DNA from: Paramicrobacterium fandaimingii
GTDB taxonomy: Bacteria; Actinomycetota; Actinomycetes; Actinomycetales; Microbacteriaceae
Assembly: GCF_011751745.2 (NCBI RefSeq)
Contig: NZ_CP061170.1
Span: forward strand, 3,100,001 to 3,164,000
Direction of reading: 5' to 3'
Length of the DNA: 64,000 bases
Position 1 is the first letter of the stretch. Every line of letters begins with the position of its first letter. Positions 1 through 64,000 of the stretch are shown piece by piece. Below the pieces are notes generated by a model. It did no database searches. It was not told where the DNA came from and saw only the letters and a list, made by a program, of their open reading frames with translations. Both the position numbers and the translations under genes were made by a program.

Positions 1-206
1 TTGCCCGCGATGAAGAGCGCCGTGCCACCCTCCGCGCGGCGCGAGAAGTAGTCGATTTCCTGCTGCGACTCGTGCCCCTCGACGGCATACAGCTTGGAGT
101 GCGCCGCCTGCATGAGCCGGTTTCGCACGGTGATGTTTCCGATGCGCAGGGGCGAGAAGAGCGGGTCGGATGCCGCGTCGCTGCGACCTGCAGGAACAAT
201 GCTCAT
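1..206 (-). CDS. Old Yellow Enzyme family NADH:flavin oxidoreductase, N-terminal fragment
   Basis: Reading the minus strand from the ATG at 206 gives an open frame running off the left edge. It begins MSIVPAGRSDAASDPLFSPL and continues through RIGNITVRNRLMQAAHSKLY to GGTALFIAG. The LFSPLxIGxxxxxNRLxxA pattern is the start of the flavin-binding TIM barrel of the Old Yellow Enzyme/2,4-dienoyl-CoA reductase family, which reduces activated C=C bonds with FMN and NAD(P)H. Only 68 residues are visible, so the subfamily and substrate cannot be told. It is divergent from the acetyltransferase gene to its right, with 74 bp between the starts. Confidence 0.82.
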   Translation of the reverse strand, partial: MSIVPAGRSDAASDPLFSPLRIGNITVRNRLMQAAHSKLYAVEGHESQQEIDYFSRRAEGGTALFIAG

Positions 207-280
207 GCGCCCACTGTACTTTCGCGGGCACCCGCCATGGTGGGCAGATTCGCGCTCGATCCCGATATAGGCTCAAGGGC

Positions 281-790
281 GTGAGCTCCCGCGAGTATAC
301 GATCCGACGCACGACAGAAGACGATTGGTGCAAAGTTCGCGACCTTCGGTTGGAGATGATTCGCGACACCCCGATTGGGTTCGCCGAGACACTCGAGACT
401 GCCCTCAGCCACGGTGAGGACGATTGGCGCATGAACGCGCAACGCGGCATGGCCGCGCACGGCATCAAGCTCGCTGCCATTGACGGTTCCGGCCGCTGGG
501 TTGGCACCATGGGCGGGTTCGTGCCCGATCACGAGACGACGCCGGTTCTTGTCGGCGTGTATGTGACTCCCCGTCACCGCGGCCGAGGAGCAGGAGTCAC
601 AGACGGCCTGCTTGAAGCGATCGAGGAGTGGGCGCGCACCGAGAGCAACCGCCTGCTGCTTCACGTGCACGAAGACAACGCGCGGGCGCGCATCGCCTAT
701 GAGCGCCGGGGCTTCGTGCTGACCGGACACACCGTGCCGTACAACCTCGACCCCAGCAGACGTGAGCTCGAGATGATCAAGCGGCTGTGA
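281..790 (+). CDS. GNAT family N-acetyltransferase
   Basis: A 169-residue GNAT protein that would transfer an acetyl group from acetyl-CoA to an unknown amine. The acetyl-CoA loop is VTPRHRGRGAGVTDGLLEAI at about residues 95-115 (R-x-x-G-x-G/A type), followed by NARARIAYERRGF, the usual motif B with the YExxGF end. I chose the GTG at 281 because the frame upstream overlaps the divergent flavoprotein gene and shows no family similarity (CSCAHCTFAGTRHGG). No clear ribosome binding site precedes either candidate. The gene stands alone, with a 130-bp gap before the convergent alpha-glucosidase gene. Confidence 0.82.
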   Translation: MSSREYTIRRTTEDDWCKVRDLRLEMIRDTPIGFAETLETALSHGEDDWRMNAQRGMAAHGIKLAAIDGSGRWVGTMGGFVPDHETTPVLVGVYVTPRHRGRGAGVTDGLLEAIEEWARTESNRLLLHVHEDNARARIAYERRGFVLTGHTVPYNLDPSRRELEMIKRL

Positions 791-834
791 CGGTCGCTCT
801 CTCGCTCGCCTGATCTCGCGCAAGGTTCAGGCGG

Positions 835-887
835 CCCATATGGTCGCTCACGGTGATGCGCACCGTCTATATGGGACGCATGAACGC
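835..887. repeat. Intergenic inverted repeat sharing a 19-mer with 19375-19393
   Basis: Between two convergent genes lie CCCATAT (835-841) and ATATGGG (869-875), enclosing a second small hairpin CGGTG-ATGCG-CACCG (851-865). The 19 bases at 869-887 are the exact reverse complement of 19375-19393, which belong to a perfect 16-bp inverted repeat. It may end transcription from both sides, but the shared word suggests a dispersed element rather than a chance terminator. Confidence 0.5.
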
Positions 888-922
888 CAGGACGAGCGGG
901 CCGAGCCGCCAAGTGGTGACGG

Positions 923-2608
923 TCAGGCTTTCAGCCACACCGTCGTCTCACCGGGCAACGTCCCCTCGCTGAGCGGGCCGCTCGACACAAGCACCTCGCC
1001 AGCCGGCATCGCAATCGGTTCGGTGCCGAAGTTTGTCACGACCTCCCAGCCGTTCGGGCGCCGAAAGTGCAGCACGCTGCGAGCATCAGACCCCAGCCAG
1101 TCAAGTGCCTCGGTCGTCTGCAGCTGATTGCGCAGGGTGAGCGCCGTGCGGTACAGGGTGAGCGTCGATGCCGGGTCGTCGTCCTCGGCCTCAACAGACA
1201 GCGCGCTGAACCACTCCGGCTGCGGCAAGTGCGCACGGGCCGGACCGAATCCGAAAGACGGCCCGTCGACCGTCCACGGCAGCGGCACGCGGCATCCGTC
1301 ACGACCGGGATCAACCCCGGGGTTGCGAAAATACGCCGGGTCCTGGTGCTGATCCGCTGGAATGTCGGCGACCTCTCCGAGACCGAGCTCCTCGCCCTGG
1401 TAGAGGTAGGCAGAGCCAGGCAGGCCGAGCATGAAGAGGGATGCCGCGCGAGCGCGGCGCAGCCCGGTCGCGACGTCGAGCTCGGGCGTCGTTCCGCCCG
1501 AGAGCAGCCACTCGGCACCCTGTTTGACGTCACTGCCTCCCCGCGGCGGAAGGCCATAGCGCGTGGCGTGGCGCACGACATCGTGGTTCGAGAACACCCA
1601 GGTCGTCGACGACCCCGCGATCTTCGCCTCGGCGAGGTTGGTGCTCACGATCTCGAGAAACGCTCCGGCATCGAAGTCGGCTTCGAGCAGGTCGAAGTTG
1701 AACGCTTGGCCGAGCTCCTTCGGGCTCGCATAGCGTGCACGGCGCTCAGCCGAGGCGACCCAGGCCTCCGCGACGGCGATGCGCGGCGGATCGTACTCGT
1801 CGAGCACCTGACGCCACTCGGCGTAGATGTCGTGCACCTCGTCGCGATCCCACAGCGGGTGCTGGCCGTCTGTGGTGGGGGTCGCATCGAGCTCTGCCTG
1901 CGTGGGCAGCACATCGGGAAGCTCTTTTGCACAGCCGTGGGCGACGTCAACGCGAAACCCATCGACGCCGCGGTCACTCCAGAAGCGCAGGGTCGTCAGA
2001 AAATCCTCGTGCACCTCCGGGTTCTTCCAGTTGAAGTCGGGCTGCTCTGTCGCGAAGAGGTGCAGGTACCACTGGCCATCGCGGGCCCGCGTCCACGCGG
2101 GTCCGCCGAACATCGACACCCAGTCGGAGGGCGGAATCTCGCCGTTCGCGCCGAGCCCGTCACGAAAGATGTAGCGCGCGCGCTCCGGCGACCCTTTGCC
2201 TGCGGCGAGCGCCTGCTGAAACCACACGTGCCGATCAGAGCTGTGGTTCGGCACAATGTCGGCGATGAGCTTGATGTTCGCCTCGTGCAACGCAGCGATC
2301 ATCTCGTCGAAATCGTCGAGCGTTCCGATCTTCGGGTCGACATCGCGGTAGTCATCGACGTCGTATCCGCCATCAGCGAGCGCCGACGGGTAGAACGGGC
2401 TGAGCCAGACGGCGTTGATGCCGAGCCGCTTGAGGTAGGGAACTCGGCTAGTGATGCCAGCAAGGTCGCCAATGCCGTCACCATTCGCATCGGCGAAGCT
2501 GCGAGGGTAGATCTGGTAGACGGCAGCCTGGCGCCACCAGGTGGCACCGGCATCCTCGTCATTGTCACGAGTGTCGGGGTTCGGGCTACTGTCGAGCACA
2601 TCGGTCAT
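923..2608 (-). CDS. GH13 alpha-glucosidase (oligo-1,6-glucosidase type)
   Basis: A 561-residue cytoplasmic glycoside hydrolase of family 13, expected to release glucose from the non-reducing end of malto- or isomalto-oligosaccharides. Conserved blocks appear in order: WWRQAAVYQIYPRSFADANG, then DIVPNHSSDRHVWF, then GVDGFRVDVAHG carrying the nucleophile Asp, then IAVAEAWV carrying the acid/base Glu, then FSNHDVVRHATRYG carrying the transition-state Asp. Length is normal. I chose the ATG at 2608 because GAAAGG lies about 10 nt upstream; the longer frame to 2668 runs through the palindromic promoter region. There is no sugar transporter beside it, so the substrate route is not evident. Trehalose synthase is a less likely reading. 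Confidence 0.9.
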   Translation of the reverse strand: MTDVLDSSPNPDTRDNDEDAGATWWRQAAVYQIYPRSFADANGDGIGDLAGITSRVPYLKRLGINAVWLSPFYPSALADGGYDVDDYRDVDPKIGTLDDFDEMIAALHEANIKLIADIVPNHSSDRHVWFQQALAAGKGSPERARYIFRDGLGANGEIPPSDWVSMFGGPAWTRARDGQWYLHLFATEQPDFNWKNPEVHEDFLTTLRFWSDRGVDGFRVDVAHGCAKELPDVLPTQAELDATPTTDGQHPLWDRDEVHDIYAEWRQVLDEYDPPRIAVAEAWVASAERRARYASPKELGQAFNFDLLEADFDAGAFLEIVSTNLAEAKIAGSSTTWVFSNHDVVRHATRYGLPPRGGSDVKQGAEWLLSGGTTPELDVATGLRRARAASLFMLGLPGSAYLYQGEELGLGEVADIPADQHQDPAYFRNPGVDPGRDGCRVPLPWTVDGPSFGFGPARAHLPQPEWFSALSVEAEDDDPASTLTLYRTALTLRNQLQTTEALDWLGSDARSVLHFRRPNGWEVVTNFGTEPIAMPAGEVLVSSGPLSEGTLPGETTVWLKA

Positions 2609-2643
2609 TGATCGAGGGGCCTTTCTGCGCAACGTGAGAAGGA

Positions 2644-2677
2644 GTGTTCTCACCCTAGAGCAGAACACGGAACGTTC
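2644..2677 (-). promoter_or_regulatory. Palindromic operator candidate upstream of the alpha-glucosidase
   Basis: GTGTTCT (2644-2650) and AGAACAC (2662-2668) form a 7-bp inverted repeat and are followed at once by the palindrome GAACGTTC (2670-2677). The word GTTCTC or its complement recurs within 40 bp. LacI-type regulators commonly control alpha-glucosidases from such sites, but no LacI gene is present in this window, so the regulator is unknown. Confidence 0.5.
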
Positions 2678-2724
2678 TCCTCATCCCCCTGTTGCCCGCG
2701 CACTTCCCGACGTAGCCTGGGAGC

Positions 2725-3027
2725 ATGGTCGATCGAATCAGCGCAGAAGAGTTCATAGAGGCTCCCGGCGTAGCCGACTGGGAAGCAGACGAGGCGCATG
2801 TCACCGCCACGTTCGCGACAGGCACATTCTCAAGCGGAGTCTCGTTCGTCGATGAGATCGGGGCGCTTGCGGATGCCGCCGAGCATCACCCCGACGTGGA
2901 GCTCACCTATCCCGCGGTCACCGTCACACTCACCACTCATGAGGTCGACGGCTTGTCGGAACGCGACGTCGAGCTGGCGCGCCAGATCTCACAGGTTGCG
3001 CACGACAGCGGCATCCATGCCACGTGA
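2725..3027 (+). CDS. 4a-hydroxytetrahydrobiopterin dehydratase (pterin-4a-carbinolamine dehydratase)
   Basis: A 100-residue protein of the PCD/DCoH family, which dehydrates the 4a-carbinolamine of pterins so that the cofactor can be recycled. The family signature AEHHPDVELTYPAVTVTLTT is at about residues 53-72, including the two active-site histidines and the ELTY strand, followed by GLSERDVELARQI. Full length for the family. TAGCCT lies 6 nt before the ATG (2713-2718), so the mRNA may be leaderless, although GGGAGC could also act as a weak binding site. The next gene overlaps its 3' end. Confidence 0.88.
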   Translation: MVDRISAEEFIEAPGVADWEADEAHVTATFATGTFSSGVSFVDEIGALADAAEHHPDVELTYPAVTVTLTTHEVDGLSERDVELARQISQVAHDSGIHAT

Positions 3028-3403
3028 CCGCGCTGTGCCGGTGATTGCACGACGACAGGCACGGATGCTGGCGGCCGCCGCCGCGCTTGCGCTCTGCCTG
3101 ACCGGGTGTTCGTCTGGCGAAGAGTCGTTTTCCGGCGCGTGGGGAAGCACCGATTCCGGCCAGCCGAACCTCACGATCGACGACGACAGTTCGTTTTCGG
3201 GCACCGACGGGTGCAATCGTCTCAACGGTCAGGGCACCATCTCGGGCGAGACGTTCACGTTTGGCCACTTCGTGTCGACGATGAAGGCCTGCGAGGGCGT
3301 CGACACGTGGCTCTCGAAGGCGGCAACCGCGAAAGTCGTTGACGGCGATCTCGTCGTCTACGGCGAGAACGACGAGAAGATCGGCACCCTCGCCGGCGAC
3401 TGA
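3017..3403 (+). CDS. META-domain (HslJ-like) lipoprotein
   Basis: A 128-residue lipoprotein. A short basic start is followed by MLAAAAALALCLTGC with lipobox LTGC at about residues 25-28, so the mature protein should be tethered to the outer face of the membrane. The rest matches the META/HslJ fold: GAWGSTDSGQPNLTIDDD, then FSGTDGCNRLNGQGTISGE (the G-x-DGCN-x-x-x-G-x-Y/Q core), then a second Cys in MKACEG and WLSKAATAKVVDGDLVVYG. The function of these domains is poorly known; some are linked to stress or antibiotic resistance. The ATG at 3017 overlaps the preceding stop by 11 nt; the GTGs at 3035 and 3041 are alternatives. Confidence 0.78.
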   Translation: MPRDRAVPVIARRQARMLAAAAALALCLTGCSSGEESFSGAWGSTDSGQPNLTIDDDSSFSGTDGCNRLNGQGTISGETFTFGHFVSTMKACEGVDTWLSKAATAKVVDGDLVVYGENDEKIGTLAGD

Positions 3404-3414
3404 CCGCTCGATGA

Positions 3415-6400
3415 TCAGCGACCGTCAACGAGCCTGATGAACGCGCTCAGCTGCGCCAGCTCCTCTGGCGTGTGCGGAAGGTAGTCGATGAGCGACGGCG
3501 AAAACACGAGGTGCGCAGCCCACTGCGCACGCGAGATTGACACGTTGAGCCGGTTCTTCATCAGCAGAAAGCCCATGCCCCGGGGCACCTCGGTGGGGTC
3601 GGATGCCGCGAGGCTCACGATCGCGATCACGGCCTCCTGCCCCTGAAACTTGTCGACGGTTCCAACCCGAACGGCCGAGTGGCCTGCAGCATCGAGGGCC
3701 TCGCGAACGACCCCGACCTGCGCGTTGTACGGTGAGACGACGATGATGTCGTGCTCGGTCAGCGGCTCGCCGTCGCGCCCGCTGTCGGGGTCGGTCCACC
3801 TGCCCCCGAGGTAGTCGCGAACAATCTCGACGACACGTGCCGCCTCTTCGGGAGAGGACGTCGCGTTGCCCGTGTGGTCAACGGCATCGATGTGCAGCCC
3901 AGGTGAACGGTTCTGCAGCTGGCGGTCAGCCGCGCACGTGTGCGAGCTCAGCTCTCCCTCGTACGAGAGGTCAGAGACAACGGCCGTCACCTCCTCACGC
4001 ATGCGGCGACTCTCGGCGAGAAAGTAGCCGAGTTCTTCAGGCAGCACATCGTGCCCTGCACTCACCCAGCCGAGCGCCGATTCGTCGACGGGTTCAGGAT
4101 GCGTTCCCTGACTCACTTGCGGAAGCTGCTGCGGGTCACCGAGCAGAACGAGGTTGCGCGCCGCGACGCTCGCCGCGATCGTCGAACCGAGCGAGTACTG
4201 CCCCGCTTCGTCAACGACCAGCAGGTCAAGGTCGCGCCGCCCGACGTATGCGGGGTTGCTGAACGTCCATGCAGTGCCCCCGATGACGTAGCCGCTCTCT
4301 GCGTGGTCGAGGCCGAACGTCAGGTACTGCTTTTTGTCGATCGCCGTGAATGCGTGATCGGCATCGTCGCCCTGTTTGAGCGCCTTGCCGACAAGCGACG
4401 CGTCGAGCCCCGCGCTCGTCACCACGCGATCAAGCACGTTCTCGACAACGGCGTGCGATTGCGAGACGACGCCGATCTTCCATTTGTGCGTCCGCACGAG
4501 CTCGGCGATCAGATGCGAAGCAAGGTAGGTCTTGCCTGTTCCGGGAGGGCCCTGCACGGCGAGATACGAGTCGTCGAGATCGAGCACTGCCGCCGTCACA
4601 TCGGCGAGGTTGTCTCCGGTTCGCGGCAGCGCACCCCTTTGGGTATGCGGCGGCACGCGGCGCAGCAGATCGAGAACAGGTTCCCGCGGCAGCGCCGCAG
4701 CGATCTCGCTCACATCGGAATCCGGTGACCTGCCAGCGCCGCCGAGTGAATCGACGATGTTCTGACCCCACCATTCAATGGCGTCGACCTGCGTTCCCGG
4801 TCGTGGTGGACTCTCGGGAGTGAGCGCAACGGGCATGGCGTCGTAGCGGTCGATATCTTTGCCGAGGGTCTCTTCGAGAAGCATCCGGCCATCATCGAAC
4901 ACCTCGAGAATCGTCACCGCCTTGGCAACACGCGCCCCCGGATCGCCTCGATCGTCAAACCACGGGCCCGGATGCTCGTAGAGGGCATACGGCTTCGCGC
5001 CGGCTTTCACGGTGCTTCCTGGCGCCCATGACCCGCGCACGACAATGTGTCGGCGATCGCTGCGCTGCTTGCCTTCTCGATGCCACTCGCGGTCGAGCGT
5101 CGCCCGATCGATGACGAAGCAGTCTCGCGTGTCGGCCCAATCATCGAGCGGCTCGACGAGCCGAGAGAAGTGCGCCCACCAGAAGCTCTTCTGCTCACGT
5201 CGGTGGTAGTCGATGGCCGCCGCGGCGATGGCCAGAGCGCGCTGGTCTGCCGTGCGTTCGGGGTCGAGAGCGTCGCCCCCAAACTCTTTGAGCGCGTCAT
5301 GCAATGCAGAAGGCTCGATGTCGAGCGGGTCGCGTTCCGCCGCCGAGAGCGGCCTTACCTCGGCGTCGCGAGCGAAGCCGAGCAGCCAGTCACGCAGGCG
5401 CAGCGTCGACAGACAGTCGTATTCGTTGTAATCGGCAATCGAGTCGAGCATCCGCTGCGCTTCAGCGGCGGCATCCGGATCCCCTGCTTCTCCGGCGACA
5501 CGCAGCTCGCTGAGCTCGGCGTACTCGGTGATCGAATCGCCCGCGTTCGTGACATCGCCCTCGCGGTGCTCGTCTCCCATATAGAGGGGCTCGAGCTTCT
5601 TGATGGAGTACGACCGCGAGCCGACGCGCACACTGTGGCGCACGATCGGGTACAGATCGACGAGCACGTGCGCACGCAACAGTTCGTCGATATATGACTC
5701 CCCTACTCCGTGCCGCGCGGCGAGCGACAGCAGATGCGTCCGCTCGTACGACGCGTAATGGTAGATGTGCATATTCGGATGCTGCACCCGCCGACGTCGC
5801 ACGTAGTCGAGAAAGTCCCGCAACGCTTCGCGCTCCTCGGCGAAGCTATGCGCCCAGAACGCCAGAAACGTGCCATCGGGTTCGATGAGCCCGAACAGAT
5901 AATCGAGGCCCCACTCCGCCGTGCCGTCAGAACGTGCTTCGCTGTAAAGCGGATCGCCCTCGAAATCGAAGAAGATGTCGCCGGCGTCGGGTTCGGGAAT
6001 GGCGGCAAGTGCCTCGGGCGCGAACACGCGAACGGCGGGGGCGCCAGGTATGGCCCCAGCGGAGTCCGCCGCGTCGGTGGGGCGCTCGCTCTCGAGTTGC
6101 AGCCTCGCCTGCTCTCGCAGATTCGCGAACGTCGCCTCTGTCATGTCGGAGACCGGGCCGGATGCCGCGGCGAGCGCGTCGATCGTGTCGATGCCCGCCG
6201 CGATGAGCCGCGCCCGTTGCCGCGTGCTGAGACCGCCGACGAGCAGCACGTCGCGGTGCAGCTGCACGGCCTGCTCACACTGATCGCAACGACCGCACGC
6301 CGTATAGCGTGCGTCGCCCCATGCCAGGGGCTCCGGCGCTGCGAGGCGCTCGGCGATGATGCCGTGCAGCCTTGCCACACGCCGCCGGTATACCGGAGCG

Positions 6401-6978
6401 ATATCGGCGAGACGATGCTCGCTCTGGGTGCCGTCGCCCAAGATGAGCCGGGCGACAGGGCTCACCGCGATGCCGAGCGCCGCGATCTTCTCGCCGTATG
6501 CCGCAAGCTGCAGCAGCGCCGTGATCTTGGGCGACCGGGCGAGTTTTGTGTCTTGCACCTCGTAGCTGCCGTCGGGCTGACGCACAATGAAGTCGGCGAA
6601 CCCGACGAACGAGCCGTCCCAGAATGTCGCCTGAAACACCACGTCGGCAGCTGCCTCGAAGGCGCGGAGCGTCGCGTCAGCGGCATCCTGAAGGTGTTCG
6701 GCCGACATCGACGTTGGTCGGGCGATCTCGACGACGCCGTCACCGAAGTCGTCTCGATACTGTTGAAGCACCCGCGCCTCGTGCTCGTCGCCGAGAGCCG
6801 ATGTGCGCTTGTTCATCGCGTCGCGCTCCTCGACGATTGCGGGGATGCGCCCGAGCTTCGCATCAAGCCTCCGCAGAAACGCCCACTCGCAGGCGGACGC
6901 CTGGGTGAGATCGCTGGCGCTCGTCACGACGTGCGGATCGTCTGTGCCGGCATCCGCCCTCTCACGCAGCAGAAACAT
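3415..6978 (-). CDS. TM0106-family RecB-like nuclease fused to a superfamily 1 helicase
   Basis: A 1187-residue two-part DNA/RNA enzyme. Residues about 1-270 form the RecB-like part, with EVQDTKLARSPKITALLQLA (DxK-type nuclease core) and the cysteine cluster CGRCDQC. A middle RNase-H-like segment contains IFFDFEGDPLY and later DYNEYDCLSTLRLRDW, typical of the TM0106 family. The C-terminal half is a UPF1/DNA2-like helicase: Walker A QGPPGTGKTYLASHL, Walker B VVDEAGQYSLGS, LGDPQQLPQVSQG, and GTVDKFQGQEAVIAIVSL with NRLNVSISRAQ. AGGAGG lies 4 nt before the ATG. It is monocistronic; such proteins are candidates for repair or defence, and no partner gene adjoins it. Confidence 0.88.
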   Translation of the reverse strand: MFLLRERADAGTDDPHVVTSASDLTQASACEWAFLRRLDAKLGRIPAIVEERDAMNKRTSALGDEHEARVLQQYRDDFGDGVVEIARPTSMSAEHLQDAADATLRAFEAAADVVFQATFWDGSFVGFADFIVRQPDGSYEVQDTKLARSPKITALLQLAAYGEKIAALGIAVSPVARLILGDGTQSEHRLADIAPVYRRRVARLHGIIAERLAAPEPLAWGDARYTACGRCDQCEQAVQLHRDVLLVGGLSTRQRARLIAAGIDTIDALAAASGPVSDMTEATFANLREQARLQLESERPTDAADSAGAIPGAPAVRVFAPEALAAIPEPDAGDIFFDFEGDPLYSEARSDGTAEWGLDYLFGLIEPDGTFLAFWAHSFAEEREALRDFLDYVRRRRVQHPNMHIYHYASYERTHLLSLAARHGVGESYIDELLRAHVLVDLYPIVRHSVRVGSRSYSIKKLEPLYMGDEHREGDVTNAGDSITEYAELSELRVAGEAGDPDAAAEAQRMLDSIADYNEYDCLSTLRLRDWLLGFARDAEVRPLSAAERDPLDIEPSALHDALKEFGGDALDPERTADQRALAIAAAAIDYHRREQKSFWWAHFSRLVEPLDDWADTRDCFVIDRATLDREWHREGKQRSDRRHIVVRGSWAPGSTVKAGAKPYALYEHPGPWFDDRGDPGARVAKAVTILEVFDDGRMLLEETLGKDIDRYDAMPVALTPESPPRPGTQVDAIEWWGQNIVDSLGGAGRSPDSDVSEIAAALPREPVLDLLRRVPPHTQRGALPRTGDNLADVTAAVLDLDDSYLAVQGPPGTGKTYLASHLIAELVRTHKWKIGVVSQSHAVVENVLDRVVTSAGLDASLVGKALKQGDDADHAFTAIDKKQYLTFGLDHAESGYVIGGTAWTFSNPAYVGRRDLDLLVVDEAGQYSLGSTIAASVAARNLVLLGDPQQLPQVSQGTHPEPVDESALGWVSAGHDVLPEELGYFLAESRRMREEVTAVVSDLSYEGELSSHTCAADRQLQNRSPGLHIDAVDHTGNATSSPEEAARVVEIVRDYLGGRWTDPDSGRDGEPLTEHDIIVVSPYNAQVGVVREALDAAGHSAVRVGTVDKFQGQEAVIAIVSLAASDPTEVPRGMGFLLMKNRLNVSISRAQWAAHLVFSPSLIDYLPHTPEELAQLSAFIRLVDGR

Positions 6979-7050
6979 CGGGCCTCCTCGATCGTGCGTT
7001 GTCGTGCATCATCACACTATGCGGCACGGCAGACATCCAATCGACACAGA

Positions 7051-7084
7051 ACCGGCTCGACCCGCGGGTGCGAGTCGAGCCGGT
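7051..7084 (-). terminator. Strong hairpin downstream of the ABC permease
   Basis: ACCGGCTCGAC (7051-7061) and GTCGAGCCGGT (7074-7084) form a perfect 11-bp stem with a 12-nt loop. On the minus strand it follows the permease stop by about 17 nt and is trailed by TTCTGTGT, so it most likely terminates the GntR-ABC operon. Confidence 0.75.
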
Positions 7085-7100
7085 CAATTGACGGCGTGTG

Positions 7101-7820
7101 TCAGCGCGCTTGTGCCCGGCGCACGAGCACGGCCCAGATCGTAGCAGCGACAACGCCGACGGCGAGCAGCACGCCCATCCACGGGGCCCATCCCATCGAC
7201 AGTAAAGAGAAGAGCCATGAGGCGAAGCTGTCGTTAAGGAACGCCAGGGCGCCGCCGGCCACGGTGACGAGAGTGAATGCGAGAAGTACAAGCCACAGGC
7301 CAAGCTGACCCCATCGATTGAATACTGTCGTGATGGCCGCACCGACGAACATGAACGCCAGAATCAGGAGGAAGGTCTGCACGAGCGTCTGCCACGCGGG
7401 CCCTGTTCCTGTGTAAACAACGTTGAAGAATCGTATGTGCAGGCCCCACCCTTCGGTGACTTCCTCAAGCATCTTGCCGACCGTGACGATGATCGAGAAG
7501 AAGACGGCATTCGCGATGAACACGAGCGACGTGCCACGGGAGAACTCATTTCGAGTCAGCCCGAAGCCGGTAGCGAGCGGGAAGTATTGGGTCATCGCGG
7601 CGATGCCAATTCCCATCAGCGGCCCGAGCAGCGCGAAGATGGCACCATTCCACACCATGCCGTTATACATATCTACGAGATTTTGACCGCCCGTCGCGAG
7701 GTTGGCGACGATGCCAATGACCAGGATGAAAGAAAACGACATTCCGGCGATCATCAGTGGCTGCCCAATGGCAGTGAATCGGTTGGCTGTATGCAGGTTG
7801 ACGACGGATCCTATTCGCAT
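7101..7820 (-). CDS. ABC transporter permease, multi-span
   Basis: A 239-residue integral membrane protein with about six hydrophobic segments, for example MIAGMSFSFILVIGIVANLA, GAIFALLGPLMGIGIAAMTQ and LWLVLLAFTLVTVAGGALAF. It is the membrane partner of the ATPase encoded just upstream. The ATG at 7820 is preceded by AAAGGAGTGATC, an excellent binding site, which decides against the TTG at 7835. The substrate is not evident. In YtrA-type GntR/ABC operons such proteins respond to cell-wall-active antibiotics, which is a plausible but unproven role. Confidence 0.82.
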   Translation of the reverse strand: MRIGSVVNLHTANRFTAIGQPLMIAGMSFSFILVIGIVANLATGGQNLVDMYNGMVWNGAIFALLGPLMGIGIAAMTQYFPLATGFGLTRNEFSRGTSLVFIANAVFFSIIVTVGKMLEEVTEGWGLHIRFFNVVYTGTGPAWQTLVQTFLLILAFMFVGAAITTVFNRWGQLGLWLVLLAFTLVTVAGGALAFLNDSFASWLFSLLSMGWAPWMGVLLAVGVVAATIWAVLVRRAQAR

Positions 7821-7831
7821 GATCACTCCTT

Positions 7832-8713
7832 TCAAGCGGAGACCGCGGAGCGTTCTATGCCCGTGGTCAGATGGACGATGAGGTTTTGGAGCGAGACAGA
7901 AGCCACCGCGAGATCCGCCTGCTGGGCGGCATCCCGATCGCCCTCATGCGCGATGAGCGTGACCGTTGCCAGACCGCCCATTCGCTCACGAGCAATCTCT
8001 TCTCGATGTTCGGCGAACGCGTCAATCGCATCGGCACGACCCGAGACCTGGATTGCGCGGCCGCGAAGCTCCTCGGTGTCTTCGTCGAGCAGCACCTGTC
8101 CATCGTCGAGAACGACCACATGCTCGAGCAGATTCGCAGCCTCGTCGATGTGATGCGTCGAGAGCACTACTGTGCGCGGGTGCTCCGCGAAGTCTTCAAG
8201 CAGCCTGTCATAGAAGAGCTGTCGCGCCACGGCATCCAAGCCCAAATACGGCTCGTCGAAGAATGTCAGTGGCGCACGCGATGCGAGCCCGATGATGATG
8301 CCGATAGCGCTGAGCTGACCACGTGAGAGCTTTTTGACGAGACGCTTCGTTGGCAGCCGAAACTCATCGACAAGGCGCGCGGCAAAAGCGGCATCCCAAT
8401 TCGGGTAGACGGATGCCGCCACCATGAGCACGTTTCCGGCTTTGAAGGTGTCGGGGTATTTCTGGCTCTCCTGAATAAAGCAGGTCTGCGAGAGAACCTC
8501 GGCGTTCTCGACGGGGTTCTCCCCGAGCACCGTCATCGAACCGGCCGTAGCGAAGATCTGGCCGGTGAGCAGTTGCATCAGCGTGGTCTTGCCTGCACCG
8601 TTTCTGCCGAGCAGTCCATAGATGCGGTCCGGTTCGAGGTCGATGGTGACACCGTCGACGGCGCGAACATCCTTATAGACCTTGGCAAGATCGCGTGTGG
8701 AAATCGCGGTCAT
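7832..8713 (-). CDS. ABC transporter ATP-binding protein
   Basis: A 293-residue ABC ATPase. Walker A is LLGRNGAGKTTLMQLL (about residues 33-48), the signature appears as the variant KKLSRGQLSAIGIIIGLA, Walker B is APLTFFDEPYLGLD, and the switch His is in VVLSTHHIDEA. The C-terminal 90 residues are the usual accessory region of exporters of this type. Its ATG overlaps the GntR stop (ATGA) and its stop lies just upstream of the permease start, so the three genes are translationally coupled. The pattern SRGQ in place of SGGQ and the YtrB-like layout suggest an export or sensing role. Confidence 0.87.
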   Translation of the reverse strand: MTAISTRDLAKVYKDVRAVDGVTIDLEPDRIYGLLGRNGAGKTTLMQLLTGQIFATAGSMTVLGENPVENAEVLSQTCFIQESQKYPDTFKAGNVLMVAASVYPNWDAAFAARLVDEFRLPTKRLVKKLSRGQLSAIGIIIGLASRAPLTFFDEPYLGLDAVARQLFYDRLLEDFAEHPRTVVLSTHHIDEAANLLEHVVVLDDGQVLLDEDTEELRGRAIQVSGRADAIDAFAEHREEIARERMGGLATVTLIAHEGDRDAAQQADLAVASVSLQNLIVHLTTGIERSAVSA

Positions 8714-9069
8714 GATTGTGCCTCTTTCGTGATCAATGCGATGAGATCGTCTGTGCTGAGCCCCAGCTTCGAAGCCTCATGCACGAGAGGGGCGACATAC
8801 TCCATTGCGAAGGACGTCTTTCGTGATTCCATGAGCTGACGTTTGGCCCCACTGGCGACGAACATGCCGATTCCCCTCCTCTTGTAGAGAATTCCTGTGT
8901 CAACGAGTCTGTTGAGCCCTTTGCCCGCCGTTGCGGGGTTGATGCGTAGAAATGCCGCAAGCGCGTTTGTCGAGGGCACCGCGGTTTCTTCCGGGTACGT
9001 GCCATCGAGAATGTCGTTCTCGATCTGCTCTGCGATCTGAACGAACAGCGGGCGACCTTCATCAAGCAT
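8710..9069 (-). CDS. GntR family regulator, YtrA subfamily
   Basis: A 119-residue regulator: an N-terminal winged helix (FVQIAEQIENDILDGTYPEE, then VPSTNALAAFLRINPATAGK) and only a short C-terminal helical tail, which is the size and shape of the YtrA subfamily. It probably represses its own operon with the ABC transporter through the palindrome immediately upstream. It is first in the operon, with an ATGA overlap to the ATPase and GGAG upstream of its start. Confidence 0.87.
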   Translation of the reverse strand: MLDEGRPLFVQIAEQIENDILDGTYPEETAVPSTNALAAFLRINPATAGKGLNRLVDTGILYKRRGIGMFVASGAKRQLMESRKTSFAMEYVAPLVHEASKLGLSTDDLIALITKEAQS

Positions 9070-9086
9070 CGTGAGTGACTCCTTGT

Positions 9087-9112
9087 TGGTTCGTTACTCA
9101 ACTAATGAACCA
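9087..9112 (-). promoter_or_regulatory. Operator/promoter of the GntR-ABC operon
   Basis: TGGTTCgTTAcTc and its partner form a 26-bp inverted repeat matching at 10 of 13 positions (outer arms TGGTTC/GAACCA perfect). On the minus strand a TTGACA box (9127-9132 complement) lies upstream at -35 distance from this palindrome, so the site overlaps the probable -10 region and is well placed for repression by the GntR protein. Confidence 0.7.
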
Positions 9113-9153
9113 CATAACCAAGCTGGTGTCAAGACGCGCGGTCGCAAGACGTT

Positions 9154-10104
9154 CTACGCGACTCGAGGTACGAGTCGCACAAGGATGACCATCGCAATGA
9201 GCTCGACAAGGGTCTGCATGACGACGGCGAGGGGCGCAAGGTCAAGGTGTGCGGGCAGCGCAAGGGCAAACGGAAGAACGACAAGCGAGTTGCGCGTCAC
9301 CCCGCTGAAGATAAGCGCGCGCCGATCCAGCTGGGACATGTGCAGAAGGCGCCCGACAATCGCCCCAACCCCAACGAGCACGGCGATGAACAGCACATAG
9401 ACCGGTACGACCGCTGCGAGTTCGATGATCCGCGAACCGACTCCCGCGATGTGAGAGGCAACGACGACGATGAGCACAAGCATCATGCACGGCACCATCA
9501 CCGCATTGCCCAGGTGTCGAAGACCTCCGCCGACGCGCGTGCGTGAGGCCACCTGTGTCAGCGCCGCCATGCCGAACGGCACAACGATGAGAAGCAGAAA
9601 CGCTTCAACAAACGGGCGGGCCGCAAGGCCTGCCAGAAGCGCCGGCCCCGCCATGGCCCCGAGGTACAACGGAAGGAACGCCATCTGCAGCACCAGAAGA
9701 ATCGGAGTGACGGCGAGCAGCTTATTTGCGCTGCCTCCAGCGACCCGCGCGAAGACGATCACATAGTCGACGCACGGGCTGAGTAAGACAAGAAGCACAC
9801 CAATGAAGAGAGGCTCATTGCTCGCGATAATGCGAGAGATCACAAAGACGACGATTGGTACGATGACGAAGTTGACGCCGCCGACAGCAAGCAGAAATCG
9901 CCAATCGCGGAGCCCCGCGCCGACCGCAGCCACAGGCACGCTCAGGAAAGTCACGTACATGAGCACCGCGAGCGACGGCGTAATCAGCGGGCCCAGCCAC
10001 AGTCCGATTTCGGGCAAACCAAAACCAAGGGCGGCCGCGCAGAGAATCGCGGCTATGTAGAGAGTCACCTGATACCGCTCTAACCCCGCAACGACGCCAC
10101 CCAT
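9154..10104 (-). CDS. BASS/ACR3-like transporter (arsenic resistance protein type)
   Basis: A 316-residue membrane protein with about ten hydrophobic segments. It matches the bile acid/sodium symporter superfamily, close to the arsenite-permease-like branch: LSPCVDYVIVFARVAGGSAN has the Cys and following segment seen in ACR3-type carriers, and the end has FSGVTRNSLVVLPFALALP then VVMQTLVELIAMVI. An arsenite or organic-anion exporter is possible, but there is no arsR or arsC nearby. It stands between the GntR operon and the HNH gene with only 21 bp to the latter; no strong binding site is seen before the ATG. Confidence 0.75.
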   Translation of the reverse strand: MGGVVAGLERYQVTLYIAAILCAAALGFGLPEIGLWLGPLITPSLAVLMYVTFLSVPVAAVGAGLRDWRFLLAVGGVNFVIVPIVVFVISRIIASNEPLFIGVLLVLLSPCVDYVIVFARVAGGSANKLLAVTPILLVLQMAFLPLYLGAMAGPALLAGLAARPFVEAFLLLIVVPFGMAALTQVASRTRVGGGLRHLGNAVMVPCMMLVLIVVVASHIAGVGSRIIELAAVVPVYVLFIAVLVGVGAIVGRLLHMSQLDRRALIFSGVTRNSLVVLPFALALPAHLDLAPLAVVMQTLVELIAMVILVRLVPRVA

Positions 10105-10125
10105 GCAGGCAAGTCTCGCACCAGA

Positions 10126-11514
10126 TCAGAATGGTGGGTCGTCGGGGAGCGAATCGAAAAGGCTCGGCGCGTCACCCTCTGGCTCCACGACCTCGACGTT
10201 CGACTCGATTCGTGTAAAACCCGGCTCCGAATACGGACGAACAACATAGTGACGCTCGAGTGGAGATGTCCACACGAGGTATCCGTCGGCTGTGCGATCC
10301 ACGGCCCATCGCGTCTCGTGCTTGAGCCGGTGGTGTGGTCGACACAATGCATTCAGATTGTCTATCTCGGTCTTCCCGCCGTACTGCCAATCCTGGCGGT
10401 GGTCGATGTCGCAGGAGGACGCTGAACGGTTGCACCCTGCGAAACCACAGGTTTCATCACGAATCTCGACGGCTTTACGCAAGTCTGCGGGAACCGCGTA
10501 ACGATCACGGCCAACGGAGAGCACAGCACCTGTCTCCGGGTGTGTCAAAATCCGAGTGAAACTCGGCGCATTCGCGGAAAGCTCCCGCGCCGTTTCGGCG
10601 TCGATCGGCCCGTAGCCCTCAAGTTCGGCAGACTCCTCAGAATGGCCGAGCAGGGTCATCACAGGAACGGTGACGTGCACGCTTGGACGAACCGCGCCCG
10701 AAGCTGAACGCGGCTCGTCTTCGCCGCTGTCCGCGGGCTCGCCTGACCAGGCGAAACCTTTCATGAGGGCGTCTGAGACAGCATCCGCAGCGATCTGCCT
10801 GAGGGTTCGAGCGTCACCCACCGCCTTGAGCGACAGCGCAGTGTTGCGCGCCACGTGCGCAAAGCTCTCGGTCATCTCGATCGGTGCATAGATCGAGAAC
10901 CAGCCCATGCCGTCGGGTTCTCCATAGTTCTCGATGTGTCTGTCAGCTTTTGCCGCCTTCTTTCGCTCGACCGCTGTTTCGGGGTGCATTCTCTCGCGCA
11001 GCGCCAGTGCCGATCGGTTGAACTGCGGCGGCGTCGACGACGCGGCGACGGCGATCGCCTCGGATTCGAACCGGCGCGTTTCCAACGCATCAAGCCCATT
11101 GGCCTGGGAGACCATGAGCTCTGCATGTCGGTAGGAAATCTCGCCCGAACGAAGCGCATCGAGCGTCTCGGGAAGGTCGGCGACGAGCGCTTCGCTGCTC
11201 GCGAGCATCGACTCAACCTTGCGCTCAGACAGTTTCAACGCCGTGGCGAGTTCGGAGACGAAGGCGCGGCGAGCCCATTCGTCTCGTGAGGAAGCTGACC
11301 CTTCCGACTCGGTGAATAAGCGTTGATGCTCGAGTGAGAATCGAAGCGCCTGGCACATGAGCCCGGCCAACCGCGCATGCACAACTGCAAGCATCTCGTT
11401 CTCTTCTGCAATTCCATCGATCATCAGCGAGAGGAGGTTTGCCTGCGAACCGAACAAGTTGCGCCCTGCGTCATCACCGCCTGGGACTGAGAGGGTGTCT
11501 GTGAAATTAACCAT
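10126..11514 (-). CDS. DUF222 (13E12-type) protein with C-terminal HNH endonuclease domain
   Basis: A 462-residue protein. The N-terminal 300 residues are the helical DUF222 region (SERKVESMLASSEALVADLP, then LRSGEISYRHAELMVSQANG). The C-terminal end is an HNH nuclease: TCGFAGCNRSASSCDIDHRQ, then NLNALCRPHHRLKH, giving the paired Cys and His-Asp-His layout. These proteins occur in many copies in actinobacterial genomes; some are thought to be mobile or defensive nucleases, but their substrate is not settled. Length and motifs look intact. Confidence 0.88.
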   Translation of the reverse strand: MVNFTDTLSVPGGDDAGRNLFGSQANLLSLMIDGIAEENEMLAVVHARLAGLMCQALRFSLEHQRLFTESEGSASSRDEWARRAFVSELATALKLSERKVESMLASSEALVADLPETLDALRSGEISYRHAELMVSQANGLDALETRRFESEAIAVAASSTPPQFNRSALALRERMHPETAVERKKAAKADRHIENYGEPDGMGWFSIYAPIEMTESFAHVARNTALSLKAVGDARTLRQIAADAVSDALMKGFAWSGEPADSGEDEPRSASGAVRPSVHVTVPVMTLLGHSEESAELEGYGPIDAETARELSANAPSFTRILTHPETGAVLSVGRDRYAVPADLRKAVEIRDETCGFAGCNRSASSCDIDHRQDWQYGGKTEIDNLNALCRPHHRLKHETRWAVDRTADGYLVWTSPLERHYVVRPYSEPGFTRIESNVEVVEPEGDAPSLFDSLPDDPPF

Positions 11515-11587
11515 GGCGAAACACCATCATGAGCCACCGACAGTGTTTCGTAGTTATGTTCGAGTACCTTGTCGTGGCCAAGCGCCC

Positions 11588-11623
11588 CGATGAGCGGTCG
11601 CTGAGTTCAGCGACCGCTCATCG
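11588..11623 (-). terminator. 17-bp near-perfect hairpin after the surface protein gene
   Basis: CGATGAGCGGTCGCTGA (11588-11604) and TCAGCGACCGCTCATCG (11607-11623) pair over 17 bp with a 2-nt loop. It lies 10 nt past the stop of the LPETG surface protein gene on the minus strand. There is no T tract, so it may act as a GC-rich actinobacterial terminator or protect the mRNA end. Confidence 0.75.
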
Positions 11624-11632
11624 ATGGGGATC

Positions 11633-13798
11633 TCAGCGTCGGCGAAGCGCGCGTTTACGCCCAGCCAGTTTCACCCCCGCCCCAGCGAGAAGCAGAAGTG
11701 CCGCGAGTCCGAGAACGGCAGTGCTCCCGTCAGCCCCCGTTTCAGGCAGCTCTTGGCTGGCGCCGCTGTTACTCCAGCGCACGGACGACGCGGCCGGTGA
11801 AGCGCCACTGTCGCTACTGCCGTGCTCGAGAACGTCCGGGTCATTTGAGTCGGGCTCGTCTGCGCTCGGGTCATCGGTCCCTGGGTTGTCTGCGCCCGGG
11901 TCATCAGTGCCCGGGTTGTCAGTTTCCGGGTTGTCAGTTTCCGGGTTGTCAGTCTCCGGGTCATCTGTGCCCGGGTCGTCAGTGCCAGAAGGGACCTCGG
12001 TCGTGCTGTCTCCGATCACCGAGATCGCGTTTCCGCCGATGGTGACGGGAACGCTGGTCTCGAGATCGATGAGGCTTCCGCCCAGAACGCTGTCGTCACC
12101 CGAAGTCATCGGAGAATCAACACCTGCGCTCCCTTCAGACACGGTGCTTGCGCCCGATGTCGTCGAGTCGCCGATCACTGAAATGGCATTGCCATTTGCC
12201 GTCACCGGGGCATCAACCGGACCATCAACGACGGAGCCGCCGAGAACGCTGTCGTCGCCAGACGACTGCGAACCTGAGTCAGCGACCGGCTCAGTGACTG
12301 CACCTTCAGTGTCGACAGTCGTTGCTGCACCCGATGTCGTCGAGTCACCGACCACGGAAACGGCTGAACCGTTCACCGTAATCGGTGCCTCAACTGCCGG
12401 GCTCACAACCGAGCCGCCAGCGATGCTGTCGTCACCAGAGGTCACAGCGTTTGATGCGACACCTGCCGAATCTGCATCGGCGCGGGCAACGTCAGAAACG
12501 TCACCGCCGCCGCTGGATGTTGCGTCGCCGAGACCGGAAACCGCAATTCCAGCGAGATCGACCGGAATGTCCACCACCGGCGAGACGGCAGTGCCACCAA
12601 CGACACTGTCGTCACCAGAAGTGACGACGTCCGACGTGCCCCCAACCGGAGCCGAGCCAGCGCCAGCGTTCCCCTCGGGAACCCAAGCACCAACACTCGT
12701 CGAAGCATCGCCCAGACCGGCGATCGCGAGACCACCGAGATCCACCGGCACAGTCACCACTGGGGCAACAGCGGTGCCGCTGGCAATGCCATCATCACCA
12801 GAGGTGGAAGCGTCCGAAGCCGCCCCCACCGGATCGGAAGCCCCCATGTCGGCGGCCGCCCCGGTGGCAGCACCGGACGTGGCGGAATCACCGATCACCG
12901 AAACGGCAAGGCCGCGCAGCGAAATCGGCAACGTGGCCGTGGGATCCACGACCGAACCACCAACGACACTGTCGTCACCAGAAGTGACGACGTCCGACGT
13001 GCCCCCAACCGGAGCCGAGCCAGCGCCAGCGTTCCCCTCGGGAACCCAAGCACCAGCACGTGTCGTCGAGGCATCGCCCAGACCGGCGATCGCGAGACCA
13101 CCGAGATCCACCGGCACAGTCACCACAGGGGCAACAGCGGTGCCGCTGGCAATGCCATCATCACCAGAGGTGGAAGCGTCCGAAGCCGCGCCCATCGGGT
13201 CGGAAGCACTCGCCCCGGTGGCAGCACCAGACGTAACGGAATCACCGAGCCCAGAAACGGCAACACCGTTCGCAGTGATCGGGATGTTCACCACCGGACT
13301 TGCGTTCGTGCCGCCAGCGACGCTGTCGTCGCCAGAGGTTGCTGAGTCGGCGTCAGCGTCACCTGAGGCAGGGGGCGCGGTGTCCTCTGCAGGGGGCGTC
13401 GTTTCCTCGGCAGGAGGCGCCGTGTCCTCCGCAGGGGGCGTCGTTTCCTCGGCAGGAGGCGCCGTGTCCTCCGCAGGGGGCCTCGTTTCCTCGGCAGGAG
13501 GCGCCGTGTCCTCCGCAGGCGGTGCCGTATCCTCCGCAGGCGGTGCCGTGTCCTCCGCAGGCGGTGCCGTATCGTCAGCCGGCGGCTGAGAACCATGCTC
13601 GGTCGCTGACGAAACGATGTCGTCGACGGCATCCGTCGCCGTGTCGGTCACGTCGGTGATGATGTTCGTGACACAGCCGCAGCTCGTGCCTTCATCACCA
13701 GACGGTTGCTCCGCGGCGTTTGCCGCAGTCGAGCCGAAGAAGATGATCCCCCCGGCTATCAAGGTTCCATAGAGGCACCTTGTCAATGTGCGTTTCAT
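11633..13798 (-). CDS. Sortase-anchored surface protein with eight chaplin-like repeats
   Basis: A 721-residue wall protein. A signal peptide (KRTLTRCLYGTLIAGGIIFF, then ANAAEQ) leads to a Val/Asp/Thr-rich helix region, a stalk of about ten PPAEDTA/PPAEETT heptads (residues 72-145), and eight beta-type repeats of about 40 residues. Each has the pattern TSGDDSVxGG, a PV or PI strand, then GNAISVIGDST. A second TDDPxTDN stalk follows, then QELPETG, a hydrophobic helix and KLAGRKRALRRR, a classic sortase signal. The repeats resemble the chaplin fold but lack its cysteines. AGGAGAG lies 6 nt before the ATG and is buried in a predicted RNA structure. It probably follows the 400-residue surface gene in one operon. 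Confidence 0.85.
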   Translation of the reverse strand: MKRTLTRCLYGTLIAGGIIFFGSTAANAAEQPSGDEGTSCGCVTNIITDVTDTATDAVDDIVSSATEHGSQPPADDTAPPAEDTAPPAEDTAPPAEDTAPPAEETRPPAEDTAPPAEETTPPAEDTAPPAEETTPPAEDTAPPASGDADADSATSGDDSVAGGTNASPVVNIPITANGVAVSGLGDSVTSGAATGASASDPMGAASDASTSGDDGIASGTAVAPVVTVPVDLGGLAIAGLGDASTTRAGAWVPEGNAGAGSAPVGGTSDVVTSGDDSVVGGSVVDPTATLPISLRGLAVSVIGDSATSGAATGAAADMGASDPVGAASDASTSGDDGIASGTAVAPVVTVPVDLGGLAIAGLGDASTSVGAWVPEGNAGAGSAPVGGTSDVVTSGDDSVVGGTAVSPVVDIPVDLAGIAVSGLGDATSSGGGDVSDVARADADSAGVASNAVTSGDDSIAGGSVVSPAVEAPITVNGSAVSVVGDSTTSGAATTVDTEGAVTEPVADSGSQSSGDDSVLGGSVVDGPVDAPVTANGNAISVIGDSTTSGASTVSEGSAGVDSPMTSGDDSVLGGSLIDLETSVPVTIGGNAISVIGDSTTEVPSGTDDPGTDDPETDNPETDNPETDNPGTDDPGADNPGTDDPSADEPDSNDPDVLEHGSSDSGASPAASSVRWSNSGASQELPETGADGSTAVLGLAALLLLAGAGVKLAGRKRALRRR
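12594..12838. repeat. Recent internal duplication, copy A (copy B at 12957-13204)
   Basis: About 245 bp here are nearly identical to 12957-13204 inside the same gene; the main difference is a 3-bp gain near the middle of copy B. The unit covers the end of one chaplin-like repeat and a linker with WVPEGNAGAGSAPVGGTSDV. The identity at synonymous sites points to recent duplication or gene conversion, so repeat number may vary between strains. Confidence 0.8.
12957..13204. repeat. Recent internal duplication, copy B (copy A at 12594-12838)
   Basis: Second copy of the near-identical unit in the chaplin-like surface protein gene; offset 363 bp from copy A and three bases longer around 13065. See copy A for what it encodes. 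Confidence 0.8.
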
Positions 13799-13803
13799 TT
13801 TCT

Positions 13804-13886
13804 CTCTCCTGATTGATAAACGGTCCCATCGACCAGATGGGTGCGAGTCGCCTCGATGGCGACATCGCGACCATTAATCAGGAGAG
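13804..13886 (-). promoter_or_regulatory. Predicted three-way RNA junction sequestering the surface-protein ribosome binding site
   Basis: The minus-strand transcript can fold as one compact unit. P1 pairs 13876-13886 with 13804-13814 (11 bp, perfect) and is extended by ACC/GGT (13870-13872 with 13822-13824). P2 is CCCATC-GACCA-GATGGG (13825-13841, 6 bp). P3 is GTCGCC-TCGAT-GGCGAC (13847-13863), lengthened by GCGA/TCGC (13843-13846 with 13865-13868) across a one-base bulge. The 3' strand of P1 contains the AGGAGAG binding site of the LPETG gene, whose ATG is at 13798. The 5' strand overlaps the stop codon of the upstream gene, so ribosomes finishing there would open P1. Confidence 0.55.
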
Positions 13887-15076
13887 CAAGTGAGCGTGAG
13901 TGTCAGAGATTCAGGGAGATCGTCGTCGTCAAGGGAGCCAGAACGGATGCCGTCGCCTAACGCCGTTGCGCTTGCCGATGTGCTGTCAGCGACCGTGCCC
14001 GCTCCGCCCGCTGATCCAGCCGAAAGTGCGGCACTGCCGACCGCCGCAGCACCGAGGGCCGGCGGGGCGATCGGGAGGGGAGCGTCCGCTGCGGAGGCGG
14101 ACTGCGTCGCGTCGACTCCAGCGAGAGAGGCTTCTGCGTCGCCGCCCGTCGGGCTCACCGCCGCATAGCCCCGGGGCGCTTTGTGAAGAGCACCGGTCGC
14201 TGCCTCGCCCGAGAGCGACGGCACAGCACGCTCAGAGACATTGCGCAGTGATGGCGATTGAGCCACGTCGGCAGGGCCGAGATCAAGCGGCTCGGCGACC
14301 ACCGCGACGGCATCTGCAGCCTCGGACACGACTCCCCCGACGGTGTGTGTCGCGACCGTGGTCGTGTGCGTCGTCGTGTCAACGACGTCGGCGACGAGCG
14401 GGTCGACGATGGACGTCACCGCGCCGATCGTCACCTCGAGCGCATGGCCGCCGACGAGGTCGGCCACCGTGTTTCCCGCAAGCGGCACGGTTGAAATGAG
14501 CGGGTCGACGGCGCTGTCGATGGTCGCCGCAAGAGGAACCGTCACGTCGGCAACTGGAGTGTCGGAAACGGCGGAGTCGACCGCGTCAATCGCGGAGTCG
14601 GTCACCTCGGTAAGGGGATCGGACGGCGGTGGTGAATCCGTCGAGCGCGCCGGGTCGGCCGCCTGATCTGTACCTTCGGCCGCGGAACCAGAGCCCTCGT
14701 CAGACGCATCTGCGGGTGGCGTCGACGGCTCGGAAGGCGGCGTCGCGTCACTCGGCGGCGCTTGCTCCTCTGCGGGCGGTTCCGATTCTGCGGCGGGCGG
14801 CCGAGCAGCATCCGCCACCTCGTCGACAACGTCGACGACCTCCGACGTCGTGGTATCGACAACGTCGGTAACGGGATCGGTGACATCGTCTTTCACCGCG
14901 TCGGTGACCTGCGAAACGAGGTCGGTCACGCTGCCGGAATCTGAGCCATCGCTCTCCTCCGCCGAAGCGGGAGAGGCCCCAAAGAACAGCTGAACGAAGA
15001 ACCAGACAAGAGCGACAGCCGCTGCGGCAAGAAGCACGCGCGAGAGACGGAATCTGCTCCCCATTGCCGATTGCAC
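13874..15076 (-). CDS. Secreted Pro/Val/Asp-rich surface protein of unknown function
   Basis: About 400 residues. After a basic start comes VLLAAAAVALVWFFVQLFFG and ASAEE, a signal peptide or anchor, then VTDLVSQVTDAV and DDVTDPVTDVVDTTTSEVVD. That region is close in style to residues 45-65 of the LPETG protein encoded next. A Pro/Ser/Glu-rich linker, two Val/Ile-rich blocks (VPLAATIDSAVDPLISTVPL, then SIVDPLVADVVD), and an Ala/Gly-rich tail ending LTLTLTCSPD follow. No LPxTG and no known domain. I prefer the GTG at 15076 (AGGGGGG 8 nt upstream); the ATG at 15064 is possible. It is probably co-transcribed with the LPETG gene 75 bp downstream. Confidence 0.7.
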   Translation of the reverse strand: MQSAMGSRFRLSRVLLAAAAVALVWFFVQLFFGASPASAEESDGSDSGSVTDLVSQVTDAVKDDVTDPVTDVVDTTTSEVVDVVDEVADAARPPAAESEPPAEEQAPPSDATPPSEPSTPPADASDEGSGSAAEGTDQAADPARSTDSPPPSDPLTEVTDSAIDAVDSAVSDTPVADVTVPLAATIDSAVDPLISTVPLAGNTVADLVGGHALEVTIGAVTSIVDPLVADVVDTTTHTTTVATHTVGGVVSEAADAVAVVAEPLDLGPADVAQSPSLRNVSERAVPSLSGEAATGALHKAPRGYAAVSPTGGDAEASLAGVDATQSASAADAPLPIAPPALGAAAVGSAALSAGSAGGAGTVADSTSASATALGDGIRSGSLDDDDLPESLTLTLTCSPD

Positions 15077-15170
15077 GTGCTTCACCCCCCTGAAGCTCGT
15101 CGCCAAAAACGCCGATGGCACCCATGTTTGCACGTTCGGTGCGTCTTGGCCAGGGAGATCGTGCGATTGG

Positions 15171-18122
15171 CTACCCGTTGCCCTGGTGAATCTCGCTCCA
15201 CCCGCCGTCGGCGACGGTGATGCGCAGCTTGGCTGGTATTTGCTCCTTCATGCCTTCGACGTGGCTGATCAGGCCCACCGTTCGCCCGCCAGCACGCAGC
15301 GAATCGAGCGTTGACATCGCCACTTCCAAGGTGTCGGCATCGAGTGATCCGAAGCCCTCGTCGACAAACAGTGTGTCGAGAGTGATGCCGCCAGCGCGAG
15401 CGGTGACAACCTCGGCAAGTCCCAGAGCCAACGCGAGGGAAGCCAGAAACGTTTCGCCCCCTGACAGCGAGTGCGTTGCCCGCGCGACACCGGTGTGCTG
15501 GTCGAAGATCGCCAGCCCGAGCCCCGACTTCACGTTGCGATACTGCACCGAATCGTCGTGCTCGAGTGCATACCGACCGCCCGTCATCGTGCGGAGGCGC
15601 GCGTTCGCCGCCGTGACGATGCGTTCGAGCTCGGCGGCGAGCACGAACCCTTCGAGGCGCATCTTGCGCGTGTTCGGGCCGTCGCCCGCGAGGGTCTTCG
15701 CCAGATTCTGCACAACGTCGAACTCGGCGTTTGCCTCGACGGATGCCGCGAGCCGCTCTTTTACACTCGACACTGTGCGCACAAGGGTCGTGTGTCGCTC
15801 GCTGAGCGTGTCGCGAGCACGAAAAAACTCATCGCGCACTCTCCGTGCGTCGACGACAGCGGTTTCGGTCGCTTCTGTATCGGGCAGCTCGGCGGGAAGA
15901 TCGGCAAGCTCGGGTTCCGCCAGGATCGATGCAACGCTCGCTCGCGCGTCGTCATGAGTGCGGATGCTCTCGCGCAGCCGTTCGCGAGCGGTGTCCGTGC
16001 GTCGAGCGCTCTCGACCTCGCCCTCGTCTGCCAGGCTGTGCTCGCTGAGGCTCTGTTCCAGGTTGCTCGCGGCCTCCCTCGCTGAGAACTCTCGGTCGTC
16101 TCGTGTGCGCAGCGCAGCGGCAAGCGTCGCAGCGGTGTCGCGCAGTGCGGTGACCGTCGCAACGACCTCGGCTATGGATTCCGCATCGCCGCGTTGCGCG
16201 TCGATTTCGGCAGTGATGCGAACAATCTCGGTGCGTGCTGCTTTCTCTGCCGCCACGTGTTCGTCACGAGCGGTGCGCAGCTGCTCTCGCTTCGTATCAC
16301 CGGCATCCCGCTCCGCGATGAGCACGCCCAGCTGCTTGTCCCGATCGTCGCACCGCTTCGTCGCCTCCCTCGCCGCCGTGAGGCGTTCGCGCGCGGGCTC
16401 AAGTTCGCCGTCAATCTGCTCAACAGTTCGATCACCCGCGACGGCACGCTGCTCGGCGAGCGTCGCTTCGTGCGCCGAGACGATGCCCGCGGCATTCGCC
16501 TTCGCCTTCTCTCGATTGGCAAGGCGTTCGCGTGCCGCGTCGATGTCTGACTCGGTCACCGGGTCGCCCGTGTGGGCTGCGGGTGAGGGATGCCGTGTGG
16601 CCCCGCACACAGCGCACGGCTCGCCGTCGCGCAGTTCCGATGCCAGTTCGGCCGCGTGGCCAGCGAGGCGTTCATCGAGAAGGCGCTGCAGGTCGGCCGA
16701 CGCAGCGGTGTTCTCGCGCACACGCTCTGCTTCGACGTGGCGTGCATCATCACGCTCGATTTCCACGGCGGCGGCTCGCTCGGCCGCGGCACGCGCCGTG
16801 ACAAGGCGGTCGACATCGGCGGATGCCGCGTCAGCGCGCGACGCTTCCACCCGCGTCGCGGTGAGATCGTTGTTCGCCGCCTCAATCGCGTGCGGCAGCT
16901 GCGCAAGCCGCGCCTCTAAGGTGCCAAGCTCCTCATTCGCGGACGTCGCGCGTTGTGCCGCGTTCGTCTCGGTGTCGGCGAGCCCGTCAAGGCGTTCTTC
17001 GCGAGCGAGCACATCGGCAAGCAGCGCGAGTCTTCCCGAGTGTTTCTCTGCGACGGCGTCAAGCTGCTCGGGATCGAGGGTCGCGTCACCTCCTGCCGTG
17101 GCGTGTGCATCTGACGTCTTCTCGACACTCACCTCTGCTCGTGACGCGGCATCGCGTGCGGAACGCTTCGCCGCAACATAGGGCCACACCTGCTCAGCGA
17201 CATCGGCACGCTTCAGCTCGGTGCGCCGTTCGCCGACGCCGCCCTCGGCATCGTCGAGCTCGGCCATGCGCGCGTCGGCATCGCTTCGACGCTTCTGACG
17301 TCGACGAAGCTCGGTTGCCTCGGCGTGCTTCGCCTCGGCGTTGTCACGCACGATGTCTGCAGCGTTCGCATCGGAGATCGCCGTGGCGATTCGTGCACCA
17401 AAGTTGAGAACCTGCTGTTCGAGCCACGCCACTGCATCGGTCTCGGGCGCGTCGTCGTCAACGAGTGTTGCCGCATCGGCGATGCCCTGATCGATCTGGG
17501 CCCGGGTCACAGCCAGCTGATTCTCGAGCTCGCGCCGTCGGTTGGAGACGGCTTCTTCGTAGTCGGCAAAGCGCTGCGTGCCGAAGAGGCTGCGAAGCAC
17601 TGCCTCGCGGTCGCGGCTGTTCGCAAGCAGAAACTGTTGAAACCGGTTCTGGGCAAGCAGAATCACCTGCAGAAACTGCTCTTTCTTCAACCCGAGAATC
17701 TCGCCGAGCTCGTGCCCGACGTCAACGGGCCGCGATGCAATCCCCTGCCACCCATCGGTCCCGAATACGTCAAGCTGCGCGGTGGGCTTCTGCGTTGTCG
17801 TCCCCGTGCCTCGCGACTTGGGCCGCTCGTATTCCGGAGACCGCGTCACCCGATAGCGCGTGTCGCCGATCGTGAACTCGAGTTCGACGCTCGTCTCATC
17901 TCCCGAGGCGCAATGGTCGCTGCGCAACCGCGATTTTGTGCCATCGTAGCGCGGCACGCTGTCGTACAGGGCAAACGAAATCGCGTCGAGAATGCTGGAT
18001 TTTCCCGCGCCCGTCTTCCCCGTGATCAAGAAGATGCCGTCATCGGTGTACGCATCGAAGTCGACGGTCTGCGTCATGCGATAGGGCCCGAACCCGGTGA
18101 TGCTCAGCCGGTTGATTTTCAT
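15171..18122 (-). CDS. sbcC: Exonuclease subunit SbcC (Rad50-like ATPase)
   Basis: A 983-residue SMC-like ATPase that with SbcD opens hairpins and degrades DNA ends. Residues 36-50 hold Walker A TGKTGAGKSSILDAISF. Long charged helical arms flank a zinc hook EPCAVCGATRHP near residue 500. The C-terminal lobe has the signature SLSGGETFLASLALALG (about 885), Walker B LDTLFVDEGFGSLD and the His loop GLISHVEGM. Length and order are those of the family. Its ATG overlaps the sbcD stop by 4 nt, which couples their translation. Confidence 0.95.
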   Translation of the reverse strand: MKINRLSITGFGPYRMTQTVDFDAYTDDGIFLITGKTGAGKSSILDAISFALYDSVPRYDGTKSRLRSDHCASGDETSVELEFTIGDTRYRVTRSPEYERPKSRGTGTTTQKPTAQLDVFGTDGWQGIASRPVDVGHELGEILGLKKEQFLQVILLAQNRFQQFLLANSRDREAVLRSLFGTQRFADYEEAVSNRRRELENQLAVTRAQIDQGIADAATLVDDDAPETDAVAWLEQQVLNFGARIATAISDANAADIVRDNAEAKHAEATELRRRQKRRSDADARMAELDDAEGGVGERRTELKRADVAEQVWPYVAAKRSARDAASRAEVSVEKTSDAHATAGGDATLDPEQLDAVAEKHSGRLALLADVLAREERLDGLADTETNAAQRATSANEELGTLEARLAQLPHAIEAANNDLTATRVEASRADAASADVDRLVTARAAAERAAAVEIERDDARHVEAERVRENTAASADLQRLLDERLAGHAAELASELRDGEPCAVCGATRHPSPAAHTGDPVTESDIDAARERLANREKAKANAAGIVSAHEATLAEQRAVAGDRTVEQIDGELEPARERLTAAREATKRCDDRDKQLGVLIAERDAGDTKREQLRTARDEHVAAEKAARTEIVRITAEIDAQRGDAESIAEVVATVTALRDTAATLAAALRTRDDREFSAREAASNLEQSLSEHSLADEGEVESARRTDTARERLRESIRTHDDARASVASILAEPELADLPAELPDTEATETAVVDARRVRDEFFRARDTLSERHTTLVRTVSSVKERLAASVEANAEFDVVQNLAKTLAGDGPNTRKMRLEGFVLAAELERIVTAANARLRTMTGGRYALEHDDSVQYRNVKSGLGLAIFDQHTGVARATHSLSGGETFLASLALALGLAEVVTARAGGITLDTLFVDEGFGSLDADTLEVAMSTLDSLRAGGRTVGLISHVEGMKEQIPAKLRITVADGGWSEIHQGNG

Positions 18123-19276
18123 GCGCTCGCCTCCGCCGCACGCAACTCGGCGATCGCCTCACCGATGATCTCGCTCTCGGCATCGCTCGCGCCCTGCCCG
18201 TTGCGCACGTACGAGAGAAACTCGTCGACGACCTCAGAATCGCTCTTGCCCTGCACCCGCTGGGCGTATGTTCGCTCGCCGTGATCGGCGACGACGGCGG
18301 GCTCGTGCACCATCGCGGCGCAGTGCGCAAACCGCCGTTGCAGCTTGCGCATGCCGTCGATCGGGCGCACTGTGTCGGTCAGCACCGCGCTCACCCAGTC
18401 GTCCTCCACGTCGGCGTACGCATCGTCGGTCAGAAGCTCCTCAAGGGTTCCGGTCACAACGCTCAGGCGCCGCGGAATCGGCAGGTCGACCCACTCCACT
18501 CCTGCGAGCCCCCTAGCATCCAGATCGACAATCCACCCGCCGCGCGGCTTGCCCGCCTCGCTGAACGAGTAGTGCAGCGGTGCCCCTGAATACCGGATGC
18601 TGTCGGTCAGCCGCGCCCGCCCGTGAATGTGCCCGAGCGCCGCGTAGTCCACTCCCTCGAATACGTTCGCGGGCACGAGGTCGATGCCGCCAGACGTGAT
18701 GTCACGCTCGACGTCGCTCGCGGCATCCGCCACGCCCTGGGCAAAGCAGTGCGACGCAACGACGCTGCGCCCGCCCCGCTCGTCGACGTCGGCACGCACC
18801 CGGCGCATCGCGAACGCGACGGCGTCGGCCTGCGTGCGCAATGTCTCGTCTGGGTACCTGTGCCGAATGAGCGCCGGTTCGAGGTACGGGATGCCGTAGA
18901 TATGCACGGGTCCGCTGTCGTCATCGACAGTCACGGGAACGTCGAGAGTTTCGTCACTGGTGAGCACGTGGATGCCGGCGAGGCGCGCGAACTCCGATTG
19001 AAACCCGAGCCGCGCAGCCGAGTCGTGATTGCCGCTCGTCGCGACGATCACGACGCCCGTCTCGCGCAGTCGCGTGAGTGACCGCGTGAGTAGGCGGTAG
19101 GCGTCGGCGGAGGGTGTCGCCGAATCGAAGACGTCTCCGGCGACGATCACAACGTCGATGCTCTGCTCGCGCACGATCTCGGTGAGCGCCTCAAGCACGC
19201 CCTCGAGTGCGCCGAGCGTCGGGTGCCCGTGAAATGTGCGCCCGATGTGCCAGTCGGACGTGTGCAGAATGCGCAT
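18119..19276 (-). CDS. sbcD: Exonuclease subunit SbcD (Mre11-like nuclease)
   Basis: A 385-residue metallophosphoesterase nuclease, the partner of SbcC. The metal-binding blocks are all present: LHTSDWHIGRTF at the N-terminus, VAGDVFD, SGNHDSAARL, ASHCFAQG and LGHIHGRARL. The C-terminal part is the usual capping and SbcC-binding region. It is the first gene of the two-gene operon, and its TGA overlaps the sbcC start. Confidence 0.95.
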   Translation of the reverse strand: MRILHTSDWHIGRTFHGHPTLGALEGVLEALTEIVREQSIDVVIVAGDVFDSATPSADAYRLLTRSLTRLRETGVVIVATSGNHDSAARLGFQSEFARLAGIHVLTSDETLDVPVTVDDDSGPVHIYGIPYLEPALIRHRYPDETLRTQADAVAFAMRRVRADVDERGGRSVVASHCFAQGVADAASDVERDITSGGIDLVPANVFEGVDYAALGHIHGRARLTDSIRYSGAPLHYSFSEAGKPRGGWIVDLDARGLAGVEWVDLPIPRRLSVVTGTLEELLTDDAYADVEDDWVSAVLTDTVRPIDGMRKLQRRFAHCAAMVHEPAVVADHGERTYAQRVQGKSDSEVVDEFLSYVRNGQGASDAESEIIGEAIAELRAAEASA

Positions 19277-19378
19277 GTCTCGACGCTACCGGCTGTGGCC
19301 GACACTCGTGCCCGCGCGATGTCGCCTGTGGATGGCGCCGACACGCTCCGGGCTCTCCTCGCACACGTCGCCTCGCGT

Positions 19379-19434
19379 TCATGCGTCCCATATGCGTGCC
19401 TGCACCCCACCCGGCCGCCATATGGGACGCATGA
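19379..19434. repeat. Perfect 16-bp intergenic inverted repeat
   Basis: TCATGCGTCCCATATG (19379-19394) and CATATGGGACGCATGA (19419-19434) are perfect complements, with a 24-nt C-rich loop. It lies between the divergent sbcD and ribbon-helix-helix genes, so a terminator role is not expected. Its left half shares 19 bases exactly (as reverse complement) with 869-887. Confidence 0.85.
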
Positions 19435-19435
19435 G

Positions 19436-19470
19436 TTGCCGAGGTGCTGGAAGCACGCTAGATTGCTAGC
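19436..19470 (+). promoter_or_regulatory. Leaderless promoter with palindrome before the ribbon-helix-helix gene
   Basis: TTGCCG (19436-19441), 17 bp, TAGATT (19459-19464), then 6 bp and the ATG. Transcription would begin at or next to the start codon. The -10 box sits inside GCTAG-ATTG-CTAGC (19457-19470), a perfect palindrome ending at the ATG and a natural autoregulatory site for the small DNA-binding protein encoded there. Confidence 0.65.
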
Positions 19471-19632
19471 ATGGTAGAAGACACCGACGCGAAGAAGGTG
19501 CAGTTCAACGTGTATCTGCCCGCTTCGCTTGTTACGCAGATCAAGCACCGCGCAATTGACGAGGGCACGTCGCTGTCGTCGCTCGTCGAGCGCATCATGA
19601 CCGACTACGTCTCAGAGGAGGGCACCCCATGA
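19471..19632 (+). CDS. Small ribbon-helix-helix (CopG/Arc-like) DNA-binding protein
   Basis: A 53-residue protein starting MVEDTDAKKVQFNVYLPASL and continuing VTQIKHRAIDEGTSLSSLVE, then RIMTDYVSEEGTP. The beta strand KVQFNVYLP followed by two helices, with SLSSLVERIM as the second, is the ribbon-helix-helix fold. Such proteins bind short palindromes as dimers; one lies directly before its start. Its TGA overlaps the ATG of the following VOC gene (ATGA), so the two are co-translated. The size suits an antitoxin or autorepressor, but the partner is not a known toxin. Confidence 0.8.
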   Translation: MVEDTDAKKVQFNVYLPASLVTQIKHRAIDEGTSLSSLVERIMTDYVSEEGTP

Positions 19633-20360
19633 CCGCCATCCAGGTGATTCAGTTCACCCAGAATCCGCGTAAGTGGCGCATTCTGGCCGAGGGCATCGGC
19701 CTCACCGCACAGGGCGAGGCGAACGATTCCTGGTCGGAGTTTGACGGCCGTGGCATGCTTGCAGTGCACGGCGTCGAGTCGAGCGACCCGCTGGCGGGAA
19801 CGGCCGAGATCTGGATGCTCGTCGATGACGCCGCCGCGCTCGATGCCCTCGAGTCACGGGCGACAGCCGAGGGCGTCGCCATCGCTCGCGGGGAGATGGA
19901 GGGCATCGGTGCCACACTGCAGATTTCGGTCGATGACGTGACGACAGTGCACGTGGCCGTGGGCGCCGCGCGACCGCCGCACGGCGACGTCTCGCTTCTG
20001 CCGCTGATCTTCACAGCAGACGTCGACGGCGCATCGCGTGTGCTCACCGCGCTCGGACTCACACTGAAGATCACCTCCGACTCCGGCGGATGGGCGGTGT
20101 TCGACGCCAAGGGCGGCGGCTCCATCGCACTTCACGACATCGGCTCAGCCAGCAACCCCGTTGCGAATCGCGTAGGCCTGTCTTTCGAGCATCGCGGCGA
20201 CCTCGACGCCGCAGCCGAGCGGCTGACCGCATCCGGAATCGACAGCACCGTCGTCGACGAGGCGTACAACCGCACGCTCCGCGCCACGACGCCCGAGGGA
20301 AGCCAGCTCTGGGTGAATGGCGCGCAGACCGACCTCTACGGATACACAGAGAACAGCTGA
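19629..20360 (+). CDS. VOC superfamily (glyoxalase-like) protein with two modules
   Basis: A 243-residue protein built of two weakly similar VOC-type halves (about residues 5-115 and 122-235). The second half has FTADVDGASRVLTALGLTLK and VVDEAYNRTLRATTPEGSQLWV, the usual strand and C-terminal metal-site region. VOC proteins include glyoxalases, dioxygenases and antibiotic-binding proteins; the exact activity cannot be read here. It is translationally coupled to the ribbon-helix-helix gene, suggesting regulated expression in response to a ligand. Confidence 0.75.
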   Translation: MTAIQVIQFTQNPRKWRILAEGIGLTAQGEANDSWSEFDGRGMLAVHGVESSDPLAGTAEIWMLVDDAAALDALESRATAEGVAIARGEMEGIGATLQISVDDVTTVHVAVGAARPPHGDVSLLPLIFTADVDGASRVLTALGLTLKITSDSGGWAVFDAKGGGSIALHDIGSASNPVANRVGLSFEHRGDLDAAAERLTASGIDSTVVDEAYNRTLRATTPEGSQLWVNGAQTDLYGYTENS

Positions 20361-20415
20361 GCCTGCCGAATCGGATGTTTCCACGTGGACACCCGGCCGT
20401 CATACTCTGGGCACC

Positions 20416-21639
20416 ATGACCACGCTTGCGCGTCGCCTCGGCCTCACCGACGCCGTCGTCATCGGGCTCGGCTCGATGATCGGCGCTGGCGTCTTCGCCG
20501 TGTTTGGCCCGGCAGCGCAGGCGGCAGGCTCCGGGCTGCTCGTCGGGCTCGGAATCGCGGCAATCGTCGCCTTCTGCAATGCGACATCGTCGGCGCAGCT
20601 TGCCGCGCAGCATCCGGTATCTGGGGGAACCTACGCGTACGGTCGCGCACAGCTCGGGCCCTGGTGGGGGTTCGCGGCGGGCTGGTGCTTTCTGATCGGC
20701 AAGACCGCGTCAACGGCGGCGATGGCGCTCACATTTGCCGCGTATGCGGCGCCGGCCGGATGGGAGAAGCCCGTCGCCGCGCTCGCCGTTGCCGCCGTCG
20801 CCCTAGTCAACTACCTGGGCGTGACACGAACAGCGCTGGCAACACGCGTGATCGTCGTGATTGTTCTGGTGTGTCTCGCGGCATCCCTTGTCGTGGCGAA
20901 CGTGGGCGCCGATCGTACGCCGATCGGCGACGTGTTCGCGGGCGGACCGTATGGCATCGTGCAGGCCGCCGCGCTGATCTTCTTCGCCTTCGCCGGGTAC
21001 GCGCGCATCGCGACGATGGGTGAAGAAGTGCGCGACCCCGCGCGCACCATTCCTCGGGCAATCGTTATCGCGCTCCTTGGTGCCATCATCGTCTACAGCG
21101 TCGTGGCTGTCAGCGTGCTCACGACGCTGGGGCCCGAGCAGCTCGCGCACTCGGTCTCGCCGCTGCGCGACTCCGTGCCCGCGTGGGCTCAGCCTGTCGT
21201 GCAGATCGCGGCGGCCGCGGCATCTCTTGGTGCCCTGCTCGCACTCATGGCGGGAATCGGGCGAACCGGACTCGCCATGGCACGTGAGGGTGACTTGCCG
21301 CGACCGCTCGCCGCCGTTCATGAACGCTGGCGTGTGCCGCACCGCATTGAGCTGCTGCTCGCCGTCATCTCAATCGCGCTCGTGCTCACGCTCGATCTGC
21401 GCGGCGCGATCGGATTTTCGAGCTTTGGCGTGCTGCTTTACTACTTCATTGCCAACGTCTCGGCGTGGACGCAGACCGCTGCGCACCGCCGCTTCCCGAG
21501 GTGGCTGCAAGCCGTGGGCATGGTGGGCTGCATCGCTCTGGCCGCGGCCGTGCCGTGGCAGAGCCTGGTTGCCGGGGTCGTCGTTCTCACGATCGGCCTG
21601 ATCGGGCGGATGCTGTTTCACCGCCCCCATGCCGCATAG
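20416..21639 (+). CDS. APC family amino acid/polyamine permease
   Basis: A 407-residue membrane carrier with about twelve hydrophobic segments. The family start AVVIGLGSMIGAGVFAVFGP (helix 1) is followed by HPVSGGTYAYGRAQLGPWWG in helix 3 and the helix 6 region LIFFAFAGYARIATMGEEV. It should move an amino acid or amine by symport or exchange. I took the ATG at 20416; TACTCT lies 7 nt before it (20403-20408), so the message may be leaderless. It is not coupled to neighbours and converges on the next gene. Confidence 0.87.
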   Translation: MTTLARRLGLTDAVVIGLGSMIGAGVFAVFGPAAQAAGSGLLVGLGIAAIVAFCNATSSAQLAAQHPVSGGTYAYGRAQLGPWWGFAAGWCFLIGKTASTAAMALTFAAYAAPAGWEKPVAALAVAAVALVNYLGVTRTALATRVIVVIVLVCLAASLVVANVGADRTPIGDVFAGGPYGIVQAAALIFFAFAGYARIATMGEEVRDPARTIPRAIVIALLGAIIVYSVVAVSVLTTLGPEQLAHSVSPLRDSVPAWAQPVVQIAAAAASLGALLALMAGIGRTGLAMAREGDLPRPLAAVHERWRVPHRIELLLAVISIALVLTLDLRGAIGFSSFGVLLYYFIANVSAWTQTAAHRRFPRWLQAVGMVGCIALAAAVPWQSLVAGVVVLTIGLIGRMLFHRPHAA

Positions 21640-21662
21640 CCGCCGTGTCAGCGCCCGACGCC

Positions 21663-22307
21663 TCAGTGCCCGATGTTGACGTGCGCTCTGTGGTGCTCGC
21701 CCTTCTCAATGAGGTCGACGAACCCGAGAGCGTAGTCGGCTGCAGAGATGGCGCCGCCCTCTGGGTCGACGGCGACGTCATCGCCCAGACGGTATCGGCC
21801 GAGCTGCTCCCCAGGCATGAACGCGCCGAAGTGAAGCGCCGGGCTGACGAACACCCAATCGAGAGATGCCGGAGTGGCGGGGAGATCTTCGACAATGAAC
21901 GCAGCGCCCAGTCGAATTTCGTCGTGAAGCTCGTCGGGAATGCCGCTGAGGTCTGAGACGAAGCGCTCTGCCCCGGGCGCGGGACGCAGCGACGAGGCGC
22001 CGCCAACGATATACAGTCGCACGCCAGCGGCATCCGCTCGGCGAGCGAGGAAGCGGTAGAAGTCGCGCCACGCGCTGGCGAGCTCTCCGCGTGGGGCGAG
22101 CGCACCCACGACAACATCGGAGCCTTCGATGACCGAAATCAGCGTTGCTTCGTCTGTGGCGTCACCCTGCGCGTAGTTCACATTCTGAACGGGCTCGGTG
22201 GGCAGCGAGCGACTCAGGGCTGTTACCTCGTGGCCGCGCGAGGCTGCTTCGGCGACGATGGCGGATCCGGCGTAACCGGTGCCGCCGATGACAGTGATGC
22301 GAGACAT
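21663..22307 (-). CDS. NAD(P)-binding oxidoreductase (NmrA/SDR-a type)
   Basis: A 214-residue Rossmann protein: ITVIGGTGYAGSAIVAEAAS at the N-terminus with the GGTGYxG nucleotide loop, then SDVVVGALAPRG and GVRLYIVGGASSL. This is the atypical SDR group that includes NmrA-like and flavin-reductase-like proteins. Full length for that group. The ATG at 22307 (MSRITVIGG) is chosen over the longer frame. It is divergent from an HxlR regulator, a common arrangement in which the regulator controls the oxidoreductase. Confidence 0.85.
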   Translation of the reverse strand: MSRITVIGGTGYAGSAIVAEAASRGHEVTALSRSLPTEPVQNVNYAQGDATDEATLISVIEGSDVVVGALAPRGELASAWRDFYRFLARRADAAGVRLYIVGGASSLRPAPGAERFVSDLSGIPDELHDEIRLGAAFIVEDLPATPASLDWVFVSPALHFGAFMPGEQLGRYRLGDDVAVDPEGGAISAADYALGFVDLIEKGEHHRAHVNIGH

Positions 22308-22371
22308 TGAATGCCTTTCCTTCTTCGAAATGGTGGCGCCAAACGGCAACCCTTAGTTACTATAAGAGAGC

Positions 22372-22785
22372 ATGTCTCTGATCGGAAGAAGGCACTTTGT
22401 GGTAACCACTACAGCGTCGCTTGGGCTCCCCGGCAACCCCTACAACGCCGACTGTCCGACGCGACGCATGCTCGACCGCATCGGCGACCGGTGGACTGTG
22501 CTGATCGTCGGCATCCTCGGAAATGGCGACGCGCGCTTCTCTGAGCTGCGTCGCCAGGTCGAGGGCGTCTCGCGGAAGATGCTCACCCAGACCCTCCGCG
22601 GCCTGGAGCGCGACGGGCTCGTGCGCCGCACCGTGTTTCCGGAGGTGCCCGTCCGCGTGGAGTACGCGCTCACAGACGCGGGTCGCACCCTCCTCGAACC
22701 TCTGAACGCGCTGCAGGAATGGTCAATCGCCCACATGAGCGATGTGGCGGAATCGCAGAAAACGTACGACCTCGCTCACCAGTAG
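22372..22785 (+). CDS. HxlR family winged-helix regulator
   Basis: A 137-residue regulator with the HxlR core: DCPTRRMLDRIGDRWTVLIV carrying the conserved Cys, then FSELRRQVEGVSRKMLTQTL, then RDGLVRRTVFPEVPVRVEY. HxlR proteins often sense electrophiles or oxidants through the Cys before the first helix and control adjacent reductases. It is divergent from the NmrA-like gene, with a 64-bp AT-richer spacer (TTAGTTACTATAAGAG) likely to hold both promoters and its site. Confidence 0.88.
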   Translation: MSLIGRRHFVVTTTASLGLPGNPYNADCPTRRMLDRIGDRWTVLIVGILGNGDARFSELRRQVEGVSRKMLTQTLRGLERDGLVRRTVFPEVPVRVEYALTDAGRTLLEPLNALQEWSIAHMSDVAESQKTYDLAHQ

Positions 22786-22827
22786 CCGCTTGTTTGAGTG
22801 AAATGCATACATCCCGTGTCGGGAACG

Positions 22828-22850
22828 GTGCATTTGCTTCACAAATGCAC
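22828..22850 (+). terminator. Hairpin after the HxlR gene
   Basis: GTGCATTTG (22828-22836) and CAAATGCAC (22842-22850) form a perfect 9-bp stem with a CTTCA loop, 43 nt past the HxlR stop. There is no T tract; it may instead be an operator for the acetyltransferase gene that starts 41 nt further on. Confidence 0.5.
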
Positions 22851-22890
22851 GGAACAGTGCGTCGATTGCAACCGCGGTACCCTGACAGCC

Positions 22891-23292
22891 ATGGGCAATA
22901 AGTGCGAAGTTCATCGATTCGACGCGCGCTGGGCCGCAGGAGTTGCCTCGCTATGCAAAGAACTCGGCTGGCACTCATACTCTGATGCGCGCGTGGCAAA
23001 ACGAGGCTATTCGGCGCCGGGCGTCAGTACGTTCGTCGCTGTGTCAAACGACGAAGTCATCGGTTTCGCTCAGGTGTTGAGCGACGGAATAGTACAAGCT
23101 TTCCTCGCACAGGTCGGGGTGAGCGAGAAACATCGCCGGCAGGGGATCGCACGAGCACTCGTCATCGCGGCGTTTCAAAATTCCGGAGCACAAAGGCTGG
23201 ATCTCATCACCGACGACGCCCACGAGTTCTATCGCTCATTTGCCCATCGCGAGAAAGCCGGTTTTCGTATTTACCCCGATTACGCGGGGTGA
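22891..23292 (+). CDS. GNAT family N-acetyltransferase
   Basis: A 133-residue GNAT protein. VSNDEVIGFAQVLSDG leads to the acetyl-CoA loop VGVSEKHRRQGIARALVIAA (R-x-x-G-x-A), and the end FYRSFAHREKAGF is the usual motif B. The substrate is unknown. The ATG at 22891 follows TACCCT by 7 nt (22878-22883), a leaderless-type spacing. Its last 13 bp overlap the end of the convergent 108-residue gene. Confidence 0.82.
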   Translation: MGNKCEVHRFDARWAAGVASLCKELGWHSYSDARVAKRGYSAPGVSTFVAVSNDEVIGFAQVLSDGIVQAFLAQVGVSEKHRRQGIARALVIAAFQNSGAQRLDLITDDAHEFYRSFAHREKAGFRIYPDYAG

Positions 23293-23606
23293 TTCGGCGA
23301 AGGTTCGCTCCCATTTGAGTAAAGTCCGCGGTTTAGAAACCATGTCCAGGAAGTCCCTCCTCGCAGGATGTAATCGATGAGATCAAGACTCATTCCCAGA
23401 TCAGAGGCGATGCGATCCACGTCGGAACCGGCCGAGTGAACAGCGTGCACAACGTCGTCGAGTTCGTGACTCACGAGCTGCGCTTCCACGAAAGAATTCT
23501 GGAGCGTTGTGCCGAGCGCGCGACCCGCCGCGACCGACTCGCTGCGGACTGGTGTCGACGGCTGATCATCCGAACTTGTCGCGCTACGGAAGTAAGGCTC
23601 GTCCAT
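23280..23606 (-). CDS. Hypothetical protein with a possible helix-turn-helix
   Basis: A 108-residue protein I do not recognise. After a polar N-terminus, LVSHELDDVVHAVHSAG and DVDRIASDLGMSLDLIDYIL look like a short helical domain, the second resembling a helix-turn-helix, and the tail WTWFLNRGLYSNGSEP is aromatic. On the minus strand TAGGAT lies 6 nt before the ATG, so it could be leaderless. The 3' end overlaps the acetyltransferase gene by 13 bp, tail to tail. Confidence 0.55.
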   Translation of the reverse strand: MDEPYFRSATSSDDQPSTPVRSESVAAGRALGTTLQNSFVEAQLVSHELDDVVHAVHSAGSDVDRIASDLGMSLDLIDYILRGGTSWTWFLNRGLYSNGSEPSPNHPA

Positions 23607-23691
23607 GGGGCAATCCTATGCGGAACGCGGAACAGTTGAGGGTTTCCTCGGGTCGAATCGATACGATCGGGGCAACGAACGGAGAACACCG

Positions 23692-24366
23692 GTGACACTC
23701 GATCTCGACGCAGCATCCGCCCTTCAGACCCGCACCTTTCGCGGGGCGCTCTTCGACATGGACGGCACGCTCATCGACTCGACGCCCGCCGTCGTGCGCT
23801 CCTGGACGCGCCTCGCCGAAGAGCAGGGCGTGCAGGCAGATCTCGGCACGGGCAATCACCACGGCCGCCCGGCACGCGAGCTGCTTGCCAGCATCCTGCC
23901 TGCCGATCAGGTTGAACAGGCACTCGCCCGCGTCACACAGTTGGAGATCGAAGACACAGACGGCGTCGTCGCCCTGCCCGGAGCACTCGCCCTGCTCACA
24001 GCGCTGCCCGAGCACTCGTGGACGATCGTCACCTCGTGCACGCAGGCTCTCGCTGATGTGCGCATCGCGGCATCCGGAATTCCCCGCCCCGATTCGTTCG
24101 TCACGTTCGACGACGTCGTCGCGGGCAAGCCCGACCCCGAGGCGTTCGAGACCGGTGCCGCCCGCCTCGGCGCACACCCAAGCGACTGCGTTGCTTTCGA
24201 GGATGCTCCGGCCGGCCTCGCCTCAGCGCGTGCTGCGGGATGCTTCACGATCGGCCTTCCGGGAACGCACACACCGGATCAGCTCGACGCCGACCTCGTG
24301 ATCACGAGCCTCGATCAGATCTCCGTCGAGCTCGTCGAGGGCGGGTTCCGCCTCCACGTTGCGTAA
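23692..24366 (+). CDS. HAD superfamily sugar/polyol phosphatase
   Basis: A 224-residue HAD-IA phosphatase. Motif I is GALFDMDGTLIDSTPAVV with the nucleophile Asp and acid Asp; motif II is the Thr/Ser in WTIVTSCTQAL; motif III Lys is in VAGKPDPEAFE; motif IV is DCVAFEDAPAGLASARAAG. This set matches the DL-glycerol-3-phosphatase/sugar phosphatase branch. The GTG at 23692 has GGAG 7-8 nt upstream and gives the expected length; the longer frame crosses a promoter-like region (TACGAT at 23662-23667). Confidence 0.87.
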   Translation: MTLDLDAASALQTRTFRGALFDMDGTLIDSTPAVVRSWTRLAEEQGVQADLGTGNHHGRPARELLASILPADQVEQALARVTQLEIEDTDGVVALPGALALLTALPEHSWTIVTSCTQALADVRIAASGIPRPDSFVTFDDVVAGKPDPEAFETGAARLGAHPSDCVAFEDAPAGLASARAAGCFTIGLPGTHTPDQLDADLVITSLDQISVELVEGGFRLHVA

Positions 24367-24393
24367 ACACACGGGTCCAACCGTCAACGACTC

Positions 24394-24462
24394 GGAACTT
24401 TGCCTGATAGAGGCGTGGAAATTTGTCTGATAGAAACGTGGAAATTTGTCTGATTTCCCGCG
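24394..24462 (+). repeat. 23-bp tandem repeats upstream of the DUF4143 ATPase gene
   Basis: Two adjacent 23-bp units (24394-24416 and 24417-24439) share GGAA-TTTG-CTGATAGA--CGT, and a third unit (24440-24462) repeats GGAAATTTGTCTGAT before diverging. The array ends 21 bp before the ATPase start. It looks like a cooperative protein-binding array. Confidence 0.75.
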
Positions 24463-24483
24463 AGGAATAGTACGCTATTGCGC

Positions 24484-25752
24484 GTGACCTACTCTCCGCG
24501 GATCATTGACTCGCTCTTGGACGATCTCGTTCCAGAACTTGCTGCAATCGCGCTGGAGGGCGCGAAGGGCGTCGGTAAGACCGCAACTGCCACCCAGCGC
24601 GCTGCGACGATCTTCTCGTTGAATAAGAGGGCGCAACGCGCCGTCGTTGCCGCGGACCCCGAGGCCGTGACTCTGGCCGCAAAGCCAACGTTCATTGACG
24701 AATGGCAGCTCGTACCCGATGTATGGGAAGAAGTACGCAGCGCGGTAGATAACAACACTTCTGGCGGACAGTTTCTGCTTGCCGGATCAGCAGGAATAGC
24801 ACCCGGTGTACGAATCCACTCTGGCGCAGGTCGCATCATCAGCCTCACGATGCGACCCCTCGCGTTCAGCGAACGCGGCATCGCCACGCCAGCTGTCTCG
24901 CTCGGGGAACTTCTCTCGGGCGTGCGGCCACGCGTCACGGGCACCACTTCGGTCAGTCTTGACACATATACGGATGAGATTCTCCGATCGGGATTCCCCG
25001 GCATACGCGGTCTCGGCGAACGGGGCCGAAAAATGCAACTCGACAGCTACCTCTCACGCCTCGTGGCCCGGGAGCTCCCAGAAAATGGCGTCAGTATCCG
25101 CCACCCAGGAGCGCTCATGAAATGGCTGGCTGCATACGGGGCCGCAACGTCCACGGATGCGAGTTACACGACCCTCCTTGACGCCGCGTCTGCGGGCGTG
25201 GCAGACAAACCGGCGCGCTCTACGATCGAGTCATACCGAGAACACTTGGAGAGGCTCTATGTTCTCGATCCACTTCCACCGTGGATCCCGACCTTTAACC
25301 CCCTTAAGCGACTGAGGCGGTCTCCGAAGCATCACCTTGTTGATCCTGGACTTGCAGCACGCCTCGTGGGTGTGGGTAAATCCGGTCTGCTTCACGGCGA
25401 AGGCACCGTGTCGCAATCAACAGGTACATGGCTCGGTGCCTTGTTCGAATCGTTGGCTACACAAAGCATCAGAGTGTACGCGGAACCTCATGGCGCCCAA
25501 CTCGGGCATCTACGCACCAGCGATAATCGGCGAGAGATCGATCTCATCGTTGAGGGAGAAGATCGCGGCGTGGTCGCCATCGAGGTGAAACTTGCGGCGA
25601 CAATAGGAGATCGCGACGTACGTCATCTGAATTGGTTACAGGATCAAATCGGTGACCGTCTTGCCGACAAGGTCGTCGTCAACACAGGGCCATACGCCTA
25701 TCGACGACCCGACGGCGTTGCTGTCGTCCCCTTAGCGTTGCTCGGGCCATGA
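24484..25752 (+). CDS. AAA ATPase with DUF4143 domain and C-terminal nuclease-like fold
   Basis: A 422-residue protein. The N-terminal P-loop LEGAKGVGKTATATQRA and Walker B PTFIDEWQLVPD form the AAA_14 ATPase. A winged-helix DUF4143 part follows (LDSYLSRLVARELPENG, then KHHLVDPGLAARLVGVG). The C-terminal segment REIDLIVEGEDRGVVAIEVK has the D-x(n)-ExK pattern of PD-(D/E)xK folds. The family is widespread and of uncertain role; links to DNA and mobile elements are suspected. The GTG at 24484 is 7 nt after TACGCT; a TTG at 24478 is possible. Its gene composition is slightly more AT-rich than its neighbours. Confidence 0.83.
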   Translation: MTYSPRIIDSLLDDLVPELAAIALEGAKGVGKTATATQRAATIFSLNKRAQRAVVAADPEAVTLAAKPTFIDEWQLVPDVWEEVRSAVDNNTSGGQFLLAGSAGIAPGVRIHSGAGRIISLTMRPLAFSERGIATPAVSLGELLSGVRPRVTGTTSVSLDTYTDEILRSGFPGIRGLGERGRKMQLDSYLSRLVARELPENGVSIRHPGALMKWLAAYGAATSTDASYTTLLDAASAGVADKPARSTIESYREHLERLYVLDPLPPWIPTFNPLKRLRRSPKHHLVDPGLAARLVGVGKSGLLHGEGTVSQSTGTWLGALFESLATQSIRVYAEPHGAQLGHLRTSDNRREIDLIVEGEDRGVVAIEVKLAATIGDRDVRHLNWLQDQIGDRLADKVVVNTGPYAYRRPDGVAVVPLALLGP

Positions 25753-25804
25753 CGCAAGCACAACGAGCAGCCTCGCCCAACGGAAGCAACTCGACGCCGC
25801 GTTT

Positions 25805-26539
25805 TCACGGTCCAAGCTCACGGGCGATCTGCTGCGCCGTCTGCTGCATCAGCGGCAGGCGCGTCTTCAACTGATCGAGGTCTTCGACCATGCGAATCGC
25901 CGTGAGCGACAGCGCGCCCACAATGCCGGCGCGCGTGACGATCGGCACAGCGACGCAATTGACGAAGTCCTCGAACTCGCCATCGTCAACAGCCCAGCCC
26001 TGCTCGGCGATAGCCGCGAGCTCCACGTCGAGCCCGCTGCGCGTCGTAATCGTGTTCTCGGTGTACTTCCTCCAGTCGGTGCTCGCGAGCACAGTATCCC
26101 GCTTGCCGACGTCGAGATGGGCGAGAATCGCCTTACCCACCCCGCTGCAGTGGGTGCGCACGGGCGCGCCGACCCGCGAGTACATGCGCACACCGCTGGC
26201 GTCTTCGACCTTGTCGACATAGATGATGGAGTCGTCCATGAGCGCCGCAAGGTGCACCGTGTTTCCCACAACCTTGTGCAGCCGACGCAGCAGGCTCGAC
26301 GCCACATCCCGCAGATCAATGCTCTCGAGTGAGCTCTGCGCGAGCGAGACGAGGTGGAAACCGAGAGTGTACGTTCCATCTTTGCGACGTCGGGCGTAGC
26401 CCACCTCTTCAAGCGACTGCAGTTCACGAAACATGGTCGACCGGTGCAGCTCGAATTCCTCTGCAAGCTGCACGACGCTCTTTGGCTCCGCGGCAATCGA
26501 ATCGACAATGCGAGCCGCCCGTTTCACGCTCTGCGACAT
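25805..26539 (-). CDS. IclR family transcriptional regulator
   Basis: A 244-residue regulator: N-terminal winged helix (AARIVDSIAAEPKSVVQLAE, then HRSTMFRELQSLEEVGYARR) and a C-terminal effector domain (YSRVGAPVRTHCSGVGKAIL, then VNCVAVPIVTRAGIVGALSL). The Cys in HCSGVGKA is the usual ligand-pocket region. It is the last gene of the deaminase-deacylase-regulator operon, with 2 bp between stop and start, so it probably controls that operon and the divergent kinase gene through the palindromes near 29.5 kb. Confidence 0.9.
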   Translation of the reverse strand: MSQSVKRAARIVDSIAAEPKSVVQLAEEFELHRSTMFRELQSLEEVGYARRRKDGTYTLGFHLVSLAQSSLESIDLRDVASSLLRRLHKVVGNTVHLAALMDDSIIYVDKVEDASGVRMYSRVGAPVRTHCSGVGKAILAHLDVGKRDTVLASTDWRKYTENTITTRSGLDVELAAIAEQGWAVDDGEFEDFVNCVAVPIVTRAGIVGALSLTAIRMVEDLDQLKTRLPLMQQTAQQIARELGP

Positions 26540-26541
26540 GG

Positions 26542-28110
26542 CTACTCCTGTGTTTCCGAGCGACGAAGACCCCGGCCAGGCAATGACTCCTGCAGCTCGC
26601 CAGCTCTGAGCACCGGCACGCCGGCGACGAGCACGTCGTCGATTCCGACGGCTTCACCCAGAGGATGCTCGTAGGTCGCCGTATCGCTGACGGTTTCCGG
26701 GTCAACGACGATGAGGTCGGCGACCCAGCCCGGCTCGACGCGACCGCGACGGCCGAGCGAGAAGCGCTCCGCGGGCGCGGCCGACAGGTGCGAGGCAGCA
26801 TCCGGCCACGACCAGGTGCGGGTCTCGCGCACGTACTCGCGCAGGTAGCGGGCGAACGTGCCGCGGGCACGCGGGTGCGGGTGCGCGCCGACGAAGATGC
26901 CGTCAGAGCCGCCCATGTGCGCCGGGTGCGCAAAGATCTGCGCGAGCTCAGAGACCGGCCGATCGTAGCGCACCGCCATCACCGCGTTCGCCTGCAGGCG
27001 GGATGCCGTGAGTACGTCGAGAGCGAGGTCGATGGCGTCCACGCCGGCCGCCGCAGCGGCATCCTCAACGGTCATGCCGTGTGCCCAGGCATACTCGGGC
27101 GCTGCAACGTGCGCGAGGGTGATCATGCTCGGCCACTCGGGCCCGAGGCTCGGCTTGCTGTCGACTTCGGGAAACCAGTCGCGGCGCAGTCGCGCGCGTT
27201 CGACCGGGTCGCCGATCACACGCACTACGTCGTCGACGGGCTTCGCCACGAGCTCGGGCGGCAGTAGCGGCATCGCCAGCAGCGTGCAGCCGCGCGTATA
27301 CGGGTAGGCATCGAACGTGGCGTCGACACCCCAATCGTCGAGGGCTGCGAGCTGTGCAAGCACAATGTGCGCCTCGGCGTGAAAGTGCGAGATGTGCACT
27401 CGGGCGCCCGTCGCCGCGGCGATGGCGGCGATCTCGTCGATACCCTCGGAGGAGTTCGCCTCGTACCCGCCGCGCATGTGGCTGATGTAGACGCCGCCCG
27501 CCTTCGCGACGGGCGCGGTGAGTGCCGCGATCTCGCGGGCATCGGCGAAAATGCCGGGCACATAGTCGAGCCCTGTCGATAGCCCGACGGCGCCGTCGCG
27601 CATTCCCTGCTCGACGAGCGCCGCCATCGCGTCACGCTCGGCGTGGTTCGCTGGCGCGGTCGAACGCCCACACACCTCCCAGCGCACGGTTCCGCCAGGA
27701 ATCGCGTAGGCGGCGTTGAGCCTCGACGCTCCGTCGACCCCGGCCAGGTACTCCGCAACGCCGCCGCCCGCGTAGCTCGGGTGCGGCCCGTTGATGGCTG
27801 CGAAGTACTCGCTGCCATAGGCGCCGTCTCCCGGGGCAAACGAGACGCCGTCTTGCCCGGCGATGATGCTCGTGACGCCCTGCTTCAGCAGCGCACGCTG
27901 CACGTCGTCGTCTGCCAGAAGTCCATCGGCGTGCGAGTGCGCGTCGACGAATCCCGGCAGGATGAAGCGCCCGGCGCAGTCGATTACGCGGGCCCCCTCG
28001 ATGGCGACGTCGGCGCCGACCGCCACGATCGTGTCGCCGTCGACGACAACGTCGGCAACCCGCTCGCCGTCGCGATCGACAACGGTTCCGCCCTGCAGGA
28101 TGGTTCGCAT
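26542..28110 (-). CDS. D-aminoacylase-like amidohydrolase (N-acyl-D-amino acid or N-acyl-aldonate deacylase)
   Basis: A 522-residue amidohydrolase. The metal site begins with PGFVDAHSHADG (residues 53-64); further ligand regions are GGVYISHMRGGYEAN, RVHISHFHAEAH and GGSDGIFVGAHPHPRARGTF. Canonical D-aminoacylases have a bridging Cys in a GNCG-like loop after TSxxxG; here the loop reads SIIAGQDGVSFAPGD, so that Cys is absent. Family members remove acyl groups from N-acyl-D-amino acids. The neighbouring deaminase, 2-keto-3-deoxy sugar kinase and aldolase suggest an N-acetyl sugar acid instead. ATG is preceded by GAGGAGC. Confidence 0.82.
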   Translation of the reverse strand: MRTILQGGTVVDRDGERVADVVVDGDTIVAVGADVAIEGARVIDCAGRFILPGFVDAHSHADGLLADDDVQRALLKQGVTSIIAGQDGVSFAPGDGAYGSEYFAAINGPHPSYAGGGVAEYLAGVDGASRLNAAYAIPGGTVRWEVCGRSTAPANHAERDAMAALVEQGMRDGAVGLSTGLDYVPGIFADAREIAALTAPVAKAGGVYISHMRGGYEANSSEGIDEIAAIAAATGARVHISHFHAEAHIVLAQLAALDDWGVDATFDAYPYTRGCTLLAMPLLPPELVAKPVDDVVRVIGDPVERARLRRDWFPEVDSKPSLGPEWPSMITLAHVAAPEYAWAHGMTVEDAAAAAGVDAIDLALDVLTASRLQANAVMAVRYDRPVSELAQIFAHPAHMGGSDGIFVGAHPHPRARGTFARYLREYVRETRTWSWPDAASHLSAAPAERFSLGRRGRVEPGWVADLIVVDPETVSDTATYEHPLGEAVGIDDVLVAGVPVLRAGELQESLPGRGLRRSETQE

Positions 28111-28146
28111 GGGTGCTCCTCGGTTGTAGCTGGTGACGCGGATGCT

Positions 28147-29427
28147 CTAGAAGAACGTGCGAACGAGGTCGATGACACGGTCGGACGCGGCCGATTCGAC
28201 GACCGGGAGGTAGTGCCATTTGTCGAACGCGGTGCACGGGTGCGAGAGGCCGAGTGAGATGACGTCGCCGATAGCGGCATCCTGCTCGGTCAGCGTCAGG
28301 TAGCTGTGCTGGTCGTTCATCGCCGAGATCTCGGCGCCGACGAGCGCACGCGGCGACTGCCCGATGTCGGCGGCGATTGCGCGCGGGATCGGCAGCCCCT
28401 CGTCAAACGGAAAATCACGCTTCCCCCCGTCGAGCAGCGCGAGGCCCGGTTCCGGGTGCGAGACAACGCGGGCGATGCCGTGCATGGCAGAGCGAAGCGG
28501 GTTCGCCACGTTGTCACCGGCCTCGTCAAGCGGCGAGATGCTGCGGTAGAAGCCGTCATCGTGGGTGATGTAGGCGCCGGATCTCAATGTCCAGTGTGTG
28601 TGCGCGTCGTCGGTCATTGCCTCCGCGTACACGTCGGCGACGATGTCGAAGTAGGCACTGCCTCCCGCCGTCACGGAGATATCGCCGTCGTCGTAGAGGT
28701 CGCCGAGTGCTCGGTGCAGCTCGACCTGTCGCTCGAGATAGCGGCGTACGGCATCGACAGAATGCGCTGAGCGATCGTGGCCGAGGCTCCCCTCATATCC
28801 GCCAACGCCGGCAAGCCGGACGACACCGGATGCCGCGGCACGCTGCGCGACGGCAATGGCTTCGTCGAGCGTGCGCGCTCCCGTGCGGCCGCCGTCTTGA
28901 CCGAGCTCGATGCACACGTCGATCGGACGGTCGAGGGCGACCCTCGCGAGCGCATCTTCCATCGCCTCGATCGTCGCCACCGAATCGACCCAGCAAGAAA
29001 ACCGGAAGTCCGGGTCGGCGAGCTCTGCGGCGAGGTAGCGCAGCGAGCGCTCGTCGACGGCGGAATTGGCCAGCATGATCGAGCTCAACCCGAAGGTTCG
29101 CGCTGTGCGCACCTGCCCCATCGTGGCGAGCGTGATGCCCGTGCATCCGGCATCAAGCTGTCGCTGCCAGAGTGCCGGCGCCATCGTCGTCTTTCCGTGC
29201 GGCATCAGCTCGAGCCCGCGCGCGGCCGTCCACTCGCGCATCACGTCGAGATTGTTCTGCATCGCCTCGTCATCGAGCGCGATGATCGGAGTCCAGAACT
29301 CGCCGAGCCGCGGCTCACTGTCGAGAAACTCTCGAACAGTGAGGCCGAACGCCCGAGCGGGAATGCCCTTGTCTCGCGCGGAGAGCCGCTCGCTTGCCAG
29401 GTCGCCGAGATGAAGCGATGTCGTCAT
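28147..29427 (-). CDS. PLP/zinc-dependent D-amino acid deaminase (D-serine dehydratase-like fold III)
   Basis: A 426-residue fold-type III PLP enzyme related to D-threonine aldolase and D-serine dehydratase. The PLP lysine is in LELMPHGKTTMAP (about residue 77). The C-terminal domain carries ISAMNDQHSYLTL and LGLSHPCTAFDKWHYLP, whose His-x-Cys pair binds zinc in eukaryotic-type D-serine dehydratases, so an ammonia-eliminating (deaminase) reaction fits. It is the first gene of the operon. Next to a KDG kinase it could turn D-glucosaminate into 2-keto-3-deoxygluconate, which is inference. Confidence 0.82.
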   Translation of the reverse strand: MTTSLHLGDLASERLSARDKGIPARAFGLTVREFLDSEPRLGEFWTPIIALDDEAMQNNLDVMREWTAARGLELMPHGKTTMAPALWQRQLDAGCTGITLATMGQVRTARTFGLSSIMLANSAVDERSLRYLAAELADPDFRFSCWVDSVATIEAMEDALARVALDRPIDVCIELGQDGGRTGARTLDEAIAVAQRAAASGVVRLAGVGGYEGSLGHDRSAHSVDAVRRYLERQVELHRALGDLYDDGDISVTAGGSAYFDIVADVYAEAMTDDAHTHWTLRSGAYITHDDGFYRSISPLDEAGDNVANPLRSAMHGIARVVSHPEPGLALLDGGKRDFPFDEGLPIPRAIAADIGQSPRALVGAEISAMNDQHSYLTLTEQDAAIGDVISLGLSHPCTAFDKWHYLPVVESAASDRVIDLVRTFF

Positions 29428-29472
29428 CGTGATGCCTACTCACCGATCGGGTGTGCAATTTCTGCACAAGGT

Positions 29473-29557
29473 GTTGCGTACTAAAGCAACGCTAACCGCG
29501 CACAATGGACTCATGCAACTCCTCGGCATTCGCGACGTGTTGCACATATTGCAACAC
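29473..29557. promoter_or_regulatory. Two related palindromes in the divergent deaminase/kinase promoter region
   Basis: GTTGC-N8-GCAAC (29473-29490) and GTGTTGC-N7-GCAACAC (29537-29557) share the same half site. They lie between the deaminase start (29427) and the kinase start (29596). The second palindrome is just upstream of TTGCAT-17-CATTAT (29561-29589), a promoter whose start would coincide with the kinase ATG. Control by the IclR protein of the operon is the natural guess. Confidence 0.62.
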
Positions 29558-29595
29558 CAATTGCATACGGCGCACAACGAATGCATTATTGACTC

Positions 29596-30537
29596 ATGAC
29601 TTCCGAGGCCGCTCCACGCCTGATTACCATCGGTGAGACGATGACGCTCGTCACCCCGGCATCGGCCGAACCGCTCGGGACGGCGACAGATTTTCGGCTC
29701 GACGCGGGTGGCGCCGAATCGAACCTCGCCTCGCACCTCTCCCACCTCGGAGTTCGCGCCGCCTGGGTTAGCGCCGTCGGAGACGATGCACTCGGGGAGC
29801 GCCTTCGGGCAACGATCAGCGCCCGCGGCGTCGATACTCGGTGGGTGACATCGGATGCCGAGGCACCAACGGGCGTGTACTTCAAAGACCCGGGCGACGG
29901 CGTTCTGTACTACCGGCGCAGCTCGGCGGCCTCGCGAATGGGGCCGGAAACCGTACGCGACGTGCCTCTCGAAGCCTCCGAGATCGTGCACCTGACAGGG
30001 ATCACTCCCGCCCTCTCGCCAAGCTGCTCAGACCTTGTCGACTCCGTGGTCGAACGCGTGGCGGCGAGCAGCGCGACGCTCAGCTTCGACGTGAACCACC
30101 GCGCTGCCCTGTGGCCGCGGGGCGCCGCCTCCCCCACCCTGCGTTCCCTTGCCAACCGAGCCGACATCGTCTTCGTCGGACTCGACGAAGCGCACACGCT
30201 CTGGGGAACCGAGACGGCAGACGACGTTCGCGCAATTCTCCCCGAACCCGAGCGACTCGTCGTCAAAGACGGCGAAATCGGGGCCACCGAGTTTTACCGC
30301 GCCGACGGAACAGACGAACGCGTCTTCGTCGCAACGACCCCGGCCGATGTCGTCGAAGCGGTTGGCGCCGGCGACGCGTTTGCGGCTGGCTACCTCGCGG
30401 CGGCACTGCGTGGCGAAGCGGCATCCGATCGGCTGGCGGCAGGACACGCACGGGCACGTCTCGTGCTGCAATCGACGAGCGACTTCATCATCGAGGTCGA
30501 AGAACTGATCATCGATCCGGACAAGCAGAAGGGCTGA
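29596..30537 (+). CDS. PfkB family sugar kinase, probably 2-keto-3-deoxygluconate kinase
   Basis: A 313-residue ribokinase-fold kinase. The N-terminal glycine signature is ATDFRLDAGGAESNLASHLS, and the catalytic region near the C-terminus is VEAVGAGDAFAAGYLAAALR with the GAGD anion hole and base Asp. RYDGVDTRWVTSD-like and TGVYFKDPGDG segments resemble KDG kinases, which phosphorylate 2-keto-3-deoxygluconate to KDPG. The next gene, 3 bp on, is a KDPG aldolase, which supports this substrate strongly. -10 box CATTAT lies 6 nt before the ATG, so the operon start may be leaderless. Confidence 0.87.
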   Translation: MTSEAAPRLITIGETMTLVTPASAEPLGTATDFRLDAGGAESNLASHLSHLGVRAAWVSAVGDDALGERLRATISARGVDTRWVTSDAEAPTGVYFKDPGDGVLYYRRSSAASRMGPETVRDVPLEASEIVHLTGITPALSPSCSDLVDSVVERVAASSATLSFDVNHRAALWPRGAASPTLRSLANRADIVFVGLDEAHTLWGTETADDVRAILPEPERLVVKDGEIGATEFYRADGTDERVFVATTPADVVEAVGAGDAFAAGYLAAALRGEAASDRLAAGHARARLVLQSTSDFIIEVEELIIDPDKQKG

Positions 30538-30539
30538 CC

Positions 30540-31145
30540 ATGGCCAGCAATACAGAATTCGACACTCTCTTCGCGGGCGCCCCACTCATGGCGATTATGC
30601 GGGGCATGGGCGTGGAACGCAGCCTGAACGTCGCCGCCGCCGCATGGGACCTCGGCATCGACGTTGTCGAACTGCCGATTCAGACTGCAGACGACATTGA
30701 GGCTCTGCGAGCGGTCGCCGAGGCCGGCCGCGGTCGCGGCAAGCGCGTCGGCGCCGGCACCGTCGTCACGGTCGAGCACGTGGCACAGGCCGCCGCCGCC
30801 GGAGCCGAATTCACGGTGAGCCCTGGCTTCGACCCGGAGGTCGTGCGCGCCTCGACGGAGGCCGGTCTGCCCGCCCTCCCTGGCGTCGCAACCCCGAGTG
30901 AGGTGCAGCTTGCCCTGAAGGAGGGCCTGACCTGGCTCAAGGCCTTTCCCGCCTCGCTTCTCGGCACACCGTGGTTCGGTGCGATGCGTGGGCCGTTTCC
31001 CGGGGCGAAGTTCGTGGCAACAGGCGGAATGGATGCCGGTAACGCCGGCGACTTCCTCACCGCAGGTGTGCGTGTCGTCGCCGTGGGCTCGGCTCTCGAA
31101 GACGAGTCGCAGCTGCCGAAGCTCGCTGAGTTGCTGAAGCGCTGA
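30540..31145 (+). CDS. eda: KDPG/4-hydroxy-2-oxoglutarate aldolase
   Basis: A 201-residue class I aldolase. APLMAIMRGM at the N-terminus holds the pyruvate-binding Arg position, GAGTVVTVEHVAQAAAAGAE carries the conserved Gly-Thr-Val segment, SPGFDPEVV and GVATPSEVQLALKEGLTWLK carry the Schiff-base Lys (WLKAFPAS). It splits KDPG to pyruvate and glyceraldehyde 3-phosphate. The ATG lies 2 nt after the kinase stop. A much longer open frame upstream is only the shadow of the kinase gene. Confidence 0.9.
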   Translation: MASNTEFDTLFAGAPLMAIMRGMGVERSLNVAAAAWDLGIDVVELPIQTADDIEALRAVAEAGRGRGKRVGAGTVVTVEHVAQAAAAGAEFTVSPGFDPEVVRASTEAGLPALPGVATPSEVQLALKEGLTWLKAFPASLLGTPWFGAMRGPFPGAKFVATGGMDAGNAGDFLTAGVRVVAVGSALEDESQLPKLAELLKR

Positions 31146-31147
31146 TC

Positions 31148-31591
31148 ATGGCGGTCTCCGCGAAGGGCAGCGCTGCTGACAGCATCCGTTCCCGTCTTGC
31201 TCATGTGGAAGCACGGCTCGCCTACGAGATCGACGTCGTGGCAGCGCGCGCATCTCAGGCTGACGGCGCGGTGATCGTCGATACGCGCAAGCAGGCTTCG
31301 TGGGATCACGGCCACGTGACTGGGGCGCTTCATCTGCCGAACGACGCGCTAGAGGGCGATCTGGGCGTTCTGCCGACTGACCGCACGCTCATCCTGTATG
31401 GCTGGGGGCCGGGCTGCAATGGAGAGACATACACGGCGAAGACGCTGCTCGAGCAGGGATTTGATGTGCGCGAGATGATCGGCGGCTACGAGTATTGGGC
31501 GCGCAACGGATTTCCCATCGAAGGTGTCGGTGAGGACGGCGCGATCGTCGACCTCACCCGCCCGGCCGATCCGCTCGTCACCGCAGAGTAG
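31148..31591 (+). CDS. Rhodanese-like sulfurtransferase
   Basis: A 147-residue single-domain rhodanese. VIVDTRKQASWDHGHVTGAL is the first CH2 motif region, and the active-site loop is YGWGPGCNGETYTAKTLLEQ with the catalytic Cys, followed by MIGGYEYWARNGFPIEG (CH2B). The loop CNGETYT differs from the CxxGxR of thiosulfate sulfurtransferases, so the sulfur donor is unclear. It follows the aldolase by 2 bp and is the last gene of the plus-strand operon; what it adds to the sugar-acid pathway is not obvious. Confidence 0.85.
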   Translation: MAVSAKGSAADSIRSRLAHVEARLAYEIDVVAARASQADGAVIVDTRKQASWDHGHVTGALHLPNDALEGDLGVLPTDRTLILYGWGPGCNGETYTAKTLLEQGFDVREMIGGYEYWARNGFPIEGVGEDGAIVDLTRPADPLVTAE

Positions 31592-31599
31592 CGCGTCTG

Positions 31600-32265
31600 T
31601 CACACGTGCAGGCGCTTACCGAGCTCATGGCGGACGGTACGCCCCCCGACGAGCTGCAGCAGCGCGAGGACGATCAGGCTGAGTCCACCGCAAATGATCG
31701 ACGGCAGGGCGTTCGTCACCCAGCCGAACGCGAGAAATCCAATGGGCGCAAGCCCCAGAAGCACGGTCAATACGCTGTAGACGACGTGCTCGCTCGTCTC
31801 GATGCGCATCAGCCGGACGGTGATCAGCAAGGCGACGATGGACGATGCGCAGAGAATCGGGATCGCATACGTCACCGACCAGCCGGGCCAGCCCGAGAGA
31901 TAGTCCCAGTAGACGCAGATGAGGCCGACGATCACGACGAGGTAGACCGTGCTCTTGGCGAGATTGCGACGTTTGCGCACGGCCATCAGCACGACAAGCC
32001 ACATGGCGCTCAGCCCCAGCCAGACGGAGCGGATCATGCCAAGACCCGTGAGCTCATGGCTGAACAGCAGCTGGGCAGCGAAGGACGCCAGAATCACGGC
32101 GAGAGAGGTGAAGAAGAGCACCCTCACCACGCGACGCCGCGAGAATGTCAATGGGATCGACGGCAGCGGGCTGGGTGTTGCCTCGCCCGCGACCGCTGTT
32201 CCGCACAGAGGGCATCGAACCCAGGCTCCCTCGATATCAACCGCGCATGCGTCGCACCGCCTCAT
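31600..32265 (-). CDS. DUF6320-type membrane protein with N-terminal zinc ribbon
   Basis: A 221-residue protein. RRCDACAVDIEGAWVRCPLC gives two CxxC pairs, a zinc ribbon, in the first 22 residues. After a short linker come about six hydrophobic segments (VLFFTSLAVILASFAAQLLF, then AMWLVVLMAV, YLVVIVGLICVYW and others). This is the composition of the DUF6320 family, whose job is unknown. Its ATG overlaps the stop of the acyltransferase-like gene (ATGA), part of a three-gene operon with an esterase. Confidence 0.8.
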   Translation of the reverse strand: MRRCDACAVDIEGAWVRCPLCGTAVAGEATPSPLPSIPLTFSRRRVVRVLFFTSLAVILASFAAQLLFSHELTGLGMIRSVWLGLSAMWLVVLMAVRKRRNLAKSTVYLVVIVGLICVYWDYLSGWPGWSVTYAIPILCASSIVALLITVRLMRIETSEHVVYSVLTVLLGLAPIGFLAFGWVTNALPSIICGGLSLIVLALLQLVGGRTVRHELGKRLHV

Positions 32266-33737
32266 AATGCCGCCTCCGCGAGTTCCTCTTCGGTCACGCG
32301 CGCGGCTGCGACCGTGACAGCGACACCGCGGTCGGTGAGGAGCCGCGCGAACTCTTTAATGTGATCGGTCTCGACACATGGCGACGTAAAGCTGATCGTG
32401 AGCACGCCTGCATGACTCATGACGCAGATCTGCGGACGCGCCGCTGATACGTGAAACGACATGCGTCCCACGTGTTCATCGACGGAATCGGGCAGGCTGA
32501 CGCGGCCGAGATTTGAGACGGCGATGCTGAGACCGCGGTTGTTCCCCCAATTGACCAGCCTCAAAATCACATCTTTCAGCGGCCGCGGTATGACCCTCAG
32601 AACAAACAGACCCTCAAGCCGGATGAACTGACGCAGCGTCTTCTCCAAGGCCTCGGGGCTGACCTTCGGGCTGAACTGGGCATCAAGCTGTCTGCCGATT
32701 GAGCCCACGTCGTCGGCACCCTCGCCGTACGTGTGGTCCACTCGGACCGTTGCAAAGAAGTTCCGAGGCGATGTCGAGGGGAAGAACTGACGCAGATTGA
32801 CCGGCGCCGACGCCGACAGCGTGCGGGCCTTGCCCAGGTCACCTGCCGACGCACGAATGGATTCAAAGAACAGCGCAGTCAAGAACATCGTCAGCGGGAC
32901 TTCTGCGGCGCGCGCGAGGTTTAGGACATCGTGCGCGGGCATCGTGAGTTCGACGGCGCGCGTCCGGTTATCTGGGGTGCGCGTTCCTCTGACGCGATAT
33001 ACCTTCCTCTCAGGCAAATGGAAGAATCGGCCGATCCTGCGAGGAATTCCCCGCGCGAATCGAGCGCGCCCTCCGACAACGCCCGAACCTGGTGCTGCGG
33101 GGCCCGGGCCCGTGCTGAAGTCGGGCTCCGATGCCGGTGCTTCGTGGCGGCGACGGCGGCGGAAATAGTGCGCGAAGCTGTCGGCGACAAGCCCGTGCGT
33201 CGGCTCGGCTCCCTCGCCAGCTGGCGTGCGTGCGTCGAGCTGGCCTCGGTCGGCGTGAGCGTCGGAACCGGCACCGGACTCGCCTTGAGTGCTCGGCTGC
33301 TCGGGATGCCGCAGGCTGACGTAGGCGGTAACAAGGTCGGTCAGAAACCACAGCGCACCGGTGCCGTCAGACAAAGCGTGGAAGATCTCGAGGATGATCC
33401 GCTGGCGGTGATGCATCACGCGGAAGAGCAGGTTGCGCCGATCCGCTTGATAGATGGGAGCACAGGTGTGCTGCCGATCGCCGGTGACGCGGGGGCGAAG
33501 GTCGCTGTCTTGAAGGTAGTACCAGAACACGCCTCGACGCAGCACGGCATGGTAAAGGGGGTAACGGTCGTACGTTGCATCCAGCGCTTGCTGCAGCAGC
33601 ACCGGGTCCACATCATGATCCATCTCGGCACTGATGCGGAATACCTTGGGATCGGAGTCGCTTCGCGCGGCAAGAAAGATGTTTGACGCGTTGTCGAGCC
33701 GCACCCAGTTGCGGCGCGTCCCATCCCCGCGGGTCAC
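32262..33737 (-). CDS. Condensation-domain acyltransferase-like protein (COG4908/alcohol acetyltransferase type)
   Basis: About 491 residues of a chloramphenicol-acetyltransferase-like fold. The catalytic motif appears as EIFHALSDGTGALWFLTDLV (HxxxDG) near residue 118, and the second lobe has SASAPVNLRQFFPSTSPRNF and the C-terminal strand pair HVSAARPQICVMSHAGVLTI. Such proteins join acyl groups to alcohols or amines, or act in lipid or peptide synthesis. The GTG at 33737 sits 7 nt after AGGAGG and overlaps the esterase stop (GTGA); a GTG at 33740 is the alternative. A variable Pro/Gly/Ala linker lies near residues 160-215. Confidence 0.8.
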   Translation of the reverse strand: MTRGDGTRRNWVRLDNASNIFLAARSDSDPKVFRISAEMDHDVDPVLLQQALDATYDRYPLYHAVLRRGVFWYYLQDSDLRPRVTGDRQHTCAPIYQADRRNLLFRVMHHRQRIILEIFHALSDGTGALWFLTDLVTAYVSLRHPEQPSTQGESGAGSDAHADRGQLDARTPAGEGAEPTHGLVADSFAHYFRRRRRHEAPASEPDFSTGPGPAAPGSGVVGGRARFARGIPRRIGRFFHLPERKVYRVRGTRTPDNRTRAVELTMPAHDVLNLARAAEVPLTMFLTALFFESIRASAGDLGKARTLSASAPVNLRQFFPSTSPRNFFATVRVDHTYGEGADDVGSIGRQLDAQFSPKVSPEALEKTLRQFIRLEGLFVLRVIPRPLKDVILRLVNWGNNRGLSIAVSNLGRVSLPDSVDEHVGRMSFHVSAARPQICVMSHAGVLTISFTSPCVETDHIKEFARLLTDRGVAVTVAAARVTEEELAEAAL

Positions 33738-34717
33738 CACGCTGCCTCCTGCCCCGGCCCTCCGATATCGGTGACGCTCTCGTCGGACGCGAGGGGGTCA
33801 TCGAGAAACGCATTGATCACCGCGCAGGCCTCCCGCACCGGCCGTGAGAACCGCGGCAGTTGGATGAACCCGTGCAAGGCTCCGCGCACACGATGAATCC
33901 GCACGGCGTTCCCCGCCCGTGCGAGAGCTCGACCGTATGCTTCACCTTCATCGCGCAGAAGGTCAAGCTCCGCCGTCACCACGAGAGTTGTCGGCTGCCC
34001 AGACAGATCCGTCGACTCCAGAGGAGCAACGAGAGGATCTCGGCGCCGTTCCGGGTCGGGCACGTACAGATCGAAATAGTCCTGCACCTCAGCGCTGGTG
34101 AGCCTGAGGTCTTCGCCGTGCTCGCGTACCGAGGCGAACGGAGACGTGTCCAGAGTGTGGTCCCAGTGCGTCACCGGATAGAGCAGGATCTGCCGTCGCG
34201 CACCGCAGAGGCCCTGTCGGCGGAGTTTGAGGGAGACAGCGGCAGCGAGATTGCCTCCGGCAGAATCCCCAACCAGTACGATGTCTGCGGCATCAGCGAT
34301 GCCCGCGCGCTGTGGGTTCGCCAGCAGCTGCTCAACAATCCCGAAGCAGTCGTCGAGACCCTCGGGGAACGGATGCTCCGGCGCCAGTCTGTAGTTGACT
34401 GAGGCCACGACACACCCCGTGAGGTCGGCGATCGTGGCACAGGCCGGCGTGTATGTCTCGATGTCACCCGTGACCCAGCCGCCACCGTGGAAGAAGAGCA
34501 GCACATCATCACGTCGACGTTCCTTCGGCTGGAAGACGCGAACAGGGACCGAGCGTCTCCCCGCATCGGCAACGGTCTGCCGATACAGCGTCCGGCGCCA
34601 CGGCATCGACATGATGGCGAGTCGACGTTGAAAGCGCCGTACCTTCCCGTAGTCCTCGCGCATGTTGATCCGCGGGGCGGCGAACAGCCCGAGAAATGCC
34701 CGCGTCAGCCGGTTCAT
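33734..34717 (-). CDS. Alpha/beta hydrolase (hormone-sensitive-lipase family esterase)
   Basis: About 327 residues. The oxyanion-hole motif is LLFFHGGGWVTGDIETYTPA (HGGG), the nucleophile elbow is VLVGDSAGGNLAAAVSL (GDSAG), the acid Asp is probably in VVTAELDLLRDEGEAYG, and the His in RVRGALHGFIQLPRF. This is the HSL (type IV) esterase set. It heads the operon with the acyltransferase and the DUF6320 protein, so it probably acts on an ester made or used by them. Start uncertain: ATG at 34717 or GTG at 34756; neither has a clear binding site. Confidence 0.85.
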   Translation of the reverse strand: MNRLTRAFLGLFAAPRINMREDYGKVRRFQRRLAIMSMPWRRTLYRQTVADAGRRSVPVRVFQPKERRRDDVLLFFHGGGWVTGDIETYTPACATIADLTGCVVASVNYRLAPEHPFPEGLDDCFGIVEQLLANPQRAGIADAADIVLVGDSAGGNLAAAVSLKLRRQGLCGARRQILLYPVTHWDHTLDTSPFASVREHGEDLRLTSAEVQDYFDLYVPDPERRRDPLVAPLESTDLSGQPTTLVVTAELDLLRDEGEAYGRALARAGNAVRIHRVRGALHGFIQLPRFSRPVREACAVINAFLDDPLASDESVTDIGGPGQEAAW

Positions 34718-34787
34718 GGGCGGGCGGTGCTGTCGCGGGCGGGCGTGTGCATACACTCAGCGTAAAGGGCCTCGCCGCTCTGCCGAA

Positions 34788-35591
34788 CTACTGCGCGACG
34801 AACCAGGGTTGGTGTGCCGCCACCTTCGTGCGCAGGCCGGCGTCGGCAAGCATCTGCTTCACGCGCTCCCGCTGTTTGATGCTCGAGACGCCGATGATGC
34901 TCAGTGCAGACACCGGCACTTCACCGCGCACGAGAGCCTCAGCGACGAGCTTCTGCTCACCGCTGTCGTCAAGGGCGAAGCGTGCCAACATCCGGTCTGC
35001 CTGATCTGGTTCGCTCGCAAAACGGGTGAGTCCTGCCGCTGCATCGCCGTCGGCGATCACCATGTCTCCGTCGATGGCGCGAATGCTCGCGACAGTTGCA
35101 ACGAGCATGACGTAGTCGGTTGGCGAGGTGCGCACGAGATCGGAGTCAAGACGAACGTTCGGTTCGCGAGAGCGGATGCTTCCCCACACCGAGGCGTCGG
35201 GCGAGAGAAAGAACGGCACATACGCAGACACCGCTGCGTCGTCGATGGTGATGCGGCGTCGGGCCGCACGGTTCTCTTCACTGGAGAGCGCCACTTCGCA
35301 CGGTCCGGATTGTGCGTCGTCGTGAAGCAGATCGTCGCAGAGGATGCTGCCGCCCGCGAGAATCGCGGGAAGATTGCGTGTGTGCGTGACGTGAAACAGA
35401 CGCTGCTGGTCGACGCGAACGGTCTTCGTCTTTGCAGATGAACCGCGCTGCGCGGCCGGGCGGGAGGGGCGCGTCGTACGAATGCCAGCGACGCGGCTCT
35501 GACGGGCGGCAGCTGGCTTCTCGGGTGTTTTCGGGGGGTTGCAGACGGCACACAGCTCGGGCTCGAAGCCGTGCCTACATTCGTCGGTCAA
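34788..35591 (-). CDS. DarT-like (DUF4433) ADP-ribosyltransferase with N-terminal zinc motif, orphan
   Basis: A 267-residue protein. The N-terminus CRHGFEPELCAVCNPP (C-x-H-x6-C-x2-C) looks like a small zinc site, followed by a basic Pro/Ala linker. The rest matches the DarT fold: RLFHVTHTRNLPAILAGGSI, then DDAAVSAYVPFFLSPDASVW, then GEQKLVAEALVRGEVPVSAL with the expected catalytic Glu of the AEfLV motif and ALSIIGVSS. DarT enzymes ADP-ribosylate thymidine in single-stranded DNA and are paired with the DarG macrodomain antitoxin, which is absent here. The TTG start has AAAGG 5 nt upstream. Confidence 0.72.
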   Translation of the reverse strand: MTDECRHGFEPELCAVCNPPKTPEKPAAARQSRVAGIRTTRPSRPAAQRGSSAKTKTVRVDQQRLFHVTHTRNLPAILAGGSILCDDLLHDDAQSGPCEVALSSEENRAARRRITIDDAAVSAYVPFFLSPDASVWGSIRSREPNVRLDSDLVRTSPTDYVMLVATVASIRAIDGDMVIADGDAAAGLTRFASEPDQADRMLARFALDDSGEQKLVAEALVRGEVPVSALSIIGVSSIKQRERVKQMLADAGLRTKVAAHQPWFVAQ

Positions 35592-35645
35592 GTGAACCTT
35601 TCATCCGTCGGCCGCGGGGCTTCTTCGAACGACCGGAAACCAAGG

Positions 35646-36293
35646 TTACGCCCCCGCATGGGGTGTGCGCGACCTGGATTCGGGATCGCGGTTCTGCAGC
35701 CGCGTGGCGATGATCGAATTGATCGGCCAGCTCAAGATCAAGACGAACAGCGCGTAGTAGTTGATGACGGGTACGAACGTTCCGATGATGAGCGCGACGA
35801 TAAAGAGAGCAGTCGTCAGCACGCTGTTCGCGAGAGTGTGGGTCGACAGCGGGTTGTCGGGGTTCTCACTGGCTGAGCCCCGAATCGTCATGACGAGGAG
35901 CGTGAGCATGAGGCTGCTCGCCGCCATCGTCGCAATGTAGAACGCGATGACGCCCGGCTCAATCTGAAAGTTCGCGGTCATCGCCGTGGGAAGGGGAAGC
36001 AGCACGATTGTGAACGACCACATGATGGTGAGTGTGAGAATGCGCGGGGTGTAGCCGCTCAGGTGCTCGAAGAGCCCGTGGTGGCTGACCCAGAGACGAG
36101 CGATGACCGCGAAGCTGATGAGAAACGCGCCGATCTGGCCCCAGTGCTCGGTGAAGAAGGCAGCGAATGTCGACCCGGCGTAGATCTCGTCTGATGCCTC
36201 GTCGACAAGAGGCAGCACCAGAAGGGTGATGGCGATCGCCACGATGGCATCGGTGAATGCGGCAAGCCGCTCGGGGCTCTTTCTCATCGCCAT
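35646..36293 (-). CDS. TMEM175 family (DUF1211) potassium channel-like protein
   Basis: A 215-residue membrane protein with six hydrophobic segments. The N-terminal signature RLAAFTDAIVAIAITLLVLP (R-x-x-x-FTDA-I) is the pore helix of bacterial TMEM175 channels, where the isoleucine/leucine ring forms the filter. Only one six-helix repeat is present, as in other bacterial members that assemble as tetramers. It stands alone between the DarT-like and PTS-like genes on the same strand. Confidence 0.87.
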   Translation of the reverse strand: MAMRKSPERLAAFTDAIVAIAITLLVLPLVDEASDEIYAGSTFAAFFTEHWGQIGAFLISFAVIARLWVSHHGLFEHLSGYTPRILTLTIMWSFTIVLLPLPTAMTANFQIEPGVIAFYIATMAASSLMLTLLVMTIRGSASENPDNPLSTHTLANSVLTTALFIVALIIGTFVPVINYYALFVLILSWPINSIIATRLQNRDPESRSRTPHAGA

Positions 36294-36336
36294 GCGCCCA
36301 GATTACTCCTGAACGGCGGGCCTCTGAAGCGCGGCG

Positions 36337-37941
36337 TCAGGCGGCGGCGACCTCGCGGCCGTTTGCTCGTCTCTGCGCGATCCCCACGAGCAGCGTCAGG
36401 CCAAAGGCGATGCCGAATGCCACGAGCATCGACAGCGTCATGCCGAGCGCCGTCGTCGACACGAAGGGAGCGACGACGGCCGGAAGGTACGCTGTGGCCT
36501 CCGCGCCGGTGAGCCCGACGACGACGCCACCGCCCGTCGCTGCGATGAGCGCGGTCGCGAAGATCTTCTTGTCTCCGAACATGAACGGATACGACGACTC
36601 GACGAACGTGCCGAAGAAGAAGTTGACGGCGGCACCCGACCCGGCCAGCGCGCGTTCGCCGCTCGTTCGCGGCACAATCACGTTGGCGAGGGTGATGCCG
36701 AGCGACACCATCACAAGCGACACCATGTCGATCGCCCCGAAGAAGCTGTAGCCCTTCTCCCCCATTTCCAGCAGCACGAGCGGCAGAATCACCGAGTGAT
36801 ACACACCGCCGATGATGGCGGGCCAGATCGCAAGCCCCGCCAACGCTCCGGCAAGAGCGGGATTGACGTCGACAGCCCATTCGATTCCGCCCTTCACGCC
36901 AAGTCCGAGCGCGTCGGTGACGGGGGCAAGCGCAAAGTAGACGAGAAGACCGGGCAGCAGGCCGGCGATGGCACCGGTGACGATGTTCGCCGTGGTCGCG
37001 GGGAAGCTGTGTGACAGCGTCCATTTGATGAGCCAGGCACTGATCAGGCCGGCGAGGATTCCCGCTACCAGTCCGCCCAGCAGGCCGCCCTCTGTGGCAA
37101 GGATGCCCGCGACCGCGCCAGCGACGAGCCCCACCTCGCCGAGGCCGGAGATCTTGCGTGCGGCCACGGCAGAGACGACGACGGGCAGACCCGCGATCAA
37201 CGTGTCGAAAACGGGTGTGAGTGCGGAAAGCCAGGGGATCTGACTCAGCGCGAGCACAAGAGCGAGGGCGATGAACGCCGGAATGCTGCCGACCATGATG
37301 CCGCGGATGCTGATGCGCCGCCACGCTGCTTCGGGCGCCGTCGACCCCGGAGCCGATGAGCTGCCGCCGAGCGATGGCCGGTAGCCGACGCCCCAGTACC
37401 GGGCGAGGCCCGAGATGTATGACACCGCGCGCGTTGTGCTCGTCGTTCCGGTTGTGCCCGAGGCTGCGATGAGCTTGACGCCGAGCTGCTGTGCCCCGGC
37501 GATGGAGGTGCCTCCCGTGCCGGCAGCGGGAATCTCGGCGGCCGCGGCGGCGACCATCGTGCGCTCGTTCGTGTCGTCTGGGTCGGCGCTCATCAGTATG
37601 AGCCCGTCGATTTCGCCCGCCGATACCTGGTTGGCGATTTCGGCATCCATCTCACGGGCCGCCGTGTTCACCTCAGAGAGTCCGCCGCGAACGATGACGG
37701 TGGGTGTTCCATCGACGAGGCTCCAGAGCGCAGCCGGAGTGTCGCACGATGCCTGATCCATTGAGTTGTCTGCCGAGACGAACTGCACTGCCGCGATGCT
37801 GAAGCCCGCGGCATCCGCCTGTCTGACGACGTCGCGAAGAAGGCGATCGGGGTCGTCGCCTCCGTGGCTGCGCAGATTGCCTCCGCTGCTGCCGAGGAGG
37901 GCGATGCTGCGCGCGGGCGCGGCCTCGTCTGGCGTGGGCAC
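36337..37941 (-). CDS. PTS EIIC-like permease with an unusual N-terminal domain
   Basis: A 534-residue protein. The last 320 residues have eight to ten hydrophobic segments and read like a fructose-type EIIC: GILATEGGLLGGLVAGILAG, PATTANIVTGAIAGLLPGLL, then GKGYSFFGAIDMVSLVMVSL-like and NFFFGTFVESSYPFMFGDKK. The first 210 residues do not show the EIIB P-loop and phospho-Cys. Instead they read SIALLGSSGGNLRSHGGDDP, AVQFVSADNSMDQASCD and PAAGTGGTSIAGAQQLGVKL, perhaps a nucleotide- or sugar-binding fold I cannot name. No EI, HPr or EIIA gene is nearby, so transport by phosphorylation is not assured. Confidence 0.68.
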   Translation of the reverse strand: MPTPDEAAPARSIALLGSSGGNLRSHGGDDPDRLLRDVVRQADAAGFSIAAVQFVSADNSMDQASCDTPAALWSLVDGTPTVIVRGGLSEVNTAAREMDAEIANQVSAGEIDGLILMSADPDDTNERTMVAAAAAEIPAAGTGGTSIAGAQQLGVKLIAASGTTGTTSTTRAVSYISGLARYWGVGYRPSLGGSSSAPGSTAPEAAWRRISIRGIMVGSIPAFIALALVLALSQIPWLSALTPVFDTLIAGLPVVVSAVAARKISGLGEVGLVAGAVAGILATEGGLLGGLVAGILAGLISAWLIKWTLSHSFPATTANIVTGAIAGLLPGLLVYFALAPVTDALGLGVKGGIEWAVDVNPALAGALAGLAIWPAIIGGVYHSVILPLVLLEMGEKGYSFFGAIDMVSLVMVSLGITLANVIVPRTSGERALAGSGAAVNFFFGTFVESSYPFMFGDKKIFATALIAATGGGVVVGLTGAEATAYLPAVVAPFVSTTALGMTLSMLVAFGIAFGLTLLVGIAQRRANGREVAAA

Positions 37942-38057
37942 ATGGTTCCTCTCGGTGAAAGATCAACGATCACGTCAGTGTGCCACGTCGACGCGCTCCA
38001 GCCGTAGTCCACGCCGCAGGGCGGTATCGCCCGGTGCGACTGCCTGGCGTCGGCCAG

Positions 38058-38915
38058 CTACTCGGGCAGGCCGGCCGCGCGCGCGATCTGCGCTACCTCA
38101 GCCGGGTCGAGGTTGAAGATCTCGGTGCCGTCTCGATCGGAGGGAACCGAGAAGAAGGTGACTGTAGGCGTGCCGATACCGGGCACATCGACGATGGCGA
38201 AGCCCGAACCCATCGTCGCTCGCTCATGCCCGCCGGGAACGCACGCATCAGAGGTGTTTGCGATGCCTGGCGCGACGATGACCGGAACGCCCCGCTGGGT
38301 CGCGACGAGGCTGTGATGGTAGTGCCCGCTCAGCACGGCCGTCGCATCGCCCGCCGCACACACGTCGAGCAGCTCGCTCGCATTCTGCAGTTCGAGCGCC
38401 TTCAACAGCGGCCCGTACGCGGGAGTCGGGGGGTGGTGCACAACGACGAGAGCAGGGCCGGATGCCGCGGCGAGCTCGTCGCTCAGCATGCGCAGCTGCT
38501 CGGGACCGACGTGCCCGTACCCCGCCCGCGGAACCGCCGAGTCGAGCCAGACGATGCGAACGCCGCGCACCTCGGTTGCTCCCGCATGCGCACCAAGAAC
38601 GCTCTCGAATTCGGCGACGCGGTCGTGGTTTCCCATCGCGTAGACAACCGCGGCTCCGCGCCGTTGGGCCCACGGCTCGACGAGCTCGCGGAGCTTTGCA
38701 TAAGAACCCGCGCTCATGTCGTCTGAGAGGTCGCCGCTCAGCACAACGGCGTCGATGCCGTCGACCGAAGCGGCGCGCTCAAGCGTGCGCTGCAGCGCCG
38801 CCGTCGTGTCGACGACGCCGTAATGCAGCGAGCCGTCCGCATACACGTGCGTGTCAGAGAGATGCAGAACCCTCAGCGGGCGGTCGTGCAGGCTTTGCGT
38901 ATCGCGTTCAGTCAC
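38058..38915 (-). CDS. Metallophosphoesterase (CpdA-like 3',5'-cyclic nucleotide phosphodiesterase)
   Basis: A 285-residue class III phosphodiesterase-like enzyme. Metal ligands sit in VLHLSDTHVYADG, VLSGDLSDDMSAGSY, YAMGNHDRV, LVVVHHPPTPAYG and VLSGHYHHSLVAT, the complete set for the family. It may hydrolyse cyclic AMP or another phosphoester. It lies 39 bp beyond the dehydrogenase gene on the same strand, so it could be read through from the polyol operon, but the link in function is not evident. Confidence 0.85.
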   Translation of the reverse strand: MTERDTQSLHDRPLRVLHLSDTHVYADGSLHYGVVDTTAALQRTLERAASVDGIDAVVLSGDLSDDMSAGSYAKLRELVEPWAQRRGAAVVYAMGNHDRVAEFESVLGAHAGATEVRGVRIVWLDSAVPRAGYGHVGPEQLRMLSDELAAASGPALVVVHHPPTPAYGPLLKALELQNASELLDVCAAGDATAVLSGHYHHSLVATQRGVPVIVAPGIANTSDACVPGGHERATMGSGFAIVDVPGIGTPTVTFFSVPSDRDGTEIFNLDPAEVAQIARAAGLPE

Positions 38916-38954
38916 GCGAACACCCTACGACGCACACCCGACGTCGTGGCACAG

Positions 38955-40445
38955 CTACGCGGTGCCGAGCAGCATCGGTAGGGTCTCTCGCGCTCCCACC
39001 TCGTGCAGCGAGGACAGCGCCCGGTCGTACGCGGCGACGAACACGGGCTCGTCGATGAGGTTTCCGAACAGTTCCTCGTCGCGCAAGAAGGAGTGGGGGT
39101 CTTCGGGGTATCGGTTCGCCGCCGCCATCACGCGATCCTTCAGGCGGTCGACAACCTCGATCGGCTCACCCTGCTCGTCGATGCCCTCCGCATACCGTGC
39201 CCAACTGGCGACGATCGCCGCGGCAAACTGCACCTGCGGCTCCGGCCGCGCGAGCTGGTCGCGAATGACGGGAACGAGCCACTTCGGAATGCGGTCGCTC
39301 GACTCCGCGCACAGCCGAGCGACGGTGTCGCGGATGCCGGGGTTGGAGAAGCGCTCGATCAGCTGCGGCTTATACTTCTCGATGTCGAGCCCCGGAACCG
39401 GCTTGAGCGTCGGCGTCGCATCGACGTTCATGTAGGCAAGCAGAAACTCGGCGATGAGGGGGTCCTGCGTGGCGTCGTGCGCGTAGCGATACCCCATGAG
39501 GTGGCCAAAGTAGCAGAGCCCCTGGTGGCTCGAATTGAGCAGGCGCAGCTTGATGAACTCGTACGGCTCGACATCGTCGACCACCTCGACACCGGCATCC
39601 TGATACGGCGGCCTGCCATGGGTGAACGTGTCTTGCAGCACCCACTGGAAGAACGGCTCGCACACGACGGGCCAGGCGTCGGCGATGCCGAACCGGCTGG
39701 CGATCTCGGCGCGGTCGTCGTCTGTTGTGACGGGCGTAATGCGGTCGACCATGCTGTTCGGGAACACCACGTTCTCGTCAATCCACGCCGCGAGCTCGGC
39801 ATCCTTGGCGTGCGCGTAGGTCGTGAACGCGTGCCTGGCGACCTCGCCGTTGTTCTGCAGGTTGTCGCACGACATCACGGTGAAAGGCACGATGCCGCGA
39901 TCACGTCGACGCCGCAGCGCTTCGACGACGAGACCGAACACCGTCTCGGGAGCATCCGAACCCAGATCATGCGCAACCCGAGGGTCGTCAAGCTGAAACT
40001 TCCCCGTCACCTGGTTGATGTTGTATCCACCCTCGGTGACGGTAAGCGACACAATCCGGATGCCGGGGTCGGCCATGCGCTCGATCGCGGCCTCGGTGTC
40101 GTCTGGCGCGTAGAGGTAGTCGATGATCGACCCGATGACGCGCGCGCTCAGCTCGCCGTCTGCATGCTTCTCGACGAGCGTGTACAGGTAATCCTGCGCG
40201 GTGAGCGCATCGCGCATGCGCATGTCGCTCGGCATCACGCCGATTCCGCAGATTCCCCAGTCGTTCGCTGTACCTTGCGCCAGCAGATCGTCGATCACCT
40301 TCGCCTGGTGCGCGCGATGGAAGCCGCCGACGCCGAAGTGCACGATTCCCGCGGTGACCTGGCTGCGGTCGTACGCGGGGACGGCGACGCCGTCGAGCGT
40401 TGCCAGCGCCGCCGCGCTCAGCTGTGTCGCGTTCTGAGTGGTCAT
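38955..40445 (-). CDS. Mannitol dehydrogenase family protein (polyol 2-/4-dehydrogenase)
   Basis: A 496-residue long-chain polyol dehydrogenase, which oxidises mannitol, arabitol or a related polyol with NAD+. Residues 31-50 show the Rossmann start GIVHFGVGGFHRAHQAKVID. MSCDNLQNNGEVAR is the second conserved block, and the catalytic Lys-Asn-His set is in FIKLRLLNSSHQGLCYFGHL. Its ATG overlaps the DeoR stop (ATGA). With a xylulokinase in the same locus, D-arabitol to D-xylulose is the best-fitting reaction; mannitol to fructose is the alternative. Confidence 0.88.
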   Translation of the reverse strand: MTTQNATQLSAAALATLDGVAVPAYDRSQVTAGIVHFGVGGFHRAHQAKVIDDLLAQGTANDWGICGIGVMPSDMRMRDALTAQDYLYTLVEKHADGELSARVIGSIIDYLYAPDDTEAAIERMADPGIRIVSLTVTEGGYNINQVTGKFQLDDPRVAHDLGSDAPETVFGLVVEALRRRRDRGIVPFTVMSCDNLQNNGEVARHAFTTYAHAKDAELAAWIDENVVFPNSMVDRITPVTTDDDRAEIASRFGIADAWPVVCEPFFQWVLQDTFTHGRPPYQDAGVEVVDDVEPYEFIKLRLLNSSHQGLCYFGHLMGYRYAHDATQDPLIAEFLLAYMNVDATPTLKPVPGLDIEKYKPQLIERFSNPGIRDTVARLCAESSDRIPKWLVPVIRDQLARPEPQVQFAAAIVASWARYAEGIDEQGEPIEVVDRLKDRVMAAANRYPEDPHSFLRDEELFGNLIDEPVFVAAYDRALSSLHEVGARETLPMLLGTA

Positions 40446-41263
40446 GGCTGTGCCTCTTCCTGTTTCTGCGTTTGTTCCGCGCCCGCCTGTGCTTCGAGCG
40501 CTCGGTAATCGACTCCGGCCTCACGCACGGCCGTCTCGGCGGCACGCGACAGGGGCGGATCGGCGAACACGGCCGTGAAGTCGCTCAGCTGGGCGAAGGT
40601 CACGAGCCCCTGCGCCGGCTGGTCGCCGTGAACGAGAGCGACCCGAGTGGTTGCCGCGTCGAAAGCCGCACGCTTGATGGCCGCGGCGCGGGGAGTGGAT
40701 GCCGTCAGGCTGCCCGCCTCGTCGACACCCGTGCACGAGAGAAATGCAACGTCGACGCGCACGCTCGCGAGCGCTTCGCGCGTCCACTGTCCCGACTGCT
40801 CACCGTCGTCGCCGACGGTGCCGCCCAGGTTGTACACGGCGACGTGTTCTTTGCGGCTTGCCGTCAGCGCCACCGGAACGGCGTTGGTGACAACCTGCAG
40901 CCCTGCGGCATCCGGAAGCATTGCGGCAAGCGACTGGCAGGTCTCTCCCGAGTCGATGAAGATGCTCCCCTGCTCGGGGACGAACGCGAGTGCGGCACGG
41001 GCGAGCTCAAGTTGAGGCACCTTCGCGCCGGTCAGAAGCGGGAACTCCTCGACGAGCGATGTCTGAAGAATCGCGCCGCCGTGCGCCCGCGTGAGCGTGC
41101 CGCGCTGCTCGAGGGTGCGCAGATCGCGCCGGATCGTCTCTTCGGCAACGGCGAACGCCTCGGCGAGATCAGACACTTCGACGCGCTTGTCGCGCTCGAG
41201 CATGGCGAGAATGACCGTGTGCCGCTGCTCGACGGGCATGCCTGCTGCTGGGGTGAGAGTCAT
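40442..41263 (-). CDS. DeoR/GlpR family regulator (in the polyol operon)
   Basis: A 273-residue regulator: HTH part QRHTVILAMLERDKRVEVSD then FAVAEETIRRDLRTLEQRGT, followed by a sugar-phosphate isomerase-like effector domain (FIDSGETCQSLAAMLPDAAG, AVYNLGGTVGDDGEQSGQWT, VAFLSCTGVDEAGSL). GAGGAGC lies 5 nt before the ATG. It sits between the ABC permease and dehydrogenase genes, translationally coupled to the latter. A second DeoR gene at 44803 faces the operon, so the locus has two related regulators. Confidence 0.88.
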   Translation of the reverse strand: MTLTPAAGMPVEQRHTVILAMLERDKRVEVSDLAEAFAVAEETIRRDLRTLEQRGTLTRAHGGAILQTSLVEEFPLLTGAKVPQLELARAALAFVPEQGSIFIDSGETCQSLAAMLPDAAGLQVVTNAVPVALTASRKEHVAVYNLGGTVGDDGEQSGQWTREALASVRVDVAFLSCTGVDEAGSLTASTPRAAAIKRAAFDAATTRVALVHGDQPAQGLVTFAQLSDFTAVFADPPLSRAAETAVREAGVDYRALEAQAGAEQTQKQEEAQP

Positions 41264-41306
41264 GTGAGCTCCTCAGGTCTGGATGCTGGTGCCTGCTGCG
41301 CTCGTG

Positions 41307-42179
41307 TCATTTGATGGCACCCATCGCGAGGCCGCGTACGAGACGCTTCTGAGCAATCCATCCTGCTATGACGACGGGCAGAACTGCCAACGTCGCCGCA
41401 GCCGAGAGCACGGCAAGAAATTGCCCGCGCCCCGAGACGAAGCTGCCGAGGAACGGCGGCGTGGTGCGGGCGACAGTCGAGGTGAGCAGGTTGGCAAGAA
41501 AGTACTCGTTCCACGCGAAGATGAAGCAGATCAGCGCGGCTGCGGCGATGCCGGGCGCCACGATCGGCATCACGATGCGCACGAGTTCTGTCCAGAAGTT
41601 GGCGCCGTCGACCTGTGCCGCCTCGATGATCTCCCCAGGCACCTCGCTGAGGAATGATCGCATCATCCAGATGGCGAGTGGCAGGTTCATTCCGACGTAC
41701 AGAATCGAGAGCGCCGAGATGTTGTCGAGCATCCCCATGTTCTGCAAGAGGAGGTAGATCGGAATCACGATCGCCGCGAGGGGCATGAACTTCGTCGAGA
41801 TGAAGAAGAACAGTGCGTCCGTCGACTTGACCAGTGGACGCACCGAGAGTCCGTATGCTGCGGGAATCGCGAGAACCATCACGATGAGCGTCGAGACGAC
41901 GCTCGCTGTGAAGGAGTTGGTGAGGTAGACGAGAAAGCCTCGATCGAAAACTGCAGCGAAGTTGTCGAGTGTGAGCTGCGTGATGAACGTCGGCGGGCTC
42001 GTGGCGGCGGCCTTCTCTGTTTTAAACGCCGTGAACACCATCCAGGCGATCGGGAAGAACATTCCAACGGTGAGCACCCAGGTGATGAAGGTGAGCACGA
42101 CCGACCCGGCCCGTTTGCGCAACGGCTTCGTGCGACGGGTTGTGGTGCGGCCAGTCGTGAGCAGCATCGTCGTCGACAT
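41307..42179 (-). CDS. Carbohydrate ABC transporter permease (CUT1, MalG type)
   Basis: A 290-residue permease with six hydrophobic segments. The cytoplasmic EAA loop that docks with the ATPase is EVPGEIIEAAQVDGANFWTE followed by IVMPIVAPGIAAAALICF. FITQLTLDNFAAVFDRGFLV before the second helix is typical of MalG-type subunits. It overlaps the upstream permease stop by one base. The importer has a binding protein and two permeases but no ATPase gene, so it must borrow one, as MsiK-type ATPases serve many actinobacterial sugar importers. Confidence 0.9.
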   Translation of the reverse strand: MSTTMLLTTGRTTTRRTKPLRKRAGSVVLTFITWVLTVGMFFPIAWMVFTAFKTEKAAATSPPTFITQLTLDNFAAVFDRGFLVYLTNSFTASVVSTLIVMVLAIPAAYGLSVRPLVKSTDALFFFISTKFMPLAAIVIPIYLLLQNMGMLDNISALSILYVGMNLPLAIWMMRSFLSEVPGEIIEAAQVDGANFWTELVRIVMPIVAPGIAAAALICFIFAWNEYFLANLLTSTVARTTPPFLGSFVSGRGQFLAVLSAAATLAVLPVVIAGWIAQKRLVRGLAMGAIK

Positions 42180-43141
42180 CAGCTCATCCCCTCTTTCTTG
42201 AAGATCTTGAACAGGGAGCGAAGAGCCACCATGGCGACGATGATCGTCAGAATCACCGTGAGCACACCGTATGCCGCAGCCTCGCCGATCTCGAGGCCGA
42301 CGAATGCCCGCTCGTACAGCAGATACGACAGAGTCTTCGTTCCACCGGTTCCTCGCGTCATGATCGCAATCGGGTCGAACACCTGCAGCAGCAGAATCGT
42401 GCCGAGCAGAATCGACAGCTCCATGTACTGGCGCATGTGCGGAAGCGTCATGGAGAAGAACGTGCGAATGGGACCAGCCCCATCAACGGATGCCGCCTCG
42501 AGCACGTCTGACGGCTGACTCTGCAGCCCGGCGAGGAGGATGAGCATCATGAACGGCGTGTACTGCCACGTGAGAACAATGATGATGGTGAGAATCGGCA
42601 CGTCAGTGTTCCACGCCACCGGATTGATGCCAACCAGGCTGAACAGCCAATTGACCATGCCGACGTTCGAATCGAGCATCGACCACTTCCAGATGAGCGA
42701 CGCAGCCGCGGGCATCATGAGAAACGGGGTGATCAGCAGTGTGCGCGCAAACCCTTGACCGACAAACTTACGGTCGAGAAGCAGCGCCAGCACCATGCCG
42801 AAGACCAGCGAGACGAGCACGCTGAAGCCCACGATCACCACGGTCGCCAGCAGTGAACTCAGAAACGCCCCGTTGGTGAGCACAGTTGCGTAGTTGTCGA
42901 ACCAGACGAATTTCTGGTCTCCGGGGCGCAGCAGGTTCCACTGCTGAAACGAATAGTAGATCGTGACGAGAAACGGAATCTGGGTGATGGTGATGGCCGC
43001 GGCCAACGCCGGCCACACGAGGGCCCTGGAGAGCCGGAGCCCTCGGCGTTCCCGCTGCGTGAGCACGGGCTTGCGGCCTCGGCGAGGTTTAACCTCGCCG
43101 TCGTTCTCGACCCGTCCGGGTCGGATGGCTGTCGCAGTCAT
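42179..43141 (-). CDS. Sugar ABC transporter permease (CUT1, MalF type)
   Basis: About 320 residues with six hydrophobic segments and a basic N-terminal tail. The docking loop is QPSDVLEAASVDGAGPIRTF then FFSMTLPHMRQYMELSILLG. The helix region FVTIYYSFQQWNLL and GFLVSLVFGMVLALLL-like segments match MalF-type subunits. I chose the ATG at 43141 (MTATAIRPG, GAGAAAG about 8 nt upstream). It lies between the binding-protein gene and the second permease gene. Confidence 0.9.
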   Translation of the reverse strand: MTATAIRPGRVENDGEVKPRRGRKPVLTQRERRGLRLSRALVWPALAAAITITQIPFLVTIYYSFQQWNLLRPGDQKFVWFDNYATVLTNGAFLSSLLATVVIVGFSVLVSLVFGMVLALLLDRKFVGQGFARTLLITPFLMMPAAASLIWKWSMLDSNVGMVNWLFSLVGINPVAWNTDVPILTIIIVLTWQYTPFMMLILLAGLQSQPSDVLEAASVDGAGPIRTFFSMTLPHMRQYMELSILLGTILLLQVFDPIAIMTRGTGGTKTLSYLLYERAFVGLEIGEAAAYGVLTVILTIIVAMVALRSLFKIFKKEGMS

Positions 43142-43240
43142 TGTCGTCTTTCTCGAGATGTCCAATACCGAAGCGGTCACGCCGCCCACCGACCGGCTGA
43201 GCCGGAGGGCGGCGTGAGCTCGCCAACGATGAAGCCGACG

Positions 43241-44605
43241 CTATTCCTTCTGCGCCTCGCCCGCCTTCTCGGCGAGCTTCTGCCCGTCACTCAAGGCATC
43301 CTCGACACTCGATCGACCGGCAAAGACGTCGGCGATGCTCTGAGATACCTGGTTTCCCAGGTCTTGAAACTCAGGGATGGTGACGTACTGGATGCCGACC
43401 CAGGGCTGCGGGTTGACGCCCGGCTGTGTGGGATTCACGGCCAGCATGACGTCCTTCGTGATTCCGGCGAACGCCCCTGCCGCTTCTTTGTACTCAGGAA
43501 TCTCGTATGTCGATGCACGTGACCCCGGCGGCACACGACTCCAGCCGAGCTCCTCGCCGACGAGCTTCATGTAGTCCTTGCTCGTCGCCCAGCTTACGAA
43601 CTCCCACGCGGCATCCTTCTTTTTAGATGTCTCGGGGATCGCCAGGTTCCACGACCACAGCCATCCGGATTCTTCCGTCTCGACAGTTGGTGCGTGCACA
43701 TAGCCGACGTTGCCGGCAACCTCGCTGAGGTCTTCAGATTCCAGCGAGCCCGCAGCGCTCGTGGCGTCGTACCAGAACGCCGCCTTGCCCTGCGAGAAGA
43801 GGTTGAGGCATTCGGTGAAGCCGAACGACACCGGGTCGGACTCACCAGCATCCTTCACCAGGTCGGTGTAGAACTGCACGGCCTTCGTGAACTCAGGTGA
43901 ATCAACCGTGGCGTTCCAGTCTTCGTCAAACCAATTGCCTCCGAAGGTCTGCACAACCGTCGTGAGCGGAGCAAAGAGCTCACCCCAGCCCGGCTTGCCG
44001 CGCAGGCAGATGCCCGCATGGTCGTCGTTGTTCACCTGGCGTGCCATGTCGGCAACCTGCTGCCACGTCGGGTGCTCGGGCACCTCAAGACCGGCGTCAG
44101 CGAGAATCTGCTTGTTGTACATCAGGAACGACGACTCACCGTAGAAGGGCACGGCGAACAGGTTGTCGTCGACGGTCAGTGCCTGGCGCACTGGCTTCAA
44201 GATGTCGTCAACGTCGTAATCGGCGTCCTTTGTCGTGTAGTCGTTGAGGTTTGTCAGCCACTCGTTCTGGCCCCAGATCGGCACCTCATAGCTTCCGACG
44301 GTGACGATGTCATATTGACCGCCCTTCGTCGCGACGTCTTTCGTGACGGCGTCACGCAGGTCGTTCTCCTCCATCTGAATGAACTTGACCTTGATGTCGG
44401 GGTGACTCTCTTCGAACTTCCCCTTCAACTGCTCCATATCTTTCATCTGCGGGTTGTTCACCGTGGCCAGCGTGAGGGTCACCGTGTCACCGCCACCTCC
44501 GCCTGCTCCGCCCCCGGCGCCGGAACAGCCGGCGAGCATTACACCGGCTGATACGACGGCGGCCAGGGAGAGCCACCGCCTTCCGCGAAGATTCGACTTC
44601 GTCAT
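43241..44605 (-). CDS. Extracellular sugar-binding lipoprotein (family 1)
   Basis: A 454-residue solute-binding protein of the ABC importer. The signal RRWLSLAAVVSAGVMLAGCS has lipobox LAGC, followed by a Gly-rich linker. The mature protein has TVTLTLATVNNPQMKDMEQL, WQQVADMARQVNNDDHAGIC, QGKAAFWYDATSAAG and WAIPETSKKKDAAWEFVSWA-like segments found in polyol and maltose-type binding proteins. ATG at 44605 has AAAGG 7 nt upstream; another ATG at 44623 is less well placed. It is the first gene of the operon. Confidence 0.9.
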   Translation of the reverse strand: MTKSNLRGRRWLSLAAVVSAGVMLAGCSGAGGGAGGGGGDTVTLTLATVNNPQMKDMEQLKGKFEESHPDIKVKFIQMEENDLRDAVTKDVATKGGQYDIVTVGSYEVPIWGQNEWLTNLNDYTTKDADYDVDDILKPVRQALTVDDNLFAVPFYGESSFLMYNKQILADAGLEVPEHPTWQQVADMARQVNNDDHAGICLRGKPGWGELFAPLTTVVQTFGGNWFDEDWNATVDSPEFTKAVQFYTDLVKDAGESDPVSFGFTECLNLFSQGKAAFWYDATSAAGSLESEDLSEVAGNVGYVHAPTVETEESGWLWSWNLAIPETSKKKDAAWEFVSWATSKDYMKLVGEELGWSRVPPGSRASTYEIPEYKEAAGAFAGITKDVMLAVNPTQPGVNPQPWVGIQYVTIPEFQDLGNQVSQSIADVFAGRSSVEDALSDGQKLAEKAGEAQKE

Positions 44606-44802
44606 CTCTTTGCCTTTCGTCATCGTTGACCCGTCGCTGTCGCGACGCACACCCACAATCGCCCGAATATGTGTGTTTAAGCAACCAGTAATGTTGGTTC
44701 GTAACGGTATCGTAACCACAATTGTCTGTTTTGTGTTTGATTTTGTTGTTTTTGCCTTTTGTGAGGGACGATAGGCATCTGACACCAGCAAGGGAGCTGA
44801 CG
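44606..44802. promoter_or_regulatory. Divergent control region of the polyol operon and DeoR gene
   Basis: This 197-bp gap is the most AT-rich stretch of the locus. It holds CGTAAC-N5-CGTAAC (44700-44716), a direct repeat with 11-bp spacing, flanked by GGTT and AACC. It is followed by a T/G-rich run near 44727-44760 (TGTTTTGTGTTTGATTTTG and TTGTTTTTGCCTTTTG), the sort of repeated TTTTG words bound by DeoR-type regulators. Both promoters must lie here. AAGGGAG about 10 nt before 44803 serves the DeoR gene. Confidence 0.6.
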
Positions 44803-45564
44803 ATGTACCCAGCCGAACGGCAATCCGCAATCGTCGCGGCAGCGCACGAGCACGACGGCATGCTCTCGGTGACCTCGCTCAGCACCGAGCTCGAGGTGAC
44901 AACCGAGACGATCCGACGCGACCTTGCTGCTCTCGAGCGCCAGGGAATCATTGTGCGCACGCACGGTGGTGCACGACTCGCGCACGGAATGCCGTTTGAG
45001 ATCTCTCTCGCAAAGCGCCAAGCCGAAGAGGCAGACGAGAAACGGCGCATCGCCCTTCGGGCAATCGAGGAGCTGCCGAGCGATGGAGTTGTGCTTCTTG
45101 ATTCGGGATCTCTGGCACTCGTGACAGCATCCGTCTTTCCTGATGCATCGATCATTGTCGTCACAAACAACCTGCCGGCGATTCCCGTGCTGAAGCAGCG
45201 CCCGAACGTGACGGTGATGGCGTTGCCCGGACGGGTGCGCACAATCAGCCAGGGCGCCGTTGATGAGTGGACGCGTCAACGCCTGAGCACCCTCAACGTG
45301 GATCTCGTTCTGCTGGGCTCAAACGGTCTCACCGCGTCGGCCGGCGTCACGACGACGATTCCCGATGAGGCCGAAGTGAAGCGGGCGATGCTGCTGTCGG
45401 CAAAGCGTCGAGTGCTCACCATCACCGCGAGCAAGGTCGGTCTCACATCGTTCTGCCACGTTGCAGATCTGGCAGAGCTCGACACGATCATCACCGACTC
45501 GAGGATCGAACGGGATACCGCAGACGAGCTGCATGCCGGAGGGCCGGACATCGTGGTCGTCTAA
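44803..45564 (+). CDS. DeoR/GlpR family regulator (divergent from the sugar importer)
   Basis: A 253-residue regulator. MYPAERQSAIVAAAHEHDGM then LEVTTETIRRDLAALERQGI form the winged helix, and the effector domain contains VLLDSGSLALVTASVFPDAS, VMALPGRVRTISQGAVDEWT and DLVLLGSNGLTASAG. It is the first of two plus-strand genes, followed by the xylulokinase, and faces the binding-protein operon across a 197-bp shared control region. Its effector is likely a pentulose or polyol phosphate. Confidence 0.88.
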   Translation: MYPAERQSAIVAAAHEHDGMLSVTSLSTELEVTTETIRRDLAALERQGIIVRTHGGARLAHGMPFEISLAKRQAEEADEKRRIALRAIEELPSDGVVLLDSGSLALVTASVFPDASIIVVTNNLPAIPVLKQRPNVTVMALPGRVRTISQGAVDEWTRQRLSTLNVDLVLLGSNGLTASAGVTTTIPDEAEVKRAMLLSAKRRVLTITASKVGLTSFCHVADLAELDTIITDSRIERDTADELHAGGPDIVVV

Positions 45565-45683
45565 CCCGCACCCAGCGTCGCCGAAGATTTGGCAGACTGG
45601 GGTGTGCGAGCTTGTCTCGCTTTTCGGCCGCATCGTGAGCCCCCAGACATGCGGTCGCTCGTTCACGCAGCGAAAGGTGCGCA

Positions 45684-47096
45684 ATGACGCTAGTAGCAGG
45701 CATCGACTCGTCAACGCAGAGTTGCAAGGTCGTGGTTCGCGAATCGTCAACCGGCGCCGTGATTCGCCGCGGTCGTGCCCCACACCCCGACGGCACCGAG
45801 GTCGACCCCGAAGCATGGCTTCGCGCTCTGCACATTGCCATTGCCGAGGCTGGTGGTCTCGACGATGTCTCATCGGTGAGTGTTGCCGCGCAACAGCACG
45901 GCATGGTGACTTTGGATGCCGATGGCGAGGTTGTGCGAGACGCGCTGCTCTGGAACGACACACGCAGTGCCCCGCAAGCGCTCGATCTGACCGCCGAGCT
46001 CGGCGGAACGGCTGAGTACGCCGAGCGGACGGGCGTTGTCCCCGTTGCCTCGTTCACGGCGACGAAGCTGCGGTGGCTGCGCGACGTCGAACCGCAGAAC
46101 GCGAACCGTGTTGCCGCCGTCGCTCTTCCGCATGATTGGCTCACGTGGCGCATGCGCGGCTTCGGGCCGCTCGGGTCGAGTGACTTCGGTCCCGATTTCG
46201 ATGAGCTCACCACCGATCGATCTGACGCATCAGGCACCGCGTACTGGTCGCCGACAACCGGTGACTACGATCGCGAGTTGCTCGAGTTGGCCCTTGGCCA
46301 CGATGCCGTGCTGCCGCGCGTTCTTCAACCATACGAACGCGCCGGGATCGGCAGCGGTCTGTTCAGAAATACCGTCGTCGGAGCGGGCGCTGGCGACAAT
46401 GCGGGCGCAGCACTCGGTCTCGATGCCGGTGTCGGCGATGTCGTGATCTCGATCGGAACGAGCGGAACGGTTTTCGCCGTCACGCCCGACCCTGTCGTGG
46501 ATGCAAGTGGCACGGTCGCGGGGTTCGCCGATGCGGCCGGGCGTTTTCTTCCCCTTGTGGCGACGCTCAATGCCGCTCGTGTGCTCGACACCATCTCGAG
46601 GTTGCTCGACGTCACGCACTCGGAGCTGGCTGAGCTGTCGATGCGGGCAGAACCGGGATCGAACGGACTCGTCTTGCAGCCGTACTTCGAGGGGGAGCGC
46701 ACGCCGAACTTGCCCGATGCGACAGCGAGCTTGTTCGGAATGACCATGGCGTCGACGACCAGGCCGGCGCTGGCGCGGGCAGCGGTCGAGGGGATGCTGT
46801 GTGCACTCGCCGCGGGCGTCGACGCCGTCGAGCACCACGGCGTCGCTGCCGAGCGGCTTCTTCTCGTGGGCGGCGCCGCCCAGAACCTCGCGGTGCAGAC
46901 CGTCGCCTCGCAGGTGTTCCGTCGCCCGATCGTTGTGCCGACCCCGGGAGAGTATGTCGCCGACGGTGCCGCACGGCAGGCTGCGTGGGCGCTCGCGGGC
47001 GAGCGCCCGACCTGGCCTGTGGAGATCGCGGCGCAGCCTACATCCGATCACCGTCCGATCATCATGCAGCAGTACGACGCGCGCCGCATCGACTAA
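45684..47096 (+). CDS. xylB: Xylulokinase (FGGY family)
   Basis: A 470-residue FGGY kinase that phosphorylates D-xylulose. [20 protein letters not shown] is the N-terminal phosphate loop, [20 protein letters not shown] then [20 protein letters not shown] are the xylulokinase hallmark (QQHGMV, WNDTR), [20 protein letters not shown] is the second domain, and [20 protein letters not shown] the third. GAAAGG lies 6 nt before the ATG. Its TAA overlaps the TAG of the convergent NUDIX gene. With the polyol dehydrogenase it completes a route from D-arabitol to xylulose 5-phosphate. Confidence 0.92.
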
Positions 47097-47545
47097 CGCC
47101 CCGCGTCGGCTAAGACTCGGTCGATCCAGGTGTGATGGGCAAGCCCCGAAATGCTGTCGATATCGAGCCAAGCGACGTCAATGAGCTCCTGCTGTTCAAG
47201 ATCAAATGAGTTGCTCACAAGCGAACAGTCGTACGCGATTGTCACGTAGCTGACGTGGTCGCCGTTCGGGTAGGTATTCATGAGCTCCGGCCCACCGTAT
47301 GCGCCGATGATTCTGCCGACGTTCGGCGCCACTCCGAGCTCCTCCTCGACCTCGCGCGCAATTGCGGCCTCAGGCTGCTCCCCGGGTTCAATCCCGCCGC
47401 CAATGAGACTCCACAGCTGCGTATCGCGTTGCTTCGCGAGCAGAAAACGGTCTTCCCGTCGAATAACTGCCGTTACGCCAGGAAGTAACAGCAAGGAATG
47501 GCCAACCTGAGAACGAAGACCACGAACGTACGGAGAGATGGGCAC
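47093..47545 (-). CDS. NUDIX hydrolase
   Basis: A 150-residue NUDIX protein. [20 protein letters not shown] is the first strand region and the NUDIX box is [24 protein letters not shown] (positions about 62-85; key residues G-x5-E-x7-R-E-x-x-E-E). It hydrolyses a nucleoside diphosphate derivative. The GTG at 47545 lies 6 nt after TATGCT, a leaderless-type start; upstream residues of the longer frame show no similarity. It converges on the xylulokinase gene, the stops sharing 3 bp. Confidence 0.83.
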
Positions 47546-47764
47546 GACGTCAGCATACGACCGCCGGTCGTCCACATACTGCTGCCTCAACGGTGGAGCG
47601 CTAGAGCCTTTGCGCGAACGTCCGAACGGTTCATTTCGGTCACGGTAACGAAACCGGCGCCCTCGCACCTCGGGCGCGATCAGAATGCACCCTCCGCGCA
47701 CAGCGCAAGGAAGTCGCCTGCGTATGCCAGCGTCCCGAGATGCGTCATTTTGCGCCACCGAAAG

Positions 47765-48577
47765 TCACGACGGGATGGAGATCACTGCGTTCACCACGGG
47801 TTCGTGACGCTCGTCCATTTCTGCGCTCCAGGCGTCGAGATTGTGCAGCGTCGCAATGCGAAACGCCAAGGCACGCACGAGCAGCTGTCGCCATTCCGGA
47901 ATACCGCCGCCCAGCTCAGCAAGCCGGTCAGCACGCCACCCATGCCAGCTCGCGGCATCAACCGCGGCGATTGCGGCGCCCAGGCCTGCCGGTCTCCAGT
48001 ACGGCGCCCAATCGATGATGGCCGGCGGCAGATCGGGAGCGAACAACACATTGCCCAAGAGGTCGCCGTGAATCACCTGCGACAGGGAGTGCACGGGCTG
48101 AAACTCACGCTCAAGGCTTCTCATAAAGCTGCCCCGGGGCAGAGGGTTCTCCCCCCACGCCATGCGGTCGGCGTTGCTCCATGCGTCATCGGAGTGATCA
48201 ATGAAGGCTGGGCGGGGAAGGTGAGCGATCGCCTCGTGGAAGGCGGCTCCGGCCGCAATGACGGCAACAGCGCGGGATTCGTCTGCCTCTCCTGCCAGCC
48301 ACTCCCATGCCTCCCATCCACCGTAGACCCAGTTTCCGTCTGCTGCGGGTATGGGTCGTGACATTCGAAAGCCGCGATTCGGCTCAAGATCGGCGAGCAC
48401 TCTCGCCTTCCAGGAGGACTCCTCTGCGTCGCCGTGCGGCCGAAACACCACGTTGCCAACCATCCAGGTTCGGCCGCGGCCGCCGGTCAGCTTCCGTGGA
48501 CGTTCGGGCCCTGCGCCGAACGCAACGAGCACGTCGTCGCCAGGTCTCTCGCCTGGCGCCACGTCAGACAACGACAT
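47765..48577 (-). CDS. Phosphotransferase family (aminoglycoside phosphotransferase-like) protein
   Basis: A 270-residue kinase-like protein. VHSLSQVIHGDLLGNVLFAP is the catalytic loop (HGD-x-x-x-N), and PPAIIDWAPYWRPAG holds the DxD-type metal site as IIDW. N-terminal LTGGRGRTWMVGNVVFRPHG stands for the nucleotide-binding lobe, though the Lys of the lobe is not obvious (EESSWKARVLADLE). Substrate unknown; few such proteins give antibiotic resistance. Its start overlaps the end of a VOC remnant. Confidence 0.8.
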   Translation of the reverse strand: MSLSDVAPGERPGDDVLVAFGAGPERPRKLTGGRGRTWMVGNVVFRPHGDAEESSWKARVLADLEPNRGFRMSRPIPAADGNWVYGGWEAWEWLAGEADESRAVAVIAAGAAFHEAIAHLPRPAFIDHSDDAWSNADRMAWGENPLPRGSFMRSLEREFQPVHSLSQVIHGDLLGNVLFAPDLPPAIIDWAPYWRPAGLGAAIAAVDAASWHGWRADRLAELGGGIPEWRQLLVRALAFRIATLHNLDAWSAEMDERHEPVVNAVISIPS

Positions 48578-48680
48578 CGACGTGGATCAGTGATGGCGCT
48601 TTGTCTCCTGTGAGAGCTGCGAGGGTGTGCGGCTCGGGGCGTGCCAACGTCATCGAGTTGTAACGAACTGCAGCGATCAT
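48564..48680 (-). pseudogene. Remnant of a VOC (glyoxalase-like) gene
   Basis: The frame from ATG 48680 encodes MIAAVRYNSMTLARPEPHTL then AALTGDKAPSLIHVDVVV and stops. The first half aligns with the start of the intact VOC protein at 49632-50003 (IRYSTTTLACPDPLALADFY) and the last residues with its middle (SSLLHLDFFVTD). So an internal block and the whole C-terminal half are missing. It is most simply a decayed paralogue left by deletion. A live 38-residue peptide is unlikely. It overlaps the start of the phosphotransferase gene. Confidence 0.65.
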
Positions 48681-48755
48681 ATCCGTCACACTACCAAGCA
48701 CGATTTCACGCCGATGTTCGCGGCTCCGGCGTTGACGTTTTCGCCGACACTCGTG

Positions 48756-48839
48756 GTGCCGACACGAGGATAGTGTGCTGGTAGGAGGACGTTTTCGCCA
48801 AAGCATCCTCGCGCCAGCACAGTGCCCTCGTCTCGGCAC
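48756..48839. repeat. Nested-hairpin intergenic repeat, copy 1
   Basis: Outer arms GTGCCGACACGAGG (48756-48769) and CCCTCGTCTCGGCAC (48825-48839) enclose inner arms GTGCTGG (48775-48781) and CCAGCAC (48814-48820) and the core GAGGACGTTTTCGCC. Copies 2 (50243-50326) and 3 (60707-60791) share the same order of arms and core. An extra GACGTTTTCGCC at 48734-48745 suggests a partial tandem unit. It lies between the VOC remnant and the YdcF-like gene. Confidence 0.82.
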
Positions 48840-48906
48840 TGTCGAATCGACAGAACTGATCTTTTGTGATGACATCACTATCGTTCACGTGACATCATTG
48901 CAGTCG

Positions 48907-49500
48907 ATGGAGTCTGTCGGAACTGCAATCCCAGGGTTTGTCGACGCGCGCGCCGGAGAGATACGTTCTGCCGACGTCATCTTCGTGTTCGGCACTCGGT
49001 ATTGGTCCCCCGCGGAAGTTGCCGCGTCGCTGTATCTCAAAGGAATGGCCCCGAAGATAGTGCTCACGGGAGGCCCTTCACGACACCCTCGCGGATTGGC
49101 AGAATCACGCATTCATTATGACCTGCTTCGGACTGCCGCAGTTCCCGGTGATGACATTCTCAGTGAAGAGACCTCCCGCCATACCGGGGAGAATGTAGCT
49201 CACGCCCTTCCTCTACTCAACCAGCTTGGATCGATCCGTTCCGTTATTGCCGTCGTAAAGTGGTTTCACCGACGCGCACTCATTACGCTCGCTCAGCAGA
49301 TCCCTTCTCTCGAGCGCATCTATGCAGCCGACTACGAGCCTTTCGACCTGGACTCCCGGTCGACACTCTCCCGTTCGACCTGGCAAACGTCATGCCTGGA
49401 ACGCGTCGATCGAGAGACGCAATACCTGCGTTCGCTCAGGGACGAGGGAACAGATCTCCTCACTCGGACGAACAGCGGATGGACACGTACGCAGGACTAA
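48907..49500 (+). CDS. YdcF/ElyC/SanA-like (DUF218) protein
   Basis: A 197-residue protein. IRSADVIFVFGTRYWSPAEV is the first Rossmann-like strand and loop, KIVLTGGPSRHPRGLAESRI the second, and DDILSEETSRHTGENVAHAL the E-x-x-S-x-x-T-x-x-N motif of DUF218 proteins, then VIAVVKWFHRRALITLAQQI. The family is linked to envelope or small-molecule metabolism, with no defined reaction. There is no membrane helix, so it resembles cytosolic YdcF. The start is uncertain; the ATG at 48907 excludes residues that overlap the repeat element. Confidence 0.75.
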   Translation: MESVGTAIPGFVDARAGEIRSADVIFVFGTRYWSPAEVAASLYLKGMAPKIVLTGGPSRHPRGLAESRIHYDLLRTAAVPGDDILSEETSRHTGENVAHALPLLNQLGSIRSVIAVVKWFHRRALITLAQQIPSLERIYAADYEPFDLDSRSTLSRSTWQTSCLERVDRETQYLRSLRDEGTDLLTRTNSGWTRTQD

Positions 49501-49631
49501 GCTGCGTTTCATTCCGCGGTACGCGAATGGCCGCGGCATCCATAAGGTTCCGGCGGCCACCCGCGGAACGCGCCGCGTCGCATTGTCTCGAGAGAATGGC
49601 GTCGAAGATCATCGTCACGGGTGTGGGACGT

Positions 49632-50003
49632 TCAGCCGAGATCGTCGACCGTGGTCAGGCAGAAGGGATGCCCTGCCGGGTCGGCGAAGACGAGACATCG
49701 ACCGGCGTTCGGCTGGAAATCGTATTGTCGCGCGCCGCAGCGGATCGCCCACTCGGCTGAGGTCGCGAGGTCGGTCACGAAGAAATCAAGGTGGAGCAAC
49801 GACGAATCTTCGGGCCATTGCGGCTCCCGGTAGTCGGGCACCCACATGAAGTCCAGTCGTCCACGGGCGCTTCTCATCGATGCGCTATCGCGCTCGGCAG
49901 CGAACGTGACCTCGCCTCCCGTGAGTTTTGCGTAGAAGTCGGCGAGCGCGAGCGGGTCGGGACAGGCAAGCGTCGTCGTGCTGTACCGAATTCCGGTGTC
50001 CAT
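49632..50003 (-). CDS. VOC family (glyoxalase-like) protein
   Basis: A 123-residue single-module VOC protein: IRYSTTTLACPDPLALADFY at the N-terminus, then SSLLHLDFFVTDLATSAEWA and RCLVFADPAGHPFCLTTVDD, where DPAGHPFCL is the usual C-terminal signature. Activity unknown. It has a decayed paralogue at 48564-48680, and the 14 bases at its 3' end (AGCCGAGATCGTCG) recur at 50333-50346, so the region has seen duplication. The longer frame upstream runs through the NUDIX remnant and repeat copy 2 on the other strand. Confidence 0.82.
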   Translation of the reverse strand: MDTGIRYSTTTLACPDPLALADFYAKLTGGEVTFAAERDSASMRSARGRLDFMWVPDYREPQWPEDSSLLHLDFFVTDLATSAEWAIRCGARQYDFQPNAGRCLVFADPAGHPFCLTTVDDLG

Positions 50004-50104
50004 GCACGCGAGGCTACCGCACCAGTGACCTTGCCCGACGGATTGCTCGGCTGCCAGAGAACGCAGCACAAGGCAACGTCTCGCAGTTCCGTAGTGTGGT
50101 TCGC

Positions 50105-50437
50105 ATGGGAACGAGCACAGAAACGGAATGGACGACGCTGTCACGAACGGTGTCGTACCGCGGTCGGATGACGATCGTCGACCATGCCGTGCGACTCGGC
50201 GACGGCACAGAGACGTCTTACGACTCGGGACGCAATGACAACGTGCCGGCACGAGGGCAGAGTGCCCGCACGAGGACGTTTTCGCCAGAACGCCCTCGCC
50301 CCGGCACAGTACCCTCGTCTCGGCACTGGTTAGCCGAGATCGTCGATCCACCCCTCTTCGTCGCCCGAGCTGCAGGCGCGGCGAACGAGGCGCTTGCACA
50401 GCTCGGTGGAGCACGCAGATCGTCGGCACGCTTGTAG
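50105..50437 (+). pseudogene. NUDIX hydrolase remnant interrupted by repeat copy 2
   Basis: An open frame of 110 codons. The first 42 residues, MGTSTETEWTTLSRTVSYRG then RMTIVDHAVRLGDGTETSYD, read like the N-terminal strands of an ADP-ribose pyrophosphatase-type NUDIX protein. Residues 47-74 come from the hairpin repeat. The tail DPPLFVARAAGAANEALAQL resembles the C-terminal helix of such proteins. The NUDIX box is absent, so it cannot be active. I read it as a deleted gene with the repeat at the junction. Confidence 0.55.
50243..50326. repeat. Nested-hairpin intergenic repeat, copy 2
   Basis: Outer arms GTGCCGGCACGAGGG (50243-50257) and CCCTCGTCTCGGCAC (50312-50326) pair with two mismatches. 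Inner arms GTGCCCGCACGAGGACGTT and AACGCCCTCGCCCCGGCAC pair with four. The core GACGTTTTCGCC (50275-50286) is identical to copy 1. It interrupts a NUDIX gene remnant. Confidence 0.82.
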
Positions 50438-50535
50438 GCGCGGATTACCGAGTGTTACCGTTATTGTCTCGTTGGCTCGGGTATTGGGCGGGCACGACGA
50501 CTCAGCACTGTCCGCCCACCACGAGGAGTGAACCC

Positions 50536-51333
50536 GTGAACGATACATTCTCAAGCATCCGACCTCACTCGCCGCACACTTCCCGCGCCGGAGAGGTGGC
50601 TCTTGTGACCGGCGCAGCACGAGGCATCGGTACCGAGATCGCCCGCCAACTCGCAGCCGCAGGGATGATCACCTACGTCGGGGCCCGCGATCCTCACGCT
50701 GCCCGTCGAACAGCTGATGCGTTGTGCGCCGAAGGGTCAGACGCACGCCCTATGACTCTCGACGTGACCCGCCCTGGCGATGTCCGCTCCGCAGCGGAGC
50801 ACATCGAGGCAGAGCATGGCCACGTGGACGCGCTCGTAAATAACGCGGGAATCGTTGTCGAATGGGGCATACCCGTACCCGACGTCACTGTGGAGCAGAT
50901 GCGCGATGCATACGAGGTTAACGTTTTCGGCGCTGCAGAAATGCTGCACGCGTTCGCCCCGCTGCTGCGCCGCGCGCCGTCCGCCCGAGTTGTCAATCTG
51001 TCCAGCCCCCTCGGATCGTTGACTCTACTTGGGAACGCCGACCACCCCGTCGCGCAGCGCGGTCTGCTGGCATACAGCTCTTCCAAAGCCGCGCTGAATG
51101 CCGTCACTCTGCTGTTTGCACGAGCTCTCGCACCGGACGGAACCAGAGTCAATGCAGCAAATCCGGGACTTGTAGCGAGCGATTTGAACCGGGACTCTCC
51201 GTATCCACGCGGCATCCGATCCGCGGCTGATGGAGCGCGGGTTCCGGTCAAACTTGCGCTCGCGACAGATGGCCCAACCGGATGCTTCCTCGGCGACGAT
51301 AACGGAGATGCGACAGCGCACGTGCCGTGGTGA
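50536..51333 (+). CDS. Short-chain dehydrogenase/reductase
   Basis: A 265-residue classical SDR. VALVTGAARGIGTEIARQLA is the nucleotide loop (TGxxxGIG), DALVNNAGIVVEWGIPVPDV the NNAG motif, RVVNLSSPLGSLTLLGNADH the catalytic Ser region, and LLAYSSSKAALNAVTLLFAR the Y-x-x-x-K pair. Substrate unknown; VTVEQMRDAYEVNVFG suggests the common carbonyl reductase type. The GTG at 50536 has GAGGAG 7-9 nt upstream. The C-terminal SADGARVPVKLALATDGPTG is normal for the family, so the gene looks intact. Confidence 0.9.
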   Translation: MNDTFSSIRPHSPHTSRAGEVALVTGAARGIGTEIARQLAAAGMITYVGARDPHAARRTADALCAEGSDARPMTLDVTRPGDVRSAAEHIEAEHGHVDALVNNAGIVVEWGIPVPDVTVEQMRDAYEVNVFGAAEMLHAFAPLLRRAPSARVVNLSSPLGSLTLLGNADHPVAQRGLLAYSSSKAALNAVTLLFARALAPDGTRVNAANPGLVASDLNRDSPYPRGIRSAADGARVPVKLALATDGPTGCFLGDDNGDATAHVPW

Positions 51334-51381
51334 CGCCGTGTGCGCAACGGCTCAGATGCGAGCGATCGGGAATAGTGACAC

Positions 51382-52482
51382 CTAGCGCGGGGCGACGCCA
51401 AGCAGACGACGGCCCTCCGGACGCACTGCGAGCTCCGACGGCACAGGCGGAGTCTCGACAGCGGGGTCGTGCAGATGACACGCCACACTGCGGTGCGGCT
51501 CGTCATCGCCGAACACCGTGCCGCCGAGCTCCGGCACGAGCTGCGCGCACGCGTCGACCGCATACGGGCACCGCGTTCGAAAGCGGCATCCGCTCGGCAA
51601 CGACAGCAGATCCGGCGGCGACCCGGGAATGCCGCCGAGCTCACGCTTTGGCCCCCGCAGCGGCGGGAACGAGTGCAGCAGTCCAGCCGTGTACGGGTGC
51701 CGCGGCTCGTGGTAGACCTCGCGGCTTCCGGCATCTTCGACGATCTCGCCCGCATACATGATCGCGATGCGGTCGGCCAGCTCGATGAGCAGCGACACGT
51801 CGTGCGTGATGAAGATCACCGAGAAGCCCAGCTTGTCTTTCAGCTCGATGATCTGTTCAACGATCTGCCGCTGCATCACCACGTCGAGCGCTGTCGTCGG
51901 CTCGTCCATGATCACCAGCTCAGGCTCGAGAGCCAGCGCCATCGCGATCATCACACGCTGACGCATGCCGCCGGAGAGCTGGTGCGGATAGCTGTCGAGC
52001 CTGTCGGTCGAGATCCCCACCATCGTGAGCAGCTCGGCGGCCCGCTCGCGCATCGCCGAGCGCGACATCTTCTCGTGCGCGGCGATGCCGTCGATCAGCT
52101 GTTTGCCCACGCGGTAAACGGGATTGAGCGCGTTCATCGACCCCTGGAAGACAATCGCCGTGTCGCGCCAGCGCTGCGCCCGCAGCTGCTTCTCGCTCAT
52201 GCGCAGCAGGTCGCCTGACTCGCGGCTGCGTGAGCTGGTGAACATCACCTCTCCCCCGGTGATCACGCCGGGTGGAGGCAGCAGCCTTGTCGCCGCGTAG
52301 GCGAGCGTCGACTTGCCGCATCCACTCTCGCCGGCGAGCCCGAGGATCTCGCCCCGGTGCAGCGTCAGGTTCACGTTCGACAGTGCGCGCACCGCGTCAT
52401 CGTCGTACCCATAGTCGACAGAGAGGTTGCGGATCTCAAGCAGCGGCTCGGCCTGCGTGCGCTGCGGTGTGGTGATGGTCAC
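51382..52482 (-). CDS. Oligopeptide/oligosaccharide ABC transporter ATP-binding protein (OppD type)
   Basis: A 366-residue ATPase of the Opp/Dpp family. Walker A is GLAGESGCGKSTLAYAATRL, the signature PHQLSGGMRQRVMIAMALAL, Walker B ELVIMDEPTTALD, the switch His VIFITHDVSLL, and the C-terminal oligopeptide-transporter extension has CRFRTRCPYAVDAC with the four-Cys-type cluster of this family. The GTG at 52482 lies 6 nt after GGAGGTCACC and overlaps the permease stop (GTGA). It is the last gene of a six-gene operon with a GH3 beta-glucosidase, so the cargo is probably a glucan oligosaccharide. Confidence 0.92.
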   Translation of the reverse strand: MTITTPQRTQAEPLLEIRNLSVDYGYDDDAVRALSNVNLTLHRGEILGLAGESGCGKSTLAYAATRLLPPPGVITGGEVMFTSSRSRESGDLLRMSEKQLRAQRWRDTAIVFQGSMNALNPVYRVGKQLIDGIAAHEKMSRSAMRERAAELLTMVGISTDRLDSYPHQLSGGMRQRVMIAMALALEPELVIMDEPTTALDVVMQRQIVEQIIELKDKLGFSVIFITHDVSLLIELADRIAIMYAGEIVEDAGSREVYHEPRHPYTAGLLHSFPPLRGPKRELGGIPGSPPDLLSLPSGCRFRTRCPYAVDACAQLVPELGGTVFGDDEPHRSVACHLHDPAVETPPVPSELAVRPEGRRLLGVAPR

Positions 52483-53528
52483 GCGGTGACCTCCTCTGCT
52501 GTCTCTGCGTTCGCGCCCGAGCGGGCGACAGTGGTTTTCGGATGCTGCGGCTCGCCGCCATGGTAGACCGGCGTGAAGCCGATGCGCGCCCTGATCTTCT
52601 TCTTGCGCAGCAGAGCGGCCGAGGCCGCCGTGTTGCGCAGCCGCGGGTTGACGAACTCGTCGATGCCGAAGTTGATGAGCGTGAGCGATGTGCCGACGGC
52701 GGCGATGCACAGCCCCGCGGGCACGAACCACCACCATGCGCCGAGCACGAGCGCCTGGCTCGACTGCGCCCAGAACAGGATGGTTCCCCAGTTCCACTCG
52801 GAGATGCTCGTGACACCAATGAATGCGAGCGTCACCTCGGAGAGAATGGCGAAGATCGCCGTTCCGATGAAACCCGAGGCGATGATCGCCGTGAGGTTTG
52901 GCATGATCTCGAAGAAGATGATGCGCCACATCGGTTCGCCGTTGGCGCGAGCCGCCTCGACGAAGTCACGCCCCCGAATCGAGAGCGTCTGCGCTCGAAG
53001 CACGCGCGAACCCCACGCCCACCCGGTGAGCGCGATGATGAGCGCGATTGTCACTCCGCCTGCCGACGGCACGAGAGCGGCAACGATAATGATCAGCGGC
53101 AGCGCCGGGATGATCAGGAAGACGTTGGCGAGCAGTGAAAGCAGCTCGTCGCCCAGCCCGCCGATGAAACCGGCCGTCACGCCGACGATCACCGAGATCG
53201 CCGTGGCGAGCACGCCGGCAAGCAGACCGACGAGCATGACGCCACGCGTGCCGACGAGCAGCTGCGAGAAGATGTCCTGCCCCGTGTTCGTTGTGCCGAG
53301 CCAGTGGTCTGCGCTCGGTGGCTGCAGTGAGTCTTGTGTGACGGCGTTGGGGTCGTGCGGGGCAATCCAGGGCCCGATCACGGCGAGCACGAGAAAGAAC
53401 GCGAGCATGATGAGCCCGATGAGAGCCTTGCGATTCTGCAGAATGCCGAGCGAGCGTTTGCCCTTCGCCGCAGCTTTCTCTGCGGGCGCTACATCGGTGA
53501 GACCAATGGGATCTGCCTGTACGGACAT
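52479..53528 (-). CDS. Opp-type ABC transporter permease (OppC type)
   Basis: A 349-residue permease. The N-terminal FFLVLAVIGPWIAPHDPNAV and DHWLGTTNTGQDIFSQLLVG are hallmarks of OppC/DppC subunits, and the docking loop is RGRDFVEAARANGEPMWRII then FFEIMPNLTAIIASGFIGTA. A charged tail of about 45 residues follows the last helix, somewhat longer than usual. It is 3 bp downstream of the OppB-type gene and overlaps the ATPase start. Confidence 0.92.
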   Translation of the reverse strand: MSVQADPIGLTDVAPAEKAAAKGKRSLGILQNRKALIGLIMLAFFLVLAVIGPWIAPHDPNAVTQDSLQPPSADHWLGTTNTGQDIFSQLLVGTRGVMLVGLLAGVLATAISVIVGVTAGFIGGLGDELLSLLANVFLIIPALPLIIIVAALVPSAGGVTIALIIALTGWAWGSRVLRAQTLSIRGRDFVEAARANGEPMWRIIFFEIMPNLTAIIASGFIGTAIFAILSEVTLAFIGVTSISEWNWGTILFWAQSSQALVLGAWWWFVPAGLCIAAVGTSLTLINFGIDEFVNPRLRNTAASAALLRKKKIRARIGFTPVYHGGEPQHPKTTVARSGANAETAEEVTA

Positions 53529-53531
53529 CGA

Positions 53532-54512
53532 TCAGCCCTCCACTCTCGTGCGCGGGTCAAGGAATGCATAGACGAAGTCGGCGAGCATGCTCGCGACAAG
53601 CACCGAGATCGTGACGACAAGGAACGCCCCCTGCATGAGCGGGTAGTCCTTCGAGCCGATTGCCTGAAAGAGCATGTAGCCGATGCCGGGGTAACTGAAC
53701 ACCATTTCGGCGACGAGCGTGCCTCCGACGATGAAGCCGAGCGACAGCGCGAACCCGGAGATGCTCGGCAGCACGGCGTTGCGCGCGGCATAGCCGAACA
53801 TCACCTTTCGCTCGGGAATACCCTTCGCTTGAGCGACGGTGACGTAGTCTTCGCTCGACACCGTCACCATCATGTTGCGCATGCCGAGAATCCATCCAGA
53901 GATCGAGCTGATGATGATGGTCAGGGCGGGGAGGATGCCGTGGTAGATCGCCCCGCCGATGAACTCCATGTTCCACCCGGGCAGCGTGCCGGGGTCGTAG
54001 CCGCCCGCAGCGGGGAAGACCGGCCACGTCACGGCGAACAGGGCGATTGCGATGATGCCGAGCCAGAAGTAGGGAATGGCAGAGAAGAAGTTGGCGATCG
54101 GCAGCAGGTTGTCTGCCCAGGTGCCGCGTCGCCAGCCGAGCCCGACACCCGCGAGAGTGCCGAGAAGAAAGCCGATGATCGTCGAGAGCCCGACGAGCGC
54201 GATCGTCCACGGGAGCGACTGCGTGAGAATCTGACTCACGGGGGTGGGAAAGTACGTGAACGAGATGCCGAGATCGCCGTGGAACAGATTGTTCAGGTAG
54301 GCGACGTAGTCCTCCCACAGGGTGCGATTCTCATCGAGGCCGAACAGCACATACAGCGATTCGACAGCATCCGTGTTGAGTCGCCCCTGAAATTTGTTGA
54401 TCAGGGACTGCACGGGGTCGCCAGGCAACATGCGGGGAATGAAGAAGTTGAGTGTGACGGCCGCCCACGCTGTGAACAGATAGAAGCCGAGTCGGCGCAG
54501 AAAATACTTCAT
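53532..54512 (-). CDS. Opp-type ABC transporter permease (OppB type)
   Basis: A 326-residue permease. [20 protein letters not shown] then [20 protein letters not shown] is the OppB N-terminal signature. A periplasmic loop ([20 protein letters not shown]) follows the early helices, and the docking loop is [20 protein letters not shown] then [20 protein letters not shown]. Its start overlaps the stop of the OppF-type ATPase. Permeases for cello-oligosaccharides in other bacteria belong to this same Opp branch. Confidence 0.92.
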
Positions 54513-55540
54513 GCTTGTGCCGCCCCTGGCTCCTTGGCCCCGAACGCGGCTTCGCGTTCGGCCGCGGCGTCATCTGCATAGAGCCAGCACGCCGACTCCT
54601 GGCCGTCGTCACCGGCGAACATGGGCGGTGCGTCTGTGCGGCAGCGCTCCATGGCAAACGGGCAGCGTGGATGAAACCGGCATCCGGTCGGCGGGCTGAT
54701 GAGGCTCGGTGGCTCCCCCGTCGCTTCGGTCTTCTCGAGCTCTTCGAGCCGGTCGGCGTCGGGCGCAGAGGCAATGAGCAGCTGGGTATACGGGTGTCGA
54801 GGATGCTGCGTGACAGCCTCGCTCGGACCACGCTCGACGATCTGCCCCGCGTACATCACGAGCGTGCGATCGGCGAAGTACCGGGCAGACGCGATGTCGT
54901 GAGTGATATAGAGAACAGCGAGGTGGAAGCGGTCTTTGAGGTCGCGCAGCAGGTTGAGAACGCCGATGCGAATCGACACGTCGAGCATCGAAACGGGCTC
55001 GTCTGCAAGTAGCACCTCGGGATCCGCTCCGAGAGCACGGGCGATGGCGACGCGCTGACGCTGACCTCCCGAGAGTTCGTGGGGGAACTTCTCGAGGTAG
55101 CGCTCGGGAGGAGTCAGGTCGACGCGCTCGAGCAGCTCACGGAGCATCCGCTCCCTCTCGTCTGTCGTCATGCGCCCTCGATGGATGGTGAGAGAGCGTG
55201 TGAGCACATAGCGCACGCGGTGAATGGGATTGAGCGATGCGAACGGGTCTTGCAGAATCATCTGCACGCGGCGGCAGTACGCCCGAAACTTGCGGCCGAA
55301 CCGAGCGGTGACCCGGCGTCCGTCGAACAGCACGTCACCAGCTGTGTTCGGCATGAGCTTGGCGAGCAGACGGGCGACCGTCGATTTGCCCGAGCCCGAT
55401 TCGCCGACGAGCGCTACCACTTCGCCTGCGTGAAGCTCGATGTCGATTCCGTCGACAGCGTGAACCACACGACGTCCCGCCCCCTTCACGGGGAAATGCT
55501 TTGTGAGGTCCCTCGCGGCGAGAAGTGGCTCGTCACTCAT
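54509..55540 (-). CDS. Opp-type ABC transporter ATP-binding protein (OppF type)
   Basis: A 343-residue ATPase. Walker A is [20 protein letters not shown], the signature [20 protein letters not shown], Walker [17 protein letters not shown], switch His [13 protein letters not shown], and the C-terminal cluster is [21 protein letters not shown]-terminal [20 protein letters not shown] is the OppF hallmark. It lies 67 bp downstream of the binding-protein gene and overlaps the OppB start by 4 nt. Confidence 0.92.
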
Positions 55541-55607
55541 CGTTCCTGCCTTCCTTGTGTGCGTGAAGCAGCAGCCGGGGCGGGCGCGAACCCGCCCCGG
55601 CAGGGTG

Positions 55608-57266
55608 CTACTTCGCCGGTGTGAGCTTCATCACGATCATCGAGATGCTGGGCTGCGTCGGCTGCGGCACGGCATACGGGTCGTCTTCACTCGGGAATCC
55701 CGTCCAGTACTTCGTGCTGTACTCCGCGCCGATCGGGCCGGCGGCCATCGGAATCGCGGGCACTTCTTCGACGAAGATCTCTTGAATGCGGTCCATCATC
55801 TTCTGGCGTGCGTCCTCGTCTGGCGTCACAGCGTAATCGGCGAGGAGCTGCGTGACTTCGTCGTTCTCGAACCGGCCGAAGTTCCACGATGCGCCCTCGC
55901 CGATCGGCTTGAGCTGAGCTCCGTCCATGATGTTCGAGTAGATGTCCCACGGGGTTGCCCCGGTGTTCGTCCAGTGCAGCGATGCCTGGAAGTCGCCCTC
56001 GGCGAGCGCGCTCGTCCACGCGTCGACGGTGGGGGTCTCGACTGTTGCGTCGACACCGATCTGCGACAGGTTGTCTGCCATGATCTGCAGGCTGGCGAGG
56101 TAGTCAGACCAGCCGGCCGGGTCGATGAATTCAACGGTCACGGCGTTACCGTCAGGGTCAAGGAGCTTGTCGTTCGAGTCCCAGGTGTAACCGGCATCCT
56201 CGAGCACGCTCTTGGCTCCATCGACGTCGACCTTCTGCGTCTTGCCCTTGTACTTCTCGGCTGTGAATGCGTCACCGGCGGGCGAGGGCAATCCGGTGAC
56301 GGTGTCAACGAGACCTTTGAACCCGGAGTAGCCCTGCTTGTGCACGGCACCTCGGTCAATCACCATGTTCGCCGCCTTGCGCATTGCCACGTTGTTGAAT
56401 GGCGCTTCCTGCGTGTTGAGGAACAGCGCGTCGATGCCGAGGCCCGTGGGCATATATGCCTTGTTGGTATCGGACTTCGAGATGTAGGTCTTCTCCATGT
56501 CGGGAATGAACACGTAGCTCCACTGGGCCGAGCCAGAGAGCAGCGCCGTCAGCTGAGCATTGTTATCGGTGTAGGAGGTGTACCGAATCTCGGGCACAGG
56601 AGGTTGACCGCCCCAGTAATCGTCGTTCGGCTCAAAGGAGATCACCTGCTGGGTCCACGACGTCAACGTGTACGGCCCGGTTCCCACTGGGTCCTTGTTC
56701 GTGTCTTTCGTCGGGTCATCCATCTTCGACCAGATGTGCTCGGGAACGATGAACGTGCCGAGCACCTTCGTCTTGTTGAGCAGCTGCGACGAATCGAACG
56801 TGACGGTGACCGAGTCGCCGTCGACGGAGATGTCTTTGTACCCGATGGCATTCGCGTTGAAGCCCTCGGTGTCTTTCACAAGATTGAACGTGTATGCGAC
56901 GTCGTCGACGGTCATCTTCTCGCCATCAGACCAGGTGACGTCGTCGCGAGGGGTGATGGATACCGACGTGTAGTCGTCGTTCCACTCCCACGACTTCGCG
57001 AGCCATGGTTCTGGCTCTGTTGCGGGATCCGTCGGGTTCCACTGAGCGAGCGGCTCGTACATGAGCCAGGTATAACCGAGACTGGATGCCGCGGATGTGG
57101 CGATGAACGGGTTGTTGTTGTCTGTCTGCGGACCATTCGGCATGCCGATGGTCAGGGGGTGCTCGGCACCGCCCCCATCGTCGCCTCCCGAACCGCTGCA
57201 GCCGGTGAGTACCAGGGCGAATGCTGCTGCCCCGACGGCCAGTTTGGCCATCATTCCTTTCTTCAC
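55608..57266 (-). CDS. Extracellular solute-binding lipoprotein (family 5, Opp/Cbt type)
   Basis: A 552-residue binding protein. [20 protein letters not shown] then [13 protein letters not shown] gives a lipobox LTGC and linker. The mature part starts [20 protein letters not shown] and shows [37 protein letters not shown] and [19 protein letters not shown] segments of family 5. Members of this family bind peptides, but those beside glycosidases bind oligosaccharides. The GTG at 57266 lies 6 nt after AGGAGG and overlaps the GH3 stop (GTGA), tying the two proteins together. Confidence 0.92.
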
Positions 57267-59887
57267 TGTGTGCCTCCTTGCACATTGCGCCCGAGTGGGC
57301 GGTGGGGTTTTGTGAGGGTGATTTCGAGTGGAAGGTTTGTGCTCGAGCTGCCGACACGAATGCGATAGGGGCCGAGCGGATGCTCCCATGACGACGTTGC
57401 GACATTCCACGTCTCGAACACGCGGCGCGGCAGCCTCACGTCGACGATGCCTGTTGCTCCGGCGGCGACGGTCGTCTGCGCGAAGCCGCCAAGCCACCGC
57501 ACAGGGCGCGAGGGGTCGCCCGAGGCATCCTCGATATACGCCTGAACCGTCTCGCACGACGACCGGTCGCCGATATTCTGCAGCTCAACCTCGATGCGCA
57601 CGTCGCCGTCTGCGCTCTCGATCTCGCGCACGGCGCTGTAACGCCACGTTCCGTAGCCAAGCCCGAAGCCGAACTCGCGGGCCGGCGTGGCGCTGCCGGC
57701 GAGCCAGCCGCGATAGCCGACGTGCACGCCCTCGGCGTAGTCGACGATGCCGTCAATCGGCACCGCGTTCGGAACAGGGCAGTCGTCGAGACGGGCGGGC
57801 AGCGTCCACGGCAGCCGCCCGGCGGGCTCGGTGCGGCCGGTGAGCGCGTCGACGAGGCCGGTGCCGCCCTCTTGCCCCGGCAGCCACCACCACAGAACGG
57901 CTGACACGTCATCGATCCACGGCAGCAGCACGGGGCCGCCCGCGTTCACGATCACGATGGTGGGGGTCCCTGTCGCTGCGACGGCACGCACCATGTCGTC
58001 CTGCCGTCCGGGCAGATCGATGTTCTGCCGATCCCAGCCTTCGGACTCGGTCTCTTCGTTCGTGCCGACGATCACGAGGGCGACATCGGAGTCGCTCGCT
58101 GCCGCGACGGCATCCGCGATCTCCTCCTCGAGTGAAAGGGCATCGGGCTCGTGCCGCAGCGCAAAGCGCACGAAGGTGCCGTAGCCGTCGGCGTGCACAA
58201 CCTGAAGGCGCGCGTCGATGTGCACATCGAACGGCACGTCGCGTGCAAACAGGCGCGCAGGGCCGTCTGGGTTGTTGGCGCTCGAATTGAGAATCACCTC
58301 TGACCCGGCGAGCACATCAGACTCCGACACAATCTCGTCATTGAACCGGATGCTGTGGGCGCCGCAGGTACCCACGTCAATGCGGTGCGTTCCTGCCGCG
58401 AGTCGCACGCGTGCCCGAACCCGCGCACTGCGCGCGCGGCTGTCGACGTGGCGGTTCCAGGCCTCGCCGCCCGGTGCAACGACCGAATCTCCGAGCGGAG
58501 AGCCGTGGTCGTCGAGAAGTGTGAGCTCGTAGCCGGGTTCGCCGTCTGGCGTCTCGACGAGGGCCGGGTCGATGCCCGGTGCGTGCGCTCGCGCCGAGCC
58601 GCCACGCGAGACGGTGAGCTGGGCCGCGGGGAAGGCAGCGCGCACGGCGTCTGCGGGGTGCGTCGCGTATGGCGCATGAACGAATGCACTGCCGCCTCCC
58701 TGAATGAACGGGTCGACGACGTTCGGGCCCAGAAGAGCGATGCGGCGTGGCGCGGCGCCGTCTGTGCTCGTGCCTGCGCTGCTGTCTGTGGCGAGCGGCA
58801 GCACTCCGTCATTGCGCAGCACGACGATCGAACGTGCGACGGCTTCGCGAAGCAGCGCTCGGGTTGCCTCGGCCGAGTGGGTGTCGGGGTCGACGCCGTC
58901 ACGCGGCACGTCGACGCCAGGGGGAACGGATGCCTCGCGTCCGATGGCCCCGACGCGCTCGGCGAGCCGCAGCATCCGCTCGATCTTGTCGTCGATTGTG
59001 TCTTCGCTCACCTGGCCGCTGCGCACAGCGTCGAGAAGGTTCTGCTCCCACGGCCCGCCTGGCCCCGGCATCACGAGGTCAAGGCCCGCGTTTGCGCTCG
59101 CGACGGTGGACTGCGTGGCAAGCCAATCGCTCACGACAACGCCGTCGAATCCCCACTCGTTCTTCAGCACGTCGACGAGCAGGTGTGCATGCTCCGTTGC
59201 GAGGTTCGATTCTGTGCCGTCATCGATGCGGTTGTACGCCGCCATGACGCACCACACGCCCACGTCACGCACGAGTGCCTCGAACGGTGCGAGATACACC
59301 TCGCGGAGTGCGCGCTCGTCGATGCGGGCGATGTAGCTCGTTCTGTCGGTCTCGGACTCGTTGCCGACGTAGTGCTTGACGCAGGCTGCGACACCGTTGC
59401 GCTGAATGGCGTCGATGTACGGCGTGGCGAGTGCGGTCGTGAGCAGCGGGTCTTCCGAGAAGCACTCGAAGTGCCGCCCACCGACGGGTGTGCGCTGCAG
59501 ATTGACGACGGGAGCGAGCACGACGTCGACGTTCTTGCGTTTGGCTTCACGCGCGACGAGTGCGCCGAGGTCGGCAGCGAGCTGCGGGTTCCACGTCGCG
59601 GCGAGCGCCGAGGGGCTCGGCAGCTGGGCCGATGGCGTGAGTTCTTCGTCAACCCCGCGCACACCGATGGGGCCGTCGGAAACGACAATCGCGCCGAGGT
59701 CGAGTTCTGCAACCTCGTGGAGTGCCCAGGGCGTCGCTCCCGTCAGCAGCCGAATACGCTGTTCCAGCGGCACGGCGCGAAGACGCTGCCGCAGCTCGGC
59801 ATCCGACCCGATGGGCTGATGCTCGTTGTCTGGCGCTTCGGCGCTGGCATCCGTTTGGCCGCCAGCCGCGGTGGGGGCAATGCTCAC
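57263..59887 (-). CDS. GH3 beta-glucosidase with PA14-like insertion and fibronectin III-like end
   Basis: An 874-residue intracellular beta-glucosidase with no signal peptide. VVLAPVVNLQRTPVGGRHFE and AAVCHKHYVGNESETDR-like CVKHYVGNESETDR contain the substrate-binding KHYVGNE, and GVVVSDWLATQSTVASANAG carries the nucleophile Asp (about residue 250). A beta insertion near residues 470-590 (TCGAHSIRFNDEIVSESDVL) is PA14-like, and the C-terminal 110 residues form the FnIII-like domain (SCETVQAYIEDASGDPSRPV). It would cleave imported cello- or gentio-oligosaccharides. First gene of the importer operon; GTG start with GGAGAG upstream. Confidence 0.92.
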   Translation of the reverse strand: MSIAPTAAGGQTDASAEAPDNEHQPIGSDAELRQRLRAVPLEQRIRLLTGATPWALHEVAELDLGAIVVSDGPIGVRGVDEELTPSAQLPSPSALAATWNPQLAADLGALVAREAKRKNVDVVLAPVVNLQRTPVGGRHFECFSEDPLLTTALATPYIDAIQRNGVAACVKHYVGNESETDRTSYIARIDERALREVYLAPFEALVRDVGVWCVMAAYNRIDDGTESNLATEHAHLLVDVLKNEWGFDGVVVSDWLATQSTVASANAGLDLVMPGPGGPWEQNLLDAVRSGQVSEDTIDDKIERMLRLAERVGAIGREASVPPGVDVPRDGVDPDTHSAEATRALLREAVARSIVVLRNDGVLPLATDSSAGTSTDGAAPRRIALLGPNVVDPFIQGGGSAFVHAPYATHPADAVRAAFPAAQLTVSRGGSARAHAPGIDPALVETPDGEPGYELTLLDDHGSPLGDSVVAPGGEAWNRHVDSRARSARVRARVRLAAGTHRIDVGTCGAHSIRFNDEIVSESDVLAGSEVILNSSANNPDGPARLFARDVPFDVHIDARLQVVHADGYGTFVRFALRHEPDALSLEEEIADAVAAASDSDVALVIVGTNEETESEGWDRQNIDLPGRQDDMVRAVAATGTPTIVIVNAGGPVLLPWIDDVSAVLWWWLPGQEGGTGLVDALTGRTEPAGRLPWTLPARLDDCPVPNAVPIDGIVDYAEGVHVGYRGWLAGSATPAREFGFGLGYGTWRYSAVREIESADGDVRIEVELQNIGDRSSCETVQAYIEDASGDPSRPVRWLGGFAQTTVAAGATGIVDVRLPRRVFETWNVATSSWEHPLGPYRIRVGSSSTNLPLEITLTKPHRPLGRNVQGGTQ

Positions 59888-59941
59888 GTTCTCTCCACTC
59901 TGAGGAACCGATGTTGACTCGTAGGGGAGACTGTAGCAATA

Positions 59942-59961
59942 CTTACAAACAAGTTAGTAAG
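59942..59961. promoter_or_regulatory. TetR-type operator between the GH3 operon and tetR gene
   Basis: CTTACAAACA-AGTTAGTAAG is an inverted repeat matching at 8 of 10 positions (outer CTTAC/GTAAG perfect). It lies 55 bp upstream of the GH3 start and 64 bp upstream of the TetR start, the usual position for a TetR protein to repress both. Flanking AT-rich sequence (GCTTTTTCTGTCACATTTTG) probably holds the promoters. Confidence 0.7.
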
Positions 59962-60024
59962 CTTTTTCTGTCACATTTTGGTAACAGCGCTGTACGTTAA
60001 TGTGAGCGATGAGAGGAACTTCGC

Positions 60025-60726
60025 ATGGGGAGCAAGACCGATGATGGCCGCATCGTGCCCGCCGCGGCGCGCGTAGCGAAACCGCAGGCACGCACGGCGG
60101 CGAAGCGTGAAGGCATCCTCAAAGCTGCGCTGTCGGTGTTCGGCACGCGCGGCTATAACAACGCCGCTCTCGCCGAGATCGCCGAGCAGGCTGGCATGAC
60201 CCACGCGGGCGTTCTGCACCACTTCGGATCGAAGGAGGGCCTGCTCGTCGCCGTGCTCAAATACCGTGACGGCGAAGAGACGAGCGGAGTCGAGGCCCGC
60301 GCCCAGGTGGAAGGCCCTGCGTTTCTCGAGCACATGCTCGAGACCGTCATCGAGAACATGTCACGCCCTGGCGTTGTGCAGACCTACGCCGTGCTCTCCG
60401 CAGAGTCGGTCACCGACCGCCACCCGGCACAGGAGTACTTTCGCGGCCGGTTCGCCGGGCTGCGCCGCAAGATCGCAGGCGTCATCGCGGGAGTCGCCGG
60501 GCGCGAGATAGACGACGAGGTGAAGGATGCCGCAAACGCGGTGATCGCCGTGATGGACGGCCTTCAGGTGCAATGGCTGCTTGAACCGGATGCTGTCGAT
60601 ATGCCGCGTACCGTCGCGATGATTCTCGACGAGCTCATCGAGCGCCTCTCCACGGGCACGCCGGCACCATCCGCCGTTGACCGCGCATCGCATTTGGCGC
60701 CCGGTCGTGCCGAGACGAGGGCATAG
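60025..60726 (+). CDS. TetR family regulator
   Basis: A 233-residue regulator. The HTH is AKREGILKAALSVFGTRGYN then NAALAEIAEQAGMTHAGVLH with HHFGSKEGLLVAV, the classic TetR start; the rest is a helical ligand domain (SRPGVVQTYAVLSAESVTDR, then AANAVIAVMDGLQVQWLLEP). It is divergent from the GH3/importer operon and most likely senses a glucoside or its product. GAGGAAC lies 7 nt before the ATG. The last codons (RAETRA) are supplied by repeat copy 3, so its natural stop was replaced by the element. Confidence 0.9.
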   Translation: MGSKTDDGRIVPAAARVAKPQARTAAKREGILKAALSVFGTRGYNNAALAEIAEQAGMTHAGVLHHFGSKEGLLVAVLKYRDGEETSGVEARAQVEGPAFLEHMLETVIENMSRPGVVQTYAVLSAESVTDRHPAQEYFRGRFAGLRRKIAGVIAGVAGREIDDEVKDAANAVIAVMDGLQVQWLLEPDAVDMPRTVAMILDELIERLSTGTPAPSAVDRASHLAPGRAETRA

Positions 60727-60791
60727 TGCTGAGACGAGGACGTTTTTCGAGAGAACGTCCTCGTCTCAGCACAGTTTCCTCGTTTGCGCAC
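60707..60791. repeat. Nested-hairpin intergenic repeat, copy 3
   Basis: The inner arms GTGCTGAGACGAGGACGTT (60726-60744) and AACGTCCTCGTCTCAGCAC (60754-60772) pair perfectly over 19 bp with a 9-nt loop. The outer arms GTGCCGAGACGAGGG (60707-60721) and CCTCGTTTGCGCAC (60778-60791) pair imperfectly. This is the best preserved inner stem of the three copies. Its left arm forms the last codons of the tetR gene; the inner stem could act as that gene's terminator. Confidence 0.85.
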
Positions 60792-60847
60792 ACTGCCCCG
60801 CGCCCGGAGAGTGCGCCCAGCGATACCATTGAACCGGAGGATCCCCG

Positions 60848-61231
60848 GTGGCAGGTGCACGAACACGCGAGCGCGGTGAGCTCGAGCGCGCCATCATGGC
60901 GGTGCTCTGGTCAAGCGAGACAGCCCTCAGCGCACGCGACATCCAAGAATCGCTGAGCGGCCGCGCCCCCGCCTACACGACAGTGCTCACGACGCTCGAT
61001 CGCCTCGAGGCGAAGCATCTCGTCAGCCGCATCGCCGAGTCTCCTCGCAAGGTGCGCTTTGCTCCCGTGCGCTCTGAGCCCGAGCAGGCAAGCCACTCGA
61101 TGCACACGGCTCTCGCCGACGTCGGCGACCGTCGCGCGGCGCTTCTCAAGTTCACGGGAGACCTTGACGACGACGATCTCGCTGTGCTGCGCGCCGCCAT
61201 CGATTCGCCGCGCCGAAAGCACGGAAAGTAG
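60848..61231 (+). CDS. BlaI/MecI/CopY family repressor
   Basis: A 127-residue winged-helix repressor: GELERAIMAVLWSSETALSA then RDIQESLSGRAPAYTTVLTT and LDRLEAKHLVSRIAESPRKV, the typical BlaI DNA-binding domain, with a C-terminal dimer helix (DDDDLAVLRAAIDS). The GTG at 60848 has GGAGG 8-9 nt upstream. The next gene, 7 bp on, is the M56 metallopeptidase, the pairing seen in BlaR1/BlaI systems, where the peptidase releases the repressor. Copper- or envelope-related neighbours suggest its regulon. Confidence 0.9.
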   Translation: MAGARTRERGELERAIMAVLWSSETALSARDIQESLSGRAPAYTTVLTTLDRLEAKHLVSRIAESPRKVRFAPVRSEPEQASHSMHTALADVGDRRAALLKFTGDLDDDDLAVLRAAIDSPRRKHGK

Positions 61232-61238
61232 CCGACGG

Positions 61239-62045
61239 ATGCTGCTCTCCGCTGCTCTGCTCGCGGCTGCCCTCGTGCTCATTGTCGTCACGCCCACTGT
61301 GCTCAAGGCTGGGCCGTGGGCGGTGCATCACCCGCGCACAGCTCTGTTGATGTGGTTCTCTGCCTGCGCGCTCGGCTGCGCGAGCGCCCTCGCTTCCATC
61401 GGCGCGGCTGTCGTCGGTGGGCTCATGGCCGGGGATGCGTCGGATGGCGCAACGGCGATCGCGCTCACTGTCGCCTCCTGGCTCGGCCTCGGCATCGTCG
61501 GCGCCGCAAGTGCGCTGATCGTCACGACGACAGAGCCCATCGTGCATGAATCGAGAGTAAGACTGCGCGATGTCGTGCCCGCAAGCGGCTCCGTTGACGA
61601 GCGCCGAGATCTCACGCTCGCGCACATCGCGAGCAATGACGTCGTCGCGTGCTCGCTTCCGGGCCGCGACCCGGCAATCATCATTCCCTCGCGGCTCGAA
61701 ACGGCGTTGACGCGCCCTCAGCTGCAGGCGGTGCTCGCGCACGAATACGCCCACCTTCGCGGTCGCCATCATCTGCTGAAGAGCGTCGTCCGCATCAACG
61801 CGGCGTGCCTTCCGCCTCGGCTGCGCGCGGGCCGCGATTTTGAGCGCGCGACGACACTCCTCTTGGAGCTCATAGCCGACGATTCCGCAGCCAAGCAGGC
61901 GGGCCCCGTGCACCTCGCCAACGCCCTCGCGGCAATCGGAGACCTCTCGGGAGACGCCGGGCTGCACCTGCGCGCCGAGCGCCTCACAACACGCCGGTGG
62001 CCGCGAGCGCGCTCGCGGCGGGTGCCCGTGGCTATTCGCCTCTGA
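61239..62045 (+). CDS. M56 (BlaR1-like) membrane metallopeptidase without sensor domain
   Basis: A 268-residue membrane peptidase. An N-terminal helix, two or more membrane segments (TALLMWFSACALGCASALAS, TAIALTVASWLGLGIVGAAS), and the zinc motif LAHEYAHLRGRHHLLK (HExxH), with the third ligand in LLLELIADDSAAKQA. There is no C-terminal penicillin-binding domain, as in many actinobacterial members. It is coupled to the BlaI-type repressor. Its 3' end overlaps the convergent CopD gene by 14 bp. Confidence 0.88.
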   Translation: MLLSAALLAAALVLIVVTPTVLKAGPWAVHHPRTALLMWFSACALGCASALASIGAAVVGGLMAGDASDGATAIALTVASWLGLGIVGAASALIVTTTEPIVHESRVRLRDVVPASGSVDERRDLTLAHIASNDVVACSLPGRDPAIIIPSRLETALTRPQLQAVLAHEYAHLRGRHHLLKSVVRINAACLPPRLRAGRDFERATTLLLELIADDSAAKQAGPVHLANALAAIGDLSGDAGLHLRAERLTTRRWPRARSRRVPVAIRL

Positions 62046-63006
62046 CGAGCGCCGACGTCGCGGCGGTGGCAGCGGCATCCATTCCCGCATGTGCATGCGG
62101 ATCAGCGTTCGAGAGAAGACCACTGATCACCACGACGACAACAAGCAGCGCAGCCTCGATCAGCACCGCGTACCGAAGTGCGCTCCACGCTGCCGTGTCG
62201 TTAGCCTGCCGCGAGATGAGCGGCATCAGCTGACCTCGGTTCCACGCCGCAGCGACGCCGACACAGAGCACGAGCACCGTCTTCACAACGAGAATGCGCC
62301 CGTATGCCGTCGTGACGAGCGCATCTGGCTCGTCGAACACGAGCACGGCCAGGGCACCGCCGGCTGCTGCAAGAACGATCACCGTCACGAGCGCAACGCT
62401 CGAGAATCGCGCCGTCACGCGCGCGGCCGCCATCGCTGTGTCACCGGGCTCCCCCGCGCGCGCACCGGCGTAGTACAGCGCGAGCGCGCTCGTGCCTCCT
62501 ACCCAAAACGCGGCGGCCACCAAATGCACGACGTCAACCGTCTGAATCAGCCAGAGCGGCTCGACGCTCTGCGTGTGCCCGAGTAGAACGGGAACGGATG
62601 CCGCCGCAGCCGCGCCGACCACGGCGATGAATCCCGCCACGACGGGTGCGCCTCGGCGACGCCGAACCGCCAGCATCACTGCGGCGAGGGCGATGCCAAC
62701 GACAGAGAGGGCACCGGATGCCGCAAGTTGCCACCAGATCGCCTGAACCCACGCGTCCGGGTCAACAATGTCACCGAGGTCTCTGCCCGACACGCGCAGC
62801 GCCTGGGTGATCACGAGCAGCGGCGCGAACACAACGGCGGCGGCCCCCGCGGCCGTTCGAACTCGACGAAGCATCCGCGGTGCCGCGTTCGACCCCAGCA
62901 CGAGCACCTCGCAGAACACCATTCCGGCGAACACGAGCAGCGCGAGCGTGTGCGCACCCTGAACGAGCAGCGCAACGGTCTCGGTGGCGGGCGAGATTGA
63001 GAACAT
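62032..63006 (-). CDS. CopD family copper resistance membrane protein
   Basis: A 324-residue membrane protein with about eight hydrophobic segments. VHLVAAAFWVGGTSALALYY is the CopD signature (H-x-x-A-x-x-x-W-x-G-G), and later ARFSSVALVTVIVLAAAGGA, GRILVVKTVLVLCVGVAAAW (R/K-x-x-x-K-T) and RYAVLIEAALLVVVVVISGL complete the domain. It may move copper across the membrane. The ATG at 63006 overlaps the stop of the DUF5134 gene (TGATG), so the two are co-translated. Confidence 0.88.
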   Translation of the reverse strand: MFSISPATETVALLVQGAHTLALLVFAGMVFCEVLVLGSNAAPRMLRRVRTAAGAAAVVFAPLLVITQALRVSGRDLGDIVDPDAWVQAIWWQLAASGALSVVGIALAAVMLAVRRRRGAPVVAGFIAVVGAAAAASVPVLLGHTQSVEPLWLIQTVDVVHLVAAAFWVGGTSALALYYAGARAGEPGDTAMAAARVTARFSSVALVTVIVLAAAGGALAVLVFDEPDALVTTAYGRILVVKTVLVLCVGVAAAWNRGQLMPLISRQANDTAAWSALRYAVLIEAALLVVVVVISGLLSNADPHAHAGMDAAATAATSALVRGE

Positions 63007-63581
63007 CAGCTCGCCACCATGGGCCAGCACATCACGACCATGCCCACGCACATCGTCGCATTTGCCGAGGCATGAAGGCGCCCTCTTCCCGCTCGTCGCA
63101 CGGCCGTGAGGCAGAAGAGCACCCCACCGGCGATCAGCAGCGCGACGAGCACGGAGCCGCTCAGTCCGGCGACAGGCCCGAGCATCCCGTGGCTGTGTGC
63201 CATAACCCGTGACGTGTCGACATTGTGCTCAGTCATCGGCCGCATGGCGACGACCATCCAGACCATCACGAGCATCATCACGAGGTGCGACAGCTGGTGC
63301 AGCGCAAAATGCGGTGATGCCTCACCACGACGCCACTTCACCACGACCCGCCCCGCGAACCATGCACTCCCGGCGCCGAAGACGAGCGCCTGAGGAAGGG
63401 CGGGGATGCTCGTCCACCACGGCCAGCACATGGCGACCATGTCGAGGCTCATGATCACGTGCAGCACGTGACCCGTGCCCTGGCCGATGCTTCGACGTGC
63501 CGCCGTGAGGCCCAGCGAATGCAGCGCCGTCGCGGCGAAGAGGAGTGTGAGCGACCACTGAAGCCACGCGCCCTCGACCAT
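63006..63581 (-). CDS. DUF5134 membrane protein
   Basis: A 191-residue membrane protein with five or six hydrophobic segments. HVIMSLDMVAMCWPWWTSIP and a second NATMCVGMVVMCWPM near the end carry the paired Met/Cys/Trp patterns that define DUF5134, and HQLSHLVMMLVMVWMVVAMR plus MAHSHGM add further Met and His residues. The Met/His richness suits metal binding. It is first in the pair with CopD and divergent from a second CopD-like gene. Confidence 0.85.
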   Translation of the reverse strand: MVEGAWLQWSLTLLFAATALHSLGLTAARRSIGQGTGHVLHVIMSLDMVAMCWPWWTSIPALPQALVFGAGSAWFAGRVVVKWRRGEASPHFALHQLSHLVMMLVMVWMVVAMRPMTEHNVDTSRVMAHSHGMLGPVAGLSGSVLVALLIAGGVLFCLTAVRRAGRGRLHASANATMCVGMVVMCWPMVAS

Positions 63582-63614
63582 GCATCTCTCCCGCTCATCA
63601 GCATCCGTTTTACC

Positions 63615-63629
63615 TACTATCTCATGTAG
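63615..63629. promoter_or_regulatory. Candidate BlaI-type operator in the divergent copper-gene promoter
   Basis: TACTA-TCTCA-TGTAG (63615-63629), containing CTAC and GTAG arms, resembles the TACTA/TGTAGTA half sites known for BlaI/MecI repressors, although the spacing and outer bases differ. It lies between the DUF5134-CopD operon and the second CopD-like gene, 2.4 kb from the BlaI-type gene. Confidence 0.4.
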
Positions 63630-63688
63630 AGTTAACCGGTGAGCAATCTCGACTCCCCCATGCGACAGCAGATGCCGCCGGCACTCTC

Positions 63689-64000
63689 GTGATTCGCCGA
63701 AATCGCGGGCTCATCACCGTCGTCTCGCTGTTCGGCCTCACCGTGCTTCTCGCAGTCCCCATCGCGACAACGGTGATCTCGGGCGACGCCCCGTACACTG
63801 CCGTCGTCAAAGGTTTTCCCGGCCTCGACGTGGCGGTTGCCACGACGCTCGCGCACACGATTGCCGGCATCTCGTCGACGGCGACGGTCGGCGCCCTCGT
63901 GACACTGCTGTTTCTGCGCGATGCTCACGGCGCGGCGTCGACGAAGGTGCCCGCCGGAATCGAGCTCGCGGTGCTGCGCATTTCCTCCGCCGTCTGGTCG
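63689..64000 (+). CDS. CopD-like membrane protein (cytochrome c oxidase assembly type), N-terminal part
   Basis: The frame from GTG 63689 runs off the right edge with 104 residues. It begins VIRRNRGLITVVSLFGLTVL and continues LAVPIATTVISGDAPY, FPGLDVAVATTLAHTIAGIS and TATVGALVTLLFLRDAHGAA. The first helix, the short Gly/Asp loop and the second helix with TVGALVTLLFL match the N-terminus of actinobacterial CopD/CtaG fusion proteins. A 17-codon frame from GTG 63639 ends on the TGA at 63690-63692 and overlaps this start; it may serve to couple translation. No binding site precedes 63689, so the start is tentative. Confidence 0.62.
   Translation, partial: MIRRNRGLITVVSLFGLTVLLAVPIATTVISGDAPYTAVVKGFPGLDVAVATTLAHTIAGISSTATVGALVTLLFLRDAHGAASTKVPAGIELAVLRISSAVWS

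What the first reader, a model, noticed from the sequence alone, without database searches (positions are those of the whole stretch)
48756..60791. A family of nested-hairpin repeats (three copies in 12 kb)
Copies at 48756-48839, 50243-50326 and 60707-60791 have the same plan: outer arms like GTGCCGAGACGAGGG, inner arms like GTGCTGAGACGAGGACGTT, a core GACGTTTTCG, the mirrored inner arm, CAGCACAGT or GGCACAGT, and the mirrored outer arm. Mismatches in one arm are sometimes balanced in the other. The copies lie next to or inside gene remnants and gene ends. They look like a small non-autonomous palindromic element or a structured RNA family that I cannot name.
Basis: partly seen in the sequence, partly recalled or inferred. 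Interest (0 to 1): 0.75.

Follow-up and report, generated by a model that had tools for sequence, protein, structure and literature searches.

The report
Nested hairpin repeats bordering nuclease genes
Short DNA hairpins scattered through the genomes of one bacterial family look like tiny mobile repeats, and in many of these genomes they border the gene of a nuclease that may be what handles them, a pairing for which I found no description.

Summary
The three copies (48756-48839, 50243-50326, 60707-60791) belong to a dispersed family of rigid 84/85-bp elements: four copies of a 15-nt motif, two per arm at a 19-nt period, arms inverted, 16/17-nt centre. The window's genome has seven; ten related genomes have about 10-33 each, with diverged sequence and the same geometry. 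Distribution is patchy. Most, though not copies 1 and 2 here, lie within tens of bases behind a stop codon, often between convergent genes. Some form arrays, three insertions are in frame inside genes, and related sites in sister species can lack them. No target-site duplication, GTAG/CGTC tag or Rfam match; no Y1 transposase in 17 element-bearing genomes. The best lead is new: a DUF559 gene (AbiEi-like half plus Vsr/EDxHD-like nuclease half) lies beside elements in 13 genomes of six genera, bordered on both sides in nine, in a fixed layout. I read the elements as REP-like selfish palindromes with this nuclease as partner, comparable to a REPtron with an unrelated enzyme. Dispersal and association are shown; mobilisation is inferred. 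The outer arms do not pair specifically, and G-U counts give no clear support, so a plain structured RNA is less likely.

The parts
48756..48839 (.). copy 1 of the element (84 bp): motifs 48756-48770 and 48775-48789, centre 48790-48805, inverted motifs 48806-48820 and 48825-48839
   Evidence: R2 89.5 bits, R3 74.2 bits; element also present at the orthologous site of G003
50243..50326 (.). copy 2 of the element (84 bp): motifs 50243-50257 and 50262-50276, centre 50277-50292, inverted motifs 50293-50307 and 50312-50326; between a glyoxalase-like gene (49632-50003, -) and a short-chain dehydrogenase gene
   Evidence: R2 88.9 bits, R3 74.2 bits
60707..60791 (.). copy 3 of the element (85 bp): motifs 60707-60721 and 60726-60740, centre 60741-60757, inverted motifs 60758-60772 and 60777-60791
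   Evidence: R2 90.6 bits, R3 77.5 bits; no element at the corresponding place in G003
60025..60726 (+). TetR-family gene whose reading frame now ends at a TAG inside copy 3 (60724-60726)

Best explanation
The elements are a family of small, selfish, REP-like palindromic DNA repeats of Microbacteriaceae. SHOWN: each is a rigid 84/85-bp unit of four 15-nt motifs in inverted pairs; they are dispersed, partly clustered, patchy between species, and found mostly just behind stop codons. SHOWN: in 13 genomes a DUF559 gene lies beside copies in a fixed layout. SHOWN BY MODEL: the protein is an AbiEi-like half joined to a Vsr/I-Bth0305I-like (EDxHD) nuclease half. INFERRED: the AbiEi-like half binds the 15-nt motifs, two or four subunits assemble on the palindrome (as duplex or extruded hairpin), the nuclease half cuts at or near its edges, and repair or replication re-inserts copies elsewhere without target duplication. 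Bordered genes would be the source unit; the scattered elements its non-autonomous passengers. Insertions within genes are mostly lost by selection; those behind stop codons survive.
Against: DUF559 genes were met through elements, so the share of such genes that lack elements is unknown beyond the 800 kb control. No DUF559 gene was seen in the several element loci fetched from G001, G004, G089, G622 and G666, nor in the one or two short loci from about 25 further genomes with matches, nor in the window. Protein and element similarity: Mantel r 0.63, p 0.002 (13 loci); r 0.23, p 0.06 without the orthologue G003 (12); r 0.29, p 0.03 when L055 is dropped too (11). The two border elements are more alike than the genome's other elements in G206 and G167, weakly in G173, not in G111 or G680. 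G680's gene is frame-broken. Two of the nine second borders are weak (L213 E 0.015; L273 E 0.048). Two other genes also have elements within 200 nt on both sides. No site is a clean 85-bp empty site; flanks changed too. Window copies 1 and 2 are not close behind a called stop codon. No binding, cutting or movement has been measured.
Confidence: 0.6

Rival explanations
1. The elements are operators or binding sites for the AbiEi-like half of the DUF559 protein: those beside the gene serve autoregulation, the scattered ones are decoys or chromosomal sites; the protein does not move them.
For: The 5' border element lies 86-186 nt before the gene, where an operator could lie; the N-terminal half matches AbiEi. 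That AbiEi antitoxins bind inverted repeats at their own promoter is recalled and comes from no call.
Against: Elements also border the gene's 3' end at -12 to +23 nt in the loci. Scattered copies sit behind stop codons of unrelated genes and rarely in divergent junctions (5 of 83 elements outside reading frames). The nuclease residues are invariant.
Confidence: 0.2
2. The elements are bidirectional transcription terminators or mRNA 3'-end stabilisers kept for that function.
For: 43 of 89 elements lie between convergent genes; by junction, 34 of 66 element-bearing junctions are convergent against 124 of 810 others. Median 24 nt to the nearest stop codon for the 78 elements that face one. Stable hairpins. 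Arms of orthologous copies are better conserved than the flanks in two of five comparisons.
Against: No T-run: no flanking position of 20 carries more than 0.24 bits over all elements. About 10-33 per genome is few against thousands of genes. They are missing at a related junction whose genes remain. Three insertions lie in frame inside genes. Arms are no better conserved than flanks in three of five comparisons. A side effect on termination is not excluded.
Confidence: 0.12
3. The elements are MITEs of an insertion sequence with a transposase not yet recognised; the DUF559 gene is a passenger.
For: Small, inverted, dispersed, patchy.
Against: No target-site duplication of 2-9 bp above chance in 89 elements. 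No single halves clearly above the control in about 1 Mb of element-bearing loci, apart from two further complete elements and one degenerate border copy at L110:9429. No transposase among the 39 proteins scanned with Pfam. Y1 transposase absent in 17 of 17 element-bearing genomes. Other transposase families were not searched for.
Confidence: 0.08

Closest known systems
REP / BIME repeats with TnpA-REP (RAYT), the 'REPtron' (PMC8266576 and PMC3733652, passages read)
   Same: Dispersed palindromes behind genes and between convergent genes; alternating types in mosaics (here 14 of 15 neighbouring pairs heterotypic in three genomes); a gene bordered by palindromes with most copies elsewhere.
   Different: Unit of 84/85 bp with four motifs instead of 20-40 bp; no conserved GTAG or CGTC tag; the partner looks like a Vsr/EDxHD nuclease joined to an AbiEi-like half, not a Y1 (HUH) transposase. 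The words Actinobacteria and actinomycet do not occur in the main text of the 2013 survey.
Rickettsia palindromic elements (RPE; PMC10969869, passages read)
   Same: Palindromic repeats that can sit in frame inside protein genes.
   Different: Only 6 of 89 elements, by my reading three independent insertions, lie inside reading frames; RPEs are about 150 bp in ten families, and the passages name no partner nuclease.
EDxHD homing endonucleases such as I-Bth0305I (PMC3943268, passages read)
   Same: Same nuclease fold, invariant E, D, H and D residues; the review says I-Bth0305I dimerises on a target of nearly 60 bp, close to the scale of this palindrome.
   Different: Here the gene is bordered by its presumed site, no intron was sought or seen around it, and it has an AbiEi-like N-terminal half.

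Membership tests
REP (GTAG or CGTC super-families) | unpaired GTAG or CGTC at one end | tested here: not met
   178 flanks of 89 elements: CGTC is the outside 4-mer in 10 of 178, GTAG not among the 12 commonest
REP (GTAG or CGTC super-families) | 20-40 bp unit (stem 5-13 bp) | tested here: not met
   84/85-bp unit, two 15-nt motifs per arm
REPtron | Y1 (HUH) transposase gene beside the repeats | tested here: not met
   PF01797: 0 of 17 element-bearing genomes, 1 of 13 others
REPtron (organisation only) | coding sequence bordered by palindromes, most copies elsewhere in the genome | tested here: met
   nine DUF559 genes with elements on both sides; tens of other elements
MITE | target-site duplication | tested here: not met
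   2-9 bp: no excess over shifted controls in 89 elements; some known MITEs lack one too (recalled)
MITE | ends shared with an autonomous insertion sequence | tested here: inconclusive
   no single halves clearly above control in about 1 Mb; complete genomes not scanned for halves
Rickettsia palindromic element | in-frame insertion in protein genes | tested here: met
   MobA-like, FAD/Fe-S oxidase and DUF4956 genes
Intrinsic terminator | T-run behind the hairpin | tested here: not met
   at most 0.24 bits at any of 20 flanking positions, all elements pooled
Rfam family | score above a gathering cut-off | tested here: not met
   0 matches in the window and in five element-bearing loci; weak microRNA matches far below cut-off
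EDxHD / Vsr-like nuclease (partner protein) | fold and conserved residues | tested here: met
EDxHD / Vsr-like nuclease (partner protein) | DNA cleavage | not testable with these tools
   needs purified protein
AbiEi antitoxin domain (partner protein) | fold of the N-terminal half | tested here: met

The most novel reading that the evidence does not exclude
A second, unrelated kind of REP-like system: an AbiEi-type DNA-binding half fused to a Vsr/EDxHD nuclease recognises a four-motif palindrome and spreads it through the genome without target duplication. Different nuclease clades would own different motif types (in the Mycetocola-like genomes type C borders the L242 and L273 genes, type B the L110 gene, although L242 and L110 share one locus), and co-resident types would build heterotypic B-C pairs like BIMEs. 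It would be repeat dispersal driven by a homing-type EDxHD nuclease outside introns.
Probability: 0.5. Interest if true: 0.9.

Novelty: new variant of a known kind. Interest (0 to 1): 0.78.

Why it matters
How REP-like repeats disperse is still open (PMC8266576, passages). The systems in the papers I read rest on Y1 (HUH) transposases or have no known enzyme. A palindromic repeat family whose gene partner is a Vsr-like nuclease would show that genome-wide palindromic repeats can arise with a different enzyme. It also gives a testable function to a large DUF559 clade that databases call 'endonuclease domain-containing' or 'AbiEi family antitoxin domain-containing' (665 homologues at E 1e-10, 120 of them listed), and pairs of protein and site to test it with.

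Tried and rejected
Exact-pattern scans with subfamily patterns: one of genome contigs, three of viral contigs, 0 hits. Similarity searches: copy 3 in plasmids and phages, a G173 array in plasmids, a G622 element in phages, none. DUF559 relatives: one distant gene on a Tsukamurella plasmid (29%), one in an unannotated phage record (29%), none in viral contigs. PF01797 transposase as partner: rejected. Autonomous parent with single ends: none seen. RNA reading: G-U against A-C test not significant. Recombination between copies as the cause of the 12-kb difference with G003: rejected, because the breakpoints lie elsewhere (near 51984 and 60613) and remnants of lost genes remain. One search took wrong frames for two MobA genes; one search repeated it, and G002's MobA frame was not recovered. 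In one search two of ten FAD-oxidase homologues (L148, L153) were read in a wrong frame, so eight support the gap. One hit (L228) lies within and beside an element and is an artefact of a stop-to-stop query.

Literature: nine library searches listed no paper that, by title or start of abstract, describes such repeats in Microbacteriaceae or DUF559 or Vsr-like genes bordered by palindromes. Passages of four papers were read; one paper asked for was not held.

Full report
WHAT IS IN THE WINDOW. They are units of 84, 84 and 85 bp with the plan motif (15), spacer (4), motif (15), centre (16 or 17), inverted motif (15), spacer (4), inverted motif (15). The motif in this genome is close to GTGCYGNNACGAGGA. 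The hairpins are far more stable than shuffles. Rfam has nothing above a cut-off. The window is G000:C1:3100001-3164000 of a 3.62-Mb single-contig genome. Its genus is unnamed; that the family is Microbacteriaceae is inferred from the names of the partner protein's homologues.

A DISPERSED FAMILY. A covariance model from the three copies (R1) found further copies in the window's genome and in three of the four other genus genomes, none in G002. With a model from 20 copies (R2) the window's genome has seven elements, and 34 of 299 family genomes, 16 of 85 genera, have at least one (14 candidates scored per genome, a lower bound). A third model (R3) from 44 copies aligned over 85 columns gave 17 of 394 class genomes (11 candidates scored per genome): 15 in the same family and two in another family that I did not examine. 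In ten genomes chosen for their hits, with 150 candidates scored, it gave 21-66 both-strand matches each, so about 10-33 elements. R3 is specific: one match (E 0.1) in 452 kb of loci of other species and one (E 0.075) in 800 kb taken from G173, G206 and G000 away from known elements.

STRUCTURE AND COVARIATION. On the 44 copies 79.3% of cells pair, with 284 two-sided changes against 127 +/- 11 in shuffles; slid structures reach 39-45%. I tested what this means. At sites where the two motifs of the left arm differ, the inner right motif sides with the inner left one 138:50 (p 1e-10), but the outer right motif does not side with the outer left one (72:92, n.s.); in the genus g1 copies alone neither test is significant (30:21 and 26:25). 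The spacers also match (2.55 of 4 against 1.79 shuffled). So over the family the inner palindrome is specifically paired; the outer motifs behave as further copies of a lineage-specific motif. Copies at orthologous sites of G000 and G003 show 1, 0, 0 and 3 two-sided against 9, 2, 10 and 7 one-sided changes, and one G000/G004 pair 5 against 15. Their arms are better conserved than the flanks in two of the five comparisons, about equal in two and worse in one. Covariation therefore looks more like turnover of the family than like a conserved RNA at each site, but the evidence on constraint is mixed.

WHERE THEY SIT. In 89 elements on 51 loci: 43 convergent, 35 tandem, 5 divergent, 6 inside reading frames; of 910 gene junctions 160 are convergent. 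By junction, 34 of 66 element-bearing ones are convergent against 124 of 810 others. Of 78 elements that face a stop codon the median distance is 24 nt; 42 lie within 30 and 58 within 60 nt. Window copies 1 and 2 are exceptions, and copy 3 overlaps the end of tetR. Convergent junctions with an element have a median of 166.5 nt, those without 32.5 nt. These counts use my own simple gene caller, loci chosen for elements, and a list of 89 from which two weak elements (L074, L076) were left out. No transposase turned up among the 39 proteins scanned with Pfam. In the Mycetocola-like genomes G173, G111 and G267 (the DUF559 protein of G173 is 99% identical to one of Mycetocola zhujimingii) two types alternate: 14 of 15 neighbouring pairs within 60 nt are B-C (p 0.001). 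Five elements stand in 640 bp in G173, and two abut with no base between them.

SIGNS OF MOBILITY. Copy 1 is shared with G003, copy 3 is not: the stretch is 82 nt shorter there, though the flanking bases differ too. In the window the tetR frame ends at a TAG inside copy 3. At another locus G000 has an element between two convergent genes that are 9 nt apart in G004 by my gene calls; the extra stretch is about 200 nt, more than the element. G004 in turn has an element before the first of these genes, in a stretch that aligns poorly with G000, where no element is found. Three genes carry an element in frame: a MobA-like gene in G000 and G003 but not G001 or G004; a FAD/Fe-S oxidase in G001, absent from the eight of ten homologues read in the right frame; and the tail of a DUF4956 gene in G000, G003 and, more decayed, G004. 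No target-site duplication was found, no single halves clearly above the control, and no Y1 transposase in 17 of 17 element-bearing genomes.

THE PARTNER GENE. While checking neighbours I found a DUF559 gene bordered on both sides by elements in G173 and in G206, two genera. A tblastn over all loci held then showed the same gene beside elements in G000, G003, G267, G114, G544, G131, G687 and G318. Forty loci fetched afterwards around element hits gave five: two already known (G544, G131) and three new, in G167, G111 and G680, all bordered on both sides. That makes thirteen genomes of six genera. Nine have elements on both sides by R3 (G173, G206, G114, G544, G131, G687, G167, G111, G680), two of the second borders being weak (E 0.015 and 0.048). 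In G267 and G318 I see degenerate second copies by eye. G000 and G003 have only the 5' copy. The layout is fixed: 86-186 nt before the gene and -12 to +23 nt after it in the ten loci; in the three later loci the 5' gap is 95-110 nt by my choice of start codons, and the G167 3' element overlaps the end of the frame by 57 nt. A fourteenth, distant relative (G198, under 30% identity) lies about 470 nt from an element. In 800 kb of control stretches there is no such gene at E 0.01. In the 51 large loci all five DUF559 genes (four independent) are within 150 nt of an element; a gene placed at random is in 9.4%, and 104 of 865 called genes are. Of those 865, four have elements within 200 nt on both sides, two of them DUF559. 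The window's genome carries an unbroken copy at G000:C1:2383114-2383977, beside an acetyl-CoA-synthetase-like gene. The same neighbour stands in G003, G267 and G173; between G173 and G267 it is 94% identical, while their DUF559 proteins are 55% identical and the border elements are of types C and B. Gene and border type thus seem to change together at one locus; this is one case.

MECHANISM. The economical reading is a REPtron-like pair: a resident nuclease gene with its own border elements, and many non-autonomous copies. Shown: element family, distribution, association, modelled fold. Inferred: binding of the motifs by the AbiEi-like half, cutting, and re-insertion. Points against are given in full above: chiefly the ascertainment through elements, the weak protein-element correlation once orthologues are reduced, and the element-bearing genomes in whose fetched loci no such gene was seen.

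KNOWN OR NEW. It resembles REP/BIME systems in lifestyle but fails their defining tests (tag, size, Y1 transposase). It resembles Rickettsia palindromic elements in its in-frame insertions. The searches named in Tried and rejected listed no description of it. I file it as a new variant of a known kind, with a stated chance that it is a second class of REP-like system. After rechecking, facts were mended but none required a change of odds.

Noticed in passing
window 48840-51385 and 51985-60612: G003 lacks most of the sugar-transport and glycoside-hydrolase region and the DUF218/glyoxalase/dehydrogenase stretch, with remnants of the 366-aa gene and of tetR left; a lineage-specific loss or gain next to the elements.
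   Followed up: partly
window 48733-48746: A stray copy of the element's centre (TTGACGTTTTCGCC) a few bases before copy 1, perhaps a scrap of another element.
   Followed up: no
L072, L107, L240, L241, L243, L246, L259, L073: In Mycetocola-like genomes the B and C types stand side by side in 14 of 15 neighbouring pairs; why the pairs are heterotypic is unexplained.
   Followed up: partly
L260:1780-1851 (Tsukamurella tyrosinosolvens plasmid): A distant AbiEi-annotated relative of the DUF559 protein has a 33-nt-arm inverted repeat about 95 nt before its start, the place of the 5' border element; R3 does not match there.
   Followed up: no
L078, L086, L110, L242: The DUF559 gene sits beside orthologous acetyl-CoA-synthetase-like genes (77-96% identical) while the border elements differ in type (A, B, C).
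   Followed up: partly
L073:7316-7792 and L107:6952-7875: Two other genes (3-demethylubiquinone methyltransferase-like; EamA transporter) have elements within 200 nt on both sides, so double flanking alone is not unique to DUF559.
   Followed up: no
G580 and G633 (another family of the class): R3 matches at E 1e-5 and 3e-8 that were not inspected; they may be chance or a wider distribution.
   Followed up: no
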